Assembly: GCA_000381605.1 (NCBI GenBank)
Contig: KB906754.1
Span: 1,199,147 to 1,263,146 of the forward strand
Length of the DNA: 64,000 nucleotides
Source: Acidobacteriaceae bacterium KBS 89
GTDB lineage: Bacteria; Acidobacteriota; Terriglobia; Terriglobales; Acidobacteriaceae
Reading direction: 5' to 3'
Positions 1-64,000 of this stretch are shown in pieces (within the stretch, counting starts at the first letter, position 1; each line of letters opens with the position of its first letter). Under the pieces are notes generated by a model. That model saw nothing but the letters and a program-made list of their open reading frames with translations. It did no database searches and was not told the origin of the DNA. The translations under genes were made by a program, and so were the position numbers.

Positions 1-1
1 C

Positions 2-379
2 ATTTTGAGCATGCGGGACGCGTGGGCTCCGCTGCAGCAGATGACGACGGCGATTACGTTCTTTGGGCACACGCACTTACAGGGTGGGTTCTCGCAGAAA
101 GAGCATGATTGGCATGAGATTAAACCACAGTACAGGACGAAGAATGAGGCGGAGAGCTGGACGATGGCGATTCCGGAGGGGACGCGGCATCTGATCAATC
201 CGGGGGCGGTGGGGCAGCCGCGGGATTGTGATTGGAGGGCGGCGTTTGTGATCTATGACTCGGAGGCGAAAGAGATTATCTATCACCGAGTTCCGTATGA
301 TCTGGCGGGTGCGCAGGGACGGATTTTGATGGCGGGATTGCCGGAACGATTGGCGGCTCGGTTGCGTGAGGGACGTTAA
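2..379 (+). CDS. Metallophosphoesterase, C-terminal part (runs in from the left edge)
   Basis: The reading frame is open from the first bases of the window, so the start lies outside it. The visible 125 residues carry the GHTH motif that supplies metal ligands in calcineurin-like phosphoesterases, and then INPGAVGQPRD, the usual C-terminal signature of the YfcE/MJ0936-like branch. These are small cytosolic metal-dependent phosphodiesterases or phosphatases. The catalytic N-terminal half cannot be seen, so the substrate is unknown. No terminator is evident; a GT-rich dispersed repeat follows the stop. Confidence 0.8.
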   Translation: MLSMRDAWAPLQQMTTAITFFGHTHLQGGFSQKEHDWHEIKPQYRTKNEAESWTMAIPEGTRHLINPGAVGQPRDCDWRAAFVIYDSEAKEIIYHRVPYDLAGAQGRILMAGLPERLAARLREGR

Positions 380-430
380 TTTTTTTGGCGGTGGTTTTTC
401 AGTGGGTTTTTGCAATTTTCGGGTGTTTTT

Positions 431-526
431 TGTGGTTTTTGGGTGGTTAGAACGTGGTGAATTGCTGGTAATTTGTGGTGAATTGTGTGGTGGTTTTGTG
501 GTGCGGAAAACACGCCAACTTTTTGA
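431..526 (+). repeat. GT-rich dispersed repeat, copy A
   Basis: This intergenic stretch is built from short GTGGT-containing units and ends in ACGCCAACTTTT. Reverse-complemented, the region 18776-18885 matches it almost base for base over about 70 positions, including TGTGGTTTTTGG, AGAACGTGGTG and the terminal ACGCCAACTTTT. It is not coding: open frames across it are only translations of the repeat. Similar GTGGTTTT-type sequence extends upstream to about 383. Confidence 0.75.
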
Positions 527-553
527 AATAAATCTGTGGAAAAGATTTCTGGC

Positions 554-1882
554 TTATTTCGTTTTGGCCAGGAGGGGCTTCAGCCGGTCCTTGTTGATCT
601 TCAGCACGATCCCCGCGTTGCGGTCCGCGACCTCGCTGATCCTGTACTCGGAGGCGGTACCGAGGAGTTGGGCGATCTCTGACGGTGTGAGTTTGTAGTC
701 GTGGTCGAGCCAACGGACCATATCGCCTGTGGCGGACCGCATGGCATCGTCGAGCGATCCGTTGAGGCCCATGGTCATGATGTGCGTGGGTGTTTCGATG
801 CGGCGGGCGCGCAGGTGCGTGCCCTGGATCACATCGACGGTGAACTCGACGTCCATCGAGGTCTCGAGGGCGTTGCCGTTGAGTTCCCCGTCTCCCTGCA
901 GGGCGTGTGCGTCGCCGAGGTAGAGCAGAGCGCCGGGGTTGGAGACGGGAAGATAGATCGTGGCGCCTTCGGAGATCTCGTTGAAGTCCATGTTGCCGCC
1001 GTAGCTGCCGGAGTCGCCTGTGCCCGGGGGCGATTGCGCTCCAGGGCTGGTCGCTGTCGCAATGCAACCGAGCATAGGATGCAGAGGAACTGTATAGTGC
1101 GCGAGGCCTTCGCCTGCGCCCTCGGGATACGCTACGCCTTTGGCCGCGTCGAGATGCCAGCGGATCGTCTTGCCGTTGTCCTTGAGCTTGACGGCGACGT
1201 CGTTGTCCGTGGCGCGGTCGACGAGCCCGTCGTCGCTGACGGCGTAGTCGCGGTTGAGTTTGAGATGGACGAGATGGACGACGAGCGTGTCGCCGGGCTG
1301 GGCTCCCTCGATGTAGAAGGGTCCGGTTTCGGGGTTACCGCCCTGGACGCGCTTGACGCCGTTCATGTCGCTGCCGCCTGCGTCTACGGTGGTGGTGTGG
1401 ATGGTGTCGCCGGGCGCGACGGTCAGGACCGGCTTGTTGAACGGCGAGAACTGGCGATAGTAGATTGTCGGGACAAACTCGTGGCGCTGCGGCGTACCGC
1501 GTTTGAGTACGGGTACCGGGGTCGCAGTAAAGCTGTAGGTCAGCGGATGCGTCTTGTCAGAAGGGTGGGTTTCGACTGAAGTACCAGTGATGACTCCGTC
1601 TTTCACGGTTGCGTTGACGTCAGAGGTGACACCGCCATCACCGGTTGCCAGAAGATGGAAACTGGCTCCTTTGACCTGGCCTTCGAACTTGTCTCCGGTA
1701 TAAGTGCCGGAGAGCTTGTCGCCCTCTTGCTTTAACTCCATCGTGAGATAGGTCGGAGACCCGAAGATGTCGGCGGTCATGATCCATTTGCCGGTGATGT
1801 TGGCCTGGGGCTGCTGAGCGAACATGGGGACGGTGAGCGCAAAGAGCGCCAGCGGATAGCAAAGAAGGGTCTTGAAGCGCAT
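554..1882 (-). CDS. Secreted acetamidase/formamidase family protein with an extra N-terminal domain
   Basis: The 442-residue product has a signal peptide (residues 1-22, ending ...MFAQQ). A beta-rich domain of about 100 residues follows (GKWIMTADIFGSPTYLTMEL...). The acetamidase/formamidase domain starts near residue 125 and shows AGG-DMNG, a PGDT repeat and HPMLGCIATA. Such enzymes hydrolyse short-chain amides to the acid and ammonia. Here export points to a periplasmic role, possibly nitrogen scavenging. The start is supported by GGGAG eight bases upstream. The N-terminal domain is not part of the usual cytosolic enzyme; its role is unknown. Substrate is inferred from family only. Confidence 0.85.
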   Translation of the reverse strand: MRFKTLLCYPLALFALTVPMFAQQPQANITGKWIMTADIFGSPTYLTMELKQEGDKLSGTYTGDKFEGQVKGASFHLLATGDGGVTSDVNATVKDGVITGTSVETHPSDKTHPLTYSFTATPVPVLKRGTPQRHEFVPTIYYRQFSPFNKPVLTVAPGDTIHTTTVDAGGSDMNGVKRVQGGNPETGPFYIEGAQPGDTLVVHLVHLKLNRDYAVSDDGLVDRATDNDVAVKLKDNGKTIRWHLDAAKGVAYPEGAGEGLAHYTVPLHPMLGCIATATSPGAQSPPGTGDSGSYGGNMDFNEISEGATIYLPVSNPGALLYLGDAHALQGDGELNGNALETSMDVEFTVDVIQGTHLRARRIETPTHIMTMGLNGSLDDAMRSATGDMVRWLDHDYKLTPSEIAQLLGTASEYRISEVADRNAGIVLKINKDRLKPLLAKTK

Positions 1883-2028
1883 GCGGAATCTCCCGGGAGA
1901 TGGACCTGCGAAGGCGGAGTTTCTTTAATTGCTTTTACGTTAGACGGTTTGGAAAGTTTCGTCCTTCCCGAAAAACCAAGTGGAAGAGCGAGCTGTCCCC
2001 GGACCGGTGCAGGCGACCGGAGTTCAGC

Positions 2029-3081
2029 TTAGTCGCATTTGGTTGTAAAGCAGAGGTTGCGACTGAAGAAGGGCAAAACGTGGTTCTGGAAGCGATCGGC
2101 GACAGCGCTGGTGTGGGTGCCGTGGTAGATCTCGAAGGAATTGGCAAGGCTATATTTGTCGAAGATGTCGTGGAGCTTGCCGGCGTCGACGCGGAGGTTG
2201 TCCTGATCGCCGACGTCCATGGCGATACCGCGGTACTGGCGGAGATTGAAGATGTACTGGTCGACGAAGTCGAGCGGGGCGTTGGCGGTCCAGCGGGCGA
2301 CGACGTCAGGCTGGACAACGCCGTCCTTGACCGGAAGATCCAGGTAGAGCGGAGGTTTTTTGGGATTAGGAGACCAGGCAGCTGCGGAAGCGAGCTGGAC
2401 GCGGAGAGTGAAGGAAAGGTTGGGAGACTCAGAGGGGCTCTTGACGGCTTCGAGGGCTTTGCTGGTTTCGGGGTTGGGTGGGGTGCGGGGGGAGAGACAG
2501 CAGGGGCTCATGATGTAAAGGCTGCCGAAGACATCGGAGTGCCTCATGCCGATGCGAGTGGCACCATATCCTCCCATCGAGTGGCCGACGAGGCCGCGGC
2601 TGAGGCGGTCGGGGAGAGTGCGATAGTGAGCATCGACGTAGGCGACGACGTCGTGGGCGATGAAGCTCTCAAAGTCGCCGGTAGTGACGGAGGTGGAGTA
2701 CATAGAGCCGTTATGGAGAGTTTTGGAGTCGGGGAGGACGACGATCATTTCTTTGGCGCCGAGTGCGAAGGCTCCCTCAACGGTCTGAGGGACGTGAATC
2801 TCGTGGGTCCACTGCTCGGCGCCGATGGAGTAGCCGTGCATGGCGTAGACGACAGGATAGCGGCGTTTCTTGTCTGTGGCGTAGCTGGGAGGCAGGACGA
2901 CGATGACGTCGCGGTCGACGGCGTCGCCCTCGAGATTGCCTTCGAGGGATTTGCCGTGGATCTTGATGTGGTCGACGGCGACGGGTTTGGCGTTGGGGAT
3001 AACTGCGGGAACTTCGGTCTGGACCTGGGCGATGGAGGTAACCGTGAGAACAACTGCAAGTGCGCCGATGAGATGCTTCAT
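2029..3081 (-). CDS. Secreted esterase of the FrmB/esterase D type (alpha/beta hydrolase)
   Basis: The product has 350 residues. The start at 3081 is chosen because it is followed directly by a signal peptide (MKHLIGALAVVLTVTSIAQ) and preceded by GGAGAAACCCGCA; a longer frame reaching 3270 would run into the neighbouring gene. The alpha/beta-hydrolase features are the oxyanion-hole MHGYS near residue 81, nucleophile Ser168 in GHSMGG, and a likely catalytic His323 in YHGTH. Family members cleave acyl esters such as S-formylglutathione or carbohydrate-bound feruloyl and acetyl groups. Export favours the latter but this is inference. Confidence 0.82.
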   Translation of the reverse strand: MKHLIGALAVVLTVTSIAQVQTEVPAVIPNAKPVAVDHIKIHGKSLEGNLEGDAVDRDVIVVLPPSYATDKKRRYPVVYAMHGYSIGAEQWTHEIHVPQTVEGAFALGAKEMIVVLPDSKTLHNGSMYSTSVTTGDFESFIAHDVVAYVDAHYRTLPDRLSRGLVGHSMGGYGATRIGMRHSDVFGSLYIMSPCCLSPRTPPNPETSKALEAVKSPSESPNLSFTLRVQLASAAAWSPNPKKPPLYLDLPVKDGVVQPDVVARWTANAPLDFVDQYIFNLRQYRGIAMDVGDQDNLRVDAGKLHDIFDKYSLANSFEIYHGTHTSAVADRFQNHVLPFFSRNLCFTTKCD

Positions 3082-3182
3082 TGCGGGTTTCTCCGGAGTT
3101 GGATGGACCCACAAATGATACGGATTTCCGGGTGGCGTGTCAGGCGAGAGCGAGTCGACCACGAGTGGCAGCGAACGTAACG

Positions 3183-3887
3183 TCAGGACATCGTCACCAT
3201 GCCCGGCCACGGCAAGATGTGCCACTGCCCGTTGGTGCGCTCCAGTACAACCCAGCGCCAGTTTCCGCATAGGCCTCCGCAGTACATGCCTATCTCGGTC
3301 ATCGCCAAGGTGTGCGAGCGGTTGAAGAAAATTGTTGTGAAGCTGTGCATGCCCGCTGCACCTTTGAACTCATCTGGAGTGGGGGGCGCTTGCATGATGT
3401 TGTTCCGCGGAGGCATATAATCGATGACATGGCTGACGTAACGCTTTCGGCCTTCTTCATCCAACGATCGAACAGGCAATTCGACATGAAGTTTCGATGC
3501 TTCGAGCCGGTATTGGTCATGACAATGCGCGTCGAAATCGGCAAGGACTTCCGCAAACTCCGTCTTTCGTGCCAGCGGCGCTTGAATGGCTTTGTGAGGG
3601 TTCATCATGCCGCCAGTCGCACAAGGGCTGTCGGGCGGCTCGGCCTTTGTTGTGTCTTCCAGCAACCAAAATGAACGCGGCACACTACCCCATTCAATCT
3701 GATTGCCCGGCAGCAACTGCGAATAGATTTCGTACGAATCAACCACGCGGTCCTGTGGCATCGGCACTGACTTCAACTGAGGCGCGGCCGTCGTCTGCTG
3801 TTGGGCAAAGCCTGTCGCAAACGCCACTGTGAACACGGAACCAACGGTCACACGGCTCAGCACACCTGAAGTGCACATAATTCGCAT
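3183..3887 (-). CDS. Secreted protein of unknown function
   Basis: I do not recognise a family. The 234-residue product begins with a hydrophobic leader (GSVFTVAFATGFAQQ), so it is probably exported. It contains several Cys and His residues (CATGG, FDAHCHDQY, MYCGGLCGNWRW) and ends in an aromatic segment (RTNGQWHILPWPG). It lies between the ABC-F gene and the esterase on the same strand, with about 100 bases to the esterase. No clear ribosome-binding site precedes the chosen ATG; another ATG lies three codons in. Confidence 0.6.
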   Translation of the reverse strand: MRIMCTSGVLSRVTVGSVFTVAFATGFAQQQTTAAPQLKSVPMPQDRVVDSYEIYSQLLPGNQIEWGSVPRSFWLLEDTTKAEPPDSPCATGGMMNPHKAIQAPLARKTEFAEVLADFDAHCHDQYRLEASKLHVELPVRSLDEEGRKRYVSHVIDYMPPRNNIMQAPPTPDEFKGAAGMHSFTTIFFNRSHTLAMTEIGMYCGGLCGNWRWVVLERTNGQWHILPWPGMVTMS

Positions 3888-3911
3888 GCCGCGAATGATA
3901 GCAGCAGTGAT

Positions 3912-5936
3912 CTAGGCACGCTGCTCTTCGAGGGTGAGGGAGAGTTCTTCCCATTCGGTGAGGAGAGACTGGCGCTGAGTGCGGAGGTTGTCGAGTTCGG
4001 CAGCGTCTTTTTGGGATTGTTCGGCAGAGGTGAAGGTGCCCAAACGTGCTTCCGTGGCGGCTATGGCTCCTTCGAGGCGGGGGATCTCCAGCTCGGCGTG
4101 GTGGAGGCGGTCTTCGAGTTGTTTCAGCTTGATGGGGTTGAGACGTTTGATTGGGATTTGCGGCTGAACGCTGTTGAGAGTCTGGGCAACGACAGCTTCT
4201 TCGGGGTCCTTCGACTCCGTCCCTTCGACAAGCGCAGGGACTTCGCTCAGGATGACGGAGTTTGAAGAGGGGATGGGCTTGAGAGAAGCGGTGAGCGAGG
4301 CAGTTGTCTTTTCGGGGCCGCCCTGTTTGCGCCAGAGGTAGTCTTCGTAGTTGCCGGGGTAGATGTGGAGGCGGCGGTCTTCGACCTCGAAGACGCGGGT
4401 GGCGAGGCCGTCGATGAAGTAGCGGTCGTGGGAGACGAAGAGGACCGTGCCAGTGAAGTTGCGGATGGCGTCGAGGAGGACGTCTTTGGCGCGGAGGTCG
4501 AGGTGGTTGGTGGGCTCGTCGAGGAGGAGCATGTTGGTGGGGGAGACTAACATCTTGGCCATGGCGTAACGGTTGCGTTCGCCGCCGGAGAGCACGCCGA
4601 GTTTTTTGAAGACGTCGTCGCCGGAGAACATGAAGCAGCCGAGGAGCGAGCGGAGTTCGACGACGGGGACCTTGGGCGAGGCGGCGCTGATGTCGTCGAG
4701 CATGCCGGCGGCGGGGTCGAGGACTTTGTACTGGTCTTGCGCGAAGAAGTCGACGAGGGCGTTGTGGCCTAGCTTGATCTGGCCGCTGGTGGGCTCTTCC
4801 TGTTGGCTTAGCAGGCGGATGAGGGTGGATTTGCCTGCGCCGTTGGCGCCGACGAGGGCGATGCGGTCGCCGCGCTCGATGGTGAAGTTGAGGTTGTCGA
4901 GGATGAGTTTTTCGCCGCCGTCGGGTGTGGGGTAGACCTTGGTGAGGTTGGAGACTTCGATGACGGTGCGGCCTGAGGCGGGCGGCTGCGGGATGGAGAA
5001 GTGGATGGTGGCTTCTTCTTCGGGGACCTCGATGCGCTCGATCTTTTCGAGTTCTTTGATGCGGGACTGGACTTGTTTCGCCTTGGTCGCTTGATAGCGG
5101 AAGCGGTTGATGAAGGCTTCGAGGGCTTCGATGCGATCGCGTTGATTTTTGTAGGCGTTCATCAGCTGCGTGCGGCGTTCTTCTTTTTGCACGACGTACT
5201 TTTCGTAGTTGCCGTGGTAGACGTGCATGCGCTTGTTCCAGAGCTCGATGGTCTTGTTAACGGTGACGTCGAGGAAGTAGCGGTCGTGCGAGATGAGGAT
5301 GTAGGCGTTGGGATAGTCGTGGAGGTAGTTTTCCAGCCAGTTGCGGGATTCGAGGTCGAGGTGGTTGGTGGGCTCGTCCAGGAGTAAGAGGCTGGGTTTT
5401 TGTAAGAGCAGTTTCGCCAGCGCTATGCGCATCTGCCAGCCGCCGGAGAACTCTTCGGTCTTGCGCTCCCAGTCTTCCTTGGAGAAGCCGAGGCCGCCGA
5501 GGACGGCGCCGACCTGTGAGTCGAGGTTGTAGATGTCGTGGACGTGGAGCTGGTCGGCGATGTCGGAGTAGCGCTCGGCGGCTGCGGCATACTCGCGTGA
5601 CTTGGGGTCGGCTTCGGAGAGGGTGTGGGTGAGCGCGATGGACTCGGCTTCGAGCTCGTGGAGGTGGTCGAAGACGGAGAGGCATTCGGCGAAGACGGTT
5701 TTGCCGCGGAGGGCGAGGCCGTCCTGCGGGAGGTAGCCGAGTGTCATGCCTTTGACGCGGGTTAGTTGGCCGTAGTCGAGGGTTTCGATGCCGGCGAGGA
5801 TTTTGAGGAGCGTGGATTTGCCGGTGCCGTTGCCGCCGACGAGACCAGTGCGCTCGTCTGGCGTGATGAGCCAGTTGGCGTCTTCAAAGAGGAGTTTTTG
5901 GCCGAAGCGTTTGCCGGCTGAGGAGAGTTGGAGCAT
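3912..5936 (-). CDS. ABC-F family ATPase (ribosome-associated, Uup/YheS type)
   Basis: The protein has 674 residues and two ABC domains in one chain with no membrane segments. Walker A motifs are GGNGTGKST (residues 34-42) and GANGAGKST; the signatures are FSGGWQMRIALAKLL and LSGGERNRYAMAKML; both Walker B motifs read LLLDEPTNHLD. A charged linker between the domains is typical of ABC-F factors, which act on the ribosome. A C-terminal coiled coil follows. Residues about 560-578 (SVILSEVPALVEGTESKDPE) are encoded by what looks like a dispersed intergenic repeat inserted in frame at 4203-4257. Coding is C-ending here, unlike the amidase gene next door on the same strand. Confidence 0.92.
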   Translation of the reverse strand: MLQLSSAGKRFGQKLLFEDANWLITPDERTGLVGGNGTGKSTLLKILAGIETLDYGQLTRVKGMTLGYLPQDGLALRGKTVFAECLSVFDHLHELEAESIALTHTLSEADPKSREYAAAAERYSDIADQLHVHDIYNLDSQVGAVLGGLGFSKEDWERKTEEFSGGWQMRIALAKLLLQKPSLLLLDEPTNHLDLESRNWLENYLHDYPNAYILISHDRYFLDVTVNKTIELWNKRMHVYHGNYEKYVVQKEERRTQLMNAYKNQRDRIEALEAFINRFRYQATKAKQVQSRIKELEKIERIEVPEEEATIHFSIPQPPASGRTVIEVSNLTKVYPTPDGGEKLILDNLNFTIERGDRIALVGANGAGKSTLIRLLSQQEEPTSGQIKLGHNALVDFFAQDQYKVLDPAAGMLDDISAASPKVPVVELRSLLGCFMFSGDDVFKKLGVLSGGERNRYAMAKMLVSPTNMLLLDEPTNHLDLRAKDVLLDAIRNFTGTVLFVSHDRYFIDGLATRVFEVEDRRLHIYPGNYEDYLWRKQGGPEKTTASLTASLKPIPSSNSVILSEVPALVEGTESKDPEEAVVAQTLNSVQPQIPIKRLNPIKLKQLEDRLHHAELEIPRLEGAIAATEARLGTFTSAEQSQKDAAELDNLRTQRQSLLTEWEELSLTLEEQRA
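4203..4257 (-). repeat. Short dispersed-repeat-like element inside the ABC-F gene
   Basis: Read on the minus strand the segment begins GTCATCCTGAGCGAAG and ends GGAGTCGAAGGACCCC. That phrase is familiar from short intergenic repeats of many bacteria with acidobacterial or related genomes. It contains a small inverted repeat GTCCC/GGGAC. It keeps the reading frame open and falls in the linker between the second ATPase domain and the C-terminal coiled coil. Identity as a repeat rests on recognition of the phrase, not on a genome count. Confidence 0.5.
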
Positions 5937-6139
5937 TCCTCTTCTATTTTCTCATTAGCTGAGCCCTTCTACGGAACACCATAGCTTGAGTGTCTCGATC
6001 ATGAGACTCCAAACGGTGAAGTCTATCGAATAACATCGCAAGTGGCTGCGATTTGCTACCACCCCAGGGTTCAATCCTTCGATGCGCCGTGCCGCGTTGT
6101 GGATACTGCCCGGTACATCTGCTCAACAAATGTGCGAAA

Positions 6140-8434
6140 TCATTCCTTCGTACTGGCTCGCTCTGACGGAGGTCGCGTCCCGCTCAACCCACCGGCATAC
6201 TTCGCCACACCTTTACAGAGACTCTCTGCCACACGCTCCCGATACTCCGGCTCCTGCAGCTGTCTCGCATCCTTTGCATTGGTCACAAACGAGATCTCCG
6301 CCAGAATCGAAGGCATGTTCGCCCCAATCAACACCACAAACGGCGCCTTCTTCACCCCGCGGTCCTTAAGCCCGGCATTCCCCTTCTGCAATCCGCCGTA
6401 AAGGCCCTGCTGCACATCACCGGCAAACTCGCGCGACTCTTCAATCTTGTCCTTCAGCGCGATCTTCTTCACCAGGTCGCTCAACTGATGGATCGACTGA
6501 TCGGACACCGCGTTCTCCCTCGCCGCCGTCTCTAACGCATCCGGCGACGACGTAAAGTTCAGATAGTAGGTCTCCACCCCGCGCGCGCTCCCATCGGGCG
6601 ACGAGTTCGCATGGATCGAAAGAAACAGGTCCGCCTGCGCCTTGTTCGCAATCGCCGTCCGCGTCTCCAGCGGAATAAACGTATCGTCCGACCGCGTATA
6701 AATAATCTCCGCCCCCAGCCTGTCATGCAGCAGCTTGCCCACCCGCAGCGCCACATCCAGCACCACATCCTTCTCTTCGATCCCATCCACGCCAATCGTC
6801 CCCGAATCATGTCCGCCATGCCCCGCGTCGATCACGATCCGCCCAATCTTCAATCCCAACGCCCGCACCAGCGAAGTCTCCCCATCCGCCGTCGGCACCG
6901 CCGCCCGAGCCGGTAGAGCGTTAGGATCCGTCACAAACCGCCCTTTCTTCGTCTTCCTCACCGCACTTGGTGCCGTCACACTCGCAACGTTCGCCGTCGA
7001 ACCCGTACTCTCCGCACCCGCATCCTTCACCACCGCCGAGATCGGCTGCGACGTCGGTTGACTCGTCGCCTCCACCCTTCCCGGCTGCGCGCTCAGCGCC
7101 GCCACATCAAACGAGCTCCCCGCCTTCACCGCCGTTGTATTCGGAACCGTAGGTGTCGCAGTCGCCGCCCGCTGCATGGGCACCGCAACCATCGGCGCAC
7201 CCGGCTCCGCCTTACTCCCACCATGAATATCAATAATCAGGCGATAGGGATTCGGCAGCAGAAACGCCGAGTACTCCGTCACATCATTAACATCCAAAAC
7301 CACCCGCGTCATGTCGTTCGAAAACTGTGCCGCACGGATCTTCTTCAAAAATCCATCATCCGTCACGGCAAAGCTCTTCCCCACCAGTTCCTGCGCCAGC
7401 CGCGTCCCATGCAAATCGAAGTAGATGCGATCCGGATTCGGCACCCGCGCCGCCTCATACGTCACATCGTCGCCCAGGTCGATCGCCACCCGCGTGTAGT
7501 CCGGCGTCGACCAGTGCCGGATCCCCGTCACCTGTGCCATCTGCCCGCGCCGCTTCGCCGCCGTCTTCGCCACATGCATCGGCGTCATGCTCTGCCCGTC
7601 CACCACATCCGGCGTCGGAGCACCCGAAGCATCCGCCTCCGCATCCACAGGAACCGAAGCCCCGCGCCGCGCGGAATCAGCACCATTGCCGCTCGCAACC
7701 ACAGGCGCAGCCTTCACCCGGGTGTCCCCGGTCGTCGCCATCGGTGCAAACGAGCTAGCCCCACCATCTAGCGCAACAGACGAACCCACCCTACCGGCAG
7801 CAACGCTCTTCGCCACATCCTGCAATCTGGCACCGCCAGAACTCTGTGTCCCCGCCCCCACAGCCGTTCTCCCAACCGCATCACTCTTTTCCAGCGAAGC
7901 GATCCCTGCCTTCGCCTCCTCCGCCTGTGCGCTCCGCGGATACTGCTTCACCAGCAGCGAATATCTCTCCCGCGCGGAATCCGCATCATGAAGATCGTTC
8001 TGATAGATCTGCGCCTGCGCCAGCAACGCTCCCACCCGCAGCGAACTCCCCGGATACTGCGTTCGCAAAAATTCATACTGCCCCACCGCCGCCTTCAGCG
8101 ACCTCGCATCATGCAACCCGCGCCCCTGCTGAGCCAGCAGCTCCGCCACCGCGTTCACGCTATCCGGCGCGTGCACATCCCCCGGAGCCTCGTGATAAAC
8201 CGCCCGAAACCCATCCATCGCCCGCACATAATCCGCCCGCGTCCGCGCCCCCTCCGGAATCGCCTCCAGCGTCTCCAGCCCCCGCTCCGCCTGCTCCCAC
8301 GGAGTCAACTCCACCTTGTGTTGCGTTGCCGTCTTCGCCGCCAGTACCGCGCAACCCGGCAACATTGCCCAGCACAGCATCGCCGCGCAACCCCCGCTCC
8401 AACACAAATTACGAAATTTTCTGCTCAGGCCCAT
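6140..8434 (-). CDS. N-acetylmuramoyl-L-alanine amidase with TPR-like and AMIN domains
   Basis: The product has 764 residues when started at 8434. That start gives an export signal with a lipobox-like end (LPGCAVLAA); an upstream in-frame ATG at 8617 would only add an unlikely basic extension into the divergent promoter. In order: helical tetratricopeptide-like repeats (about 40-170), an Ala/Ser-rich linker, an AMIN domain (RHWSTPDYTRVAIDLGDDV...), another linker, and an Amidase_3 domain with IDAGHGGHDSG, the FLSIHAN zinc-ligand motif and ILAEISFVTN. It cleaves the amide bond between MurNAc and the stem peptide, in the periplasm at division or during wall turnover. A TPR fused to an AmiC-like enzyme is longer than the usual 400-450 residues. 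Confidence 0.88.
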   Translation of the reverse strand: MGLSRKFRNLCWSGGCAAMLCWAMLPGCAVLAAKTATQHKVELTPWEQAERGLETLEAIPEGARTRADYVRAMDGFRAVYHEAPGDVHAPDSVNAVAELLAQQGRGLHDARSLKAAVGQYEFLRTQYPGSSLRVGALLAQAQIYQNDLHDADSARERYSLLVKQYPRSAQAEEAKAGIASLEKSDAVGRTAVGAGTQSSGGARLQDVAKSVAAGRVGSSVALDGGASSFAPMATTGDTRVKAAPVVASGNGADSARRGASVPVDAEADASGAPTPDVVDGQSMTPMHVAKTAAKRRGQMAQVTGIRHWSTPDYTRVAIDLGDDVTYEAARVPNPDRIYFDLHGTRLAQELVGKSFAVTDDGFLKKIRAAQFSNDMTRVVLDVNDVTEYSAFLLPNPYRLIIDIHGGSKAEPGAPMVAVPMQRAATATPTVPNTTAVKAGSSFDVAALSAQPGRVEATSQPTSQPISAVVKDAGAESTGSTANVASVTAPSAVRKTKKGRFVTDPNALPARAAVPTADGETSLVRALGLKIGRIVIDAGHGGHDSGTIGVDGIEEKDVVLDVALRVGKLLHDRLGAEIIYTRSDDTFIPLETRTAIANKAQADLFLSIHANSSPDGSARGVETYYLNFTSSPDALETAARENAVSDQSIHQLSDLVKKIALKDKIEESREFAGDVQQGLYGGLQKGNAGLKDRGVKKAPFVVLIGANMPSILAEISFVTNAKDARQLQEPEYRERVAESLCKGVAKYAGGLSGTRPPSERASTKE

Positions 8435-8642
8435 TTGTCTTCTCAAAACACCGACAGACCTCCCAAGTTTAAGAGACCCCGCACCCCAACCGCTTGCTAA
8501 AAGGACACTCGGTACACCCCCCGATACCCCCGTACCTACTAGCCATTGTGTCTTCACCCGATCAATGCCCAATTCCCTTCTCAAACGTCGATTTGACATG
8601 CAGTCAAATGGCTGCATAATATCCGGTCAGTACCAATGCCAT

Positions 8643-8960
8643 ATGGACAAAGTCTTCAAAGCACTCGCCGACCCAACCCGAAGAAAGCTCCTCGACAGCC
8701 TGCACGGCAACAATGGCCAGACGCTCAATCAACTCTGCGAGCAGGTCGATATCAAGCGGCAGTCCGTCACCAAACACCTCGGCCTGCTGGAAGACGCGAA
8801 CCTCATCACCACCCAATGGCGCGGGCGCGCGAAGCTCCACTACCTCAACCCCGTTCCTATCTACGCAATTCACGAGCGCTGGATAAGAAAGTTCGAAACG
8901 AATCGACTCCGGGCGCTCAGCGAACTCAAACGCAAACTAGAGGACCCGAAAAATGAGTAA
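8643..8960 (+). CDS. ArsR/SmtB-family transcriptional regulator
   Basis: The 105-residue protein starts MDKVFKALADPTRRKLLD, the classic opening of ArsR-type winged-helix repressors. It continues with LNQLCEQVDIKRQSVTKHLGLLEDANLITTQWRGR (recognition helix and wing). No metal-binding CxC is visible, so it belongs to the branch usually paired with AHSA1/SRPBCC proteins. Its stop overlaps the ATG of exactly such a gene (ATGAGTAA), which is broken here. The gene is divergent from the amidase. Confidence 0.85.
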   Translation: MDKVFKALADPTRRKLLDSLHGNNGQTLNQLCEQVDIKRQSVTKHLGLLEDANLITTQWRGRAKLHYLNPVPIYAIHERWIRKFETNRLRALSELKRKLEDPKNE

Positions 8961-9190
8961 CGCCACCTACGTCTACACCACCTACATCGCAGCGACACCG
9001 GAAAAGATCTTCGACGCCCTCATCGACAAGGAGGCCACCCAGCAGTACGCACCCGCTTGTCGGAGGTTCCACCAAGCTCACCGTCCCCAACTCCGAGATG
9101 CGCACGAACATCGCTAAGGGCTGGCCTATCGTCTTCTCCGGCCTCAAAACCTTCCTCGAGACCGGAAAGACACTTTCAGCAAAAAAGTAA
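8953..9190 (+). pseudogene. Remnant of an AHSA1/SRPBCC-domain gene (internal deletion and frameshift)
   Basis: From ATG 8953 the frame reads MSNATYVYTTYIAATPEKIFDALIDKEATQQY, the N-terminus of an AHSA1-family protein, then leaves the family and stops at about 9115. From 9062, in another frame, the sequence reads GGSTKLTVPNSEMRTNIAKG and then WPIVFSGLKTFLETG to a stop at 9190, which is the family's C-terminus. Roughly 80-90 central residues of a normal 150-residue protein are missing, so the product cannot form the hydrophobic-pocket fold. The pairing with the upstream ArsR gene is the usual arrangement for these proteins. Confidence 0.75.
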
Positions 9191-9322
9191 GTCCATCCAT
9201 CAAGGTGCCCGTCGTCTCTGCCGTCCGATCCAGGCAGGCCTTCGGACAGGTTTTAGCGTACTCAAAATCTTATGCAGTTGCGGCATATCTCTCTGAAAAC
9301 CCGCTGCTGTAGACTTTCACGC

Positions 9323-9490
9323 ATGATAGACATCGATCTCATCGTTCAGACCCTCCGCCAACACGGCCATCGTGTCGACAGCGTTATCTCAGTGCCAGAT
9401 AACGCCGGCGTATACGAGCTGATCATCGACGGAAACACACTCACCCTCGACGAAGCACGGGCCCTTCTCGAACAGGATGAAGCAAAGTAA
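9323..9490 (+). CDS. Small protein of unknown function (55 residues)
   Basis: From the ATG at 9323 the frame encodes an acidic protein with MIDIDLIVQTLRQHGH and LTLDEARALLEQDEAK. The regular helix-strand-helix pattern and clean codon usage favour a real gene. No strong Shine-Dalgarno sequence is seen. It sits between the AHSA1 remnant and a convergent VOC gene whose stop is six bases away. I cannot assign a function. Confidence 0.5.
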   Translation: MIDIDLIVQTLRQHGHRVDSVISVPDNAGVYELIIDGNTLTLDEARALLEQDEAK

Positions 9491-9496
9491 CAACGA

Positions 9497-9880
9497 TCAC
9501 GCTCGGTCTTGGGCAATATGCCACAGGACGCCCGATGGGTCGACGACGTAAGCGACTGTGAGCCCCCAGGGTTGGACCGCAGGAGCACTAGGCGCCCGCA
9601 CACCATAGTTCGCCGCGAGATTGAGTGGTTCGATGCGAGACCACCAATTCTCAATATCATTCACGAGCAATTGCATCATGAAGTTGCCCGCGAACCCCGG
9701 TGCCTCAAATCTCTGAAGCAGGAAAGAGAATCGGCCAAGATGCATTGACGCAAGCGAATCGCCCAAACGATGAGCGGTAAAGCCCAGTTCGCCGTAGAAA
9801 CGCAGACTGGTTTCGAAGTCCTTTGCTGGAACGAATGGTCGTAAAGCAACAACATCGGGTGCCGAAGGTTGATCGCTCAT
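9497..9880 (-). CDS. VOC (glyoxalase/bleomycin-resistance) superfamily protein
   Basis: The product has 127 residues from the ATG at 9880 (MSDQPSAPDVVALRPFVPAKDF). It shows the beta-alpha-beta-beta-beta pattern of the VOC fold: ETSLRFYGELGF, a central strand LASMHLGRFSFLLQ, and the C-terminal VAYVVDPSGVLWHIAQ. VOC proteins are metal-dependent lyases, dioxygenases or antibiotic-binding proteins; the ligand set here does not fix the reaction. It ends six bases from the small protein gene on the other strand. Confidence 0.75.
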   Translation of the reverse strand: MSDQPSAPDVVALRPFVPAKDFETSLRFYGELGFTAHRLGDSLASMHLGRFSFLLQRFEAPGFAGNFMMQLLVNDIENWWSRIEPLNLAANYGVRAPSAPAVQPWGLTVAYVVDPSGVLWHIAQDRA

Positions 9881-9931
9881 GATTACTCTCTCCAATTGAC
9901 AATCTGCCAACCGACAACGTCGCTCATTCGC

Positions 9932-12748
9932 CTACGAAAGCAATCCCCCAACAACTTCCGCCGTCTTCCCCAACGCTGCATCGAGCGACCCCACATCACT
10001 TCCCCCAGCCTCTGCCAGATCAGGCCGCCCACCACCCTTCCCCCCAACCTGCGCTGCCAGCAACCCAACAATCTTCCCAGCCTGCACCTTCGAAGTAAGG
10101 TCCTTCGTCACTCCAACAATCAGCGAAACCTTCCCATCCACCGCAGCCCCCAGCACCACGATCCCCGAACCAAGCTTCCCACGCAGTGAATCCACCAGCT
10201 CACGCATCTGAGCCTTCTCCAACCCATCCACCCGCTGCGCCAGGACCTTCACGCCCTTCACCTCAACCGCAGCCGAAGCCGCATCCGACACCGAAGAAGA
10301 CGCAGCCTTCATGCGCACCGCATCCAGCTCCCGCCGCAACTTCTTCATCTCCTCTTCCTGCGCCGCAATCCTATTCCGCAGTGCATCCGCAGGCGTCACC
10401 GTCTCAGAAGAAGAACCCACAAGCGACCCCACCACCTTAGCCACGTCAAAGTCCCGTCGGAACTCGCTCAACGCCCCGGTCCCCGAAACCGCCTCCACCC
10501 GCCGCACACCCGAAGACACCGACCCCTCGCCCACAATCTTGATCAACCCAATCTCACCCGTGGCTCCGGTATGAATCCCACCGCAAAGCTCCGTCGAAAA
10601 GTCGCCGATCTTCACTACCCGCACCCGCTCGCCATACTTTTCGCCGAACAGCGCCATCGCCCCCAGCTCATTCACCGCCACGTCGATCGGCACATCCACC
10701 AGCGTCTCCACCTTCGTATTCCCCATCACCTGCCGGTTCACAATGTCCTCGACCTCCTGCAGTTCCTCGTCGGCGACTCCAGCGAAGTGCGAAAAATCGA
10801 ACCGCAGCCGCGTCGCATCGTTCAGCGACCCCGCTTGCTTCACATGCTTGCCCAACACCTCGCGCAACCCCGCATGCAGCAGATGCGTCCCCGTATGGTT
10901 TCGTATCGTAGCCGACCGGGTCGTCGCATCCACCACGGTATCCACCGTATCGCCCACCGCAATCGTCTGGTTCGCCCTCACCTTATGCGCAAACACTCCC
11001 TGCACCGGCTTGGTCGCGCCACTCACCTCAGCCACAACCGCGTTGTGATCCCCCGAATACAACCACCCAACGTCTCCGACCTGCCCACCCGAGTCCGCAT
11101 AGAAACTCGTAGCATCAAGCACAACTTCACCCAACTCCCCAGCCTTCAACTCCGGCACACCAATCCCATCTTTCACCAGCGCCAACACCCGAGCCCCATC
11201 CACCCGCAGCGCGGAATACCCTTCAAACTCCGTCTTCGGCAACTCCCGATAAACCGGCGCCGCCGACTTCTGCGCCCCGCCTTTCCAACTAGCAGAAGCA
11301 CGCTCCTGCTCAGCTCTCATCTCAATATCAAAGCCCTGATGATCAAACGCAAGACCGCGATCGCGAGCTGCATCGAGCATGAAGTCAATCGGGAGTCCGT
11401 ACGTTTCATAGATACGGAATGCGCTGGGACCGTGAACCGTCTTGGTCTTCTTTTCCCCTTTGGCCAAGTAGGGCGCGTCCCATTCCGCGGTTTCGGTCGC
11501 GTCCAATAGCTGATCGAACTTGGCCGAGGCGATAGCGATGACTCTCGCAAACTGCTGCTCCTCCGCCAACACAACCTTACTCACTCGCTCCGCCGACTCC
11601 TTCAACTCCGGATAAGCCACCTGCATCTCATCCCGAACCGCAAAGACCATCTCATGCATAAACGGCTTCTCCTGCCCCAGCAGCCGTCCATGCCGAATCC
11701 CGCGCCGCAGAATCTTCCGCAGCACATACCCGCGACCCTCATTCGCAGGATGCACTCCATCCGAAATCAAAAACGTAGCTGCCCGCGCATGGTCCGCAAT
11801 AATCCGGAGCGAAGCAGAGGCTTTTTCTAACAGCTCTTTCCGTTTCCCCCTATTCTGTTCCGCCCGGCGAGCGGTTTCTGGATCTGAAAGATCTCCAATC
11901 GATGCGGGTGGGACCACCTTACTGGTGTACCCGGTCAACTCCTCCGCGCGCTTAATCAGCGGAGTAAACAAATCAGTCTCAAAGTTCGACAGCACTCCCT
12001 GCAGCACCGCCGCAACCCGCTCCAACCCCATCCCCGTATCGATCGAAGGCTTAGGCAGCGGGGTCAGCGTCCCATCGCTGCTCCTATCGAACTGCATAAA
12101 AACCAGATTCCAAATCTCGACATACCGCTGCTCATCCAGCGGAAACGGCTTATCAACCCCCGGCTCCTCCGCCGCCTCAATCCCCAGGTCATAAAAGATC
12201 TCCGAGCAAGGCCCGCAAGGCCCCGTATCCCCCATCTGCCAGAAGTTATCCTTGGCCGACATCCCGAAGATCCTCTCCTTCGGCACGCCCGTCTCAATCC
12301 AGTACTGCTCCGCCTCGTCATCTCGCGGAACCTTCGCGTCCCCCTCAAAGATCGTGCAATACAACTTCGACGGATCGATCCCAAACCACTCCTTCGAAGT
12401 CAGAAGCTCCCACGCATAAGCAATCGCATCCTTCTTGAAGTAATCCCCAAACGAAAAATTCCCCAGCATCTCAAAGAACGTATGGTGGCGCCGCGTAAAC
12501 CCGACGTTCTCAAGATCGTTATGCTTCCCACCAGCCCGCACACACTTCTGCGAGCTCCCCGCCCGCGTATAGTCCCGCTTCTCGTTCCCAAGAAAAACAT
12601 CCTTAAACTGATTCATCCCCGCATTGGTAAACAGCAGCGTAGGATCGTTCGCCGGCACCAGCGAAGAAGAGTGCACGCGCCTGTGCCCCTTGCCCTCAAA
12701 AAACCGCAAAAAATCTTCCCGAATCTGGCTTCCCGAACGATAGATCAT
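9932..12748 (-). CDS. alaS: Alanyl-tRNA synthetase
   Basis: It charges tRNA-Ala with alanine and edits mischarged Ser or Gly. The start at 12748 gives [28 protein letters not shown], the normal N-terminus; a frame open to 12880 adds 44 unlikely residues. The class II catalytic core is at the N-terminus ([21 protein letters not shown]), followed by the tRNA-recognition region, the editing domain with zinc ligands in HTGTHLLH and ELCGGIHTG, and a C-Ala domain with [18 protein letters not shown]. About 938 residues is slightly longer than the usual 875. It is divergent from the TonB-C-like gene. Confidence 0.97.
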
Positions 12749-12782
12749 AAGTTCCAAGTTTATCAGCGCTAATGGCCGATGT

Positions 12783-13259
12783 ATGATTTCAGGCCATATG
12801 CGATCCCATAGGCTCGTTTTACTCGCTGCGTTCAGCCTGGCAACTCTCTCCTCATCGTTCGCAAGGGCAGCCTCCTGCAAAAATTTGACGATTCGAGATT
12901 CAAGGCTACCCGCCTACCCGCTGGTATCACTCGCGGCCAACATCAAAGGCACCGTCAAACTCCGCGCGACAGTCACCATATACGGCTCCATCGTCGATAT
13001 CACCGTGCTCGACGGACCGGAACCGCTACAGGCCGCAGCCCAGGACTATGTCCAGAGTTGGGTATTCTTGACCGGACCAAAGAACGGCAATTGCACTCTA
13101 GACACAAAAGTCGACTTCCGAATCACGGGCCAACAGATGGAATACCCAAACAGCTACGTTCGGTTCACACGAGACGATATAGGTCACGCGACTCTGGAAC
13201 ATCATCCGATCAAATCAACCACCTACGATTACCCTCTTGTACCGGAGATGAGGCACTGA
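12783..13259 (+). CDS. Secreted protein with a TonB C-terminal-like domain
   Basis: The 158-residue product has a signal peptide ([21 protein letters not shown]). A domain follows whose pattern, [21 protein letters not shown] then [24 protein letters not shown], matches the TonB C-terminal fold seen in many acidobacterial single-domain exported proteins. There is no N-terminal membrane anchor or proline-rich spacer, so it is not a canonical TonB energiser. ATG codons at 12783 and 12798 are both possible starts. Function is not established. Confidence 0.6.
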
Positions 13260-13287
13260 TATATCCAGGCCGCCGCTAACCCCAACC

Positions 13288-14199
13288 TCACTCCGCGCCC
13301 ACCAACCCCGGCACCCACGTCTGCCCCTCCATACGAAACACTTCATCCTCGGTCCGCCGCAACCGCGCAAACTCCCCCCGATGCTCCACCATCACCAGCG
13401 CCGTCACCAGCGCATCGAACGCATCCTCACTCCCCTTCGCCTTCGCCAACACCCTCCGCGAAATCCCGGCATACAACGCATTCTCCCGCCGCTTCTTCGC
13501 CAGATAATCCGTCCGCGCCACCTCCGAGCTCTTATTCACCGCCCCCGTCATCAGCCGCGTATAAATCTCCACCACCAGAGGCTTCCTTACCGAAGGCGCA
13601 TCATACGGCCAAATCTTGAAACCAGCCTCCCGCAGCCGCAACAACCCAGGCATCCCCCGCAACGAAGCCGTCCCCACCGCCCCCGCCCCGCCAATCTGAA
13701 ACACACTCTTCGGCGCAATCCCCGCAATCCGCGCCGCCGCTAGGGGATCCGCAATCTCCGCCCGCACCTTCAACACGGTCTCCGCCCTTCGCAACATCCG
13801 ATGCGCATGCTCTCCACAAAACTCTGCCGGCTTCTTCCCATGGCGCTGCGATCCCACCCTCCCCCAGAACCGCCCGTCCTCACAATCTTTATGCAGCCAC
13901 TTTTCCCCCTGCCCGTCCGCCACCACCTGCCAGAACTCCGGAGCCGACGCAATCCCCAACTCCCGCAGAAACCACGCCGGATAGCTGAACGAAAAATCGA
14001 ACCCCACCACCATCCGCGGAGTCTCCCGCGCCAGTTCCACCAGCCACTCCATTAGCTCCACCCGCGACCGCCCACTCTCCAGCAACACCTTACCGGTAGA
14101 AGCCGTCCAAACCGCAGCCCAGATCTTCCTACGCTGTCCCGGCCCCTGGTCCCCCGACCAATCCACCCCCACCACCCGCTGCAACCCGCTCTCCGCCAT
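13288..14199 (-). CDS. DUF429-type protein (predicted RNase H-like nuclease fold)
   Basis: The 303-residue protein opens with VVGVDWSGD, and later has MVVGFDFSFSYPAWF and SEDAFDALVTALVMVEH. Acidic residues are spaced as in the RNase H-like DUF429 family. No signal peptide is visible, so it is likely cytosolic. The biological role of the family is not known. Its start codon overlaps an in-frame ATG on the opposite strand, but the divergent gene probably starts further on at 14270. Confidence 0.65.
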   Translation of the reverse strand: MAESGLQRVVGVDWSGDQGPGQRRKIWAAVWTASTGKVLLESGRSRVELMEWLVELARETPRMVVGFDFSFSYPAWFLRELGIASAPEFWQVVADGQGEKWLHKDCEDGRFWGRVGSQRHGKKPAEFCGEHAHRMLRRAETVLKVRAEIADPLAAARIAGIAPKSVFQIGGAGAVGTASLRGMPGLLRLREAGFKIWPYDAPSVRKPLVVEIYTRLMTGAVNKSSEVARTDYLAKKRRENALYAGISRRVLAKAKGSEDAFDALVTALVMVEHRGEFARLRRTEDEVFRMEGQTWVPGLVGAE

Positions 14200-14269
14200 G
14201 CTCTATCATCCACCCGAGGGAACTTTTTCCGCGCCTCTAACGTTATCTTTACAAGGAGAGAAAAACCCG

Positions 14270-14461
14270 ATGCTGAAATTCCTGCTCTTCTGTCTCCTCC
14301 TGGTCATCTGCTGGCCCGTCGCCCTCGTCGCGCTCCTGCTCTATCCGCTCGTCTGGCTGATCCTGTTGCCCTTCCGCCTCGTAGGGATCGTAGTCGGCGG
14401 CACATTTGAGCTCATCGCCGCGCTCTTCTACCTTCCCGGCCGCATGCTCAAAGCCATCTAA
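14270..14461 (+). CDS. Small hydrophobic membrane protein
   Basis: The 63-residue product starts MLKFLLFCLLLVICWP and is almost entirely hydrophobic, with two probable membrane spans and a Pro/Arg turn (LLPFRLVG) between them. AAGGAGAG lies about ten bases before the ATG at 14270 and decides the start. It precedes the S4-domain gene by 34 bases and may share its transcript. No family recognised. Confidence 0.6.
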   Translation: MLKFLLFCLLLVICWPVALVALLLYPLVWLILLPFRLVGIVVGGTFELIAALFYLPGRMLKAI

Positions 14462-14495
14462 GTCGCAGTCCGCAAGAATCGACGAAAATAGAAGC

Positions 14496-14879
14496 ATGAC
14501 CGGAACCCGCATCGACAAATGGCTCTGGGCCGCCCGCTTCTTTAAGACCCGCGAGCAGGCCTCCAAAGCCTGCGACATGAATCGCATCACTTCGAACAAC
14601 CAGTCCGCAAAACCCGCCCGCGAGGTCCGCATCGGCGATATGCTCCATATCAAAAACGAAGGTGGCGAGTTCGACATCGAAGTCCTTGCCCTCAGCCAGC
14701 AACGCGGCTCAGCCGCCATCGCGCAAACCCTCTATCGCGAAACCGAAGAGAGCAAAGAGGCTCGCCGCAAGGCCGCTGAAGAACGCAAACTCCTTGGCCC
14801 AATCGCCTACGCCGCGCCATCGAAACGCCCATCCAAACGCGACCGCCGCCTCATCCACAGCTTCCGCGGCGAATATTAA
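14496..14879 (+). CDS. S4-domain RNA-binding protein, Hsp15-like
   Basis: The 127-residue protein begins MTGTRIDKWLWAARFFKTREQASKAC, the S4 RNA-binding fold as found in Hsp15, then VRIGDMLHIKNEGGEFDIEVLAL and a basic C-terminal tail. Hsp15 binds 50S subunits carrying stalled nascent chains. The family assignment is good, but the ribosome-rescue role is inferred. It sits convergent to recX. Confidence 0.82.
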   Translation: MTGTRIDKWLWAARFFKTREQASKACDMNRITSNNQSAKPAREVRIGDMLHIKNEGGEFDIEVLALSQQRGSAAIAQTLYRETEESKEARRKAAEERKLLGPIAYAAPSKRPSKRDRRLIHSFRGEY

Positions 14880-14930
14880 CTCTCCTCCGACCAACGGGAG
14901 GACCAAAACAACCGACCCTGCAAGACCAGT

Positions 14931-14950
14931 TAAAAAGGCGTGCGAACGCC
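14931..14950 (-). terminator. Rho-independent terminator after recX
   Basis: Read on the minus strand: GGCGT-tcgc-ACGCC followed by five T residues. It lies about 37 bases after the recX stop. The stem is only five pairs but GC-rich with a compact loop. Confidence 0.6.
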
Positions 14951-14987
14951 CGCCCCACGCGTAGTGGACCCGTCCGGCAGGACAAGC

Positions 14988-15608
14988 TCATTCCTCATCA
15001 TTCTGTTTCGCATAAGTATCCGAGTCCCCCGCCCGCTCCTCCGGCTCCGCAAACACCTCAGCATCGGCCCCACCCACCTCCATGCCTTCGATCGCCTCTT
15101 CCGGCAGCTCCCACTCCCGCAGCACTTTATAGATGGCCCGCGAAGAAAACCCCGCACGCAGCAGCCGGTTCATCGTCCGCGCCGTCTCCTTCTGAGCATT
15201 CTCCCCGCTCGGCTGCTTGATCCGTTTCCGCGCAATATACTGCCGCGCCAGGGCCACCTCATCGACATCCTCATACGCCGTCTCGAGCGTCGACGCCACC
15301 AGCTCCTTGCCCACACCCTTCTGCATCAGGTCCTGCTGCACCCGCCGCTTGCCAAACTTCTCATGCTCCTTGCGCACCCGCGTGTAGTCCTCCGCAAAGC
15401 GCGTATCGCTCAAGTAGTTCAGCTCCTTCAGCCGGGCCACCACCGAATCGATCGCTCGCGCCCCTGCCTCACCCTCCTCCGCGCGCAGCCTCATCAGCCG
15501 TCGCAGATCGCGCTCCGTCCGCATCCTCCGCGCCAGAGCACCCACCGCATACTCAAACAATCCGGCCTCGCCCAACGGCTCCCGCTTCTTCGGCCTCGCA
15601 AACGCCAT
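14988..15608 (-). CDS. recX: RecX-family regulator of RecA
   Basis: RecX limits RecA filament extension during recombinational repair. The 206-residue protein shows the three-helix RecX repeats: YAVGALARRMRTERDLRRLM, then VVARLKELNYLSDTRFAEDY, then FGKRRVQQDLMQKGV. The ATG at 15608 is favoured by GGGAG six bases upstream; a GTG one codon earlier is possible. RecA is not in the window. Length is typical for the family plus a short acidic tail. Confidence 0.85.
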   Translation of the reverse strand: MAFARPKKREPLGEAGLFEYAVGALARRMRTERDLRRLMRLRAEEGEAGARAIDSVVARLKELNYLSDTRFAEDYTRVRKEHEKFGKRRVQQDLMQKGVGKELVASTLETAYEDVDEVALARQYIARKRIKQPSGENAQKETARTMNRLLRAGFSSRAIYKVLREWELPEEAIEGMEVGGADAEVFAEPEERAGDSDTYAKQNDEE

Positions 15609-15630
15609 CACACTCTCCCGCCGCTCAGGC

Positions 15631-15649
15631 AGTCTTCCTCAGGAAGACT
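15631..15649. repeat. 19-bp perfect palindrome between recX and the S9 peptidase
   Basis: AGTCTTCCT-c-AGGAAGACT lies four bases from the S9 peptidase stop and upstream of recX. It could act as a transcript-end hairpin for the peptidase gene, but no T-tract follows on the minus strand, or as a protein-binding site. Confidence 0.5.
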
Positions 15650-15652
15650 ACG

Positions 15653-18600
15653 CTACGGAACGACGCTCAGTGTAACCTCGTTCGACATCACCACCGTCTG
15701 TGTCTCTGGGTCCTTCCTCGTCACTCGGATCGTGTACTCCCCCGGCTTGGTCAGATTCACCAGCTGCCCCAGATGCGCCGTCTGCACCACGCTCTGTCCC
15801 GGCTGCACATAGTCCACCGTCCGTCCCTCAGACTGCGATTGCAAACGCGATTCGCGGCCATACGCCGTCTCCTCCACCATGCGGCCCTTCTCGTTCCGCA
15901 CCACAATCGTGTACGAGAACTCCGGATTATTCGTCCCCGGACGATGCGCGAACAATATCTGATGCGACGCAAGGTTCCTCAGCGTAATAATGATTCGCGC
16001 GTCCGACCCCACTCGCACCTCATCGATCGGTGCGCTGATCGCAATCAGAAAAGTAGCCTTGCCATCCGACGCTGGCGCAGCCTTGTTGTCCGGCGCTGGA
16101 CCAGTCTTTTCCGGTGCAGCCCCACGCGGCCGCGCAGTCGGAGCCTCACGGACCACCGGCGGAGCCACACTCTCCGAAGCCTTCTCCGGAACCTTCGGCT
16201 CAGGCTGCACCTGGCTCTCCTCCATCTCCGCAGGCCGGGACTGTCCCGTCCGGGCGTCAGGCGCCTTCGCAATCGGAGCCGCCGGCCCCTCATACCCGCT
16301 CACCGCGTACATATTCGTTCTCGTCCACCGGTCGCACCAGTCCCCCACCGTCTCATACCAGAGCTTCGAGTTCTGCGGCTTCAACACCCAGTGCCCTTCG
16401 TCCGGAAAGTACAGCATCTTGCTCGGCACATTCAGCCGCTGCAGCGCGGTAAACAGTTGCAACCCCTCCGACACATCCAGCCGATAGTCCTTCTGCGAAT
16501 GAATCACCAGCGTCGGCGTCCTCGCATTCTTGATCGACAACATCGGTGACCACTTCCTGAAAGGATCGAGCGCCACCGGCTTGTCGAAGTTGTTCCACGG
16601 CTGCGCCGGCAAAGGATCCATCGTAGCTTTCGCCGCTTGTCCCTTGCCCACTGGAGCTACGGGCGGTTGGCGGAACTCCCACTCCGCAAACCAAAGCTCC
16701 TCCGTCGACCCATACGCGCTCTGCGGATTGAACATTCCATCATGCGTCACAATGCACGCAAACCGGTTCGTATGCGTCAGAATCCAGTCCGCCATATATC
16801 CGCCGTAGCTGGCGCCCAGCGCACACTCCCTCGTCTTGTCGATGAATGGAAAGTGTTGCTCCGCATAGTCCAGCCCCTTCATCAGGTCGACATACGCCTT
16901 CCCGCCCCAGTCCCCGTTCACGCCATCGATAAACGCCTGACCATAGCCAGTCGAACCGCGCGGATTCACCATCACCACCACATATCCGCTCGCCGCCATA
17001 AGCTCCGGATTCCACCGGTAGCTCCACGCATCGCCCCACGCGCCCTGCGGCCCGCCATGAATTAAAAACTTCACCGGATACTTCTTGTCCTCATCGAAGT
17101 TCGGGGGACGCACAATGAAACCATGAACCTTCGTCCCGCCCGCGCCGTCGAAGGTAAACCCCTCCATCGGCTCGCCATCGTGATCGCCCCCTCCATGAAT
17201 CCCATACGACGCAAGCATCGCCCGATTCAGGTGAGTCAACTGCTCCGTCTTGTACATCCCGTAGCCCGCCGACTCCAGCGATCCCGGCACCGGTGATTTA
17301 TAGATGGGAAACAAATATCCGAAATCATCAAGATTCAACCCGCTATCAACGCCGATCTGCGTCACGAACACCTCAGCCGGCTTCGATACCGTCATGCGAG
17401 TCGAAACCAGCAACCGCCCATCACTGCTGATACGTAGATCTCCGTACTCCCCCCGCTCCAGATTCGTATTAACGTAGGATCTCCAGTTCAACTCCGAACC
17501 ATCAACCTTCACCGAAAATATCTGCTCATTCCCCGAAACTCCGCTCGCGAAATAAATCGTGGACGAATCCCCTCCCCACGCAAACTCATCCACCCAGCGA
17601 TCGAACTTCGGTAGCACCTCGTCTGTCGTCTTTCCCTCGCGATCGAACAACATCAACCGAAAGCGGTCGCTCTCGTACCCTGGCCTCTTCTGTGACCGAA
17701 ACGCCAGCCATTTCCCATCCGGCGAATACGCCGGCGCATCATCGCTCCCCAGGCTCGCCGAAACTCGCACCGGCTTCGCCACCGGATCGTCCAGCCGCAG
17801 CGTAAACACATCGTTATTCGTGCTCGCCGCAGGAACAAGTTCAACATTGGTTACATAAGCAATCTCATGCGAATCCGGCGCCCACGCATAGCCAACCGGC
17901 CCACCAAGGGAAAACGTCGGCGCCTCCGCGTCTCCAATGTCCTGCGTCGGAGTCAGATCCCTCACCACATTCCCGTCCGTCGCCGACACCACCAGCACGT
18001 GACTCCGCCGCGGCCCCACATAGTTGTCCCAGTGCCTGTACAACAGGCGATCCCACACCTGCGCCTTCACCGGATCGGCCGCAGCATCGGACTCCTTCCG
18101 CCGGTCGCAGTTCTCCTCCTCCAGCCACGAAGACCCCTCACTGCACTCCGGATAAACCCGAGACACAAACAAGATTCTCTGCGAATCCGGCGACCACACC
18201 GCTCCATCCGCCTCCGTGCTCACATTCGTCAACCGAGTCGGCGTTCCCATCGTCCCTGCCCGGTCATTCCACGTAGCCAGAAAGATCTGCGACAACCCGC
18301 TCTTGCTATCGGTTGCCGTAAACAACACATGCCTTCCATCTGGCGAAAACCGTCCGCCCCTCTCTCCCTCCTTCCAGAACGTCACCTGCCGCTCCTGCCT
18401 CCCCGCGCCCGACCCATCGATCGGCACCACCCACAGATGGTTCACCTTTGCGTTCTTCTCCAGGTCCACCTCAGTCACGGAAAACATCACCCACTTGCCG
18501 CTCGGCGAGATCTGCGGATCGCTCACCCGCTTCATTCGCTGCAGGTCCGCAAACGTCATCGGCCGTCTCCCCACCGAGACGTCGTCCGCACCCTGGGCTA

Positions 18601-18667
18601 GTACCCCGACTCCCGACAGACCCAGCATCGCCGCCAGCACACCAGTGCAAACCAATTGATTCATCAT
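15653..18667 (-). CDS. Secreted S9 prolyl-oligopeptidase-family peptidase with a C-terminal extension
   Basis: The 1004-residue product has a signal peptide (GVLAAMLGLSGVGVLAQ), a WD40-like beta-propeller (PSGKWVMFSV, SPDGRHVLFTA, SPDGKWLAFRS) and an alpha/beta-hydrolase domain. Nucleophile Ser620 lies in GASYGGYM; LVIHSQKDYRLD and DEGHWVLKP carry the likely Asp and His. The family cleaves short peptides, here in the periplasm or outside. After about residue 800 there is a Pro/Ala/Glu-rich linker and a beta-sandwich domain (VRVGSDARIIITLRNLASHQ ... VSVVP-like end) that normal S9 enzymes lack. At 18127-18157 a dispersed-repeat-like phrase adds VYPECSEGSSW in frame. Confidence 0.9.
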   Translation of the reverse strand: MMNQLVCTGVLAAMLGLSGVGVLAQGADDVSVGRRPMTFADLQRMKRVSDPQISPSGKWVMFSVTEVDLEKNAKVNHLWVVPIDGSGAGRQERQVTFWKEGERGGRFSPDGRHVLFTATDSKSGLSQIFLATWNDRAGTMGTPTRLTNVSTEADGAVWSPDSQRILFVSRVYPECSEGSSWLEEENCDRRKESDAAADPVKAQVWDRLLYRHWDNYVGPRRSHVLVVSATDGNVVRDLTPTQDIGDAEAPTFSLGGPVGYAWAPDSHEIAYVTNVELVPAASTNNDVFTLRLDDPVAKPVRVSASLGSDDAPAYSPDGKWLAFRSQKRPGYESDRFRLMLFDREGKTTDEVLPKFDRWVDEFAWGGDSSTIYFASGVSGNEQIFSVKVDGSELNWRSYVNTNLERGEYGDLRISSDGRLLVSTRMTVSKPAEVFVTQIGVDSGLNLDDFGYLFPIYKSPVPGSLESAGYGMYKTEQLTHLNRAMLASYGIHGGGDHDGEPMEGFTFDGAGGTKVHGFIVRPPNFDEDKKYPVKFLIHGGPQGAWGDAWSYRWNPELMAASGYVVVMVNPRGSTGYGQAFIDGVNGDWGGKAYVDLMKGLDYAEQHFPFIDKTRECALGASYGGYMADWILTHTNRFACIVTHDGMFNPQSAYGSTEELWFAEWEFRQPPVAPVGKGQAAKATMDPLPAQPWNNFDKPVALDPFRKWSPMLSIKNARTPTLVIHSQKDYRLDVSEGLQLFTALQRLNVPSKMLYFPDEGHWVLKPQNSKLWYETVGDWCDRWTRTNMYAVSGYEGPAAPIAKAPDARTGQSRPAEMEESQVQPEPKVPEKASESVAPPVVREAPTARPRGAAPEKTGPAPDNKAAPASDGKATFLIAISAPIDEVRVGSDARIIITLRNLASHQILFAHRPGTNNPEFSYTIVVRNEKGRMVEETAYGRESRLQSQSEGRTVDYVQPGQSVVQTAHLGQLVNLTKPGEYTIRVTRKDPETQTVVMSNEVTLSVVP
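18127..18157 (-). repeat. Short dispersed-repeat-like insertion within the S9 peptidase gene
   Basis: On the minus strand the bases around TATCCGGAGTGCAGTGAGG encode YPECSEG at about residues 170-180, inside the propeller. The phrase resembles short repeated elements ('ERSEG/ECSEG' peptides) that are common in intergenic DNA. It is followed by an unusually charged loop (LEEENCDRRKES). Identification rests on pattern recognition only. Confidence 0.4.
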
Positions 18668-19118
18668 CGCGCCAGTCTACCTCCGCAATGGAAAAAATCA
18701 GCCAACTCGCTGCAGGTGAGGGGTTCGATCATGCACCTCCCCACCCGATCAAAAACCTGATCGAAAAAGTAAACGTCAAAAGTTGGCGTAATTTTAGATC
18801 GTAAAAATCACCACGCAAAAACCACGCAAATCACCACGATTCACCATCAATCCACCACGTTCTACCATCCAAAAACCACAACAAAACCAACCTATCCTCA
18901 AACACTTACACCACCTCACATCATTCCCCACACCAGCCCCAAAATTAAAATAGAAAAAACACCACCGGAAGCTTCCCTCCAGGCAGATGTGAACGAAAAC
19001 CCTGCGCCCATCTCCCTGATTCCGAACCACATCACAAAACCTCCCGATTCGCGTCTATCCTTAGTAGCGTGCAGGGCAATCCTGGAAAGTCGCCTGCCTC
19101 ATCTTTGGAGTTCGACTC
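18668..19118. other. 451-base intergenic region containing repeat copy B
   Basis: Between the divergent S9 peptidase and the LolA-like gene. It holds the GT-rich repeat in reverse orientation (18776-18885), a further CA-rich stretch to about 18960, and a small stem CGATCA/TGATCG at 18746-18763. GGAG lies nine bases before the downstream ATG at 19119. I see no gene or RNA in it. Confidence 0.6.
18776..18885 (-). repeat. GT-rich dispersed repeat, copy B (reverse orientation)
   Basis: Read on the minus strand, it aligns with 431-526 over its whole length: TGTGGTTTTTGG, AGAACGTGGTG, several GTGGTGA units, and the end ACGCCAACTTTT, with about 13 extra bases before that end. See the matching copy at the left of the window. 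Non-coding. Confidence 0.75.
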
Positions 19119-20054
19119 ATGAAGCCACTCTCTCCAATCCGCGCCGCCATCGTTGCCCTCGCCATCTATCAGCTATCGACAATGCCGGCACCGGCATTCG
19201 CCGCTGCCGCAAATCCAGCGGCCGCGCAGGAGCCAGCAGGCTTCGGCCCTCTCGATCCCACCCCGCCCACCGGCATGACGCCAGAGCAGGTCATCGAAAA
19301 ATTTGCTGCACGCGAGTCCGTCTTCAGCAAAGCTCGTGAAAACTACACCTTCCGCCAAACCGTCAAGGTCGACACTATCTCCGAAGACACCAACCGCGTC
19401 GACGGCGAGTACCAGCAGATCACTGACATCACCTTCAATCAAGCCGGCAAGCGCGAAGAGCACGTCGTCTTCGCCCCCCAGAACACCCTCGAACGCGTCA
19501 TGATGTCCCCCGCCGATTTTCAGGACATCGAGCACCGTCTCCCCTTCATCCTCACCACCGAAGACCTGCCCCAATACGACATCACCTACCTCGGCCGCCA
19601 ACACGTCGACGAGCTCGACACCTACGTCTTCAGCGCCGGCCCCAAGGTCATCGTGAAGAACCACCGCTACTTCCAGGGCAAAGTCTGGGTCGACCAGCAG
19701 GACTTCCAGATCGTCCTCGTCAACGGAAAATCCGTCCCCGACGACAAACGCAAGGGCCACGAAGACCTCTCACCGCCCTACACCACCTACTACGAGCAGG
19801 TCGACGGCAAGTACTGGTTCCCCACCTACACCAAAGCCGAAGGCAATCTGCACTTCGCTGGCGGCGATGGCTACATGGCCCAGGACGTCCACCTCCGCAC
19901 CACCGTCAAATACTCTGACTACAAGCAGTTCCACGCCACCTCGCGCATCATCTACAACGGCGAGGACATCACCAACAAGAAAGAACCCGACGACAAGAAC
20001 AAGGACACGAACAAGGACACGAACAAGCCCCCACCCGCCAAGTCCCCCCAGTAG
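19119..20054 (+). CDS. Exported protein with a lipoprotein-sorting (LolA/LolB-like) fold pattern
   Basis: The 311-residue protein has a signal sequence (IVALAIYQLSTMPAPAFAAA). A long beta-rich domain follows: REHYTF-like FSKARENYTFRQTVKVDTI, GKREEHVVF, then FQGKVWVDQQDFQIVLVNGK and YWFPTYTKAEGNL. This alternation is like the half-barrel of outer-membrane lipoprotein carriers. Families of this kind are common in Acidobacteriota and remain uncharacterised. The C-terminus is a Lys/Asp/Asn tail made by a 12-base tandem repeat (19998-20027, NKDT units). Stand-alone gene; GGAG precedes the start. Confidence 0.6.
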   Translation: MKPLSPIRAAIVALAIYQLSTMPAPAFAAAANPAAAQEPAGFGPLDPTPPTGMTPEQVIEKFAARESVFSKARENYTFRQTVKVDTISEDTNRVDGEYQQITDITFNQAGKREEHVVFAPQNTLERVMMSPADFQDIEHRLPFILTTEDLPQYDITYLGRQHVDELDTYVFSAGPKVIVKNHRYFQGKVWVDQQDFQIVLVNGKSVPDDKRKGHEDLSPPYTTYYEQVDGKYWFPTYTKAEGNLHFAGGDGYMAQDVHLRTTVKYSDYKQFHATSRIIYNGEDITNKKEPDDKNKDTNKDTNKPPPAKSPQ

Positions 20055-20057
20055 CCG

Positions 20058-20324
20058 CTAGTTGGTCTCGCAGTGCGAGTCCGGGTCAGCATGCTGCTGT
20101 GTCATCCAGCGATCCATCAGCGTCCCCGCGCATCGCGCCCCGCACAGATGCTTCACCCCGGCCGAGTGTGCGTGATGATTCTGCCACCGCGTCAATTTAA
20201 TCAGCGGCTGGTCCTCCTCCGGCTTCTCTCCCTGGAAACAGTCCACCCACGCCAGCCACCAGTCTCCGCCCTCACCCTTTTTATCCCCGCAAACGTCGCA
20301 CTGGTAACTCTCGATATAAGCCAT
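20058..20324 (-). CDS. Small zinc-ribbon-like protein of unknown function
   Basis: The 88-residue product has CDVCGD near the N-terminus and HLCGARCAG further on, a spacing suited to one zinc site, and many Trp and His residues. A very good ribosome-binding site (GGAGGGGAG) precedes the ATG. It lies just after the S9 peptidase gene start region's downstream end and is convergent with the LolA-like gene. No function assigned. Confidence 0.6.
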   Translation of the reverse strand: MAYIESYQCDVCGDKKGEGGDWWLAWVDCFQGEKPEEDQPLIKLTRWQNHHAHSAGVKHLCGARCAGTLMDRWMTQQHADPDSHCETN

Positions 20325-20360
20325 TCAATCTCCCCTCCGAGAGAAACTATCACAGCGTCG

Positions 20361-22523
20361 TTACTTCGTGCCCAACGGCGCCGCACCAGGCCCGATGCCA
20401 TCGGCAAACGGCTCTCCCCAGATGTAATGCTCAAACCAGTGCAGATTCTCCTCCATCACCGCGCGCTGCTGCTTCGGCTTGTCGATAGGATGCCCAAAGC
20501 CGTGATACAGCACCATCTTTACCGGCACACCCTTGTCTTCAAGCGCCTGCCGCAACTCAAAACTATCCGGCACCGGCACTCGCTTGTCACGGTCTCCCTG
20601 CTGAATCAGGGTCGGCGTCTTCGCCTTCGCAATATACGAAATCGGCGACGTTTTCTTATAAATCTCCGGATCGTCCCACGGAGTAGCCTTCAGATACTGC
20701 CGCGTAAACGGCGTAATGTCCGTGTTCACGTAGTACGTCATCCAGTCCGAAATTCCCGCTCCAACCGACACCGCCTTAAACCGGTCGCTCGACGTCGTAA
20801 TGAACGCCGAAATATATCCGCCCTCGCTCCATCCCATCGAGCCGACGCGATCCTTATCCACATACCCCTGCGCAATTAAATGATCCACGCCCGAGATCAC
20901 ATCCGCGTAGTCGCCCACGCCAAGGTTCCGCACGTTCAACGCGCGAAACGCTGCACCATACCCGGCCGACCCGCGATAGTTCGGCCGCAGCACCAGCGCG
21001 CCCTTCGCCACAAACAACTCGACCGGGTAGTAACGATCAGCACTCACATTCGGCCGGTCCACACCCGTAGGCCCGCCATGAATCACCACCAGCAGCGGAT
21101 ACTTCTTCTTCGTGTCGAAGTCCGCCGGCTTCTCCAGAATCCCCTCGACTGTCGCCCCATCACCCGACTTCCAACTCACCACCTCACGCCGCGCCAGCGT
21201 ATAAGCCTTCATCGCATCCGTCAGATGAGTTATCCGCATCGGCGCGCCGCTACCCGTGGTCGAAGCAACATAAATCTCCGTTCCCGTATTCGGCATCGCC
21301 GCCGTATACGCCACCTCGCCGAAGTCCTTACTAAACGAAGCACCATTCGCCATCAGATCATCCGGATGAGTCACCTGCTCCACCGCACCCGTAGTCACGT
21401 TCAATCGGTAAAGATGCGACGCCGTCTTCTTCAACGCGCCAAAGTAAATCCCCTTCTCCGACCACGCGAACAGATGAGCATCCTCGTCAAAGCTCCCGCT
21501 GACCACCTTTGGCGTGCCACCACCCACCGGCACCATCGCGATCTTCTGGTTCGCATAAAAAAAGTACTGCGCACCATCGGCCGTCACAAACGCCACCTCG
21601 TTCCCATCCGGCGAGAAGCGCGGATCGTTGTTCGGTCCCGGCGTCGTCACCAGCTTCGTCACCTTCCTGTCCGCAACCGTGACCAAATACACCGTCGTCG
21701 TCCCGCCGTTCTTCAACTCGCTATCCTTCGAAGCCGCAAACGCAATCTTCGTCCCATCCTTCGACCACGAAAACCCCTGAACGCTGAAACCATCGCCCTC
21801 AGTCAGCCGATGCGCCTCGGGTACGCCAAACGGAGGAGTTGGACCCGCCGAAGTTGAGGCCGAAGACTTCTCCTTCGCATCCTTCGGCGGCGCCACCACC
21901 ACATCCGCCGTCACATCCACTGTCCAGAGATGCGTCATCCGCACATCTCCGTCAATGACCGTGTACTCCCCATACCGTTCCACCCGGTCCTTCTGCGCCT
22001 TCGACAGTGGGTCTTTCGTCGTAAACGCAATCGTCTTCGAATCCGGCGCCCACTCAAATCCATCCACGCCTTCGTCAAGCTTCGTCACCTGCCGCGCCTC
22101 GCCGCCGCTCGGATCAATCACATAGATCTGCCGCGAATCTGCCTTCGTCTCCCGAACCTGCCCCGGCCGGTCCGACGCAAACGCAACCCAACGCCCATCC
22201 GGCGACCACCTCGCACCCGAACTCGACTTCTCCTGCGCAGTCAACACGTGAGTCTTGCCTTCGCGGTCTGCAATCCATAGATCGCGCTCAAACGCATTCT
22301 CCTTCCAATTCGTTCGCGACACCTCGTACACCACCCGCTGACCATCCGGAGACAGCGCCGCACCCGAAGCCGTCTGCGCCTCCAGCGCCTGATCGATGCT
22401 AGGCACTCGCGCAGCGGCCTGCCCTGCAGCAAGCCTCACCGGCAACAAGACCAGCGCAACACCGAAAAGACTAGACACAGCGGCAGCAGAAAATTTTGAT
22501 TTGGACAAATTGCAAGGAGTCAT
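20361..22523 (-). CDS. Secreted S9 prolyl-oligopeptidase-family peptidase
   Basis: The 720-residue protein starts at the ATG 22523, which is preceded by AGGAG in the genomic complement's CAAGGAGT context only weakly; the choice rests mainly on the signal peptide that follows (SSLFGVALVLLPVRLAAGQ). A beta-propeller (LSPDGQRVVYEVS, SPDGRWVAFAS, SPDGNEVAFVT) precedes the hydrolase domain, with nucleophile Ser566 in GWSEGG, QGDRDKRVP for the Asp and YHGFGHPID for the His. It is a typical length for the dipeptidyl- or acylaminoacyl-peptidase branch. It lacks the C-terminal extension of the other S9 gene in this window. Confidence 0.9.
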   Translation of the reverse strand: MTPCNLSKSKFSAAAVSSLFGVALVLLPVRLAAGQAAARVPSIDQALEAQTASGAALSPDGQRVVYEVSRTNWKENAFERDLWIADREGKTHVLTAQEKSSSGARWSPDGRWVAFASDRPGQVRETKADSRQIYVIDPSGGEARQVTKLDEGVDGFEWAPDSKTIAFTTKDPLSKAQKDRVERYGEYTVIDGDVRMTHLWTVDVTADVVVAPPKDAKEKSSASTSAGPTPPFGVPEAHRLTEGDGFSVQGFSWSKDGTKIAFAASKDSELKNGGTTTVYLVTVADRKVTKLVTTPGPNNDPRFSPDGNEVAFVTADGAQYFFYANQKIAMVPVGGGTPKVVSGSFDEDAHLFAWSEKGIYFGALKKTASHLYRLNVTTGAVEQVTHPDDLMANGASFSKDFGEVAYTAAMPNTGTEIYVASTTGSGAPMRITHLTDAMKAYTLARREVVSWKSGDGATVEGILEKPADFDTKKKYPLLVVIHGGPTGVDRPNVSADRYYPVELFVAKGALVLRPNYRGSAGYGAAFRALNVRNLGVGDYADVISGVDHLIAQGYVDKDRVGSMGWSEGGYISAFITTSSDRFKAVSVGAGISDWMTYYVNTDITPFTRQYLKATPWDDPEIYKKTSPISYIAKAKTPTLIQQGDRDKRVPVPDSFELRQALEDKGVPVKMVLYHGFGHPIDKPKQQRAVMEENLHWFEHYIWGEPFADGIGPGAAPLGTK

Positions 22524-22571
22524 ACGCGACAGTGTCGCACACCGTCGCACTACCGCCAATCTTCTGAATTC

Positions 22572-23252
22572 CTAAGCGGCCGGCTCAGCCTCGAAGTAGA
22601 GATACTTCCGCCACGCCGCATCCGCACTGCCGATCATCCGCATAATGTGGCGAGAAGTATGCAGCGAAAATGGCCGTGGCTCGCGCTGCAGCTTCATGTC
22701 CGTCAGCTCATGCAACATCTGGTTGCCCTTCCGCCGATTGCAGTTGTGGCAGCAAGCAACCAGGTTCTCCCACGTCGACAACCCTCCGCGCGAACGCGGA
22801 ACCACATGGTCCAGCGTCAACTCTCCCGCCGTCAACACCACACTGCAGTACTGACACGAGTTGCGATCGCGCAGCAAAATATTCTTCCTGCTCAACGCCC
22901 GGGTCTGATGCGGAATCCTGCGATACTCCAGCAGTCGAATCACGCTCGGCATCGCAATCCGCATCCTCGCCGCGTGCAACACCGCGCCCTGCTCCTCCTC
23001 AGTACGCGCAACGCCCTTCAAAACCAGCACCAGCGCCCGCCGGGCCCCACAGATATTGATCGGCTCATACGACGCATTCAGCACCAGCACAGGAGTCTGC
23101 ATCGCCGGCTGACGAAAGACGCCTACCCGTACATCCACCTCCGCAACGACACGACCCGATCCATGTCCAACGTGGCCCGTCCCATGTCCTGTTCCATGCC
23201 CCGCGTGTCGTTTTCCACTCAGCCCTTGTTTCCGCATCTTGCCCGATTGCAT
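22572..23252 (-). CDS. HNH endonuclease with a Gly/His-repeat N-terminus
   Basis: The HNH core is CQYC...[13 protein letters not shown]...[14 protein letters not shown], with two CxxC pairs for structural zinc. The domain is preceded by [21 protein letters not shown], typical of the acidobacterial and cyanobacterial HNH proteins of unknown cellular role. GGAGG eight bases before the ATG at 23252 supports the long start, which adds about 50 residues with [16 protein letters not shown]. An internal ATG at 23102 would give the conventional protein but has no ribosome-binding site. It is downstream of the ComF gene on the same strand, 70 bases apart. Confidence 0.85.
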
Positions 23253-23322
23253 CTCAAAACCCTCCGCTTCCAGGTACCGTTAGCACTTCGCGCCAAGCCT
23301 CTCCAAAAACGTCAATCCATCT

Positions 23323-24261
23323 CTATCCAACATCCCAGACCGCCGCATCCGACGAAGCATCCCACGAGGCCACCATCTCCGGTTGCGCCCTCGACGCCGT
23401 CGCAACCCAAACCTTCGTCGCTCCCGCCTGCCGCAGCACACGCGAACACGCCCGAGCCGTAGCCCCCGTCGTGTAGATGTCGTCCACCAGCAGAACCTCG
23501 CGCCCGACCAGCATCGAACCATCCTCGACGCGAAACGCTCCCTGCAGATTTCGTCTCCGCCCCTTGGGAGTGAGTTCAAACTGGCTGCGTGTGTCCTTCA
23601 CGCGACCGATCACGCCATGCGCCGCGCGCAACCTCCACTCCGGTCTGCTCTTCTCCAACTCCGCAAGAGCAGCATCAGCCATCAGCACTGCCTGGTTGTA
23701 ACCTCGCTCCCGCTCCTTCGACGGAAACAGCGGCACCGCAACCACCAGCAGATCTCTTCCGGCCTCTACCTCCAGCATCTCGATCGCACGCGCCAGCATT
23801 CTGCCAAGCGGCTTCGCCACCGCCCTCATCCGCTCATACTTCAGCAGATGCACCATCTCCCGCAATTCATCCTCATACACCGCATAGGCAACCGCGCGCT
23901 CAAACTCCGGAGGCGCCATCCGGCAAGGCGAACACAACAAGCCTTCCACCGGAAACTGCCCGGCAAACCGGACCCCTTCCATGTCGAGCGCCTCGCCGCA
24001 ACGACCACACAGCGTCATCGTCTGTTTCGGCACGCCCTCGATACATTGATCACAAACAGGAGAGAGACCAGCTCGCAGCAGCGGCCCACCACAAGCCCTG
24101 CAGTCCATCGGATAAAACGTCGTAACTAAGTCATCCAGCGTAGCCCGAACCACCCGTCCCGGCCTTCGCAATAAGCGAGATATCGCGCGTTCTTCCACCA
24201 CCCCACCAGGCGGTGCACCGGGCGGACCCCCGGCGGCAGACCCGAGCGCATTGTCATTCAA
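23323..24261 (-). CDS. ComF-family phosphoribosyltransferase-like protein
   Basis: The 312-residue protein has the N-terminal double zinc finger (CRACGGP...CDQC and CGRCGE...CSPC) and the PRTase domain with ERGYNQA and VLLVDDIYTTGATARAC (the PRPP-binding loop). ComF proteins act in the cytosol in uptake and processing of transforming DNA. The glycine/proline-rich N-terminal 30 residues are unusual. No other competence genes are in the window. Divergent from the membrane protein at 24400. Confidence 0.88.
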   Translation of the reverse strand: MNDNALGSAAGGPPGAPPGGVVEERAISRLLRRPGRVVRATLDDLVTTFYPMDCRACGGPLLRAGLSPVCDQCIEGVPKQTMTLCGRCGEALDMEGVRFAGQFPVEGLLCSPCRMAPPEFERAVAYAVYEDELREMVHLLKYERMRAVAKPLGRMLARAIEMLEVEAGRDLLVVAVPLFPSKERERGYNQAVLMADAALAELEKSRPEWRLRAAHGVIGRVKDTRSQFELTPKGRRRNLQGAFRVEDGSMLVGREVLLVDDIYTTGATARACSRVLRQAGATKVWVATASRAQPEMVASWDASSDAAVWDVG

Positions 24262-24399
24262 GCATTCGCTGAAGACTCACCTCACTCGCCGGCGCTCCAG
24301 GTCACTCGGACCGCGCCATGCCCGCAGTATATGCCTTTTGCCAGGTGGGCAGTCAACAATTCTGCACCAACTGTGATGCGTCTGTGCTACACCTAGGCA

Positions 24400-25005
24400 A
24401 TGCTGAAAGCCATCACATGGTGCGCTAAGTGCCTGTTTCTCTACTTCCTTGTGGCGGTCGCGGCGGTCCGCTTTTCCTGGGTCTTCACTACCCCCGCATG
24501 GCAGTTGGCGGACAAGATGCATTGGACGCAACTCAACCGCGTTAGCTTCGTCCTGAGTTACTTCCTTCCCATCTTCGCGGCCACCGGATTTCTCCTCGGC
24601 CTCGTCCCCTTCGGCAAACTCGGCAAGGCTCTGGGCGATCTCTTCCGATCTCTCTTCCCTTCCGCCTCCACGAAACTCTCGCCAGAGCCCGACGCAGTGC
24701 CACCTATCCTCTGGGCATGGCTGCCTGTTACCCTTGCCTTCCTTATTCGCTTCGTGACGTGGCAATCCCGCAACTCGACCGTATTCAACACGCATCGATC
24801 GCCGGGGCGCGTAGAGCGCTTCTTCGGCCCCTTCTACTCGCAGACATCCGGCCTGCTCGACGAGAAGTGGATCACCGACCGCTTCCTCTTCACCGGCCCC
24901 ATGCTCTTCTTGATCGCCTGTGCCATCGCGGCTCTGCTTCGTTACCGCCTCACCGCTCTACGGAAGCCTCAAGTCAAACCTGACTTAAGGGATGAATCAG
25001 TCTGA
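24400..25005 (+). CDS. Membrane protein of unknown function (about four spans)
   Basis: The 201-residue protein has hydrophobic segments at about residues 6-26, 48-70, 100-120 and 165-187, separated by polar loops. No family is recognised. It stands alone between a divergent ComF gene and a convergent beta-propeller gene. Confidence 0.6.
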   Translation: MLKAITWCAKCLFLYFLVAVAAVRFSWVFTTPAWQLADKMHWTQLNRVSFVLSYFLPIFAATGFLLGLVPFGKLGKALGDLFRSLFPSASTKLSPEPDAVPPILWAWLPVTLAFLIRFVTWQSRNSTVFNTHRSPGRVERFFGPFYSQTSGLLDEKWITDRFLFTGPMLFLIACAIAALLRYRLTALRKPQVKPDLRDESV

Positions 25006-25058
25006 CCTGCGACAATTGCGAATAACTCGAACCTCCGCGACAACGCGATCAGAAGCTT

Positions 25059-26102
25059 CTACTTGCGTTCCACCACCAGAATCTGGAAGCTTCCCGGCAG
25101 CACAGGAGGCCGGGGCCGTGGCACCGCGTCGGTGGCGGCCGGTCGGGGTCCCATCTCGGCTGTGACGAGATAAATGCGGCCATTCCCCGAATCGAATGCC
25201 ATCGTTCGCGCACCCTTCTGTGTCACGACTGTCTGCACTGTCTTATAGTCAGCCCCCTTCGCATCAATCACCGTCAGGGTTCCGTCGCCATTCGAGCTGA
25301 ACGCCAACCCACGCTTCGCATCAAAGCCTGCCGCGTCCGGCGAGTCGCCTATCGCAGGATTCGCAATCACCTTGCCCGACATATAGTCCGTCACCGCCAT
25401 CTTCTTTCCGTCGCAAACCGAAAAGAGACGATGTCCCGCAGTGTCGATTGCCATCCCCGATGGCGATTCGCAACCTGCGAGAGGCCATTCGGCAACCACA
25501 CTCTTCCCCTTCGCATCGAGCTTCACAATCGAGTTCTTCGTCTCGATATTGACGTAAACGTTGCCCTTGCCATCGACCGTAGGAAATTCAGGCTTGCCGG
25601 AAAGCTTGATCGTCGCCACCACCTTTTGCGAATCCGCATCAATCACGGTAGCGTCGTTGCTTCGCCCGTTGAAAGCCCAGACCGTCCTGGTCATCGGCTC
25701 AAACGTAATACCGTCGGGATTCGTCCCTGCAGTGATCGAGGCTCCCATCTGGAAGCTGTGACGATCGAACACCCATACCGCATTTCCCGCACCGTCACTG
25801 ACGTACCCAAACTTTCCTGTTTCATCCAATGCCACGCCATGGGTACTCTTGAAGCCCGTTAAAGCACCTACAGGCTTTCCTGTCTTCGTATCGATGATCT
25901 CCACTCGCGGTCCATGCGTTACGTAGACAACATGCGCCGACGGATCTGCCAGCAAGTAGTCCCACCCACCCTCACCGCCGATCTTCCAATGGTCCACCAC
26001 CTCAAAGCTCCCAGGGGCCGCCTGAGCAGACGCCATTGCCGTTGTCAGGACTGCGAGACATGCTGTCGCCACGAGGACAGGAAAGGATTGCTTCAGATTC
26101 AT
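25059..26102 (-). CDS. Secreted YncE-like beta-propeller protein
   Basis: The 347-residue protein has a signal peptide (LVATACLAVLTTAMASAQA) followed by repeats with the pattern VVDHWKIGGEGGWDYL, YVTHGPRVEIIDTKTG, GYVSDGAGNAVWVFDRHS, TVIDADSQKVVATI. These are blades of a YVTN/40-residue propeller, seven in the family. Such proteins bind ligands or partners rather than catalyse. GGAGG lies eight bases before the ATG. It ends in a proline-rich stretch (VPRPRPPVLPG). Confidence 0.82.
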   Translation of the reverse strand: MNLKQSFPVLVATACLAVLTTAMASAQAAPGSFEVVDHWKIGGEGGWDYLLADPSAHVVYVTHGPRVEIIDTKTGKPVGALTGFKSTHGVALDETGKFGYVSDGAGNAVWVFDRHSFQMGASITAGTNPDGITFEPMTRTVWAFNGRSNDATVIDADSQKVVATIKLSGKPEFPTVDGKGNVYVNIETKNSIVKLDAKGKSVVAEWPLAGCESPSGMAIDTAGHRLFSVCDGKKMAVTDYMSGKVIANPAIGDSPDAAGFDAKRGLAFSSNGDGTLTVIDAKGADYKTVQTVVTQKGARTMAFDSGNGRIYLVTAEMGPRPAATDAVPRPRPPVLPGSFQILVVERK

Positions 26103-26337
26103 CGGTACGTCCTCCAGGACTTCTATTCAATTGTTCAATCTGCACCGTCTAGCCTGGAGCTCTGACATGAGGGAAAACTGAACTTGGAATTAAAATACGT
26201 TCATCTCTACTAACTCCTTACTACTGACTAACAGCCCAAACTCATCGATCGATCCGCCCATTGGCCCAACCCCCACATCCCCACTGATACACTCCCATCC
26301 AAGCGAAAAAGCTCAAGCAAGCGGGGAGAAGCATCAC

Positions 26338-28728
26338 ATGGCAACATCCACACCCACCAGGCCCACCTTCAAGCCCTTCGTCCCCGCCACCGAGACCCGC
26401 CCCGAACTCACCACCCGCGCCCTCGTCCTCGGAGGCCTCTTCGGCGTCCTCTTCGGAGCCGTCACCGTCTACGTCGGCCTCCGCGCCGGACTCACCGTTG
26501 CCGCCTCTATCCCTATCTCCGTCCTCTCCATCTCCATCCTCCGCGCCTTCGGCAAAGCCAGCATCCTCGAAAACAACATCGTCCAAAGTACAGGCAACGC
26601 CGGCCAGTCCATCGCCTCCGGCGTAATCTTTACCCTTCCCGCGCTTATCTTTTTAGGATTCGACCTCGAGTCCTCGCGCATCTTCGCACTAGCCCTCTTC
26701 GGTGGCTGGCTCGGCGTCCTCTTCATGATCCCCCTCCGCCGCCAGCTCATCGTCGAAGAACACGACACCCTCGTCTATCCCGAAGGCACGGCCTGCGCCG
26801 ACGTCCTCATCGCCGGAGAACGCGGCGGCAGCTTCGCCTCCCGCGTCTTCCTCGGCCTCGGCCTCGGCGGCCTCTACACCCTCTTCCAGAACGACAACCT
26901 CTTCGCCCTCTGGCCCGCCACCCCCAACCGCGACTTCGACATCGGCCCCCAGCATCTCCTCAAAGGCGCCGCCATCCGCGCCGACTGCACCTCGGAGTAC
27001 CTCGGCGTCGGCTACATCATCGGCATCCGCGTCGCCGCCATCATGCTCGCCGGCGGAGTCTTCTCCTGGCTCGTCCTCATGCCCGCCATCTACTTCTTCG
27101 GCTCGCACCTCTCCACCCCGCTCTACCCCGGCACTGTCCTCATCACACAGATGTCGCCCTCCGATCTCTGGCGGACCTACGTCCGCCCCATGGGAGCAGG
27201 AGCAGTCGCCGCCGCCGGACTCATCACGCTCCTCCGCACTCTCCCTACCATCGTCGGCGCACTTACCCAGGGCTTCAAAAAAACCGGAACTGGAAAATCA
27301 ACCGCGACCCAGCCCTCGCGCATCGAGCACGACCTCCCGCCCATCGTCGTCTTCGGCGGCTCACTGCTCCTCGTCGTCCTGATGGTTCTCTTCCTCGAGT
27401 TCAAACCCATCCCCGGCGCTCAGGTGAGCCTTTTCGCCAACATCGCCGCCGCTCTCCTCGTCGTCGTCTTCGGTTTCCTGTTCGTCACCGTCTCCGCACG
27501 CATCGTCGGGATCGTCGGCAGCTCTGCCTCGCCTGTCTCCGGCATGACCATCGCCACCCTCATGGCCACCGCCGCCATCTTCCTCGTCAAAGGCTGGACC
27601 GCCCCCGCCTTCGGAGCCCTCGCCATCACCATCGGCGGAGTCGTCTGCATCGCCGCCTCGAACGCCGGCGACACGAGCCAGGATTTAAAGACCGGCTACC
27701 TCATCGGCGCAACGCCATGGAAGCAGCAGATCGCCATCATGATCGGAGTCATCGTCTCCATCTTCTCCATCGGCGCCACGCTCAACGCGATGAACAAAGG
27801 CCTCGAATCCTTTCAGCGCCTCGCCAAACCCATCGTCTTCTCCCTCGACCATCTCCCCGACGGCGTCCAGAACAACGGCAACTTCACCCAGGACCGCATC
27901 ACCCTCACCGGCCATCGGAACGAAGACTCAGGCGTCGCAAAAGAAGAACTCACAAACACGAAGCAATACATCCTCCTCAACGCCATCGGCTCCACCACCC
28001 TCGAAGACGGCAAGTACCTCTACAATCCCGCGACCGGCGAAATCGAAGTCCAGTGGATCCAGGGAATCGGCAGCGAAAAAGCCGCCGCTCCACAGGGCCG
28101 ACTGATGGCCACCGTCATCAACGGCATCCTCTCTCGCAAACTACCCTGGACACTCGTGCTGCTCGGCGTCGCCATCGTGTTCGTAGTCGAACTCCTCGGC
28201 GTCCGTTCCCTTACCTTCGCGGTGGGTGCCTACCTCAGCATCGCCACTACTCTCGCCATCTTCGTCGGAGGAGTTGTGCGTTGGTTGGTCGACTACGTCA
28301 TGCATCGCCACGTCGCACGCCAGGCACAGATCGACCACGACGCCTCTCTCGCGCTCTGGCACTCCGACCGCGAAACATGGCTCGCCCAGCATCCTAATTT
28401 CGATCCCACGGATCCCACACACGCCGACCCCAACGGCCGCCCCCTCTTCAGCGCCATCACCGCCCGCGACGTGACACTCGAATCCGAAGTCTCACCCGGC
28501 AGCCTCTACGCCTCGGGTCTCATCGCAGCCGGCGGAATCGTCGGCCTCCTCGGCGTCTGCATCCGTCTGCTCGAAGGCCTCTCCGAACAGCGTGGAGGGC
28601 ACTGGCAGTTCTGGCGCTTCAGCGACCACAACCCTCTCCACCAGGACTGGGTCAGCGTCATCATGTTCGCCCTCCTCGCCTTCTCCCTTTACCACTTCGC
28701 CAGAAAGCCTCTGAACACCGAAGGCTGA
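26338..28728 (+). CDS. OPT-family oligopeptide transporter
   Basis: The 796-residue integral membrane protein has many hydrophobic spans and family signatures: TTRALVLGGLFGVLFGAVTVYVGLRAGLTVAAS-like start (26410-26510), IVQSTGNAGQSIASGV, and the EGTACADVL segment. OPT proteins are proton-coupled importers of small peptides or metal chelates. GGGGAG eight bases upstream supports the start. Codons are strongly C-ending. It is monocistronic as far as I can see. Confidence 0.92.
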   Translation: MATSTPTRPTFKPFVPATETRPELTTRALVLGGLFGVLFGAVTVYVGLRAGLTVAASIPISVLSISILRAFGKASILENNIVQSTGNAGQSIASGVIFTLPALIFLGFDLESSRIFALALFGGWLGVLFMIPLRRQLIVEEHDTLVYPEGTACADVLIAGERGGSFASRVFLGLGLGGLYTLFQNDNLFALWPATPNRDFDIGPQHLLKGAAIRADCTSEYLGVGYIIGIRVAAIMLAGGVFSWLVLMPAIYFFGSHLSTPLYPGTVLITQMSPSDLWRTYVRPMGAGAVAAAGLITLLRTLPTIVGALTQGFKKTGTGKSTATQPSRIEHDLPPIVVFGGSLLLVVLMVLFLEFKPIPGAQVSLFANIAAALLVVVFGFLFVTVSARIVGIVGSSASPVSGMTIATLMATAAIFLVKGWTAPAFGALAITIGGVVCIAASNAGDTSQDLKTGYLIGATPWKQQIAIMIGVIVSIFSIGATLNAMNKGLESFQRLAKPIVFSLDHLPDGVQNNGNFTQDRITLTGHRNEDSGVAKEELTNTKQYILLNAIGSTTLEDGKYLYNPATGEIEVQWIQGIGSEKAAAPQGRLMATVINGILSRKLPWTLVLLGVAIVFVVELLGVRSLTFAVGAYLSIATTLAIFVGGVVRWLVDYVMHRHVARQAQIDHDASLALWHSDRETWLAQHPNFDPTDPTHADPNGRPLFSAITARDVTLESEVSPGSLYASGLIAAGGIVGLLGVCIRLLEGLSEQRGGHWQFWRFSDHNPLHQDWVSVIMFALLAFSLYHFARKPLNTEG

Positions 28729-28803
28729 TCCTGGCCTTTGCGTGCAGAAAGATCGGTTGGATAGACTCTCATTCATAATGCGTTTCTTTGAGATAGCAGC
28801 CCG

Positions 28804-29274
28804 ATGAGCAATGTCTTGGTACTGTTTCAAACAGATACAGAACACACCGAACAACTCGCGCTCGCCGTAGGCGTTGGTGCAGTGGAGGCAGAGGCGAGCA
28901 TCCGTCTAAGACGACTGGCGGCTCCCGGCGCTGCGGAGGTAGCCCACAAGGGCTATGGCAAGCTGCAAGCAGCCGACCTGCTCTGGGCCGACACAGTAGT
29001 CGTAGGACTGGAGTCACCTACGCCAAGGCCCGAAGAGTTGGACACTCTGCTTTCCCTGCTGAGGGAGGCCGGCCCAGGCAAACTCAGCGAGAAGAAGGCA
29101 TGGACGTTTAGCCCAGACGGCTACCCCGCCAGCAAGTCCGACTCGCAGAACCTCGTCGAGTCGGCAATGCAAGTTGCCGGAATGGTGGTACTTCCTATGG
29201 AGAGCCTCAGCGCGGCGACGGGGGAAGATCTTATCGGCCGAATGAAAGCGTCTGGACGACTGTCCATCAGCTAA
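28804..29274 (+). CDS. Flavodoxin-like protein
   Basis: The 156-residue protein opens with VLVLFQTDTEHTEQLALAV, a variant of the phosphate-binding loop of flavodoxins and WrbA, and has LLWADTVVVGLESPTPRPEE, the second flavin-contact strand. It ends with an amphipathic helix. The consensus T/S-x-T-G-x-T loop is imperfect, so flavin binding is not certain. Codon choice is more neutral here than in the OPT gene upstream. Confidence 0.6.
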   Translation: MSNVLVLFQTDTEHTEQLALAVGVGAVEAEASIRLRRLAAPGAAEVAHKGYGKLQAADLLWADTVVVGLESPTPRPEELDTLLSLLREAGPGKLSEKKAWTFSPDGYPASKSDSQNLVESAMQVAGMVVLPMESLSAATGEDLIGRMKASGRLSIS

Positions 29275-29359
29275 CTCTCTGTAAATACGTCCCCCTCCAG
29301 CGCGAAACCTCGGCTCGAAACCCCGGATTCCCCGACCCGACGAGAATCTTTTTGAATCT

Positions 29360-29377
29360 TATTTCGATGTCGAGATA
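29360..29377. promoter_or_regulatory. Candidate MarR operator
   Basis: TATTTCGA-TG-TCGAGATA is an 18-bp inverted repeat with one mismatch, ending 21 bases before the marR-like ATG at 29399. The position suits autorepression and control of the following pirin and YceI genes. Confidence 0.55.
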
Positions 29378-29398
29378 TCTTATGTCGTAGGAGCTAGC

Positions 29399-29899
29399 AT
29401 GGCGGACACGATCAACGATAAACAGAACATATCAGCGCCACGGCTCTGGTTGGTTCTGGCCCGGGCCTACGGCTCGATGGTGAATTACATCGAAGGTGCC
29501 ATCACTGCGCAGGGGCTCGGACTAAGCGACTTTATGGTGCTAGAGGTCCTTCTTCACAAGGGACCCCTGACGATATCGGCGATTGGACAAAAAATATTGC
29601 TGGCCAGCGCGTCGATGACCTCAGCGATCGACCGGTTAGAGAAGCGGGATCTGGTGCGGCGCAAATCTTGCGACTCCGATCGGCGAATTCGGTTCGTAGA
29701 ACTTACCGATTGCGGAAAGGCGTTTATCGAAGAGATTTACGCTCGGCACGAGAAGGACCTGGAGGCGGTCATCGGCGAACTTCGTGACGAAGAACGGCGA
29801 GTGATCTACGAAGGACTTAAAAAAATCGGACTCGCGGCAAAGGTCGCGGTTCCGACCCAGAAGTGTGAAGCAGCGGCAAAGCATGACACTTCAGCCTGA
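29399..29899 (+). CDS. MarR-family transcriptional regulator
   Basis: The 166-residue protein has the MarR winged helix: LTISAIGQKILLASASMTSAIDRLEKRDLVRRKSCDSDRR-type core (29570-29690) with the DxRx basic wing, flanked by dimerisation helices. TAGGAG precedes the ATG. The palindrome at 29360-29377 is a likely binding site. The next genes, pirin (35 bases on) and YceI, are the targets often found beside such regulators, which sense oxidants or phenolics. The effector here is unknown. Confidence 0.88.
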   Translation: MADTINDKQNISAPRLWLVLARAYGSMVNYIEGAITAQGLGLSDFMVLEVLLHKGPLTISAIGQKILLASASMTSAIDRLEKRDLVRRKSCDSDRRIRFVELTDCGKAFIEEIYARHEKDLEAVIGELRDEERRVIYEGLKKIGLAAKVAVPTQKCEAAAKHDTSA

Positions 29900-29934
29900 G
29901 CGCTCGGCTGAAGGAAGAAAGGAAAGGAAGCATC

Positions 29935-30639
29935 ATGTTAACTGTTCGCAAGAGTAACGAAAGAGGCCACGCCGACCACGGTTGGCTCGATTCGCACCAC
30001 ACGTTTTCGTTTGCCAACTATCACGACCCCAAACACATGGGCTATCGCTCGCTGCGCGTTATCAACGAAGACCGCGTAGCAGAGGGACGCGGCTTTGGAG
30101 CGCACGCCCACCGCGACATGGAGATCCTGAGCTACGTACTGAAGGGCAAACTCGCCCACAAGGACAGCATGGGACACACCAAGGTCCTCGGGCCGAACGA
30201 GATCCAGAAGATGTCGGCCGGCAGCGGTGTCGTACACAGCGAGTTCAACGGTTCTGAGACCGAGCCTGTACACTTCCTGCAGATCTGGATTGAGCCGAAG
30301 AGCCGCGGAACAACGCCCAGCTACGAGCAGCTCAAATTCGAGCCGGCAGAGATGCTGGACCGCTTCAAGCTGCTGGCTTCGCCGGAAAAAGTCGCCGGCG
30401 CAGCGACGATCAACCAGGACGCAACTGTCTCGGTTGCCGAGCTGACCCCGGGCAAGCAGCTTTCGTATCCCCTGGGCGGCAAGCGCCACGCATGGCTTCA
30501 CGTGATCGACGGTGAGGTGACTGTGAACGGCAAATCGCTGTACACCGGCGATGCAGTCGCCGTCGACCAGGAGGAAAAGCTCGACGTCGTTGCGCAAGGC
30601 ACAGCCAATAGCGAAATACTGCTGTTCGACCTCGCGTAA
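29935..30639 (+). CDS. Pirin-family bicupin (quercetinase-like)
   Basis: The 234-residue protein has the pirin N-terminal signature (DHGWLDSHHTFSFANYHDP), metal ligands in GAHAHRDMEILSYVLKG and GSGVVHSEFN, and a second, degenerate cupin. Pirins of the YhhW kind oxidise quercetin or act as redox-sensing cofactors in the cytosol. AAGGAAG precedes the start. It is probably cotranscribed with the MarR gene. Confidence 0.9.
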   Translation: MLTVRKSNERGHADHGWLDSHHTFSFANYHDPKHMGYRSLRVINEDRVAEGRGFGAHAHRDMEILSYVLKGKLAHKDSMGHTKVLGPNEIQKMSAGSGVVHSEFNGSETEPVHFLQIWIEPKSRGTTPSYEQLKFEPAEMLDRFKLLASPEKVAGAATINQDATVSVAELTPGKQLSYPLGGKRHAWLHVIDGEVTVNGKSLYTGDAVAVDQEEKLDVVAQGTANSEILLFDLA

Positions 30640-30750
30640 GAGCACCGCAAGTTTGAATCAAATGCAACGGTGACCGGCACACAATCGCACAGTGCCGGTC
30701 ATCACAACAAGGATTTCTCACCGCAGGCTTTCAATCAAGGAGACCACCCT

Positions 30751-31329
30751 ATGAACCGACGCATCTTTACTGCAGCTCTCTCCGCCCTGCTCCTAACCGG
30801 AGTCAGTGCGTTCGCCCAAAACTCAACCTGGACTATCGACAAGAACCACGCCCAGACCAACTTTCAGATTCGCCACATGGGAGTCAGCACAGTTCGCGGC
30901 TCCATCAGCGGCGTGACCGGCACGATCGTGTGGGATCAGAAGGACCCAAGCAAGTCGAGTGTCGAGGCCACGATCGATACAAACACCGTGAATACGAATA
31001 ATTCGGGGCGGGACACCGACTTGAAGTCGGATAAATATTTCAATGTCGCGAAGTATCCGACCATGACGTTTAAGTCCACTTCCGTGACCAACGCTAATGG
31101 CAAGCTACAGGTCGTCGGGGACCTGACGCTGGCGGGTGTGACCAAGAGCGTCACCCTGGATGTGGACGGACCCACTCCTCCGCAGAAGGGGATGGGCGGC
31201 AAGCAGGTCATCGGCCTCTCTGCCACTGGAATGGTGAAGCGCAGCGACTTCAACTTCGCGCCTAAAATGCCGACTATGGCTCTTGGCGACGAGGTTAAGA
31301 TCACGATCGACGTCGAAGCCAATCAGTAA
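30751..31329 (+). CDS. YceI-family periplasmic lipid-binding protein
   Basis: The 192-residue protein starts at the ATG 30751, preceded by AAGGAGA; a signal peptide follows (FTAALSALLLTGVSAFAQ). The YceI lipocalin-like barrel is clear: TWTIDKNHAQTNFQIRHMG, then SVEATIDTNTVNTNNSGRD, and LTLAGVTKSVTLDV. The family binds isoprenoids or amphiphiles in the periplasm. Probable third gene of the MarR-pirin unit, 111 bases after pirin, with a good terminator downstream. Confidence 0.92.
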   Translation: MNRRIFTAALSALLLTGVSAFAQNSTWTIDKNHAQTNFQIRHMGVSTVRGSISGVTGTIVWDQKDPSKSSVEATIDTNTVNTNNSGRDTDLKSDKYFNVAKYPTMTFKSTSVTNANGKLQVVGDLTLAGVTKSVTLDVDGPTPPQKGMGGKQVIGLSATGMVKRSDFNFAPKMPTMALGDEVKITIDVEANQ

Positions 31330-31346
31330 ATCAAGGAAAGTGTGCT

Positions 31347-31389
31347 CTGCCTTTTGTGGAGCCTCGCAGAAGGCAGGCTGTTCTTTTTA
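31347..31389 (+). terminator. Rho-independent terminator after the YceI gene
   Basis: CTGCCTT (31347-31353) pairs perfectly with AAGGCAG (31370-31376), and the inner bases extend the stem by several pairs including G-U. A T-rich run (GTTCTTTTT) follows. It closes the MarR/pirin/YceI group. Confidence 0.75.
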
Positions 31390-31782
31390 ACCCCGGCTCA
31401 ACTCCTCATCACGCTTTTCTATCTCAGCGGAGGCGTCCGGCTTGATCCCGCGAAGTATCTCCAGCAACTTCGCGGGATCAAACGATTCCAGTAGGTAGTC
31501 AGCCTCCGGACATCCTTTAAAACCCGGCGCTGCGATAACAACGACAGGCAGTTTTGGTTGGAGCAATTTGATCTGATGGGCCACCTGATCGCAGGTAATA
31601 TCCTCGAGTCCGCCATCAAGAACGACGCCGCTGACGGCAGGAAATCTCGCTATCATTTCCATCGCCTCTTTGCCGCTATAGGCCGTCAGAACGTTGAACT
31701 TTGCTGTTTCAATCACAAGTTTGCGGGTCGAGATGCTTCCCGGAAACTCCCGGTCAATGACGAGAAAGCAGGGCCTGTTCAT
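31387..31782 (-). CDS. Stand-alone, degenerate receiver-domain protein
   Basis: The 131-residue protein from the ATG at 31782 has the CheY-like order: MNRPCFLVIDREF (acidic pair D10/E12), phospho-acceptor-like D56 in GVVLDGG, and a last helix DPAKLLEILRGI. The usual Lys of the ...K-P-F motif is replaced in YLLESFDP, so normal phosphorylation chemistry may be lost. There is no output domain. It sits between YceI and LysR on the minus strand and may work as a phosphate-independent partner. Confidence 0.65.
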   Translation of the reverse strand: MNRPCFLVIDREFPGSISTRKLVIETAKFNVLTAYSGKEAMEMIARFPAVSGVVLDGGLEDITCDQVAHQIKLLQPKLPVVVIAAPGFKGCPEADYLLESFDPAKLLEILRGIKPDASAEIEKRDEELSRG

Positions 31783-31828
31783 GGAGAGCATTAGACACCA
31801 AATCACTGAAGTCTAGTGCAGGCGGCCA

Positions 31829-31853
31829 ATAAAATTGGGCCCGAACGGGCCCA
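31829..31853 (-). terminator. Terminator-like hairpin after the LysR gene
   Basis: TGGGCCC-gaac-GGGCCCA is a perfect 7-bp stem with a four-base loop. On the minus strand it is followed by ATTTTATT. It lies 12 bases from the LysR stop and can also insulate the receiver gene. Confidence 0.7.
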
Positions 31854-31864
31854 TAGAGTTGTGG

Positions 31865-32773
31865 TCAGTTCCCGCTGCTGCGCTGAATGCGGTCCTTGTT
31901 TTCTCGAACCAGCCGCAGGAAATCCTGGACAATCGGTCCTTCATTCTCCGGGCTCCACGCGACCGCCAGACCCATGTATAAATTCTGCGGAACCAACGGA
32001 GAGATGACCACGCCCGGCGGACGTAGATAACGGACGCCGGAGGGAACCAGCGCGACGCCTTCTCCGGACTCGACCAGCGTTAGCACTCCAGACCATGTCG
32101 CCGATGTGTTAACGATATTCGGCGAAAACCCTGCAGCAGAACAAAGAGCAACGATGCCATCGAAGAGCGCGGGCGTCATCTGGCGATCGCAGAGGACAAA
32201 CCGCTCTGAGATCAGACCATCGATCGAGATTGGTCTTCCCGCCAGAGGATGATCGCGCGGCAGAACGACGACGATGGGGTCGCGATACAGCAGCTCTGCG
32301 CGCAAGGTGCGATCGAAAGGTGGCTCAAGAGGGCGCGCGAAGGCGATGTCAATCTTGCCGTTCGTGAGCGCCTCCATCTGCTCCGGAGTACGCATCTCGT
32401 AGAGCGAGAGTTTGATGTCTGGGTGGAGTTTGCGATAGTCGCGGATGATTCGCGCAAAAAATGCTCCAGCGCCCCAGAGAAAGAACCCGATACTCAGCGA
32501 GCCTATCTGGCCGAGCAGCGACCGATTGGTAATTTCGACGGCCCGGTCGGCAGAAAGCAGTGTCTTGCGCGCCTCGGCAAGAAACAGCTGGCCATGAGGG
32601 GTCAGGCGTGTCCGCCCCGCAGTGCGGTTGATCAGGGCTCCGCCCACCTCGCGCTCAAGATCGGCAATCTGTTCGCTGATTGCGGACTGCGAGACATGAA
32701 GCTGGCGTCCGGCTTCGCTGAAAGTGCCATAGTCTGCGACCGCGCAGAAGTAGCGCAAGTGCCTCAGCTCCAT
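31865..32773 (-). CDS. LysR-family transcriptional regulator
   Basis: The 302-residue protein has the N-terminal winged helix (MELRHLRYFCAVADYGTFSEAGRQLHVSQSAISEQI region) and a two-lobed effector domain (LSIGFFLWGAGAFF..., VVVLPRDHPLAGRPI, LCDRQMTPALFDGIV). It is divergent from the RND efflux operon with a shared 127-base promoter region containing a palindrome (32793-32815), so it very probably controls that operon. Effector unknown. Confidence 0.9.
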   Translation of the reverse strand: MELRHLRYFCAVADYGTFSEAGRQLHVSQSAISEQIADLEREVGGALINRTAGRTRLTPHGQLFLAEARKTLLSADRAVEITNRSLLGQIGSLSIGFFLWGAGAFFARIIRDYRKLHPDIKLSLYEMRTPEQMEALTNGKIDIAFARPLEPPFDRTLRAELLYRDPIVVVLPRDHPLAGRPISIDGLISERFVLCDRQMTPALFDGIVALCSAAGFSPNIVNTSATWSGVLTLVESGEGVALVPSGVRYLRPPGVVISPLVPQNLYMGLAVAWSPENEGPIVQDFLRLVRENKDRIQRSSGN

Positions 32774-32792
32774 GTTTCCTACTCCCGCATCA

Positions 32793-32815
32793 GTCTATCG
32801 GTTAATCCGATGGAC
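32793..32815. promoter_or_regulatory. Candidate LysR operator in the divergent promoter
   Basis: The halves GTCtATCGG and CCGATgGAC surround TTAAT, a 23-bp dyad with one mismatch. It contains the T-N11-A spacing typical of LysR sites and lies 20 bases upstream of the LysR start and 86 bases before the RND pump ATG. Confidence 0.6.
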
Positions 32816-32900
32816 GTTCCCGGAAATACCTGTGAAACATTCAAGTGGCGAGAAATGTCTTACTCTATACAGAGAATCCCCCAAGCGGAAGAGGCATCGG

Positions 32901-35900
32901 ATGTGGATCGTAAAAGTAGCCCTGACCCGGCCTTACACGTTCATCGTGCTGGCGATCCTAATTTTGATTGCGGCACCTGTGGTGATTCTGCGTACGCCGA
33001 CGGACATCTTCCCAAACATCGATATCCCCGTCATCTCAATCGCGTGGCAGTACACCGGCCTGAATCCCGAAGAGCTCGAAGGACGCCTGACAACGCCATA
33101 CGAAAAGACGCTGACAACCCTGGTCGACAACATTGAGCACACCGAATCGACCACCATCGCGGGAGTGGTCGTCGTCAAGATCTATCTGCAGCCTGGTGCA
33201 AGCCTCGACACGGCAAATGCGCAGGTCTCTTCTTCCTCGCAATTCGTTCTGAAAAGCCTGCCGCCGGGTATCCTGCCGCCGCAGATCATCGAATTCAGCG
33301 CCTCGACGGTACCGATTCTTCAACTCGGACTCTCTGGCCGGGGGTTATCAGAACAACAGCTAAATGACCTGGGGCTGAACTTCATTCGGCCGCAGTTGGT
33401 CACCGTTCCGGGTGCAGTCGTTCCCAACGTGTACGGCGGTAAGCAACGTTCCATCATGTTGAACCTCAATCCGAAGATGCTGCAGGCGAAGGGACTCTCG
33501 CCGATCGACGTTTTGAACGCAATGGGTTCGCAAAATATCGTTCTGCCGGGCGGCACAGCGAAGATCGGACAGAACGAGTACGACATCCACATCAACGCCG
33601 CGCCAATCACAATCGCGGGAATCGCTAACCTGCCGATTCGCCAGGTAAACGGAACGACAATCTACATGCACGACGTCGCAACCGTTAGCGACGGGAACAT
33701 CCCACAAACCAATATCGTTCGACAGGACGGCCACCGCGGCGTTCTGGTCACTATTCTGAAGTCCGGAAATGCCTCAACTCTATCGGTGGTCGGCGGTATC
33801 CGCGCCCTGCTGCCCCGAATCGAATCAACCGTGTCTTCGGATCTCCGAATCAGGCCTATCGGCGATCAGTCGGTCTTCGTCCGTGCGTCGATCGCTGGCG
33901 TCGTCCGCGAAGCCGTGATCGCCGCAATGTTGACCGGCTTGATGATTCTCTTGTTCCTCGGCAGTTGGCGCAGCACGATCATCATTGCTGTCTCGATTCC
34001 CCTATCGATTCTCTCGTCAATCATTGTGCTTGGAATGATTGGACAGACCATCAACATCATGACCCTTGGCGGCCTTGCGCTTGCCGTCGGCATCCTGGTG
34101 GACGACGCGACCGTTACGATTGAGAATATCGAACGCTTTCTTGAAGAGGGCCACACCCTCTACGACGCGATCCTCGAAGGCGCGGCTCAGATATCGGTGC
34201 CCGCCCTGGTCTCGACCCTCTGCATCTGCATCGTGTTTCTGCCGATGTTCTTTCTCAGCGGCGTCTCCCGCTATCTTTTTGTGCCATTGGCCGAAGCCGT
34301 GGTCTTCGCCATGTTGGCTTCGTACGTTCTTTCGCGAACACTGGTCCCAACGCTCGCGATGTATCTGTTGAAGAGACACGACCATAACGCAGCTCCCTCC
34401 CGCAATCTGCTTGCCCGTTTTCAACGCGGGTTTGAACGTCGCTTCGAGCAGGTGCGCAGCAGCTACGTGGGGGTGCTCAGACGTCTCGTGGCCAAGCGGG
34501 CTATCTTCGTTCCCGTCTTCCTGCTTCTCTGCCTCTGCGTGTTTTTGCTGGTTCCTTTCCTAGGACAGAACTTCTTTCCCGGCAGCGACACGGGTTCCTT
34601 CATCCTTCACCTCCGCGCCAAGAGTGGCACTCGCATTGAAGAGACAGCAAAACTCTGCGATCTCGTCGAACAGAATATTCGCAAGACTGTTCCTGCCGGA
34701 GAGCTAGACAACATCCTCGACAACATCGGACTGCCTTACAGCTCCCTGAACCTGCAACACGCCACCTCAGGTCTGATCGGACCTGGCGACGCCGATATCC
34801 TCGTCTCACTCAAGCACGAGCACCATGCAACGGACGACTACGTGGCAGATCTGCGCAAGAGTCTGCCCCGCGACTTTCCCGGCGTCACCTTTTATTTTCT
34901 GCCGTCGGATATCGTCACCCAGATCCTCAACTTTGGCCTCCCATCTCCGATCGATGTGCAGTTCGAGACCTCGGACATCGAAGGGACACGGAAGATCGCG
35001 GGCACTCTGTTGGAGCAGTTGCGCCGGGTACCCGGCCTCGTGGACCTGCGCATACAACAGCCAGCCGACTACCCGGTGCTCAACATCGATGTAGATCGCA
35101 CTAAGGCGCTACAGGGCGGCTATTCGTTGCGCGACGTAGGCGGCAGCTTGCAGAACCTGTTGAGCGGCAGTTCGCAGCTTTCGCCGTTGTTCTTCCTCAA
35201 CTACAAAAACGGCGTCAACTACAGCATCGTAGCCCAGGCGCCACAATACGAAATTCAGTCACTCAACGATCTTCAAAACGTGCCGCTCTCGTCACCCAAC
35301 AGCAAGCAGCCTGAAATCCTGGCCGATGTGGCCAACATCAGCCGAAGCACCGAGATGCAGGTCATCAATCACTACAACATTCGCCGTACGCTTGATATCT
35401 ACGGCGCAATACAGGGTCGTGACCTCGGCGCGGTCAGCAGAGCGATCGACAAGATCGTGGCAGCTAACGAGCCATCACTTCCCCGTGGAACCTTCGTGCA
35501 CGTCCGCGGCCAGATTGAGACGATGAAGAACTCGTATCTCGGACTGATCGCCGGTCTCGCCTTCGCTATCGTGCTCGTCTACCTGCTGATTGTGGTTAAC
35601 TTTCAGTCATGGCTTGATCCTTTCATCATCATCACGGCGCTCCCCGCAGCGCTGGCTGGCATTGTGCTCTTTCTCTTCGCCACACGCACCACCCTCAGCG
35701 TCCCTGCTCTAATGGGTGCGATCATGTGTATGGGCGTCGCCACGGCAAACAGCATTCTTGTCGTGTCCTTCGCGAAAGAACGCCTGCTGGACCACGGAGA
35801 CGCCGTCATGGCGGCAATCGAGGCAGGCGCAATACGCTTCCGGCCAGTCTGCATGACGGCACTGGCAATGATCATCGGTATGGTTCCGATGGCGCTGGGT

Positions 35901-36080
35901 GCCGGCGAGGGCGGAGAGCAGAATGCTCCACTCGGTCGCGCAGTAATCGGCGGCCTGTTGCTGGCAACTGTCGCGACATTGATCTTCGTTCCTGCAGTCT
36001 TCGGCCTCCTGCACGGACGAAGCAAAAAGAACCAAACCGCAGCAGAACCTGCCGACCGGCACTTGACGGCGAGGGCCTGA
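32901..36080 (+). CDS. RND-family multidrug efflux inner-membrane transporter
   Basis: The 1059-residue protein starts at ATG 32901 (MWIVKVALTRPYTFIVLAI); the frame is open upstream but without likely starts. It has the AcrB-type layout: one N-terminal span, a large periplasmic loop, six spans, and the same again. GILVDDATVTIENIERF carries the paired Asp of the proton relay in span 4. It exports drugs or toxic compounds using the proton gradient. The membrane-fusion gene follows after 8 bases. Confidence 0.93.
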   Translation: MWIVKVALTRPYTFIVLAILILIAAPVVILRTPTDIFPNIDIPVISIAWQYTGLNPEELEGRLTTPYEKTLTTLVDNIEHTESTTIAGVVVVKIYLQPGASLDTANAQVSSSSQFVLKSLPPGILPPQIIEFSASTVPILQLGLSGRGLSEQQLNDLGLNFIRPQLVTVPGAVVPNVYGGKQRSIMLNLNPKMLQAKGLSPIDVLNAMGSQNIVLPGGTAKIGQNEYDIHINAAPITIAGIANLPIRQVNGTTIYMHDVATVSDGNIPQTNIVRQDGHRGVLVTILKSGNASTLSVVGGIRALLPRIESTVSSDLRIRPIGDQSVFVRASIAGVVREAVIAAMLTGLMILLFLGSWRSTIIIAVSIPLSILSSIIVLGMIGQTINIMTLGGLALAVGILVDDATVTIENIERFLEEGHTLYDAILEGAAQISVPALVSTLCICIVFLPMFFLSGVSRYLFVPLAEAVVFAMLASYVLSRTLVPTLAMYLLKRHDHNAAPSRNLLARFQRGFERRFEQVRSSYVGVLRRLVAKRAIFVPVFLLLCLCVFLLVPFLGQNFFPGSDTGSFILHLRAKSGTRIEETAKLCDLVEQNIRKTVPAGELDNILDNIGLPYSSLNLQHATSGLIGPGDADILVSLKHEHHATDDYVADLRKSLPRDFPGVTFYFLPSDIVTQILNFGLPSPIDVQFETSDIEGTRKIAGTLLEQLRRVPGLVDLRIQQPADYPVLNIDVDRTKALQGGYSLRDVGGSLQNLLSGSSQLSPLFFLNYKNGVNYSIVAQAPQYEIQSLNDLQNVPLSSPNSKQPEILADVANISRSTEMQVINHYNIRRTLDIYGAIQGRDLGAVSRAIDKIVAANEPSLPRGTFVHVRGQIETMKNSYLGLIAGLAFAIVLVYLLIVVNFQSWLDPFIIITALPAALAGIVLFLFATRTTLSVPALMGAIMCMGVATANSILVVSFAKERLLDHGDAVMAAIEAGAIRFRPVCMTALAMIIGMVPMALGAGEGGEQNAPLGRAVIGGLLLATVATLIFVPAVFGLLHGRSKKNQTAAEPADRHLTARA

Positions 36081-36088
36081 AGGAATCT

Positions 36089-37360
36089 ATGAGCATTGAG
36101 GGATCACATATGACGAGCGCGACCGAGACGAAAGCAACCGAGGCCCATCCGTCCGGCCAGCATCCGCCAGTGTTGGATACATCGGCAGAGGAACCCAGGC
36201 TCACGCGTGGCTCGTGGATCGGTATGGCCATCGTAACCGTCATCATTGCGGCAGTCGTGATCTTCGGAGTGACGGCACGTCGCGGCAGCGAGCACGTCCT
36301 GGAAAAGGAGACCGCCGCTTCAGCCATTCCTTCGGTGAATGTCGTCTATCCAACACCCTCAACGCTTTCTTCCGAGCTCGCGCTTCCCGGCAACACTCAG
36401 GCATTCACGGACACGCCCATCTACTCGCGCACGAACGGCTACCTCAAGAGTTGGCACTTCGACATCGGCTCCCACGTGCGCAAGGGACAGCTTATGGCAG
36501 AGATCGAAACGCCTGAGGTCGACCAGCAGTTGCAGGTCGCACAGGCCGATCTGAAAAGCGCCGAGGCGAACCTCGACCTGGCCAACACGACCTCGACCCG
36601 CTATCAGAATTTGCTGAAGACAAACTCCGTCTCGAAGCAGGAGACCGATGTTGCGATGAGCGACGCCTCTGCCAAGAAGGCCGCCGTCGACGCCTCCATG
36701 GCGAATGTACGCCGGTTGCAGCAGTTACAGTCGTTCGAGAAGGTCTATGCGCCCTTCGATGGAATAGTCACCGCACGCAACACCGACATCGGCAGACTAA
36801 TCTCGGCGGGCCAGAACACCATGCCGCAGGAACTCTTCCATCTGGCGGCCATCGGAAAGATTCGAGTCTATGTCGCTGTCCCGGAGGCATATTCCGCTGC
36901 AATCCAAGTTGGAGGCAAAGCAAGTCTTACCCTAGACGAATATCCCGGGCGATCGTTTGAAGGCACCATCGCCCGCAACTCAAACGCGATCGACCAGGCT
37001 AGCCGCACGTTAAACGTCGAAGTCGACGTCGACAACCCCAAAGGCGAACTGCTTCCCGGCGCTTACGTCTTTGTTCACTTCAAGGTGCCGATGCGTGCCG
37101 CAAGCTTGATGATTCCATCCAACACCCTCCTGTTCCGCTCCGAAGGCCTCCGCGTCGGCGTGGTTCGCGATGGACGAGTGCAGTTGGTTCCCGTAAAGAT
37201 CGGTCACGATGCCGGCGCCACCGTAGAAATTGCATCTGGTCTGACGGCGAATGATGCCGTGATCCTCGATCCTTCCGACTCGCTGGCCAGCGGTCAGGAG
37301 GTCCAGATCGCAAACCACACCAACCAGCCCGCGAGCCAGACGAAAGCGGGGCAGCGGTGA
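36089..37360 (+). CDS. RND efflux membrane-fusion (periplasmic adaptor) protein
   Basis: The 423-residue protein starts at ATG 36089 after AAGGA; MTSATETK at 36110 is another possible start. One N-terminal span (GSWIGMAIVTVIIAAVVIFG) is followed by the barrel-sandwich lipoyl part (LKSWHFDIGSHVRKGQLMAE), an alpha-hairpin (VDQQLQVAQADLKSAEANLDL) and a beta-barrel (SLTLDEYPGRSFEGTIA). It bridges the pump and the outer-membrane channel. The 3' end overlaps the next gene by four bases. Confidence 0.9.
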   Translation: MSIEGSHMTSATETKATEAHPSGQHPPVLDTSAEEPRLTRGSWIGMAIVTVIIAAVVIFGVTARRGSEHVLEKETAASAIPSVNVVYPTPSTLSSELALPGNTQAFTDTPIYSRTNGYLKSWHFDIGSHVRKGQLMAEIETPEVDQQLQVAQADLKSAEANLDLANTTSTRYQNLLKTNSVSKQETDVAMSDASAKKAAVDASMANVRRLQQLQSFEKVYAPFDGIVTARNTDIGRLISAGQNTMPQELFHLAAIGKIRVYVAVPEAYSAAIQVGGKASLTLDEYPGRSFEGTIARNSNAIDQASRTLNVEVDVDNPKGELLPGAYVFVHFKVPMRAASLMIPSNTLLFRSEGLRVGVVRDGRVQLVPVKIGHDAGATVEIASGLTANDAVILDPSDSLASGQEVQIANHTNQPASQTKAGQR

Positions 37361-38811
37361 CGACACGCCCCGCAGCCTTAGCCAGTCTTACCGCGCTTCT
37401 GTTGACCGGCTGTATGGTCGGGCCGAAGTATGTGAAACCATCGGTTCCCCTGGCGCCCGCATACAAGGAAGCCGATCCCGACACGAACAAAGCGAACGCC
37501 AGCTGGCAGGTGGCCCAACCCGCCGATGCCGTTGCGCGCGGAGAGTGGTGGAAGATCTTCGCCGACGCCGAGCTGAATATCCTCGAGCCGCAAGTCGCCG
37601 CCAACAATCAGGACCTCAAAGCCGCCGATGCCCGGTTTCGTGAAGCACGCGCATTGATCCGTTTCAGTCACGCCTCGCTCTTCCCGACGGTCGGAACGAC
37701 ACCCTTTGCCGGAGGGCTGCGTAGCTCCGCCAATCGCCCTTACGCTAACGCAGTCAACTCCGGGGGAAACGGCGTCGGTGACATCCAGCTTCCAATCGAT
37801 CTGAACTACGAGATCGACGTCTGGGGCCGCGTTCGCCGAACAGTAAGTGCCGCGAAGGAAGAAGCGCAGGCCAGCGCAGGAGACCGGCAGGCAGTGCTCC
37901 TGAGCCTTCAGGCTGAACTCGCCGTCGACTACTTCGAGGCTCGCAGCGCCGACGCCCAGGAAAAGTTGTTGAACGATACCGTGAAGTACTACGAAGAGGC
38001 CTACCGCATCACGAACAATCGCTTTGAAGGCGGTGTCGCTCCAAAGTCTGACGTCGACCAGGCGAAGACACAGCTTGAGGCAGCCAAGGTAGAAGCCCGC
38101 GATATCACCTTGCGGCGCGCACAGTTCGAACATGCGATCGCCGTTCTTCTCGGCAAACCGCCCGCATCCTTCACACTCACCGACGCTCCCCTCGACGCGC
38201 GTCCGCCGGCCATTCCGCCTGGATTTCCCTCTGAGCTTCTGGAGCGGCGCCCGGACATCGCGTCAGCTGAGCGCCGAGTCGCAGAGGCGAACGACCGTAT
38301 CGGCATTGCGCGCACGGCATTCTACCCGACCATCTCGCTCAACGGAACGATCGGCGTGGAAGCCACCTCCTTCGGAAACCTGTTCAACCCCGCCAGTCTC
38401 GTATGGGCGATTGGCCCAACTTTGTCGCAGACGATCTTCGACGCTGGCCGGAGAGCCTCTGTCTCCGAACGTGCCGACGCCAACTACGACGAGACCGTCG
38501 CGAACTATCGGCAAACAACCCTGACCGCATTTCAGCAAGTAGAAGACAATCTCGTCGCGCTTCGTATCCTCCAGCAGGAGGCCGAAAATCAGCACCAGGC
38601 TACCCTTGCAGCGCAGTCGGCCGAACAGATATTCAACAACCGATACGTCGGCGGACTCGACACCTACCTCCAAGTCGTTACCGCGCAAACAACCGCTCTG
38701 AACAACGAGCGCAACGATATCGACATCATGCGCCGGCAGATGGACGCCAGCGTCCTTCTCATCAAGGCGCTAGGCGGCGGATGGAACGTTACTGATCTGC
38801 CGAAACTTTAG
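37357..38811 (+). CDS. RND efflux outer-membrane lipoprotein (NodT/OprM type)
   Basis: The 484-residue protein starts at a GTG that overlaps the adaptor stop (GTGA). A lipobox LLTGC (after residues about 14-18) predicts a lipid-anchored channel, followed by MVGPKYVKPSVP, the usual NodT opening, and two OEP repeats with ELLERRPDIASAERRVAEAN. It forms the trimeric exit duct of the pump. Its stop overlaps that of the convergent histidine kinase. Confidence 0.92.
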   Translation: MTTRPAALASLTALLLTGCMVGPKYVKPSVPLAPAYKEADPDTNKANASWQVAQPADAVARGEWWKIFADAELNILEPQVAANNQDLKAADARFREARALIRFSHASLFPTVGTTPFAGGLRSSANRPYANAVNSGGNGVGDIQLPIDLNYEIDVWGRVRRTVSAAKEEAQASAGDRQAVLLSLQAELAVDYFEARSADAQEKLLNDTVKYYEEAYRITNNRFEGGVAPKSDVDQAKTQLEAAKVEARDITLRRAQFEHAIAVLLGKPPASFTLTDAPLDARPPAIPPGFPSELLERRPDIASAERRVAEANDRIGIARTAFYPTISLNGTIGVEATSFGNLFNPASLVWAIGPTLSQTIFDAGRRASVSERADANYDETVANYRQTTLTAFQQVEDNLVALRILQQEAENQHQATLAAQSAEQIFNNRYVGGLDTYLQVVTAQTTALNNERNDIDIMRRQMDASVLLIKALGGGWNVTDLPKL

Positions 38812-40259
38812 CGGCCCGACAATTGCAACGGTAGATAAAACGAAAAGACGGAGCCCTGCGACTGCTGGCTGGTCACATCAATCGACCCGCCGTGGGCCTC
38901 GACAATGGCCTTTGCGATCGCCAGCCCCATCCCTGTTCCCTGCACGCGATACCGTTGCCCCTGCCCGCGATAAAACTTGTCGAAGATCATCATCCGTTCG
39001 AAGTCGTCCACGCCGGCGCCGCGGTCCGCGACGCTGGTAACAAGCTGCCCCTTGGCCACTTCGGCGCTCACGAAGATCGGGCTTCCCTCGGCAGAATACT
39101 TCGCGGCGTTCTCCAGCAGATGTTGCAGCACCTTGGCGATGCGCTCAAGGTCCATCTGCACCAGAGGCAATGTATCAGGCAGCCGTAGCTCAACCGGGTG
39201 CGTTTTCAATGGGCCCTGTACCGCCTCCAACGCCATATCCACGGCCTCCCGCATCGAATGCATTCGCAGATCGAGCTTGATGTCGTGCGCGTCCAGCTCC
39301 GCCATCTCCATTGCCTGGCCAACGAGCCGATCCAGCCTCGCGGCCTCCTCTTCGATCACCTGCATCATCTCCGCGGTCTGTTCTTTGTCGAGACGATCAT
39401 CGCTTCGCAGGCTCGTGATCGCAGCAGTGATCGAGGTCAACGGGGTTCGCAGCTCATGCGCTACGGAGTCAAGCAACGCATTGCGCAAGCGTTCACTCTC
39501 GCGCGAGGCCTCCACCCGCGTCAGCGTTTCCACTGCGCCGGCCCGCTCAATAGCAATCGCCGCAAGACCGCAGACCGCGTCAAGCGCCTCAGGAGAGGTC
39601 CCCTCACCGGTGATTCCCACGGCACCGATCGGACGCGTACCGAGAAGGATCGGGACCAGGGTGACACCTCGCTCCTCGTCCCGTCGATGGTCTCGCGTAA
39701 AAGCTGCGTCGCGAAGCTCGGCGGCGGTGACGTCCATGTAGTTGGGGCTCGACCGGTAAACCCTGTCCCTTTCGCGCAGATAAACCGCTGCCCCAGCAAG
39801 GTTGAAGGTCGAGGCAATCATCTGCGGCAGAACATTGAGCAGGTCGATGACATTGCCTGTCACCAGCATCTGCTGACTGAACTCGTACAGGCGCTCCGCC
39901 TCTCGCTGGCGGCGGCGCGAGATCTTCGCCTCGCGGCGCGCACGTTCCGCAAGCTGGCTGGCAACGATGCCAGTCACCAGAAACGCCAGCAGCGCAACCC
40001 AGTTTCGGCTATCGCCGATAGTAAAGGTCATGATCGGCGGAAGAAAAAAGAAATTGAAGGCGAGCGCCGATAAAATTGACAGATAAATCGAGTGGCGCAA
40101 CCCCCAATTCGCCGCCACCAAAAGGATGCCGACCAGGAACGTAAGAGCCACGGTCGTCTCGTTGACATGCGGCCAACGCCGGTAGACAGCTACAATAGCA
40201 GCGGCAGTAGCCGTCGAAATACTATAGCGAACGATACTGCGTAGGACCTTGCGCTGCAC
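38808..40259 (-). CDS. KdpD-like sensor histidine kinase, C-terminal half as a separate protein
   Basis: The 483-residue product starts at GTG 40259. In order: the four-span DUF4118 sensor of KdpD (residues about 12-100), a GAF-like region (about 120-245), HisKA with His268 in VAHELRTPL, and an ATPase domain (LENAAKYSAEG, DRGAG, GTGMGLAIAKAIVEAHGG). It lacks the KdpD and USP domains that normally precede the spans; these are encoded divergently at 40277. It would sense K+ or turgor and phosphorylate the KdpE-like regulator. Confidence 0.88.
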   Translation of the reverse strand: MQRKVLRSIVRYSISTATAAAIVAVYRRWPHVNETTVALTFLVGILLVAANWGLRHSIYLSILSALAFNFFFLPPIMTFTIGDSRNWVALLAFLVTGIVASQLAERARREAKISRRRQREAERLYEFSQQMLVTGNVIDLLNVLPQMIASTFNLAGAAVYLRERDRVYRSSPNYMDVTAAELRDAAFTRDHRRDEERGVTLVPILLGTRPIGAVGITGEGTSPEALDAVCGLAAIAIERAGAVETLTRVEASRESERLRNALLDSVAHELRTPLTSITAAITSLRSDDRLDKEQTAEMMQVIEEEAARLDRLVGQAMEMAELDAHDIKLDLRMHSMREAVDMALEAVQGPLKTHPVELRLPDTLPLVQMDLERIAKVLQHLLENAAKYSAEGSPIFVSAEVAKGQLVTSVADRGAGVDDFERMMIFDKFYRGQGQRYRVQGTGMGLAIAKAIVEAHGGSIDVTSQQSQGSVFSFYLPLQLSGR

Positions 40260-40276
40260 TACTTTATCTTATAACT

Positions 40277-41431
40277 ATGGGCACTCGCGATAACTCGAAC
40301 CCAACAGCGAAGAGCCCGGAAGAATGGTTGGAGAAGGTCGCGCCGGAAAAGACGCGCGGCACCTTTAAACTCTTCCTCGGCTACGCGCCGGGAGTGGGCA
40401 AAACCTACAACATGCTCAGCGAAGCGATCCGCAGGCACCAGCGGGGAGAGGACATCGTAATCGGCGTGGTAGAAACCCACGGCCGGCCACGCACCGCAGA
40501 GTTGGCCGAACAACTCGAAAAGATTCCTCGGAAAGAAATCGAATACAAAGGCGTAGTCTTCGAAGAAATGGATCTCGACGGCATTCTCGCCCGTCGCCCG
40601 CAGATCGTCCTAATCGACGAGTTGGCCCACACCAACATCGAAGGCAGCAAGCACCGTAAACGCTATGAAGACGTGCTGGACGTGCTCGCCGCCAACATCG
40701 ACGTGCTCGCCACCATGAACGTGCAGCACATCGAAAGCGTCGCCCCCACTGTACAGAGCGTCACCGGTATCCAAATTCGCGAAACCGTGCCCGACTGGCT
40801 CGTGCAGCGCGCCGACGAGATCGTCATGGCCGATCTCACACCCGAGGCGCTGCAAACCCGCATGCGTCGCGGAGACATCTACGGCGTGGATCGCGCAGAA
40901 AAGGCTCTCGCCAACTTCTTTCGCCGCGGCAATCTGATCGCACTTCGCGAGCTCGCACTGCAGCACGTCACCAAGGCAGTCGACCGCACACTTACTGCCT
41001 ACATGGACGCGAAGCAGATTGATGCTCATTGGGCAGTCCGCGAACGCGTTGCCGTCTGCATCAGTTCCAACAGTTCCTCGCACATGCTCATCGCCCGCGG
41101 CGCCCGCGTGGCCGAAGGCGTCGGCGGCGAACTCTTCGTCCTTCACGTCGACACCGGCGAAGACCTTCCTGGCGACGAAAAAAATACGCTCGCCGCCAAC
41201 ATGCAATTCGCCCGCAACCTCAACGCCGAGGTCTTCACCATCAAAGGCAAGAGCGTCGCCCACACCGCGGCCAGCTTTGTGCGCGAAAAGCGAATCACCC
41301 ACGTTGTCTTCGGCCGAACCGCCGTCCACGGCATCCGCAAATACCTTTACTACTGGGCAATCCAGCACTTCCTCAAGGAATCACCAAACGTCGACGTTCA
41401 CATCGTCACGCAACACTCGGAGCGCGAATGA
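40277..41431 (+). CDS. kdpD: KdpD N-terminal sensor domain plus universal-stress domain as a stand-alone protein
   Basis: The 384-residue soluble protein has the KdpD nucleotide-binding domain with Walker A GYAPGVGKT (residues 35-43) and LIDELAHTN, then a USP-like domain (VAVCISSNSSSHMLIARGA, LFVLHVDTGED). In a conventional KdpD these residues are fused to the kinase encoded next door on the other strand. Only 17 bases separate the two start codons. The 3' end overlaps the response regulator (ATGA). No kdpFABC is present in the window. Confidence 0.88.
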   Translation: MGTRDNSNPTAKSPEEWLEKVAPEKTRGTFKLFLGYAPGVGKTYNMLSEAIRRHQRGEDIVIGVVETHGRPRTAELAEQLEKIPRKEIEYKGVVFEEMDLDGILARRPQIVLIDELAHTNIEGSKHRKRYEDVLDVLAANIDVLATMNVQHIESVAPTVQSVTGIQIRETVPDWLVQRADEIVMADLTPEALQTRMRRGDIYGVDRAEKALANFFRRGNLIALRELALQHVTKAVDRTLTAYMDAKQIDAHWAVRERVAVCISSNSSSHMLIARGARVAEGVGGELFVLHVDTGEDLPGDEKNTLAANMQFARNLNAEVFTIKGKSVAHTAASFVREKRITHVVFGRTAVHGIRKYLYYWAIQHFLKESPNVDVHIVTQHSERE

Positions 41432-42144
41432 AGCAAAACGAGCACGATCAACCGGCAAAGATTCTCATCGTCGATGACGAACCGCAGATCACTCGCGTCC
41501 TTCGCACCGCCCTCTCCACACAGGGCCATTCGTTGCGAATCGCTGCGAACGGCGTCGAAGGGATGGAAGCCGTGCACGCGTGGCAGCCGGACCTTGTCAT
41601 CACCGACCTCGCCATGCCGCAGATGGGAGGCGTCGAGCTGTGTCGCGAAATTCGTGCTGTTTCACAGGTTCCCATCATTGTCCTCTCCGTCCGCAATCAG
41701 GACCTCATGAAGGTTGAGGCCCTCGACGCAGGGGCCGACGACTACGTCACCAAGCCCTTCAGCATTCAGGAACTGCAGGCCCGGGTCCGCGCCCAACTTC
41801 GCCGCAGCAACGCCACGACCGAAGAAACACCACAGGTCATTAAGGCCGGTGACTTCCTCATCGACATCCCGCAGCATCGTGTCGTCGTCCGCGGCCAGGA
41901 CATCCATCTGACGCCGAAGCAGTTCGATCTCCTCGTATCTCTGGCTCAGCATCCCGGACAAGTTCTCACCCACCGCGCTCTCCTCCATGCGGTGTGGGGT
42001 ACCAACGCCGATCAGCCAGAGTACCTGCGCGTCACAATCGGCCAACTGCGCAAGAAGATCGAACAATCCGACGAGCCCGCCTACATCGTTACCGAGCCAT
42101 GGATCGGATATCGTTTCCGTCCAACCGGCAACGACGATTTCTAG
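41428..42144 (+). CDS. kdpE: KdpE-like OmpR-family response regulator
   Basis: The 238-residue regulator has a receiver (ILIVDDEPQ, D60 in VITDLAMP, VTKPF) and an OmpR-type winged helix (LTPKQFDLLVSLAQHPGQVLTH...). Its start overlaps the kdpD-N stop by four bases, so translation is probably coupled. KdpE normally switches on the K+-importing Kdp ATPase; the target genes are not in this window. Confidence 0.88.
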   Translation: MKQNEHDQPAKILIVDDEPQITRVLRTALSTQGHSLRIAANGVEGMEAVHAWQPDLVITDLAMPQMGGVELCREIRAVSQVPIIVLSVRNQDLMKVEALDAGADDYVTKPFSIQELQARVRAQLRRSNATTEETPQVIKAGDFLIDIPQHRVVVRGQDIHLTPKQFDLLVSLAQHPGQVLTHRALLHAVWGTNADQPEYLRVTIGQLRKKIEQSDEPAYIVTEPWIGYRFRPTGNDDF

Positions 42145-42176
42145 GCACCACCACCTTGCTGAAAGAAACCTCACGC

Positions 42177-42201
42177 TATATTCCCATACGGAAATACTTC
42201 C
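42177..42201 (+). promoter_or_regulatory. Promoter and candidate operator of the GH28 gene
   Basis: TTGCTG at 42156 and TATATT at 42177-42182 (15-base spacer) could be a promoter. GGAA-ATAC-TTCC at 42190-42201 is a dyad just after the probable start point and 35 bases before the ATG. A similar motif lies upstream of GH35 (47852-47864) and GH2 (58227-58239). Confidence 0.4.
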
Positions 42202-42236
42202 AATCCATATATCGCATCTGCTAGCATGGCGCTCCT

Positions 42237-43970
42237 ATGGATCCCTTCAACTCGGCCCGACGTGAACTCCTTCGATTTGGCGGCATGGGACTCGCTGCTG
42301 CAGCCGCCACCACCGTACCCGCGGCTTATGCCGCTACGAAGTCCAAACTTTCAACATCCAATCCAGCCTTCTTCGACATACGCACCTACGGCGCCGTCGG
42401 CGATGGCAAAGCCGTCGACTCTCCCGCAATCAACAAGGCGATCGAAGCCGCGGCGGCAGCAGGTGGTGGCACAGTCCTGTTCCCCGCCGGAACCTGGCTG
42501 AGCTTCTCGATTCGCCTGAAGAGTCACGTCGCGCTTCACCTGTCGCAAGGCGCTACCATCCTCGCCGCGGACTCGCCCCTGCCCGGTGCAACCACCGGCT
42601 ACAACGGTGGCACCTACGATGCAGCCGAACCCAACACCGCATGGGACGCCTACCAGGACTACGGTCACAACCACTGGCACAACTCACTCATCTGGGGCGA
42701 AGGCATCAACGACGTCTCAATTACTGGCCCCGGCCTCATCTTCGGCAAAGGCCTCAGCTATGGAGCTGGCCCCGGCCGCGTCGGGCCTCCCCGCGCCGGC
42801 TTCGGACCCGATCGCCCTGCACCCGCTCCCGGCGCACCGACGCCACCCATCGTCCGTCCGCCCCGCGGAAACTACACCATGTTCCAGGCGGAGCAGCCCG
42901 GCGTAGGCAACAAAGCCATCGCACTCAAAAACTGCCGCAACGTCATCTTCCGCGACTTTTCGATCCTCAAGGGTGGTCACTTCGGCCTTCTTCTCACCGG
43001 CGTCGACAACATGACCATCGACAATCTCACCATCGACACCGACCGCGACGGCATCGACATCGACTGCTGCCACAACGTCCGCGTCTCCAACTGCTTCGTC
43101 AACTCTCCCTGGGACGACGCCATCTGTCCCAAGTCCAGCTACGCCATTGGCTACAACCGCGCCACTGAGAACCTGACCATCACCAACTGCTACGTCGCGG
43201 GTTCCTATGAGCTCGGCACCATGCTCGACGGCACCTATAAAAAATTCGCTCCCGACGTCCCTCACCTCGCCCGCAACGGCCGCATCAAGTGCGGCACCGA
43301 ATCCAACGGCGGCTTCAAAAACATCACTATCTCCAACTGCGTCTTCGACGGATGCATGGGCCTCGCTCTGGAAAGTGAAGACGGAGCCCTCTGCGAAGAC
43401 ATCGCCATCTCCAACATCACCATGCGCGACGTCGTCAGCGCCCCGCTCTTCTGGCGTCTGGGAGCGCGTCTGCGCGGCCCCAAGGAGAGCACTAAGGTCG
43501 GCACTCTACAGCGGGTCGTCGTCAACAATCTCGTCAGCTACAACACCGGCTCACACATCTCCTCCATCCTCAGTGGCATCCCGGACTTTCCCATTCGCGA
43601 CATAAAGATTTCAAACGTCTACATCCAGCACGCGGGCGGCGGCTCTGCCGACGACGCCAAAATCGTCATGCCCGAAAATGCCGACAGGTATCCCGACCCC
43701 GGCATGTTCGGCCCTACGACACCCTCGCAGGGTTTCTTTCTGCGCCACGTTAATAGCCTCGAGATGAGTCACGTCGAGATCCAGCCCGGTACACCCGACC
43801 AACGCCCAAGCTTCTACCTCGAAGAGGTCAACCGCGCCGACTTCATCGCCGTCACCGCGCCCACCACGCCACCCGCCTTCTCACTGAACAAAGTCACCGA
43901 TCTGCGCATCCTGATGAGCCGCGCAGCGAAAGATACGCAGCTCGACAGCGTCGATCACAAAATTATCTAG
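42237..43970 (+). CDS. Secreted GH28-family polygalacturonase/rhamnogalacturonase-like enzyme
   Basis: The 577-residue protein has a twin-arginine signal (ARRELLRFGGMGLAAAAA), so it is probably exported folded. A parallel beta-helix follows, starting IRTYGAVGDGKAVDSPAINKA. GH28 signatures: TDRDGIDIDCC, SPWDDAICPKSS (catalytic Asp pair) and NGRIKCGTES (RIK motif); the usual GHG is read as GS in YVAGSYELG. GH28 enzymes hydrolyse galacturonic-acid linkages of pectin. A Pro/Gly-rich loop at 42760-42860 is unusual. Its stop overlaps the convergent GH106-like stop. Confidence 0.88.
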   Translation: MDPFNSARRELLRFGGMGLAAAAATTVPAAYAATKSKLSTSNPAFFDIRTYGAVGDGKAVDSPAINKAIEAAAAAGGGTVLFPAGTWLSFSIRLKSHVALHLSQGATILAADSPLPGATTGYNGGTYDAAEPNTAWDAYQDYGHNHWHNSLIWGEGINDVSITGPGLIFGKGLSYGAGPGRVGPPRAGFGPDRPAPAPGAPTPPIVRPPRGNYTMFQAEQPGVGNKAIALKNCRNVIFRDFSILKGGHFGLLLTGVDNMTIDNLTIDTDRDGIDIDCCHNVRVSNCFVNSPWDDAICPKSSYAIGYNRATENLTITNCYVAGSYELGTMLDGTYKKFAPDVPHLARNGRIKCGTESNGGFKNITISNCVFDGCMGLALESEDGALCEDIAISNITMRDVVSAPLFWRLGARLRGPKESTKVGTLQRVVVNNLVSYNTGSHISSILSGIPDFPIRDIKISNVYIQHAGGGSADDAKIVMPENADRYPDPGMFGPTTPSQGFFLRHVNSLEMSHVEIQPGTPDQRPSFYLEEVNRADFIAVTAPTTPPAFSLNKVTDLRILMSRAAKDTQLDSVDHKII

Positions 43971-46162
43971 CGCACCACCACAACGCTTGTCGCATAAGGC
44001 TTCAACTGCAGTTGGAGCCTGACTGTGCCCTTCCTGCTCGTCGCCTTTGCAGTGGTAACCTTCCCCGTCTGCGGATTCCAGATCTCTGTGCGGTGTCCCC
44101 CGCTCCGCAGCGCAACCGTGTGCGACGTCGCGTCCCCACCTTCATTGAAGAACAGATAAACATCTGCGTCCTGCCATCTCCTTCGCATCACCCGCAAAGC
44201 AGTATCAACCTTGTCCAGCTTCACCTCCGGCACAGGTACCGCCGCACTGACAGCCTGAGCGAACGCCTCGGGCACAACTTGTGCGGCAGGTGGGGATGAT
44301 GGCGGTTGAGCCGGCGGAGTCGGCGTTGACGGCAACTCACCCGCGACGAGCGTTGCCCAAGAAAAATCGTCCGCTGTAGCCGCGCGCGCATCCAGAATCG
44401 CCTTGCCCGAAATCAGCGAAGGGGTCCGCCCAAGAAAAAGCACGTGGCCACCGCCACCAACAAATGCTCGCAGCCGATCAATCGTCGCCTGTGAGAGCAA
44501 CGAAACATTTGGCAGAATGACGGTCCCATAGCGATTTCCGCTCGAAGTCTCCAGCGTCCCGTGTCCGGCAATCAGGTCTTTTGCCAAAGCGTCTTCGCCG
44601 ACGACGTCGAAATCGATCTGCCGCTCCGACAACATTCGCTCCGCCGACACAAACGCAGCATCCGCCGCCCCATCTCCCATCCACATCGAACTCGACGGAA
44701 GATACAGAGCCACAGTGGCGGCCGGTCGGCCCATCGACATCAGGTACGACATCCGCTGCACATAGCTCAGCAGCGCCGGATACGCAGCATCATCCATGTA
44801 AGACGATCGATGCGCTCTGTCCGTGCTGCTCGCCGGAAAATACATCGTCTCCACAAGGTTCACGCCGCGCACAAACTGCTCATTCAGGATGTACCGCGCC
44901 ATATCGACATCCGGCGCCGGACGATAAGCAGCAAAACTCTCCGTGAACGCCCGCGGATGCCCATACACATGCGACGCCGACGCAGCGAGGCGCGGAAAAT
45001 CCGACACCGTGTCCTTCCAGATCTGATGCCAGATCGAATCGATGCCCGGCACCTGCACATACTGCATATCGCGCAGGAACTCCCCCTCCGATCGCACCAG
45101 GTCCATCTCCATCTCTTCGTGATTCAGGTGGACCTGATACTCAAGATGGTTCGCCGCACACCACTCGCCCTGCGGCTTGAAAAATCCATCACGGAACATC
45201 TGCGAGAACACGTCGTAATAGTCAGCCTTGGCCCGCGCCTGCGCATCGGTCAGCTTCGTATTCCTTGGCTGCAGAAACGCCGCCAGGTAAGGCCGCACGT
45301 CATACCCTTTGACATCTGTAAACCGCTCGAAGAACTTGGGCGTCCACGGCAGACCGTTAATCGAATAGTCCGGTTCGTCGCCACGAAACCCCATGATCGT
45401 CTTCCCGAACTCGTCCCCCACCGCCTTTTTGTACTCCTCGTGAGTAAACGCAAGGTACTGCATCGTAGCGTCTGGATCGAGATAGTCCTCCAACGACTGC
45501 GAGCCGTCTTTCACTCGCTTCGGATTCGTATCAGACCGTGTCGGAGAGGTCTTGAACTGATGTTCCACCGCCATCACCGTCCAGTGCCCCGCCGGAGCAG
45601 TCCAGGCCACCTCACGATTTGTAACTGGAACCACTACAGTTGCACCGTCATCGGAATTAACCGCCGAAACGACAACAGTCTCCGCTCCCACCGTCGCCTT
45701 CACCACCTCACCAGCGTTAGCGGTAATCTTTTGCGCCACAACTAGTGCCTGCATCCGCATCTCAGGCTTCAGCTCGGTAAACTTGCCGCCGGCAAATCCG
45801 CTCGGATACCCCGCATCATCGACAATCCACACTCGCATGTTCCGCTTCTTCGCCTCACCAACAAACGTGTGGAAGAACGCAAAATACTCCGGCGAAAGAT
45901 ACGCAAATGGCATACCGTACCCAGCCTGCACCGTGACCGCCTGATAACCAAGCGCCTTCATCGTATCGAGATCCCGCCGGATCACCGTATCATCCACCGC
46001 GCCATTCAGCCCGTAATACGGCTCCGGCCCATACTCCGGCGGTGGCGCCTTCCACGTCTGCGCCACCTGGGCCGCGGTCGGCATCTGGATCCTCTGCCAC
46101 GGCTGCTGCGCCCACACACTCAATGAAGAGAGAGCCGCCACACCGATTACAATCGCCTTCAT
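43967..46162 (-). CDS. Secreted GH106-like glycoside hydrolase (alpha-L-rhamnosidase type)
   Basis: The 731-residue protein has a signal peptide (MKAIVIGVAALSSLSVWAQ). The N-terminal part has YGLNGAVDDTVIRRDLDTMKALG, RVWIVDDAGYPSGFAGG, and MGFRGDEPDY, resembling the catalytic region of GH106 rhamnosidases. It is shorter than typical members (about 870-1100 residues). The ATG at 46162 shares a base with the GH35 stop (TGATG), so the two are translationally coupled. Function is inferred from family and from GH28/GH35 neighbours. Confidence 0.65.
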   Translation of the reverse strand: MKAIVIGVAALSSLSVWAQQPWQRIQMPTAAQVAQTWKAPPPEYGPEPYYGLNGAVDDTVIRRDLDTMKALGYQAVTVQAGYGMPFAYLSPEYFAFFHTFVGEAKKRNMRVWIVDDAGYPSGFAGGKFTELKPEMRMQALVVAQKITANAGEVVKATVGAETVVVSAVNSDDGATVVVPVTNREVAWTAPAGHWTVMAVEHQFKTSPTRSDTNPKRVKDGSQSLEDYLDPDATMQYLAFTHEEYKKAVGDEFGKTIMGFRGDEPDYSINGLPWTPKFFERFTDVKGYDVRPYLAAFLQPRNTKLTDAQARAKADYYDVFSQMFRDGFFKPQGEWCAANHLEYQVHLNHEEMEMDLVRSEGEFLRDMQYVQVPGIDSIWHQIWKDTVSDFPRLAASASHVYGHPRAFTESFAAYRPAPDVDMARYILNEQFVRGVNLVETMYFPASSTDRAHRSSYMDDAAYPALLSYVQRMSYLMSMGRPAATVALYLPSSSMWMGDGAADAAFVSAERMLSERQIDFDVVGEDALAKDLIAGHGTLETSSGNRYGTVILPNVSLLSQATIDRLRAFVGGGGHVLFLGRTPSLISGKAILDARAATADDFSWATLVAGELPSTPTPPAQPPSSPPAAQVVPEAFAQAVSAAVPVPEVKLDKVDTALRVMRRRWQDADVYLFFNEGGDATSHTVALRSGGHRTEIWNPQTGKVTTAKATSRKGTVRLQLQLKPYATSVVVVR

Positions 46163-47784
46163 CAATAACTCCCCAACTTGACTCGCACCAGAGACCCCTT
46201 GCCGCCGAAGTTCAATCCATAGTCCGTCTCATCGCCATTCCACAGCCGCGACGGAACCCACGTCGTCCCGTCGTAGCGACCCTCCTCCACCCGCAGCAGT
46301 TGCATCTGCCTCCCTCCCGCATGCAGCGGCGTGGCAAACTGCACCTTGCAATCAATTCCTGCCACCAGAAACTCATCCCCTCCCAGCGAGGCCACCATCA
46401 CCCTGCCCACCTTCAACCCTCGTGTATCCGACGTAGTAGAAACCGGGGCCGCCGGCGGGTCATACGAAGGTGGAAACGAAACCACCGCCCTCCACCCTCC
46501 AAAATCCAACTCCTTCTGCGAAATCCCGGGCTCCTCAACTGCCGTCTTCACCTTCCCTGCGAACGCCAGCGCCGCCAGTTCGCGATCGAACGAGCCAAGC
46601 AGCCGAAAACCCTCCACCTGCGACGCTGTCTCTGCGTTCATCACCCCATCAACACGAACTCGATCGAGCCCGAAGTTGGCAAACCCGATCGCCCCCTCAC
46701 CCAGCGCATAGTACAGATTCCGCGCATACCCGCTCGCTCCTGGAAACGGCTCAAACCCCAGGCTCTCGGGGATCATGAGCGGATTATCCGCCCGGTGAAA
46801 CTCCTGCATCACCGACCGGTACCGTTCGCTGCTCGGAACATAGATGTCTGGCGCAAGCAGATCAAGCGCCGGCGCCGCCACCTTCCACACCTCCATCATG
46901 TTGATCGTCGGCCCACCGCTCGGATAATCCTCTCCCGGAACCGTCGAAATTGGAAACGCCCGCGGACTCTTCAGCCAGTTGTTCGCATACATCGGCAGCG
47001 GCAGTTCCTTCTTCCCTGCAGCGGCCACCTGCCCGATATACCGCGCCACCGACCACGCTGCAAACGTCTCATCCGCATCATCGCCAAAAACCTGCTGCCA
47101 CGTCCCCGATCCACTCTTCTTCAACCCACGCAGCAACTCCGCCGGCGCCTGCCCTTCAAACTCCTTCTGCGCCACAGCACCGAAGTCCCGAACCGTCCCC
47201 AGCGAGCCCGACTCATTCTCCACCTGCATCATGATCACGGTATGCTGCGGGTCGGTCTCCCGCAGATGACGCATCAGCGCAACAAACGCATCACGGTCCG
47301 CCGCAAGATTCGCCGGCGCATTCGGACTCAACACATCGATCGCCCTCCCATCCCGCGTCTTCATCCGCGGATACGTCGCCGTATTCGACTTCACCCACTC
47401 CGGAACATAGTGCATCTTTCCGTTCTTCCATGTGCCGAACCACAACAGCACCAGCCGCACCTTATGCTCCCGCGCCTGCTGCAATATCGCATCGACGACC
47501 GTAAAGTCGAACCGCCCGCGCTCCGGCTCCATCTGCTCCCAATACACCGGCACCTCGAGCGTGTTCAACCGCATCGTCTCCGCCACCGGCCACACCGCCT
47601 GCAACCGCTCCGGCCACCCACTGGAGTTGTCCACCTGCGCTCCCAGCACCCAGAACGGCTTACCATCCACCATCAGCGTCGCGCGCCCCTGCTCCTGCAC
47701 CAGGCGCGGCATCTCCTGCGCCATCGCAAACACCGTTGCCAGGGCTCCCACCAAGACAATCAAAGCCTTCATCAAACGCCGCAT
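46162..47784 (-). CDS. Secreted GH35-type beta-galactosidase
   Basis: The 540-residue protein starts at ATG 47784 (GAGG upstream), with signal peptide ALIVLVGALATVFAMAQ. The TIM barrel shows MRLNTLEVPVYWEQMEPERG, VIMMQVENESGSLG (acid/base region) and PLMIPESLGFEPF (nucleophile region). GH35 and its relatives remove beta-galactosyl residues from side chains such as the galactans of pectin. First gene of a two-gene unit with the GH106-like enzyme. Confidence 0.82.
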   Translation of the reverse strand: MRRLMKALIVLVGALATVFAMAQEMPRLVQEQGRATLMVDGKPFWVLGAQVDNSSGWPERLQAVWPVAETMRLNTLEVPVYWEQMEPERGRFDFTVVDAILQQAREHKVRLVLLWFGTWKNGKMHYVPEWVKSNTATYPRMKTRDGRAIDVLSPNAPANLAADRDAFVALMRHLRETDPQHTVIMMQVENESGSLGTVRDFGAVAQKEFEGQAPAELLRGLKKSGSGTWQQVFGDDADETFAAWSVARYIGQVAAAGKKELPLPMYANNWLKSPRAFPISTVPGEDYPSGGPTINMMEVWKVAAPALDLLAPDIYVPSSERYRSVMQEFHRADNPLMIPESLGFEPFPGASGYARNLYYALGEGAIGFANFGLDRVRVDGVMNAETASQVEGFRLLGSFDRELAALAFAGKVKTAVEEPGISQKELDFGGWRAVVSFPPSYDPPAAPVSTTSDTRGLKVGRVMVASLGGDEFLVAGIDCKVQFATPLHAGGRQMQLLRVEEGRYDGTTWVPSRLWNGDETDYGLNFGGKGSLVRVKLGSY

Positions 47785-47826
47785 CCCGAGTCCCTCAAAT
47801 AAATCCGCGAATAACACGCAATCAGC

Positions 47827-47864
47827 GTTATACAGGGACGAACTATCAATTGGAAACTATTTCC
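47827..47864 (-). promoter_or_regulatory. Promoter and candidate operator of the GH35/GH106 unit
   Basis: On the minus strand TTCCAA (47850-47855) and TATAAC (47827-47832) are 17 bases apart, fitting a sigma-70-type promoter. The perfect dyad GGAAA-CTA-TTTCC (47852-47864) covers the -35, as expected for a repressor site. Confidence 0.45.
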
Positions 47865-48016
47865 TGATAGGAATTCACAGCCCGCCCAATGCCCTGAGAA
47901 CCGGGTCACCACTCCAAACGTCAACCGGGTCTATTGTGCTTGACCGCAGTCCGTGATTTCATCGGGTCTATATCTAACGAGATACGCTGCAGTGCTGAGC
48001 GTCACGGGAGCTTCGC

Positions 48017-48697
48017 ATGACCTATCAAGTCTCACGCAACGGGCAGATGTACGGCCCCTACACCCTCGAAGACCTCCAGCGCTACGTCGCCTCCGGAAAC
48101 GTCCTTCTGACCGACCTCGCCAAAAGCGAAGACATGCCCGATTGGCTCCCCGTCTCTCAGATCCTCGGCGCCACGGCAGCAGTTCCTGCGACCCCAGCCT
48201 ACGCGGCAGCGCCCGCATATCCGCAGCAGTCCGGCGTAGCCTACCCCGACCCTCCTAATATGAACTGGGGCCTCGAACTCCTTCTGGGTTTTCTCACCTG
48301 CGGCATCTTCGTCGTGGTCTGGAACCTGATCATCGCCACCTGGGCCAACCGCGTCCAGCCCGCCAGCAAAGCTCTGATGTACTACGTCATCGCGACGGTG
48401 CTCATTGTGCTTCACCTCGGCGGCTCATGGGGCACCTACATCGCCGTAGCCCACCATCACCCCTATCATCGGAGCACGGTCGGCAATCTGCTCTGGCTGG
48501 CTAGTTGGGTCGTCCGTCTCATCGCGCGCTTCACCTTGCGAGACACACTCGAGCAGCACTTCAACGGCCCCGAACCGGTTGGCCTTCGCCTCAGCGCTGT
48601 AATGACCTTCTTCTTCGGCGGCATCTACTTTCAGTACAAGCTCAACGAGATCAACGACCTTAAACTGGCACTCCGCTACCGGAACCCACCGCAATGA
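48017..48697 (+). CDS. GYF_2-domain membrane protein
   Basis: The 226-residue protein begins with a GYF_2/DUF4339 domain (YQVSRNGQMYGPYTLEDLQRYVASG, DLAKSEDMPDWLPV). A Pro/Ala linker and four hydrophobic segments follow (WGLELLLGFLTCGIFVVVWNL... and MTFFFGGIYFQYKLN). The N-terminal domain probably binds a partner on the cytosolic side. GGGAG precedes the ATG. It overlaps the DUF2752 gene by four bases (ATGA), so the two likely work together. Confidence 0.75.
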   Translation: MTYQVSRNGQMYGPYTLEDLQRYVASGNVLLTDLAKSEDMPDWLPVSQILGATAAVPATPAYAAAPAYPQQSGVAYPDPPNMNWGLELLLGFLTCGIFVVVWNLIIATWANRVQPASKALMYYVIATVLIVLHLGGSWGTYIAVAHHHPYHRSTVGNLLWLASWVVRLIARFTLRDTLEQHFNGPEPVGLRLSAVMTFFFGGIYFQYKLNEINDLKLALRYRNPPQ

Positions 48698-49101
48698 CGC
48701 CCGTGGTCCGCAGCCGCATCGCAGCAACCTTGCGTGCGGCCGCACCCCCAGTGCTCATCACGCTCGCCGTCACTACTCTGTTGCTCTTTCCACCCGGGCA
48801 ATACAGCTTCTATCCGCGGTGCCCCATCTATGAGTTGTTTCACGTGCAGTGTCCCGGCTGTGGCGCCACACGCGCCCTCGCCGCCCTGCTGCGCGGACAT
48901 GTCGTCGAAGCATTACGCTTCAACGCACTCACCGCGATCCTGTCTCCCATCGCCGCCATCTACAGCGTTCTTAGCTACCACAGCTTCCTGCAATGCAGGA
49001 AGGTCCGCTTGCCAAAACCGCGAACCGCCACCATCTGTGCAGCGTTCGCCGTGACCGCCGCCTTCACCATCATTCGCAATCTTCCACTGAGCTTCTTCTA
49101 G
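48694..49101 (+). CDS. DUF2752 membrane protein
   Basis: The 135-residue protein shows the DUF2752 signature CPGCGATRALAALLRG between hydrophobic segments. Three membrane spans are likely. The family is of unknown function and is often encoded beside small GYF_2 or zinc-ribbon membrane proteins, as here. A strong hairpin follows the stop. Confidence 0.82.
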   Translation: MTPVVRSRIAATLRAAAPPVLITLAVTTLLLFPPGQYSFYPRCPIYELFHVQCPGCGATRALAALLRGHVVEALRFNALTAILSPIAAIYSVLSYHSFLQCRKVRLPKPRTATICAAFAVTAAFTIIRNLPLSFF

Positions 49102-49114
49102 TCAGACGCAGATT

Positions 49115-49136
49115 GGCCCCGGCATCAACCGGGGCC
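49115..49136. terminator. Bidirectional hairpin between convergent genes
   Basis: GGCCCCGG-catcaa-CCGGGGCC is a perfect 8-bp stem with a six-base loop. It lies between the DUF2752 stop and the bactofilin stop. No clean T-tract on either side, so termination may be partial. Confidence 0.55.
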
Positions 49137-49169
49137 GCTCTGGCTTCGGAAGAATCGTTGCGAATTCGA

Positions 49170-49697
49170 TTACGCGTCGACGGTGACAGCCTCAGTCACG
49201 GGTGTAGCCGTACCACCCTTGAGGTCGGTGCCGCCTGGCTTGCGAATGTCGATGCCGCCCTTGAAGAACGCGCCGTCTTCGATGGAGATTCGAGCTGCGA
49301 TCACATCGCCGGTCAGCGAGCCTTCGCTGCGAATGTCCACACGATCGCTGGCCTGGCAGTTGCCGCGTACCTTGCCCAGTACGACGATCTCGCGCGCCAC
49401 GATATTCGCCGCCACCTGGCCATTGCGGCCGACCGTTACACGATTGCCCGGCAGATTGATTGCACCCTCTACCTTGCCATCGATGTACAACGATTCGGAG
49501 CCGGTCAACTCTCCCTTAACAATCAGGGATTTGCCGATGGTCGCTTGCTCTCCCGTCGGCACAGCGGCCGCCGCGGTTCCAGCGCCGACTGTTGCGGGCC
49601 GCGTGGGGCTTGCTTCAAAGTTCGTCGCAGGCGTCGAAGGACGCACTGGTTCGGGAGTTGAGGGAGTATTGCTGCCAGTCTGATTCGGTTTCCACAT
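49170..49697 (-). CDS. Bactofilin (polymer-forming cytoskeletal protein)
   Basis: The 175-residue protein has a disordered Pro/Thr/Ala-rich N-terminus and a bactofilin beta-helix: IGKSLIVKGELTGSESLYIDGKVEGAI, then IVAREIVVLGKVRGNCQASDRVDI, then SLTGDVIAARISIEDGAFF. Bactofilins polymerise without nucleotides and organise cell shape or polar machinery. The N-terminal membrane-binding motif is not obvious. Upstream of it is a long gap. Confidence 0.9.
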   Translation of the reverse strand: MWKPNQTGSNTPSTPEPVRPSTPATNFEASPTRPATVGAGTAAAAVPTGEQATIGKSLIVKGELTGSESLYIDGKVEGAINLPGNRVTVGRNGQVAANIVAREIVVLGKVRGNCQASDRVDIRSEGSLTGDVIAARISIEDGAFFKGGIDIRKPGGTDLKGGTATPVTEAVTVDA

Positions 49698-50030
49698 AGT
49701 TATTCCATGTCCTTTCGTACTGCTTCAAAATAGTCCCGCCGCGGTCGTCTTGCACGCGCCACCACGACGGCAGCACGTATTCTTTCCACGATACTACTCT
49801 GCACGGGCCTGCGGATTGCCGCGGATTCACAATCTATTTCACAGTTTTCGTACCTTTTTCAATACCTCTCCATTATCTCTCCTTTCTGCTCGAAGTTTCT
49901 TCCCCCCGCCGTCCCATTTCTTCCGCCCACCCCGAAAGTGTTACGCCCTTGCCGGGAACCCGCCGTTCCGTACTCACAGCCAGTGAAGTAGCATGACAAC
50001 AACTGAATTCTTCCCAGCGAGCCCTATCTC
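49698..50030. other. 333-base intergenic region, pyrimidine-rich
   Basis: Between the divergent bactofilin gene and a secreted unknown. The plus strand is rich in C and T (runs around 49850-49930). A 13-codon frame begins at 49993 and stops inside the next gene's start region. I see no RNA structure or repeat worth naming. Confidence 0.4.
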
Positions 50031-50765
50031 TTGAGTTTGACTCCGCGCCCGTTCCGCCCCGCTCCGCAGCGATCGATCCACGCTCGCACGCTGTTTCTAC
50101 TGGCGTTATGCGCCTTTTCCCCGCAGTCTTCTCTCTTCGCCGCAGCTCCCAAAGTCCACACCGTCACCCTTGGCGCCGTCCGTAAAGTCCCTTACACGCA
50201 ACCTGACGCGACCCCCGACACCAAAGCAGACGAAACCTCCACCCTCAAAGTCCGTCCGCTCTTCGTCGACGACCGCCAAAAGGAATGGACCACCGGCGAG
50301 ATTCACGACATCACCGACCGCACCTTCACCGTTCGTCGCGCCCTTCGCCTAAACGACGCCCTGCCCACCGACTCTGCTCCCCACTGGATCTGGCAGCCCG
50401 GCCCCTGGCTCTCCATCGACCGCGTCACCGGCCACATCACCGCGTTGCATCTGCCAGACTTCGACGCCGCCGTCTCAGATGTCGTCTGGTTCCGCGACTA
50501 TGCCGCCTACTGCGGCATCGCCACCACAGCGAAAGGCGGCGTCTTCGCCGTCGTCGCCCAGCTCGGAGCCCGTCGTCCTGTAGTCCGGAAGCAGATCGGC
50601 CCCTGGCCTCAAGCCAACCACTTCATCCCCGTCTGCCAGCCCGCACAATGGCAGCGCCTCCCAATGCGTATCACCCTCAAACCAACCGGAGGCGATGCAA
50701 CCACCTACGACGTCGTCGGCACCGCATCCATCATCGAAGACGGCGACAACTCCGACGAGAACTAA
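50031..50765 (+). CDS. Secreted protein of unknown function
   Basis: The 244-residue protein is read from a TTG at 50031 (a second TTG is at 50037); no ATG precedes the hydrophobic leader ARTLFLLALCAFSPQSSLFAA. The mature part contains VRPLFVDDRQKEWTTGEIHDITDRTFTVRRA-like strands and an aromatic centre (HWIWQPGPWLSIDR). No family recognised. The start is uncertain by a few codons. Confidence 0.6.
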   Translation: MSLTPRPFRPAPQRSIHARTLFLLALCAFSPQSSLFAAAPKVHTVTLGAVRKVPYTQPDATPDTKADETSTLKVRPLFVDDRQKEWTTGEIHDITDRTFTVRRALRLNDALPTDSAPHWIWQPGPWLSIDRVTGHITALHLPDFDAAVSDVVWFRDYAAYCGIATTAKGGVFAVVAQLGARRPVVRKQIGPWPQANHFIPVCQPAQWQRLPMRITLKPTGGDATTYDVVGTASIIEDGDNSDEN

Positions 50766-50876
50766 TCCGCCGCCGCGCATTGGCCAAAATTTCCCGGAAA
50801 TTTGATTTAGCATCAATCTCTATTCGCATTACGGAAACGCATCGCTCTGCAGCGCTCGCTGTGCAGGAGTTTTGAT

Positions 50877-52529
50877 TTGCTGAGTCTGTTCCAGGGAATA
50901 AAACCTGTGAAGCGAGCCAGTGCCATACGCGATGCACTCGCCGGCGTTGTCTTCGCGGCAATGGATATTCCTCAGGCCCTCGGCTACACCCGCATCGCGG
51001 GAATGCCCATCGTCACGGGCCTCTACGCACTACTTCTGCCCCTTCTGGCCTTCGCTGCCTTTGGCTCTTCCCGCTATCTCGTCGTCGCCGCCGACTCAGC
51101 CACTGCCGCTATCCTTCGCGGCCAGCTCGCCAACATGGCACCCGCATCCAGCACGCGATATGTAGCGCTCGCGGGCCTGGTTGCACTCCTCACCGCCGGA
51201 TTTCTCCTGCTCGCACGCTTACTCAAGCTCGGCTTCGTCGCCGACTTCCTCTCCCAGACAGTCCTCGTCGGCTTCCTCACCGGAGTAGGCTTTCAGGTCG
51301 GCATCTCCGTCCTCGGCCAGATGCTCGGCATCGCAACCGACACCCACAGAACAGTCTTCCAGCTCTACCAGGTCTGTCGCGGTCTACCCAAAGCGCATCT
51401 ACTCACGACGCTCGTCACCATCACCGTTCTCGCCACCGTCTTTGCCCTTCGCCGATTCGCCCCAAGAATCCCTGGCCCCCTGTTGGCTGTCGTCGGCGCC
51501 ACCGCAGCCAGCGCGGCCTGGAACTTCGCCGGCCACGGCATCGCAACCATCGGCCCCGTCATCGGCGGCCTGCCGCATCTCGGATTCCCGGATGTGCATT
51601 GGAAAGATGTGCCCCCGCTGGCCTCCGTCGCCGGATCCTGCGCGATCATGATTCTCACTCAGAGCTCGGCGACCTCACGCATCTACGCAGGACGCCACCG
51701 CCAGCACCTCGATGCTGACCAGGACATCGTCGGCCTCGCCGCCGCCAACGCAACCGCAGCCTTTAGCGGCACCTTCGTCGTCAACGGCAGCCCCACCCAG
51801 ACCGCGATGGTCGAAGGCGTCGGCAGCCAGAGTCAGCTCGCCCAGGTCACCACTGCCGCAGTGGTCGCGCTCGTTCTGCTCTTCGTCACCAAGCCGCTGC
51901 AGTATCTTCCGCAGTGTGTTCTCGGATCCCTGGTCTTTCTCGTCGCAATCCACATGACCAACCTGCGCAAGATGCGGCAGATCCGCCTGGAAAGCCCCGC
52001 CGAATTCGCGCTGGCCGTCACCACAACCGTCGTCGTCCTCGTCGTCGGAGTCGAGGAAGGCATCCTGCTCGCCATGGTCATGTCTCTGCTCCGCATCGTG
52101 CACCACAGCTACCACCCCCGCAGCGGTGTCTTGCACTCCGAGGCAGACGGAACATGGCAACTGACGCCTCCCGCCCCCGGTGCAGTGACGGAACCGGGCC
52201 TGGTCCTATACCACTTCGGAGCAGCGCTCTACTACGCCAACGCCAACCGCTTCGCAGACGAGATCGTCACCCTAGTCGGTCCTTCGCCAACCTCCGTGCG
52301 CTGGCTCATCGTCGACGCCGAAGCGATCACCAACGTGGATTACAGTGCCGCAAGGGTAGTCGAAGAGTTGAAGCAAGACCTTGCCAGCGCAGGCGTTATC
52401 TTCGGCTTCGCTCGTCTTCCGTGGAACACAAGGGCCGACTTTGACCGCCACCACCTCACCGAATGTATCGGACCATCCCTGATCTTCAACCGTCTGCACC
52501 AGACGCTCGAGGCCTACGAGAATCTTTAG
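50877..52529 (+). CDS. SulP-family anion transporter with STAS domain
   Basis: The 550-residue protein starts at TTG 50877, seven bases after GGAG. It has the SulP transmembrane core (MDIPQALGYTRIAGMPIVTGLYALLLP, DSATAAILRG, and FSGTFVVNGSPTQTAMVEG) and a cytosolic STAS domain from about residue 430 (LVLYHFGAALYYANANRFADE, LIVDAEAITNVDYSAA). SulP proteins move sulfate, bicarbonate or other anions. The CBS protein gene is convergent, 16 bases away. Confidence 0.92.
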   Translation: MLSLFQGIKPVKRASAIRDALAGVVFAAMDIPQALGYTRIAGMPIVTGLYALLLPLLAFAAFGSSRYLVVAADSATAAILRGQLANMAPASSTRYVALAGLVALLTAGFLLLARLLKLGFVADFLSQTVLVGFLTGVGFQVGISVLGQMLGIATDTHRTVFQLYQVCRGLPKAHLLTTLVTITVLATVFALRRFAPRIPGPLLAVVGATAASAAWNFAGHGIATIGPVIGGLPHLGFPDVHWKDVPPLASVAGSCAIMILTQSSATSRIYAGRHRQHLDADQDIVGLAAANATAAFSGTFVVNGSPTQTAMVEGVGSQSQLAQVTTAAVVALVLLFVTKPLQYLPQCVLGSLVFLVAIHMTNLRKMRQIRLESPAEFALAVTTTVVVLVVGVEEGILLAMVMSLLRIVHHSYHPRSGVLHSEADGTWQLTPPAPGAVTEPGLVLYHFGAALYYANANRFADEIVTLVGPSPTSVRWLIVDAEAITNVDYSAARVVEELKQDLASAGVIFGFARLPWNTRADFDRHHLTECIGPSLIFNRLHQTLEAYENL

Positions 52530-52545
52530 TTCGCTCAACTCACCT

Positions 52546-52998
52546 CTACGTCGTGGCAGTACCGGAGATATACGCCTCGAGATGCCGGATGGTCATCTCC
52601 TGCTCCGAAATCACCGAGTTCACCAGGTCGCCGATCGAAACCACCCCCAGCACAACGTTCCCTTCCACCACCGGAAGATGCCGTATGCGTTTATCCGTAA
52701 TGATTCGCATGCACTCGCCCACGGAATGTTGCCGCGTCACCGAGATCACCGGACTGCTCATGATCTCAGATACTTGCGTCTCCTTCGACGATCTCCCCTG
52801 CAGGATCACCTTCCGCGCATAGTCGCGCTCGGAGATGATTCCCAGCAGCACCCCGCCCTCCATCACCAGCAGAGCTCCTACCTTCTTCTCCGCCATGATC
52901 TCAATGGCCTGATACACGGAGGCATCGGGGCGGACAGACGCAATCTGCCCCGACTTCTGCTTCAAAACCATACCAATCGTCGTCGCAAAATCGGTCAT
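52546..52998 (-). CDS. Two-CBS-domain protein
   Basis: The 150-residue protein contains a CBS pair: [25 protein letters not shown] with [13 protein letters not shown], then [26 protein letters not shown] with [13 protein letters not shown] pairs bind adenosyl nucleotides and gate partner proteins. No catalytic domain. GAGGTGACTG before the ATG. It is convergent with the SulP gene. Confidence 0.9.
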
Positions 52999-53091
52999 CA
53001 GTCACCTCGGGCCTCGAATACTACCTCCGTCGCACAACATCGCGCAACGTCGAAAAAAACCGTCGCAGCCTACCAGCAGTATCATCAATTT

Positions 53092-53784
53092 ATGCAGACG
53101 TTCGACACCCTCCTCCGTGAAGCCGAACTCGCCCACGGCCACCTCTGCGCCGGCCAGATTCTCGGCGTCCGCCTGGCCATGCTCGGTTGCGAGCGCCTCG
53201 GCATCGACGACCCCAAAGGTCTCGTCAATCCGAAAGACCGCAAGCGCCTCGTCACCTTCATCGAGATCGACCGCTGCGCCACCGACGCCATCGCCGTCGT
53301 CACTGGCTGCCGCCTCGGCAAGCGCGCCATCAAATTCCGCGACTGGGGCAAGATGGCCGCCACCTTCGTCGACCTCGCCTCACCTCTGCGAAAAGACGGC
53401 GACACCCCCATCTATAAAGCCATCCGCATCGCCGCCCTCGAATCCTCCAAGCAGCGCGCCCGCGACCTCTACCCGCAAATCGAAAACAAAAACCAGCAAC
53501 AGATGCTCGCCTACCGCGAACTCCCTAACGCAGACCTCTTCAGCGAAGAGTGGGTCGCAGTCCCCATCCACCCCCGCGAGATGCCCGGCTACAAATCCGC
53601 CCGCATCACCTGCGAACTCTGCGGCGAAGGAATCAATTACGACCGCGAGATCCATCGCGATGGCAAAACCCTCTGCGAGGCCTGCGCCGCACCCGAGACC
53701 CGCTACTATCGGCCACTCACTCAAGAAGAGCTGTCCGAAAACAGCGAGGCCGGCGCGGAAACCTCTCCGCAACCGGCCCACTGA
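53092..53784 (+). CDS. FmdE-family protein with C-terminal zinc ribbon
   Basis: The 230-residue protein has the FmdE pattern: His15/His17/Cys19 in AHGHLCAGQILGVRLA, then Cys62 and Cys73 in DRCATDAIAVVTGCRLGKR, and FRDWGKMAATFVD. A CxxC...CxxC finger (ITCELCGEG ... LCEACA) sits near residues 175-203. In methanogens FmdE is linked with tungsten or molybdenum formylmethanofuran dehydrogenase. Here no such operon is seen, so the role is unknown; a metal-linked redox or cofactor function is inference. Confidence 0.75.
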   Translation: MQTFDTLLREAELAHGHLCAGQILGVRLAMLGCERLGIDDPKGLVNPKDRKRLVTFIEIDRCATDAIAVVTGCRLGKRAIKFRDWGKMAATFVDLASPLRKDGDTPIYKAIRIAALESSKQRARDLYPQIENKNQQQMLAYRELPNADLFSEEWVAVPIHPREMPGYKSARITCELCGEGINYDREIHRDGKTLCEACAAPETRYYRPLTQEELSENSEAGAETSPQPAH

Positions 53785-53811
53785 ACCTCGTTAAAGCTCT
53801 AAGTCAACTAT

Positions 53812-54132
53812 CTACCGGCGATCCCAATCGCGATGGTCGTCATGGTCACGCCGATCATGGTCGCGATACGCATAGTCGTAGCGGTTATGAGCCTGCTGCC
53901 GCACCAACGCCTCATGTTGTAGGTGCGCCTGCTCCCGGCAATACGCCTCATACCGCTGCCGAGCATAGTAGTCACCAGGAGCGACATAGCCATAGACGGG
54001 CGAGCCGAACTGCACACCTATCGCAAACTGCTGCGCCTCCGCCTTCGCCGGTGCGGCCAGTGCAACAGCAACCGTCAGTAACCCAACCGCTACGCCCTTT
54101 GCCATCATTGACTTTATGCTCGTGAGTTTCAT
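53812..54132 (-). CDS. Small exported His/Tyr/Arg/Asp-rich protein
   Basis: The 106-residue product has a signal peptide (GVAVGLLTVAVALAAPAKAEAQ). The rest is rich in Tyr, His, Arg and Asp, ending in DHDRRDHDDHRDWDRR. AGGAGG is five bases before the ATG. Low complexity makes the function unclear; it could bind metals or the cell envelope. Confidence 0.65.
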   Translation of the reverse strand: MKLTSIKSMMAKGVAVGLLTVAVALAAPAKAEAQQFAIGVQFGSPVYGYVAPGDYYARQRYEAYCREQAHLQHEALVRQQAHNRYDYAYRDHDRRDHDDHRDWDRR

Positions 54133-54254
54133 AACAACCTCCTACGTACATCTCACTGAACCCCCATTCACTCCCTTGGTTGCGCGCAACTTTTCCCATA
54201 GCGTAGTGTCATGATTCAGGCTTCTGCCCTGCCTCTGTACGGGGGAGTGACGTC

Positions 54255-55037
54255 ATGCCGCAACCTGTTACCGTCTTTCTCCGTCAGAGCCTGACGCTCA
54301 AAACAGCCATCGCGGCCTGCCTCGAAAAGACCTCGCCCAGACGTGTTCATCAGCTGCGTACCACCACCCGACGCATCGAAGCCACACTTGAGCTGCTCAT
54401 CGTCTCCGCCGACGTAGCCCGCATCGACAAGCAATCCAAACCGCTTCGCCGTTCTCTCCGCAAACTACGCCGCGCAGCAGGCGAAGTACGCGATGCCGAC
54501 GTCCAATACGATTTGCTCGCCGCCTACCATCGCACTCCCGACGCCAAACATCTCCGCGAAGTCCTTTCTGCACTCAGAAAAAAAGTCGAGCGCAAACTCA
54601 TCAAACGACTAAAACAGGAACAGAAAAAGGTCGAGCTCAGGCTCAAAACCCTTGAAGCCAGCCTAGGCCCCGCAATCGATCTCGACCTCAGCGGCGCAAA
54701 ACTCATCACCGTCACCCAAACCTGGTTCGCCGAAAACGTCCGCGGCCTCGACCTGCAACAGGATCAGGATCTTCACACCCTCCGCAAAGTCTCCAAGACC
54801 GCACGCTATCTCGCAGAGACGGGCATCGACGCCTCAAAAGCCGTCGCCACCCTCGCCGCCCGCTACGAGGCCGCCCAGAAATCGCTCGGTGAATGGCACG
54901 ATCACTTTCTTCTTCTCGAGCAGGCCCACACCTACCTCCCGCACGACAGCGAAACAATCCAGCAGATTCAGGAAGATATGGAAAGGCTCCACGAGCACGC
55001 CGACACCGCCGCCAGTCATCTTCTTGCCACAGCGTAA
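54255..55037 (+). CDS. CHAD-domain protein
   Basis: The 260-residue helical protein has the conserved positively charged and histidine positions of CHAD: VHQLRTTTRRIEATLELL, LRRAAGEVRDADVQYDLL, LHTLRKVSKTARYLAE, LGEWHDHFLLLEQA. CHAD domains bind polyphosphate and often associate with granules or with triphosphate tunnel enzymes. None is adjacent here. GGGGGAGTGA precedes the ATG. Confidence 0.88.
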   Translation: MPQPVTVFLRQSLTLKTAIAACLEKTSPRRVHQLRTTTRRIEATLELLIVSADVARIDKQSKPLRRSLRKLRRAAGEVRDADVQYDLLAAYHRTPDAKHLREVLSALRKKVERKLIKRLKQEQKKVELRLKTLEASLGPAIDLDLSGAKLITVTQTWFAENVRGLDLQQDQDLHTLRKVSKTARYLAETGIDASKAVATLAARYEAAQKSLGEWHDHFLLLEQAHTYLPHDSETIQQIQEDMERLHEHADTAASHLLATA

Positions 55038-55051
55038 CCACATTCCGCCGC

Positions 55052-55065
55052 TATAGTGGTAGACT
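55052..55065 (+). promoter_or_regulatory. Possible -10 elements of the leader transcript
   Basis: TATAGT (55052-55057) or TAGACT (55060-55065) lies 10-23 bases before the leader ATG at 55075. Either would give a very short or no 5' leader before the peptide frame. No convincing -35 is seen. Confidence 0.3.
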
Positions 55066-55074
55066 AAATCCCAC

Positions 55075-55137
55075 ATGACGGTCTCCCGCCAACTCGCGAC
55101 CTTGCACCTCATGCCTACTCGTTGTTGTTGTAGCTAG
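55075..55137 (+). CDS. Cysteine-rich leader peptide (20 codons, ends MPTRCCCS)
   Basis: The frame runs from ATG 55075, with an in-frame ATG at 55111, and ends with three consecutive Cys codons (TGT, 55123-55131), AGC and the stop TAG. It lies upstream of a small membrane peptide and a YeiH-family transporter. Three Cys in a row in such a short peptide resembles the polycysteine upstream frames that serve as cysteine sensors before sulfur genes in mycobacteria. Ribosome stalling at the Cys codons would uncover the downstream ribosome-binding site (see the regulatory entry). Confidence 0.7.
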   Translation: MTVSRQLATLHLMPTRCCCS

Positions 55138-55225
55138 TCTCTCCTGCGCCGTACCCCTTCTTTAAAAATCTAAGTTTCCACACGCTCTTTCGTGTGCATC
55201 GCGCATTCTCCAAAGGAGACCCTTC
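55138..55225 (+). promoter_or_regulatory. Putative cysteine-responsive attenuator: anti-SD next to the Cys codons
   Basis: TCTCCT (55140-55145), three bases after the leader stop, is perfectly complementary to AGGAGA (55214-55219), the ribosome-binding site of the next gene. Between them is a 6-bp stem, CACACG/CGTGTG (55179-55184 and 55191-55196). A ribosome held on the Cys codons would cover the anti-SD and free the ribosome-binding site. The pairing is seen; the mechanism is inferred. Confidence 0.55.
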
Positions 55226-55345
55226 ATGTCCACCCCTCGTACCCGTCTCTTCCCCCGCCTTTCGACAGACGCCTGGGCCATCCTGGCTGCGGCCGCACTC
55301 GGCCTCCTCATCCGCTTCAGCCTGCTAAAAACCATCGCCTGGTAA
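55226..55345 (+). CDS. 39-residue single-span membrane peptide before the YeiH-family gene
   Basis: The frame has an AAAGGAG site seven bases before the ATG. The peptide has a short basic N-terminus (PRTRLFPR), then LSTDAWAILAAAALGLLIRF and ends LLKTIAW. It has one membrane span. It is followed after 25 bases by the transporter, with its own AAGGAG, so the two appear cotranslated. I know no function; a small subunit or assembly factor of the transporter is plausible. Confidence 0.6.
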   Translation: MSTPRTRLFPRLSTDAWAILAAAALGLLIRFSLLKTIAW

Positions 55346-55370
55346 CCGGCAAAGCGCCAAGGAGAACCTC

Positions 55371-56531
55371 ATGGCAACCTCCGCCAACCTGCCCGACCTC
55401 CGCACCGAGTACCCACCCCACCCCCCAGGCCGCAACCCAGCCGAGCCCTCCACCCTCCTCGGCCTCCTCCCCGGCATCGCCCTCCTCTTCGTCGTCGGCT
55501 ACGCAGGAAAATTCGTCGAGCACTTCCTCAACACCTGGACCAAAGCCCACCACATCACCTTCCCCAACATTGAATACGTCCTCTGGGCAATCCTCTTCGG
55601 CATCGTCATCGCCAACACCGTCGGCGTCCCGCGCATCTTCCGCGCCGGTGTCGCCACCTATGACTTCTGGCTCAAAGTAGGCATCATCCTCCTCGGCGCG
55701 CGCTTCATCCTCGGCGACGTATTAAAACTAGGCGGCATCTCCCTCCTCCTCGTCTTCATCGCCTTCGCGTTCTCGCTCACCTTCATGACCTGGCTGGGCC
55801 GCACCTTCAACCTCGGCCCCAAACTCACCACCCTCCTCGCCGTAGGCTCCAGCGTCTGCGGAGTCTCTGCCATCATCGCCACGCAAGGCGCCATCGACGC
55901 CGACGAAGAAGACTCCTCCACCGCCATCGCCGCGATCCTCGCCCTCGGCGCGCTCTCCCTCTTCACCTTCCCGCTCATCGGCCACGCCCTCCACATGAGC
56001 GACCACGCCTACGGCATCTGGGCCGGCCTCGCCGTCGACAACACAGCCGAAGCCACCGCAGCCGGAGCCCTCTACTCCGACGCCGCCGGAAAATTCGCCG
56101 TCCTCGCCAAAACCTGCCGCAATGCCCTCATCGGCTTCGTCGTGCTCGGCTACGCGATCCACTGGGTGCGCAAGGGCCTCGCCAGCCGAGCCGCTACCAA
56201 ACAACTCGACAACAAAGCCGCCTTCCTCTGGCAAAAATTCCCCAAATTCGTCCTGGGCTTCCTTGTTATCTCGCTCCTCGCCACACTAGGCGCTTCGTCC
56301 AATCCGACCATCGCCGCACTAGGCTTCACCAAGCCCCAACTCCTCGCCCTGGGAAATCTAAGCCGATGGGCCTTCCTTCTAACCTTCGCCGGAGTAGGCC
56401 TCCGCACTAACCTCAAAGATCTCTTCAAACAAGGAGCCCGCCCCTTCATCGTAGGCGCCGTAGGCGAAGTAGCCATAGCCACGATCACACTCCTACTCGT
56501 CCTCGGAGCCGACCACATCTATCACCTGTGA
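55371..56531 (+). CDS. YeiH/UPF0324-family putative sulfate exporter
   Basis: The 386-residue membrane protein has about ten spans and the YeiH signatures GSSVCGVSAIIATQGAID, SDHAYGIWAGLAVDNTAEATAAG and WAFLLTFAGVGLRTNLKDLFKQG. The family is annotated as sulfate exporter but is poorly tested. AAGGAG is six bases before the ATG. Being downstream of a Cys-rich leader frame suggests its expression follows cysteine supply. It overlaps nothing; a multicopper oxidase follows after 119 bases. Confidence 0.88.
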   Translation: MATSANLPDLRTEYPPHPPGRNPAEPSTLLGLLPGIALLFVVGYAGKFVEHFLNTWTKAHHITFPNIEYVLWAILFGIVIANTVGVPRIFRAGVATYDFWLKVGIILLGARFILGDVLKLGGISLLLVFIAFAFSLTFMTWLGRTFNLGPKLTTLLAVGSSVCGVSAIIATQGAIDADEEDSSTAIAAILALGALSLFTFPLIGHALHMSDHAYGIWAGLAVDNTAEATAAGALYSDAAGKFAVLAKTCRNALIGFVVLGYAIHWVRKGLASRAATKQLDNKAAFLWQKFPKFVLGFLVISLLATLGASSNPTIAALGFTKPQLLALGNLSRWAFLLTFAGVGLRTNLKDLFKQGARPFIVGAVGEVAIATITLLLVLGADHIYHL

Positions 56532-56650
56532 CGCTCACCAGTCTCGCCGCTCATCGACCACTCGACTCGTAAGCGATACTCTGTCAGTGTCGCTGTGCCT
56601 TTGGCGTGGATCGGGCACACCTGCGGCCACATCAACGCTGAGTTCACCAC

Positions 56651-58135
56651 ATGAGCACATCGCGCCGCCACTTCCTCAAGCTTGCCGGGACCGTCACAGC
56701 AGCCGGCCTCACCAAACGATCGGAGGCCCTCAACCTCGCGCTCCATCCAATCGCCGCCCAGCAACCTCCCCGCTCACCCGGCTACACCCTCCGCATAGCC
56801 ACCAGCCCCATCGAACTCGCACCCAACCGCATCATCTCCACCACCACCTACAACGGCCAGTTCCCCGGCCCGCTTCTTCGTCTCAAAGAGAATCAGCCCG
56901 TCACCGTGGACATCCACAACGACACCGACACCCCCGAGCAGCTCCACTGGCACGGCCAGTTCGTTCCCGTCGACGTCGACGGTTCAGCCGAAGAGGGCAC
57001 TCCCTACATCCCAGCCCACGGCACGCGTCGCATTCAGTTCACTCCACGCCCCTCCGGCGTCCGTTTCTATCACACCCACGTTCGCGCCGCAGCCGACCTC
57101 GTCGCCGGCCAATACAACGGCCTTGCAGGCCCCGTCTACATCGAACCCGCCTATAACCCCGGGGCCTACGATCGCGAGGTCTTCCTCACCCTCAAAGAGT
57201 TCGAGCCCACCTTCAGCCGTGGCGGAGACATGGCGATGGACTTCCTCACTCCCGCCACCACTGTCAAAGCACTCAAAGACACAGGCGAGTCAGCGATGAA
57301 AGCCTCTCTCGCCAGCGGCATGCCCCACGGTTACGAAGTCGGCTACGGCTCCTTCACCATCAACGGCAAGATGCTAGGCCACGGTGAACCTATCCACGTC
57401 AAAACCGGCGAGCGCGTCCTCTTCCACATCATCAACGCCAGCGCCACCGAGATTCGCAGCCTCGCGCTTCCCGGCCACACCTTCAAAGTCATCGCGCTCG
57501 ATGGAAACCCTGTGCCCACTCCCGCCACCGTCCCCGTCCTCTGGCTCGGCACCGCCGAACGCATCTCCGCCATCGTAGACATGAAGCACCCCGGCGTCTG
57601 GATCATGGGCGATCTCGCCGACGACGACCGCCATCACGGCATGGGCATCGTCATCGAATACGCCGGCCATTCCACCAAACCCCTCTGGCTCAAACCGCCG
57701 CCCTTCCGTTGGAGCTACGCCCGCTTCGGCAAACCAGGCGCAGCCTCACCGACGCCCGATGAAACCATCGAGATGACTTTCGCCAAACTCAACGCCGCTG
57801 CCGAAGGCTTCAATCGCTGGACCATCAACAACGTCGCCTTCTCCATGGACAACATGTCGCCTCGCTATCATCTTAACCAAGGCCGCCGTTACCGCATCCG
57901 CATGCGCAACGCCAGCGACGACATCCACCCCATCCATCTCCATCGCCACAGCTTCGAACTCACCAACTTCGCCGGCACCCCAACCTCCGGCATCATCAAA
58001 GACGTCGTCATGGTCGGCGGCTACCAGCAGGTCGAGATCGATTTCACCGCCGACAAGCCCGGCCTCACCCTCTTCCACTGCCACCAGACCCTGCACATGG
58101 ACTACGGCTTCATGACCCTCTTTGACTACGCCTGA
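56651..58135 (+). CDS. Three-domain multicopper oxidase, Tat-exported
   Basis: The 494-residue protein has a twin-arginine leader (SRRHFLKLAGTVTAAGL). Copper ligands are visible: HWHG (type 2/3), HTH, HPIHLHRHSFEL, and HCHQTLHMDYGFM with H-C-H-x3-H and an axial Met. It would couple oxidation of phenols or metal ions to reduction of oxygen in the periplasm. Substrate unknown. It is spaced 119 bases after the YeiH gene and may be transcribed separately. Confidence 0.9.
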   Translation: MSTSRRHFLKLAGTVTAAGLTKRSEALNLALHPIAAQQPPRSPGYTLRIATSPIELAPNRIISTTTYNGQFPGPLLRLKENQPVTVDIHNDTDTPEQLHWHGQFVPVDVDGSAEEGTPYIPAHGTRRIQFTPRPSGVRFYHTHVRAAADLVAGQYNGLAGPVYIEPAYNPGAYDREVFLTLKEFEPTFSRGGDMAMDFLTPATTVKALKDTGESAMKASLASGMPHGYEVGYGSFTINGKMLGHGEPIHVKTGERVLFHIINASATEIRSLALPGHTFKVIALDGNPVPTPATVPVLWLGTAERISAIVDMKHPGVWIMGDLADDDRHHGMGIVIEYAGHSTKPLWLKPPPFRWSYARFGKPGAASPTPDETIEMTFAKLNAAAEGFNRWTINNVAFSMDNMSPRYHLNQGRRYRIRMRNASDDIHPIHLHRHSFELTNFAGTPTSGIIKDVVMVGGYQQVEIDFTADKPGLTLFHCHQTLHMDYGFMTLFDYA

Positions 58136-58226
58136 CTCCACAACGCGTTACATCGCCACTTCGCTGGCCTGGCTCACGCTGTCCGCCACCATCTATAGCC
58201 CTCACAGAATTTGAAATGTACCAATA

Positions 58227-58239
58227 GAAATATTATTTC
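58227..58239 (+). promoter_or_regulatory. Palindrome upstream of the GH2 gene
   Basis: GAAAT-ATT-ATTTC is a perfect 13-bp dyad about 98 bases before the GH2 ATG. It resembles GGAAA-CTA-TTTCC before the GH35 gene and GGAAATACTTCC before GH28. Confidence 0.4.
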
Positions 58240-58336
58240 CCAACAGGACCTTCCCGATGATTTTCCGCTACCATTCCTGTGGATCGCATAACGCAAGCTC
58301 GCAGTCACTAAACAGCTTGCTTCCCCGGGAGTTGAA

Positions 58337-61300
58337 ATGCGGAAATTCGTAGTTGCACGCTGGGCCCTGTTCTCTCTTTTGCCTCTCTTCCTCGGACACG
58401 CACTCAACTCCCAAACCCCCACCCGAACCAAATACAACTTCAACCCCGGCTGGTTAGTCCTCGTAGGCGACCCCGCAGGTGCCGAACAACCAACCTTCGA
58501 CGACCACACCTGGAAGCACGTCACCACGCCCTACGCCTGGAACGAAGACTCCGCATTCCGAGTCAGCATTCACGATCTCCCCACCGGAGTCGCCTGGTAC
58601 CGCAAACACTTCCGCCTCCCCGCCTCCGCGAAAGACAAAAAAATCTTCCTCGAATTCGAAGGCATCCGCCAGGCTGGCGAAGTCTACCTCAACGGCAAAT
58701 TAATCGGCCGCCACGAAGACGGAGTCATGGCCTTCGGCTTCGACATCTCCACAGGCGTCTTGCCAGCCCCGCAGGAAAACGTCCTCGCCGTCCGCACCGA
58801 CAATCGCTGGGACTACAAAGAAAAAGTCACCAACACCCCCTACCACTGGAACAACGGAAACTTCTACGCCAACTACGGCGGCATCAGCAAAAGCGTCTGG
58901 CTCCACGTCACCGGCAAGCTCTACCAAACCCTCCCGCTCTACTCGAATCTCGGCACTACCGGCACCTACATCTGGGCCAGCGACTTCAACATCCCGCAAC
59001 ACTCCGTGAAGATCACCGCCGAATCCCAGATCCGCAACGACGACTCCACCCCAAAGACCATCACCTACACCGCACAGGTCGTCGACATGGACCACAAAGT
59101 CATCGGCCACATGAGCGCCGACCCTCAGACCATCCAACCTGGCGAAACCCAAAACCTCCACGCCGAAGCCGTCCTCAACAACCTGCAATTCTGGAGCTGG
59201 GGCTATGGCTACCTCTACGACGTCGTCACCACACTCACCGTCGCTGGCCGTCCAGTCGACACCGTCACCACCCGCACCGGCTTCCGCAAAACCTCCTTCG
59301 CCAACGGCATGGTCACTCTCAACGATCGCGTCATCCAGATGCACGGCTACGGCCAGCGCACCACCAACGAGTGGCCCGCCGTCGGCCTCTCCGTCCCACC
59401 CTGGATGAGCGACCTTAGCAACCGCATGATGGTCGAGAGCAACGGCAACCTCGTCCGCTGGATGCACGTCGTTCCCTGGAAACAGGACATCGAATCCTCC
59501 GACCGCGTCGGCCTCATCGAATCCATGCCCGCCGGTGACGCCGAGGGCGACTCTAAAGGCCGGCAGTGGGAGCAGCGCGTCGAACTCATGCGCGACGCCA
59601 TCATCTACAACCGCAACAACCCCAGCATCCTCTTCTACGAATCCGGCAACAAAGCCATCTCCGAAGACCACATGCGCGACATGAAGCCCGTCCGCGACCA
59701 GTACGATCCCCACGGCGGCCGCGCCATCGGCGCACGCGAGATGCTCGCCAGCTCCGTAGCCGAGTACGGCGGCGAGATGCTCTACATCAACAAGTCCGCC
59801 ACCAAACCGCTCTGGGCCCACGAATACTCCCGCGACGAAGGCGCTCGCAAATTCTGGGACGACAACACCGCACCCTTCCACAAAGACTCGCCCCTCTACA
59901 ACCGCAACCAGGACTCCCACGCAATCGAAGACGTCGAGCGCTGGTTCGACTACTGGCACGAGCGCCCAGGCACCGGAACCCGCGTCAGCTCCGGCGGCGC
60001 CAACATCATCTTCTCCGACTCCAACACCCACTATCGCGGCGACAACAACTACCGCCGTTCCGGCGAAGTCGACGCCATGCGCATCCCCAAAGACGGCTAC
60101 TTCGCCCATCAGGTCATTTGGAACGGCTGGGTCGACGTCGAGCACCCCGGCACCCACATCCTCGGCCACTGGAACTACACCGCAGGCACCGTCAAACCCA
60201 TCTACGTCGTCTCCACCGCCGACAAAGTCGAACTCAAACTCAACGCCCGCTCCCTCGGCTTCGGCTCGCAGTCCAGCCGCTTCCTCTTCACCTTCGAAAA
60301 AATCCCCTTCGCACCCGGCAAGCTCGAAGCCATCGGCTACGACGCACACAATCAAGTCATCACAACCGCCGAACTGAAGACCACAGGTGCACCCGTCGGC
60401 ATCCGCCTCACCCCACACACCGGCCCCGGTGGCCTCCGTGCCGACGGAGCCGACATGGCCCTCGTCGACGTCGAAGTCGTCGACGCCAACGGCAACCGCT
60501 GTCCCACCGCCCTCAACAAAATCAACTTCAACCTCACCGGCACAGCCGAGTGGCGCGGCGGCATCGCGCAAGGCTCCGCCACTCCCGTCCCCGCAAACAT
60601 CGCAGCCAGCGATGCTCACAGCAATGCTGCCAATCCCACTCCGCTCCTCCACGAAGACAACTACATCCTCTCGAAGTCACTCCCCGTAGAAGGCGGCATC
60701 AACCGCGTCATCCTCCGCTCCACACCCACCGCCGGAGCAATCACTCTCACAGCCGCCGCCGAAGGTCTCAAACCCGCAACACTCAAACTCGCATCACGCG
60801 CCGTCCCGGTCATCGCTGGCCTCTCCACCGAAATGCCCTCTGCCGTACTCACGTCGTACCTCAAGCGCGGCCCAACTCCCTCCACCCCATCCTTCAAAAT
60901 CACGCGCACCGCACTCACCATCGCTTCCGCTACCGCTGGCTCCAACTCCGCCAACACCTCCGCCAGCTACGACGACAACGAAACCACCGGCTGGTCCAGC
61001 GACGGCGAACTCCAGAACGCATGGATCGAATACACCCTCGCCTCCCCCGACACCATCGACGAGCTCGAACTAAAACTCAACGGCTTCCGCCAGCACCGCT
61101 ACGCTCTCCGCATCACCGTCGACGGAGTCACCGTCTGGGAAGGCCTCACCCCCACCACCCTCGGCTACTGCACCCTGCCCCTCAAGCCGACCAAGGGCCA
61201 GCATCTCCGCATCACCCTCACAGAACCACCACAAGACGAAGGTCTCGCAGCGGGCAGTAAAGAGATCACCGGCAAGGTCGAAGTCTCCGGCATCGCCCCC

Positions 61301-61375
61301 GTCGCCAAAAACAAACCTACCCTGAACATCATCGAGACCGAGATCTACAAAACCGCCTCAGACCCGAAATATTAA
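58337..61375 (+). CDS. Large secreted GH2-family glycoside hydrolase
   Basis: The 1012-residue protein has a signal peptide (WALFSLLPLFLGHALNSQ). In order: the jelly-roll sugar-binding domain (HVTTPYAWNEDSAF...; GEVYLNGKLIGRHEDG), an Ig-like domain (about 220-330), the TIM barrel with NGNLVRWMHVVPWKQD, NPSILFYESGNKAIS and LWAHEYSRDEG, Ig-like domains, and a discoidin-like carbohydrate-binding end (DDNETTGWSSDGELQNAWIE). The usual GNE acid/base motif reads GNK. Substrate is unknown; GH2 enzymes act on beta-galactosides, mannosides or glucuronides. Confidence 0.88.
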   Translation: MRKFVVARWALFSLLPLFLGHALNSQTPTRTKYNFNPGWLVLVGDPAGAEQPTFDDHTWKHVTTPYAWNEDSAFRVSIHDLPTGVAWYRKHFRLPASAKDKKIFLEFEGIRQAGEVYLNGKLIGRHEDGVMAFGFDISTGVLPAPQENVLAVRTDNRWDYKEKVTNTPYHWNNGNFYANYGGISKSVWLHVTGKLYQTLPLYSNLGTTGTYIWASDFNIPQHSVKITAESQIRNDDSTPKTITYTAQVVDMDHKVIGHMSADPQTIQPGETQNLHAEAVLNNLQFWSWGYGYLYDVVTTLTVAGRPVDTVTTRTGFRKTSFANGMVTLNDRVIQMHGYGQRTTNEWPAVGLSVPPWMSDLSNRMMVESNGNLVRWMHVVPWKQDIESSDRVGLIESMPAGDAEGDSKGRQWEQRVELMRDAIIYNRNNPSILFYESGNKAISEDHMRDMKPVRDQYDPHGGRAIGAREMLASSVAEYGGEMLYINKSATKPLWAHEYSRDEGARKFWDDNTAPFHKDSPLYNRNQDSHAIEDVERWFDYWHERPGTGTRVSSGGANIIFSDSNTHYRGDNNYRRSGEVDAMRIPKDGYFAHQVIWNGWVDVEHPGTHILGHWNYTAGTVKPIYVVSTADKVELKLNARSLGFGSQSSRFLFTFEKIPFAPGKLEAIGYDAHNQVITTAELKTTGAPVGIRLTPHTGPGGLRADGADMALVDVEVVDANGNRCPTALNKINFNLTGTAEWRGGIAQGSATPVPANIAASDAHSNAANPTPLLHEDNYILSKSLPVEGGINRVILRSTPTAGAITLTAAAEGLKPATLKLASRAVPVIAGLSTEMPSAVLTSYLKRGPTPSTPSFKITRTALTIASATAGSNSANTSASYDDNETTGWSSDGELQNAWIEYTLASPDTIDELELKLNGFRQHRYALRITVDGVTVWEGLTPTTLGYCTLPLKPTKGQHLRITLTEPPQDEGLAAGSKEITGKVEVSGIAPVAKNKPTLNIIETEIYKTASDPKY

Positions 61376-61391
61376 ATCAGTGATTTGGCAG

Positions 61392-61413
61392 CTACTAACG
61401 AAGCCCTTAGTAG
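61392..61413. terminator. Weak hairpin at the end of convergent GH2 and retropepsin genes
   Basis: CTACTAA (61392-61398) pairs with TTAGTAG (61407-61413). It overlaps the stop of the minus-strand protease gene. No T-tract, so function is uncertain. Confidence 0.3.
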
Positions 61414-63068
61414 TAGTTGCCAAGATAGGTGCGGTCTGCCTGCTGGACAAGGTAGCGGCGGTTCTGGTCGAACAGGATTCGGGCCAATCCGTCGCGGTAG
61501 TTAATGTCGATGAGGAAGCTGCGGAGGACGTCGAAGCCGAGAAGTCCGGAGACCTCGACACCCGTGCCATGACTCTTAGGTGTCAGATCAAAGGATATGG
61601 CGGACTGGTTGGGGAACTCAGTACCGGCGAAGCGGTAAAGTGGAAATTTAAATGGACTGGAGACCTTAAGAAGGCTTCCGTCGGAAGAGTAGACGTCGGC
61701 TCGGTTCACATCGCCGCCGCCCTCCTTGGGAATCACCTTGACCACGGGACCAGAGATGCCACGGATGGCGAGGCTACCATCGGTGCTCTTGCCGAGGGTT
61801 CGGCTGGCTGAGTCGGGCGAGAGGACGGTGAGGAGGGCGCCGGTATCGAGGACGAAGAGATAGGGACCCTGTTTGTTGATCAGGGTGGGCACAATGATAT
61901 TGCCGCCATCGACGTAGACCTGAGACCAACCCCTGTTGGTGGGGGTCACTATCGACCTCTCGTTTCCAGGCGCTGCCGCGAGAGGATCCGTGGGAAGCGG
62001 ACTAAGAGTTACGGACTGATCGGGATAATCGATGTGAATGAGGTGATCACGGAAGAGGTCCAGACCGATAAGGCCGTTTGCACCCGCCAGAGTGGCGGAG
62101 GCAACAACGTGAACGGGACAGTCGCTGTACTGTACTGAGCCGATCTTCAGGTGGTCAAGGACGCCAGTGTAGGGCACCTTGGTTGCGCCGGCGACAAGCG
62201 GACGGACACCTGCCTTCGCAGCCTGTTTCTCATCGAGGAAGATGCCTGAAACGCTGGAGTCTAGCTCGAGCAGCTGACTGTCGCCGTTGAGCCGCGTCGT
62301 AAAGCCCCAGGAGCGAATGAGCGTTCCGTTCAACATGACAGGCGCAAGCTGAAGCTTGGCGATCTGGACCGCCTCGACCTCGCTGCAGAACTTGTGCGCC
62401 TGAAGGATTGCCAGCTGACGCGTGAGCTCCTCGATTTGCTCTGGCGGGAGCTGAGGTTTACCAAAGAGAAAAGCGTTCAGTGGCACGGCGCGATCAGCCA
62501 CGGGGAGCGAGCTCAGGTAGGCCGCTAGGATCTCGGGATCGTTGGGGGAGAGCTTGCGAGCGATATCAAGTTCGTGATCCGCTGCCACGTGTCGCGAGAG
62601 GAGCTGATTGATCAATCCCTTGCCAAAGTGGCCTCGTGCGGAGCAGGCGTCCAGTGCAAGGGCACGCGAATATCCGGCGTCGGCCTCCGGAATCTGTCCG
62701 GAGCGTAGAAGAACATCGCCGGTAGATGCCTGGATCTCGGCAGAGGTGGGTGCAGCCGCGACGGCACTCTTCGCTGTGGCAAGAGCGGCAGAGAGTTTAT
62801 TGCCTGTGAGCTGCGCGCGGATCAGGCCGGCGTACGCGGCGGGCGAGGGAGAGGACGCAACCTGGGCGGCGTAGAGAGTTTCCGCACGCTCCGTATCGCC
62901 GGAGACAAGAGCGCTAAGCGCTTCGCCAGGTGCGGGGGGCGCCTGAAAGGCACAGTGGATCTTACCGTCGGCAGCAGGAGGATGGAGACTGGGACTGCTT
63001 TGGGTGGGGGTTTGACAGAGTGTAACGGACGGCAAAGAAAGAACAGCAAAGACAAAAAAACGGCGCAT
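61407..63068 (-). CDS. Secreted retropepsin-like aspartic protease with TPR-type N-terminus
   Basis: The 553-residue protein has a signal peptide (FFVFAVLSLPSVTLCQ). TPR-like helices cover about 45-190 (GDTERAETLYAAQ, GQIPEADAGYSRALAL). Two retropepsin-like lobes follow: the second has FVLDTGALLTVLS with the catalytic DTG; the first has LLELDSSVSGIFL in which DTG is replaced by DSS. Each ends in a hydrophobic-GLxGxD motif (LIGLDLFRDH and LLGFDVLRSF). Coding here is rich in C/T on the minus strand. Confidence 0.75.
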   Translation of the reverse strand: MRRFFVFAVLSLPSVTLCQTPTQSSPSLHPPAADGKIHCAFQAPPAPGEALSALVSGDTERAETLYAAQVASSPSPAAYAGLIRAQLTGNKLSAALATAKSAVAAAPTSAEIQASTGDVLLRSGQIPEADAGYSRALALDACSARGHFGKGLINQLLSRHVAADHELDIARKLSPNDPEILAAYLSSLPVADRAVPLNAFLFGKPQLPPEQIEELTRQLAILQAHKFCSEVEAVQIAKLQLAPVMLNGTLIRSWGFTTRLNGDSQLLELDSSVSGIFLDEKQAAKAGVRPLVAGATKVPYTGVLDHLKIGSVQYSDCPVHVVASATLAGANGLIGLDLFRDHLIHIDYPDQSVTLSPLPTDPLAAAPGNERSIVTPTNRGWSQVYVDGGNIIVPTLINKQGPYLFVLDTGALLTVLSPDSASRTLGKSTDGSLAIRGISGPVVKVIPKEGGGDVNRADVYSSDGSLLKVSSPFKFPLYRFAGTEFPNQSAISFDLTPKSHGTGVEVSGLLGFDVLRSFLIDINYRDGLARILFDQNRRYLVQQADRTYLGNYY

Positions 63069-63373
63069 TAACTGGTCCCGGAGAAATTAATAAGGTTCGC
63101 GCAATCGTACCAGCAGACCGGGCTTCTGGGAAAAAGGATTCATTAGCCTGAACTACTGCTTAAGTTGCACAACTCATCAGTGACTACTTCCTCAAGCCGT
63201 CCACTACGATCTTCATATGCTGTCCTTTCAAAGCGGCACTACGGGCAAATGAGCCTGGGGAATTTTCGCGGGCCGCGGGCAGACGCAGACTCTTCTCCGC
63301 CTCAATCGTGATTCTTCCTCATCTCCCGGATGAAGTCTGCGCTGTTGGAGTTGAAGCTACGCCGGTGCCGGTT
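63069..63373. other. 305-base intergenic region
   Basis: Between two minus-strand genes. It must contain the promoter of the protease gene (from 63069 rightward). I see no repeat, RNA or further gene; frames on either strand have no supporting features. Confidence 0.4.
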
Positions 63374-64000
63374 TCAGGAACTCGCCAGGCAAGCCTGAAG
63401 GGCCTTGTTCGCTGCATCGAGTACCTTCTGCGCCGCCGCGACATCCTTCTCCGCAGCCCTGATCTCAGCTATAAGCTCCGGTTTTTGCGACGGGGGCGCG
63501 TTCTGGAGTTCGAGCTGAAGTGCCTTGACGATCTGCTTCGCTGCATTCACCGATTGCGTCGCCTGGTTAACCGCCGTGCGTTCGGCGAGACAGCGCACCG
63601 GAGCGGTCGTTAGAGTTCCTGCGATCTCGTAGTTGTCCGCCGGATTGAGCGCCTTCTCCGCCGCGTAAATCACGCCGTTCCCGCCGCCGAAGAGGAAGCC
63701 GAACTGCTGCCACCCGCCCTGTCCGATGATTCCCGGCGAACTGACATCGCCACCGCCCGTCTGCGACGCATCCCTGTAGAAGAGCAACTGCCCCTGCTGA
63801 TTGACCGCATAGATGATGTTGTTCCAACCGGTGAACAGAAACAAGAACTGCAACCATCCTCCCTGCCCGATCACCTGTGGCGAACTGACATCGCCGCCGC
63901 CCGTCTGCGACGCATCCACATAGCGCAGCAACTGCCCCTGTTGATTGACCGCGTAGATCACGTTGTTACCGCCGCCGAAGAGGAACTTGAACTGCTGCCA
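63374..64000 (-). CDS. Repeat-built protein, C-terminal part (runs off the right edge)
   Basis: The frame is open to the end of the window, so the N-terminus is missing. Two full repeats of about 45 residues and part of a third are seen: IYAVNQQGQLLxYxDASQTGG followed by GDVSS and IGQGGWxQFxFLFxGxNN. This pattern matches tachylectin-2-like beta-propeller blades. After these comes a segment rich in Ala and Gln/Lys (AVNQATQSVNAAKQIVKAL ... AAEKDVAAAQKVL), probably a coiled coil. No start codon can be assigned. Confidence 0.7.
   Translation of the reverse strand, partial: WQQFKFLFGGGNNVIYAVNQQGQLLRYVDASQTGGGDVSSPQVIGQGGWLQFLFLFTGWNNIIYAVNQQGQLLFYRDASQTGGGDVSSPGIIGQGGWQQFGFLFGGGNGVIYAAEKALNPADNYEIAGTLTTAPVRCLAERTAVNQATQSVNAAKQIVKALQLELQNAPPSQKPELIAEIRAAEKDVAAAQKVLDAANKALQACLASS

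Follow-up and report, generated by a model that had tools for sequence, protein, structure and literature searches.

A conserved poly-cysteine leader upstream of a YeiH-like transporter gene is a candidate cysteine-responsive attenuator in Acidobacteriaceae

The gene for a YeiH-like transporter in Acidobacteriaceae bacterium KBS 89 is preceded by a short open reading frame (ORF) with a run of cysteine codons close to its stop. This arrangement raises the question of whether the ORF is a leader peptide through which translating ribosomes sense cysteine supply and, if so, how the signal reaches the transporter gene. We analysed a stretch of 64,000 nucleotides containing the locus, here called the window, together with the 6.0 Mb genome from which it comes (G000) and genomes of relatives, the nearest named ones by yeiH gene being Edaphobacter and Granulicella. 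As the first-pass annotation of this DNA had recognized, a 20-codon frame with three successive Cys codons is present upstream of yeiH; its 3' end reads TGT TGT TGT AGC TAG. The features of the locus are as follows.

55060 to 55065, + strand: candidate -10 element TAGACT, seen in the sequence 9 nt 5' of the leader ATG
55075 to 55137, + strand: leader ORF MTVSRQLATLHLMPTRCCCS, 20 codons, read from the sequence and kept in relatives
55123 to 55131, + strand: run of three UGU codons for Cys at which the ribosome is proposed to stall, marked by codon bias relative to the yeiH genes
55138 to 55213, + strand: untranslated stretch rich in C and poor in G, with no intrinsic terminator, by its composition a candidate rut-like Rho-loading region
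55140 to 55145, + strand: TCTCCT, earlier proposed as an anti-Shine-Dalgarno sequence, with no support as a conserved element
55179 to 55196, + strand: hairpin CACACG-CTCTTT-CGTGTG, recognizable by eye in near relatives as well
55214 to 55219, + strand: Shine-Dalgarno (SD) sequence AGGAGA of the small ORF, read from the sequence
55226 to 55345, + strand: 39-residue ORF (ATG at 55226) with one hydrophobic stretch, a conserved companion of the transporter
55371 to 56531, + strand: gene for the YeiH-like transporter (PF03601 by Pfam)

In a scan of the whole window the leader is the single short ORF that combines a tail of three Cys residues (CCC tail) with leaderless geometry. The region 54900-55500 has no match to an Rfam family at E<=1, and a consensus structure for the hairpin at 55179-55196 was not found over 15 loci. 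A SulP-type sulfate permease gene (PF00916, with a STAS domain; 50877-52529) lies about 2.5 kb upstream on the same strand, and the scan found no Cys leader for it.

We assessed whether the leader recurs upstream of yeiH in related genomes. In the window by itself the core pattern is not significant, with 1 match against 0.21 expected and at least one match in 17 of 100 shuffles. We collected 110 yeiH-relative loci, of which 95, the window's own included, remained after removal of 15 duplicates. An ORF with a CCC tail lies within 500 nt upstream of yeiH in 28 of these 95 loci and in none of five control regions (0/95, 0/95, 0/92, 0/92 and 0/92), and a short ORF carrying a Cys pair close to the C-terminus was found in 34 of the 95, against 0 or 1 per control region; the yeiH loci are related, so these counts are not independent. 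Given 28 loci against zero in five control regions, the leader before yeiH is not a product of chance, and the conservation of the Cys codons among relatives that the first-pass annotation had named as a check is borne out. The tail is concentrated among close homologues, occurring in 22 of 36 loci at 72% YeiH identity or more and in 6 of 59 below 72%, and is missing within 500 nt at 67 of the 95 loci. Tails typically read CCCS, CCCR, CCCQ or CCC-stop, and the remaining peptide drifts. At L024-L030, which form a YeiH branch of their own with 57-62% identity, the Cys-rich leader is a different one of about 30 codons. The yeiH leader of L010/L041 (G036) reads C-R-R-R where the Cys triplet would stand, a decay that may represent a natural loss. 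In a 94-row tree, rows classed as TAIL and CYS are separated by 2 changes, compared with 10.9 in shuffles; because the tree counts these two classes only and omits 49 rows without a leader, it does not test leader presence against absence, and it still classes L021/L064, a false hit inside the small ORF, as TAIL.

The choice of Cys codon sets the leaders apart from the genes they precede. Leaders with a CCC tail use 86 TGT and 8 TGC codons (of 94), compared with 12 TGT and 142 TGC (of 154) in the yeiH genes (Fisher p 3e-43, over related rows). Leaders upstream of cysD, described below, share this tilt, with 158 TGT to 53 TGC against 6 to 60 in the cysD genes. Such a preference between synonymous codons points to decoding, rather than to the chemistry of the peptide.

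The promoter regions suggest leaderless transcripts for these ORFs. Of 53 yeiH and cysD leaders, counted after skipping those with unsure starts, 37 have a TANNNT hexamer with its 3' end 5-11 nt upstream of the ATG, compared with 2 at 18-24 nt and none at 28-34 nt, and an SD-like tetramer precedes only 5. Eight of the 16 leaders without the hexamer are yeiH leaders that by eye have boxes such as TACAAA, which fall outside the pattern. With a -10-like box so near the ATG and so few SD-like tetramers, many of the leaders look leaderless. In the window, where TAGACT is absent from the output of a scan for the sigma-70 consensus, we place the putative transcript start at the leader ATG or a few bases from it.

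We extended the analysis to cysD, using 40 hand-chosen CysD loci, three of which lack the CysD motif; the remaining 37 comprise 36 from the window's own genus and one from another family. By inspection, 33 of the 37 have a Cys-rich leader, and a mechanical criterion finds one at 34, compared with 5, 1, 0, 3 and 1 of 37 in control regions. In the window's genome the leader MRLSRQLRCCCLRNVERTCRSTR lies upstream of cysD-cysN-cysH-TauE. The second cysD copy of this genome (L224) has no convincing leader, the ORF there being unrelated by eye, and inspection found none at three other cysD loci.

Some of the cysD leaders are followed by a terminator. A terminator-like hairpin lies within 110 nt of the leader stop at 10 of the 33 loci, compared with 1, 0 and 1 of 33 in controls. 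A script that allows longer loops found nine loci (L222, L226, L227, L283, L287, L289, L290, L295 and L296) plus L218; the terminators of L283, L287, L289, L290 and L295 had initially been picked by eye. The hairpins of the nine have folding energies between -11 and -17 kcal/mol, lower than those of their shuffles at p<=0.03, with an imperfect sixth stem pair in L226, L287 and L289 and a weak U-run in L290 and L295. The 5' arm of the terminator can pair with the leader 3' of its Cys run, beyond 95% of shuffles in six of the nine. The paired sequences are CGTGGG/CCCACG in L222, L226 and L296, TGTGGG/CCCACA in L283 and L290, and AGTGGG/CCCACT in L287; antiterminator and 5' arm thus change together, and L227, L289 and L295 match partly. 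To judge from their sequence, these loci are laid out like a classical attenuator with a possible antiterminator, which to our reading is the strongest sign that the leaders sense cysteine.

Similar ORFs precede further genes. Raw matches in three pattern searches of the genus, compared with reversed patterns, number 56 against 69 (41 genomes, 43 loci inspected rather than all matches), 42 against 47, and 163 against 107 (among the matches listed, the letters of some were read by eye and three places were inspected, two in G005 and one in G007); the Cys-triplet pattern in the window's own genome gives 71 against 43. Because raw counts are enriched partly or not at all, we relied on frame, place and recurrence; single matches, taken apart from their frame and context, prove nothing. 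Poly-Cys ORFs lie before large TonB-type outer-membrane frames in G000, G011, G014, G015, G029, G031 and G036, a set assembled without a formal control and covered by Pfam in G000 and G031. In G031 a poly-Cys leader is followed by the TonB-type gene, cysD, cysN and cysH, with a further Cys leader before cysD. Two copies in G005 (Pfam on one) have a Cys leader upstream of a TonB-type gene and then yeiH, the leader not being directly next to the receptor in either. Poly-Cys ORFs also precede the PF01507 genes of G043 and G044, which belong to the order's other family. Beyond the genus, we scanned 24 of 27 new loci, one of which proved to be of the window's own genus. Seven of the 23 loci from other genera of the phylum have a Cys-rich short ORF within 1500 nt upstream, in a scan that had no control, and four of the seven (L314, L320, L329 and L330) show leaderless geometry; no Cys-rich ORF was present at the single loci from G071 and G086, other genera of the same family.

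Several individual arrangements were seen in the course of these searches. Tandem poly-Cys leaders lie before a TonB-type receptor gene in the window's genome (L209/L208, G000:C4 at about 323600-323930, minus strand) and likewise in G011, G015 and G029. A leader ending in CCCC in G021 (L215, 10771-12261) precedes a sulfatase gene (Pfam), a TonB-type frame recognized by look and a second sulfatase gene. Leaders of the form MQ..FCCCRRSPLA stand before a thioredoxin-fold protein in G000, G014 and G002 (L281, 1869-1943; L263; L264). In G005 a cysteine dioxygenase/rhodanese gene also has a CCC ORF in front of it (L258, about 582-1720), which may be chance.

With CCC leaders before yeiH and similar leaders before sulfate-assimilation genes, stalled ribosomes probably detect cysteine shortage, and it is by this means that soil Acidobacteria probably switch on sulfur genes. 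That the leaders as such sense cysteine we regard as very likely; a leaderless start, stalling on the Cys codons and induction by scarcity are the steps we infer from the sequences.

How stalling would be read out at yeiH is a separate question. For fold, duplex and composition tests we used the 30 loci (of 36) at which both the leader stop and the start of the small ORF were set, excluding L006, L010, L021, L022, L047 and L071. A classical attenuator of the trp or his type was rejected for yeiH: a script found no intrinsic terminator behind any of the 30 leaders, or on the + strand in 54900-55500 of the window. Directly behind the leader stop there is instead, as in tna-like systems, a C-rich and G-poor stretch. 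C exceeds G between stop and SD at all 30 loci (0.374 versus 0.152; 0.36 and 0.13 at 55138-55213 in the window). The difference averages 0.222, compared with 0.051 in 75 control 5' regions, of which 9% equal or exceed the yeiH mean and 67% are positive. However, the terminator-type cysD leaders also have more C than G after the stop (difference 0.159), so composition fails to single out Rho.

The Cys codons adjoining the stop, together with the shared C-rich stretch, lead us to favour Rho-dependent attenuation at yeiH. In this scheme transcription would start on the leader ATG or right beside it, and translation would follow immediately. With ample Cys-tRNA the ribosome would reach the stop and depart, exposing C-rich, G-poor RNA on which Rho would most likely load, and transcription would end before the small ORF and yeiH. 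With scarce Cys-tRNA the ribosome would stall on the UGU triplet just 5' of the stop and shield the start of the C-rich stretch, so that transcription would go on. The E. coli tna leader is likewise controlled by Rho-dependent termination, with TnaC stalling the ribosome through the nascent peptide and free tryptophan. In both cases a rut-like stretch immediately 3' of the leader stop would be hidden by the ribosome halted nearby, but the stalling proposed here would come from a lack of charged tRNA. On balance, we consider it somewhat more likely than not that the yeiH leader is a cysteine-responsive, ribosome-mediated attenuator, one of a set that serves sulfur genes in these Acidobacteria, with Rho as the favoured read-out. 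Rho as the read-out is the weakest step in this reading, one that we put forward with some doubt, and the main alternative to it is masking of the SD by a sequence other than TCTCCT.

According to this alternative, the leader would act by translation attenuation, the SD being masked by a partner that differs between species (GGTCTCC:GGAGACC in the window, local upstream or downstream sequence elsewhere) and unmasked by queued ribosomes. Translation attenuation, which is said to operate on cysteine genes in M. smegmatis, is portrayed in one report as masking of the SD (PMC13236596). In our models the SD is mostly paired (mean unpaired probability 0.20 over the 30 loci), and the minimum-energy fold of 55075-55240 contains a 7-bp pairing of GGTCTCC (55080-55086, leader codons 2-4) with GGAGACC (55215-55221). 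The probability of pairing between the SD and leader nucleotides 1-24 is 0.45 in the window, 0.97 in L038, 0.67 in L012, 0.38 in L048 and 0.23 in L002. However, few relatives use the leader start as the partner, which varies by locus and on average is most often sequence 3' of the SD (0.31), and the z-score of the window fold is only -1.8. A ribosome stalled at the Cys triplet would not itself cover the leader start, which means that a queue must also be assumed. We regard a species-specific mask as a serious but rather unlikely alternative to the Rho-type read-out.

A different mask had been proposed in the first-pass annotation, in which TCTCCT pairs with AGGAGA and a ribosome stalled on the Cys codons frees the SD by covering TCTCCT. 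The perfect 6-base complementarity is real, over a distance of 68 bases, although TCTCCT begins two bases after the leader stop and not three as described, and it should be within reach of a ribosome at the third Cys codon. The duplex in the window, at -9.0 compared with -7.4 kcal/mol in shuffles, has a p value of 0.13, and L002 and L013 reach 0.01. Over the 30 loci, however, the duplex is no better than shuffled sequence (mean -6.91 versus -6.72 kcal/mol; 2 of 30 at p<=0.05), and between the SD and the 28 nt that follow the leader stop the pairing probability is 0.09 in the window, with a mean of 0.12. An RNAalifold consensus from leader to small ORF, on a poor alignment, has zero conserved pairs. 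We also modelled a ribosome positioned at the first Cys codon, with cover extending to about 55139, or at the stop, with cover to about 55148 and hence over TCTCCT. SD accessibility in the window is 0.33 in all three states, with and without cover, and the 30-locus means are 0.20, 0.23 and 0.21. In thermodynamic models, then, covering TCTCCT would leave the SD as masked as before, and we rejected this switch as improbable.

Still less probable is that the peptide itself is active, its Cys cluster binding metal or thiols. Such activity is known for Cys-motif leader peptides of copper genes, and a multicopper oxidase gene lies after yeiH, at 56651; the Cys cluster is also the sole strongly conserved part of the peptide. 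Against this, the number and spacing of the Cys residues vary and the other residues change freely, the UGU preference points to decoding, and related leaders stand before cysDNH, some with a terminator and possible antiterminator. A chance short ORF, for which the matches in shuffled windows are the only argument, can be dismissed given the recurrence of the leader before yeiH and its absence from all five control regions.

Leaders of this kind have counterparts in other phyla. Canestrari et al. (2020, Mol Microbiol 114:93) reportedly described polycysteine leaderless short ORFs in mycobacteria. The available passages of three papers place such ORFs before mycobacterial cysteine and sulfur genes (PMC9031893, PMC13236596 and PMC9094748). 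As far as those passages go, the leaders here resemble the mycobacterial ones in being short and apparently leaderless, in having consecutive Cys codons before sulfur or cysteine genes and in serving several operons per genome. They belong to another phylum and have targets that extend to TonB-type receptors, a sulfatase and a YeiH-like transporter, and the opening of an SD-masking structure by a stalled ribosome, as in the mycobacterial mechanism, is not seen in our thermodynamic models. A tna-like, Rho-dependent mechanism was proposed by Seliverstov et al. (2005) for leaders with Cys runs in the cys and cbs operons of Actinobacteria (PMC1262725); in the sections available, those leaders share with the yeiH leader Cys codons near the stop, the lack of a terminator and polypyrimidine motifs behind the leader. 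The same sections describe the Rho motifs as not conserved and the prediction as weak, concern Actinobacteria and do not name a transporter of the PF03601 family. The terminator-type cysD leaders are closer to uORFC-8-2 upstream of cysS in Rhodobacterales, which by the excerpts at hand combines tandem Cys codons with an intrinsic terminator (PMC8632094). That case differs in being alphaproteobacterial, confined to cysS and dominated by UGC, and the yeiH leader has no terminator. The first-pass annotation had named polycysteine frames before sulfur genes as known in mycobacteria and had no description to cite for this transporter pair in Acidobacteriota; consistent with this, our searches of the open-licence literature found no report of Cys leaders in Acidobacteriota or for YeiH. 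In 2010 almost all attenuators of Acidobacteriota had no known function, according to the part of that survey available (PMC2965389).

The transporter scores 253.4 bits against PF03601 (cut-off 24.5) and 105.3 bits against TIGR00698 of NCBIfam, below the cut-off of 232.6. The 39-residue ORF before it follows roughly the pattern SxDxWAVxLxLxLALxVRxGxxKxVPW, has no Pfam or NCBIfam match and is kept also at loci without a Cys leader; it is probably an unannotated small partner of the transporter. Control shared with cysDNH, receptors and a sulfatase makes a role of the transporter in sulfur acquisition a fitting one, and the set of genes with leaders fits expression at low cysteine and a part for the transporter in the sulfur economy. 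Salmonella YeiH confers sulfite resistance, according to the available text of one study (PMC12880088). Release of the sulfite that assimilation produces would also fit this regulation. A TauE-family gene lies behind cysDNH in the window's genome.

Taken together, these observations lead us to propose, tentatively, that Acidobacteriaceae have a cysteine regulon operated by the ribosome alone. Shortage of Cys-tRNA, read by UGU-rich leaderless leaders, would jointly induce genes for outer-membrane receptors and sulfatases, the small-protein/YeiH pair and cysDNH, with two interchangeable read-outs, an intrinsic terminator with antiterminator and a terminator-free C-rich stretch, and its PF03601 member would act in sulfur acquisition. 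If this is correct, Acidobacteriota would gain a testable system of cysteine control, and the shared control would tie TonB-type receptors and two genes that are poorly understood, those of the PF03601 transporter and its small companion, to sulfur nutrition. With the sensor occurring in a single genus both with and without a terminator, the evolution of the read-out would also become open to study.
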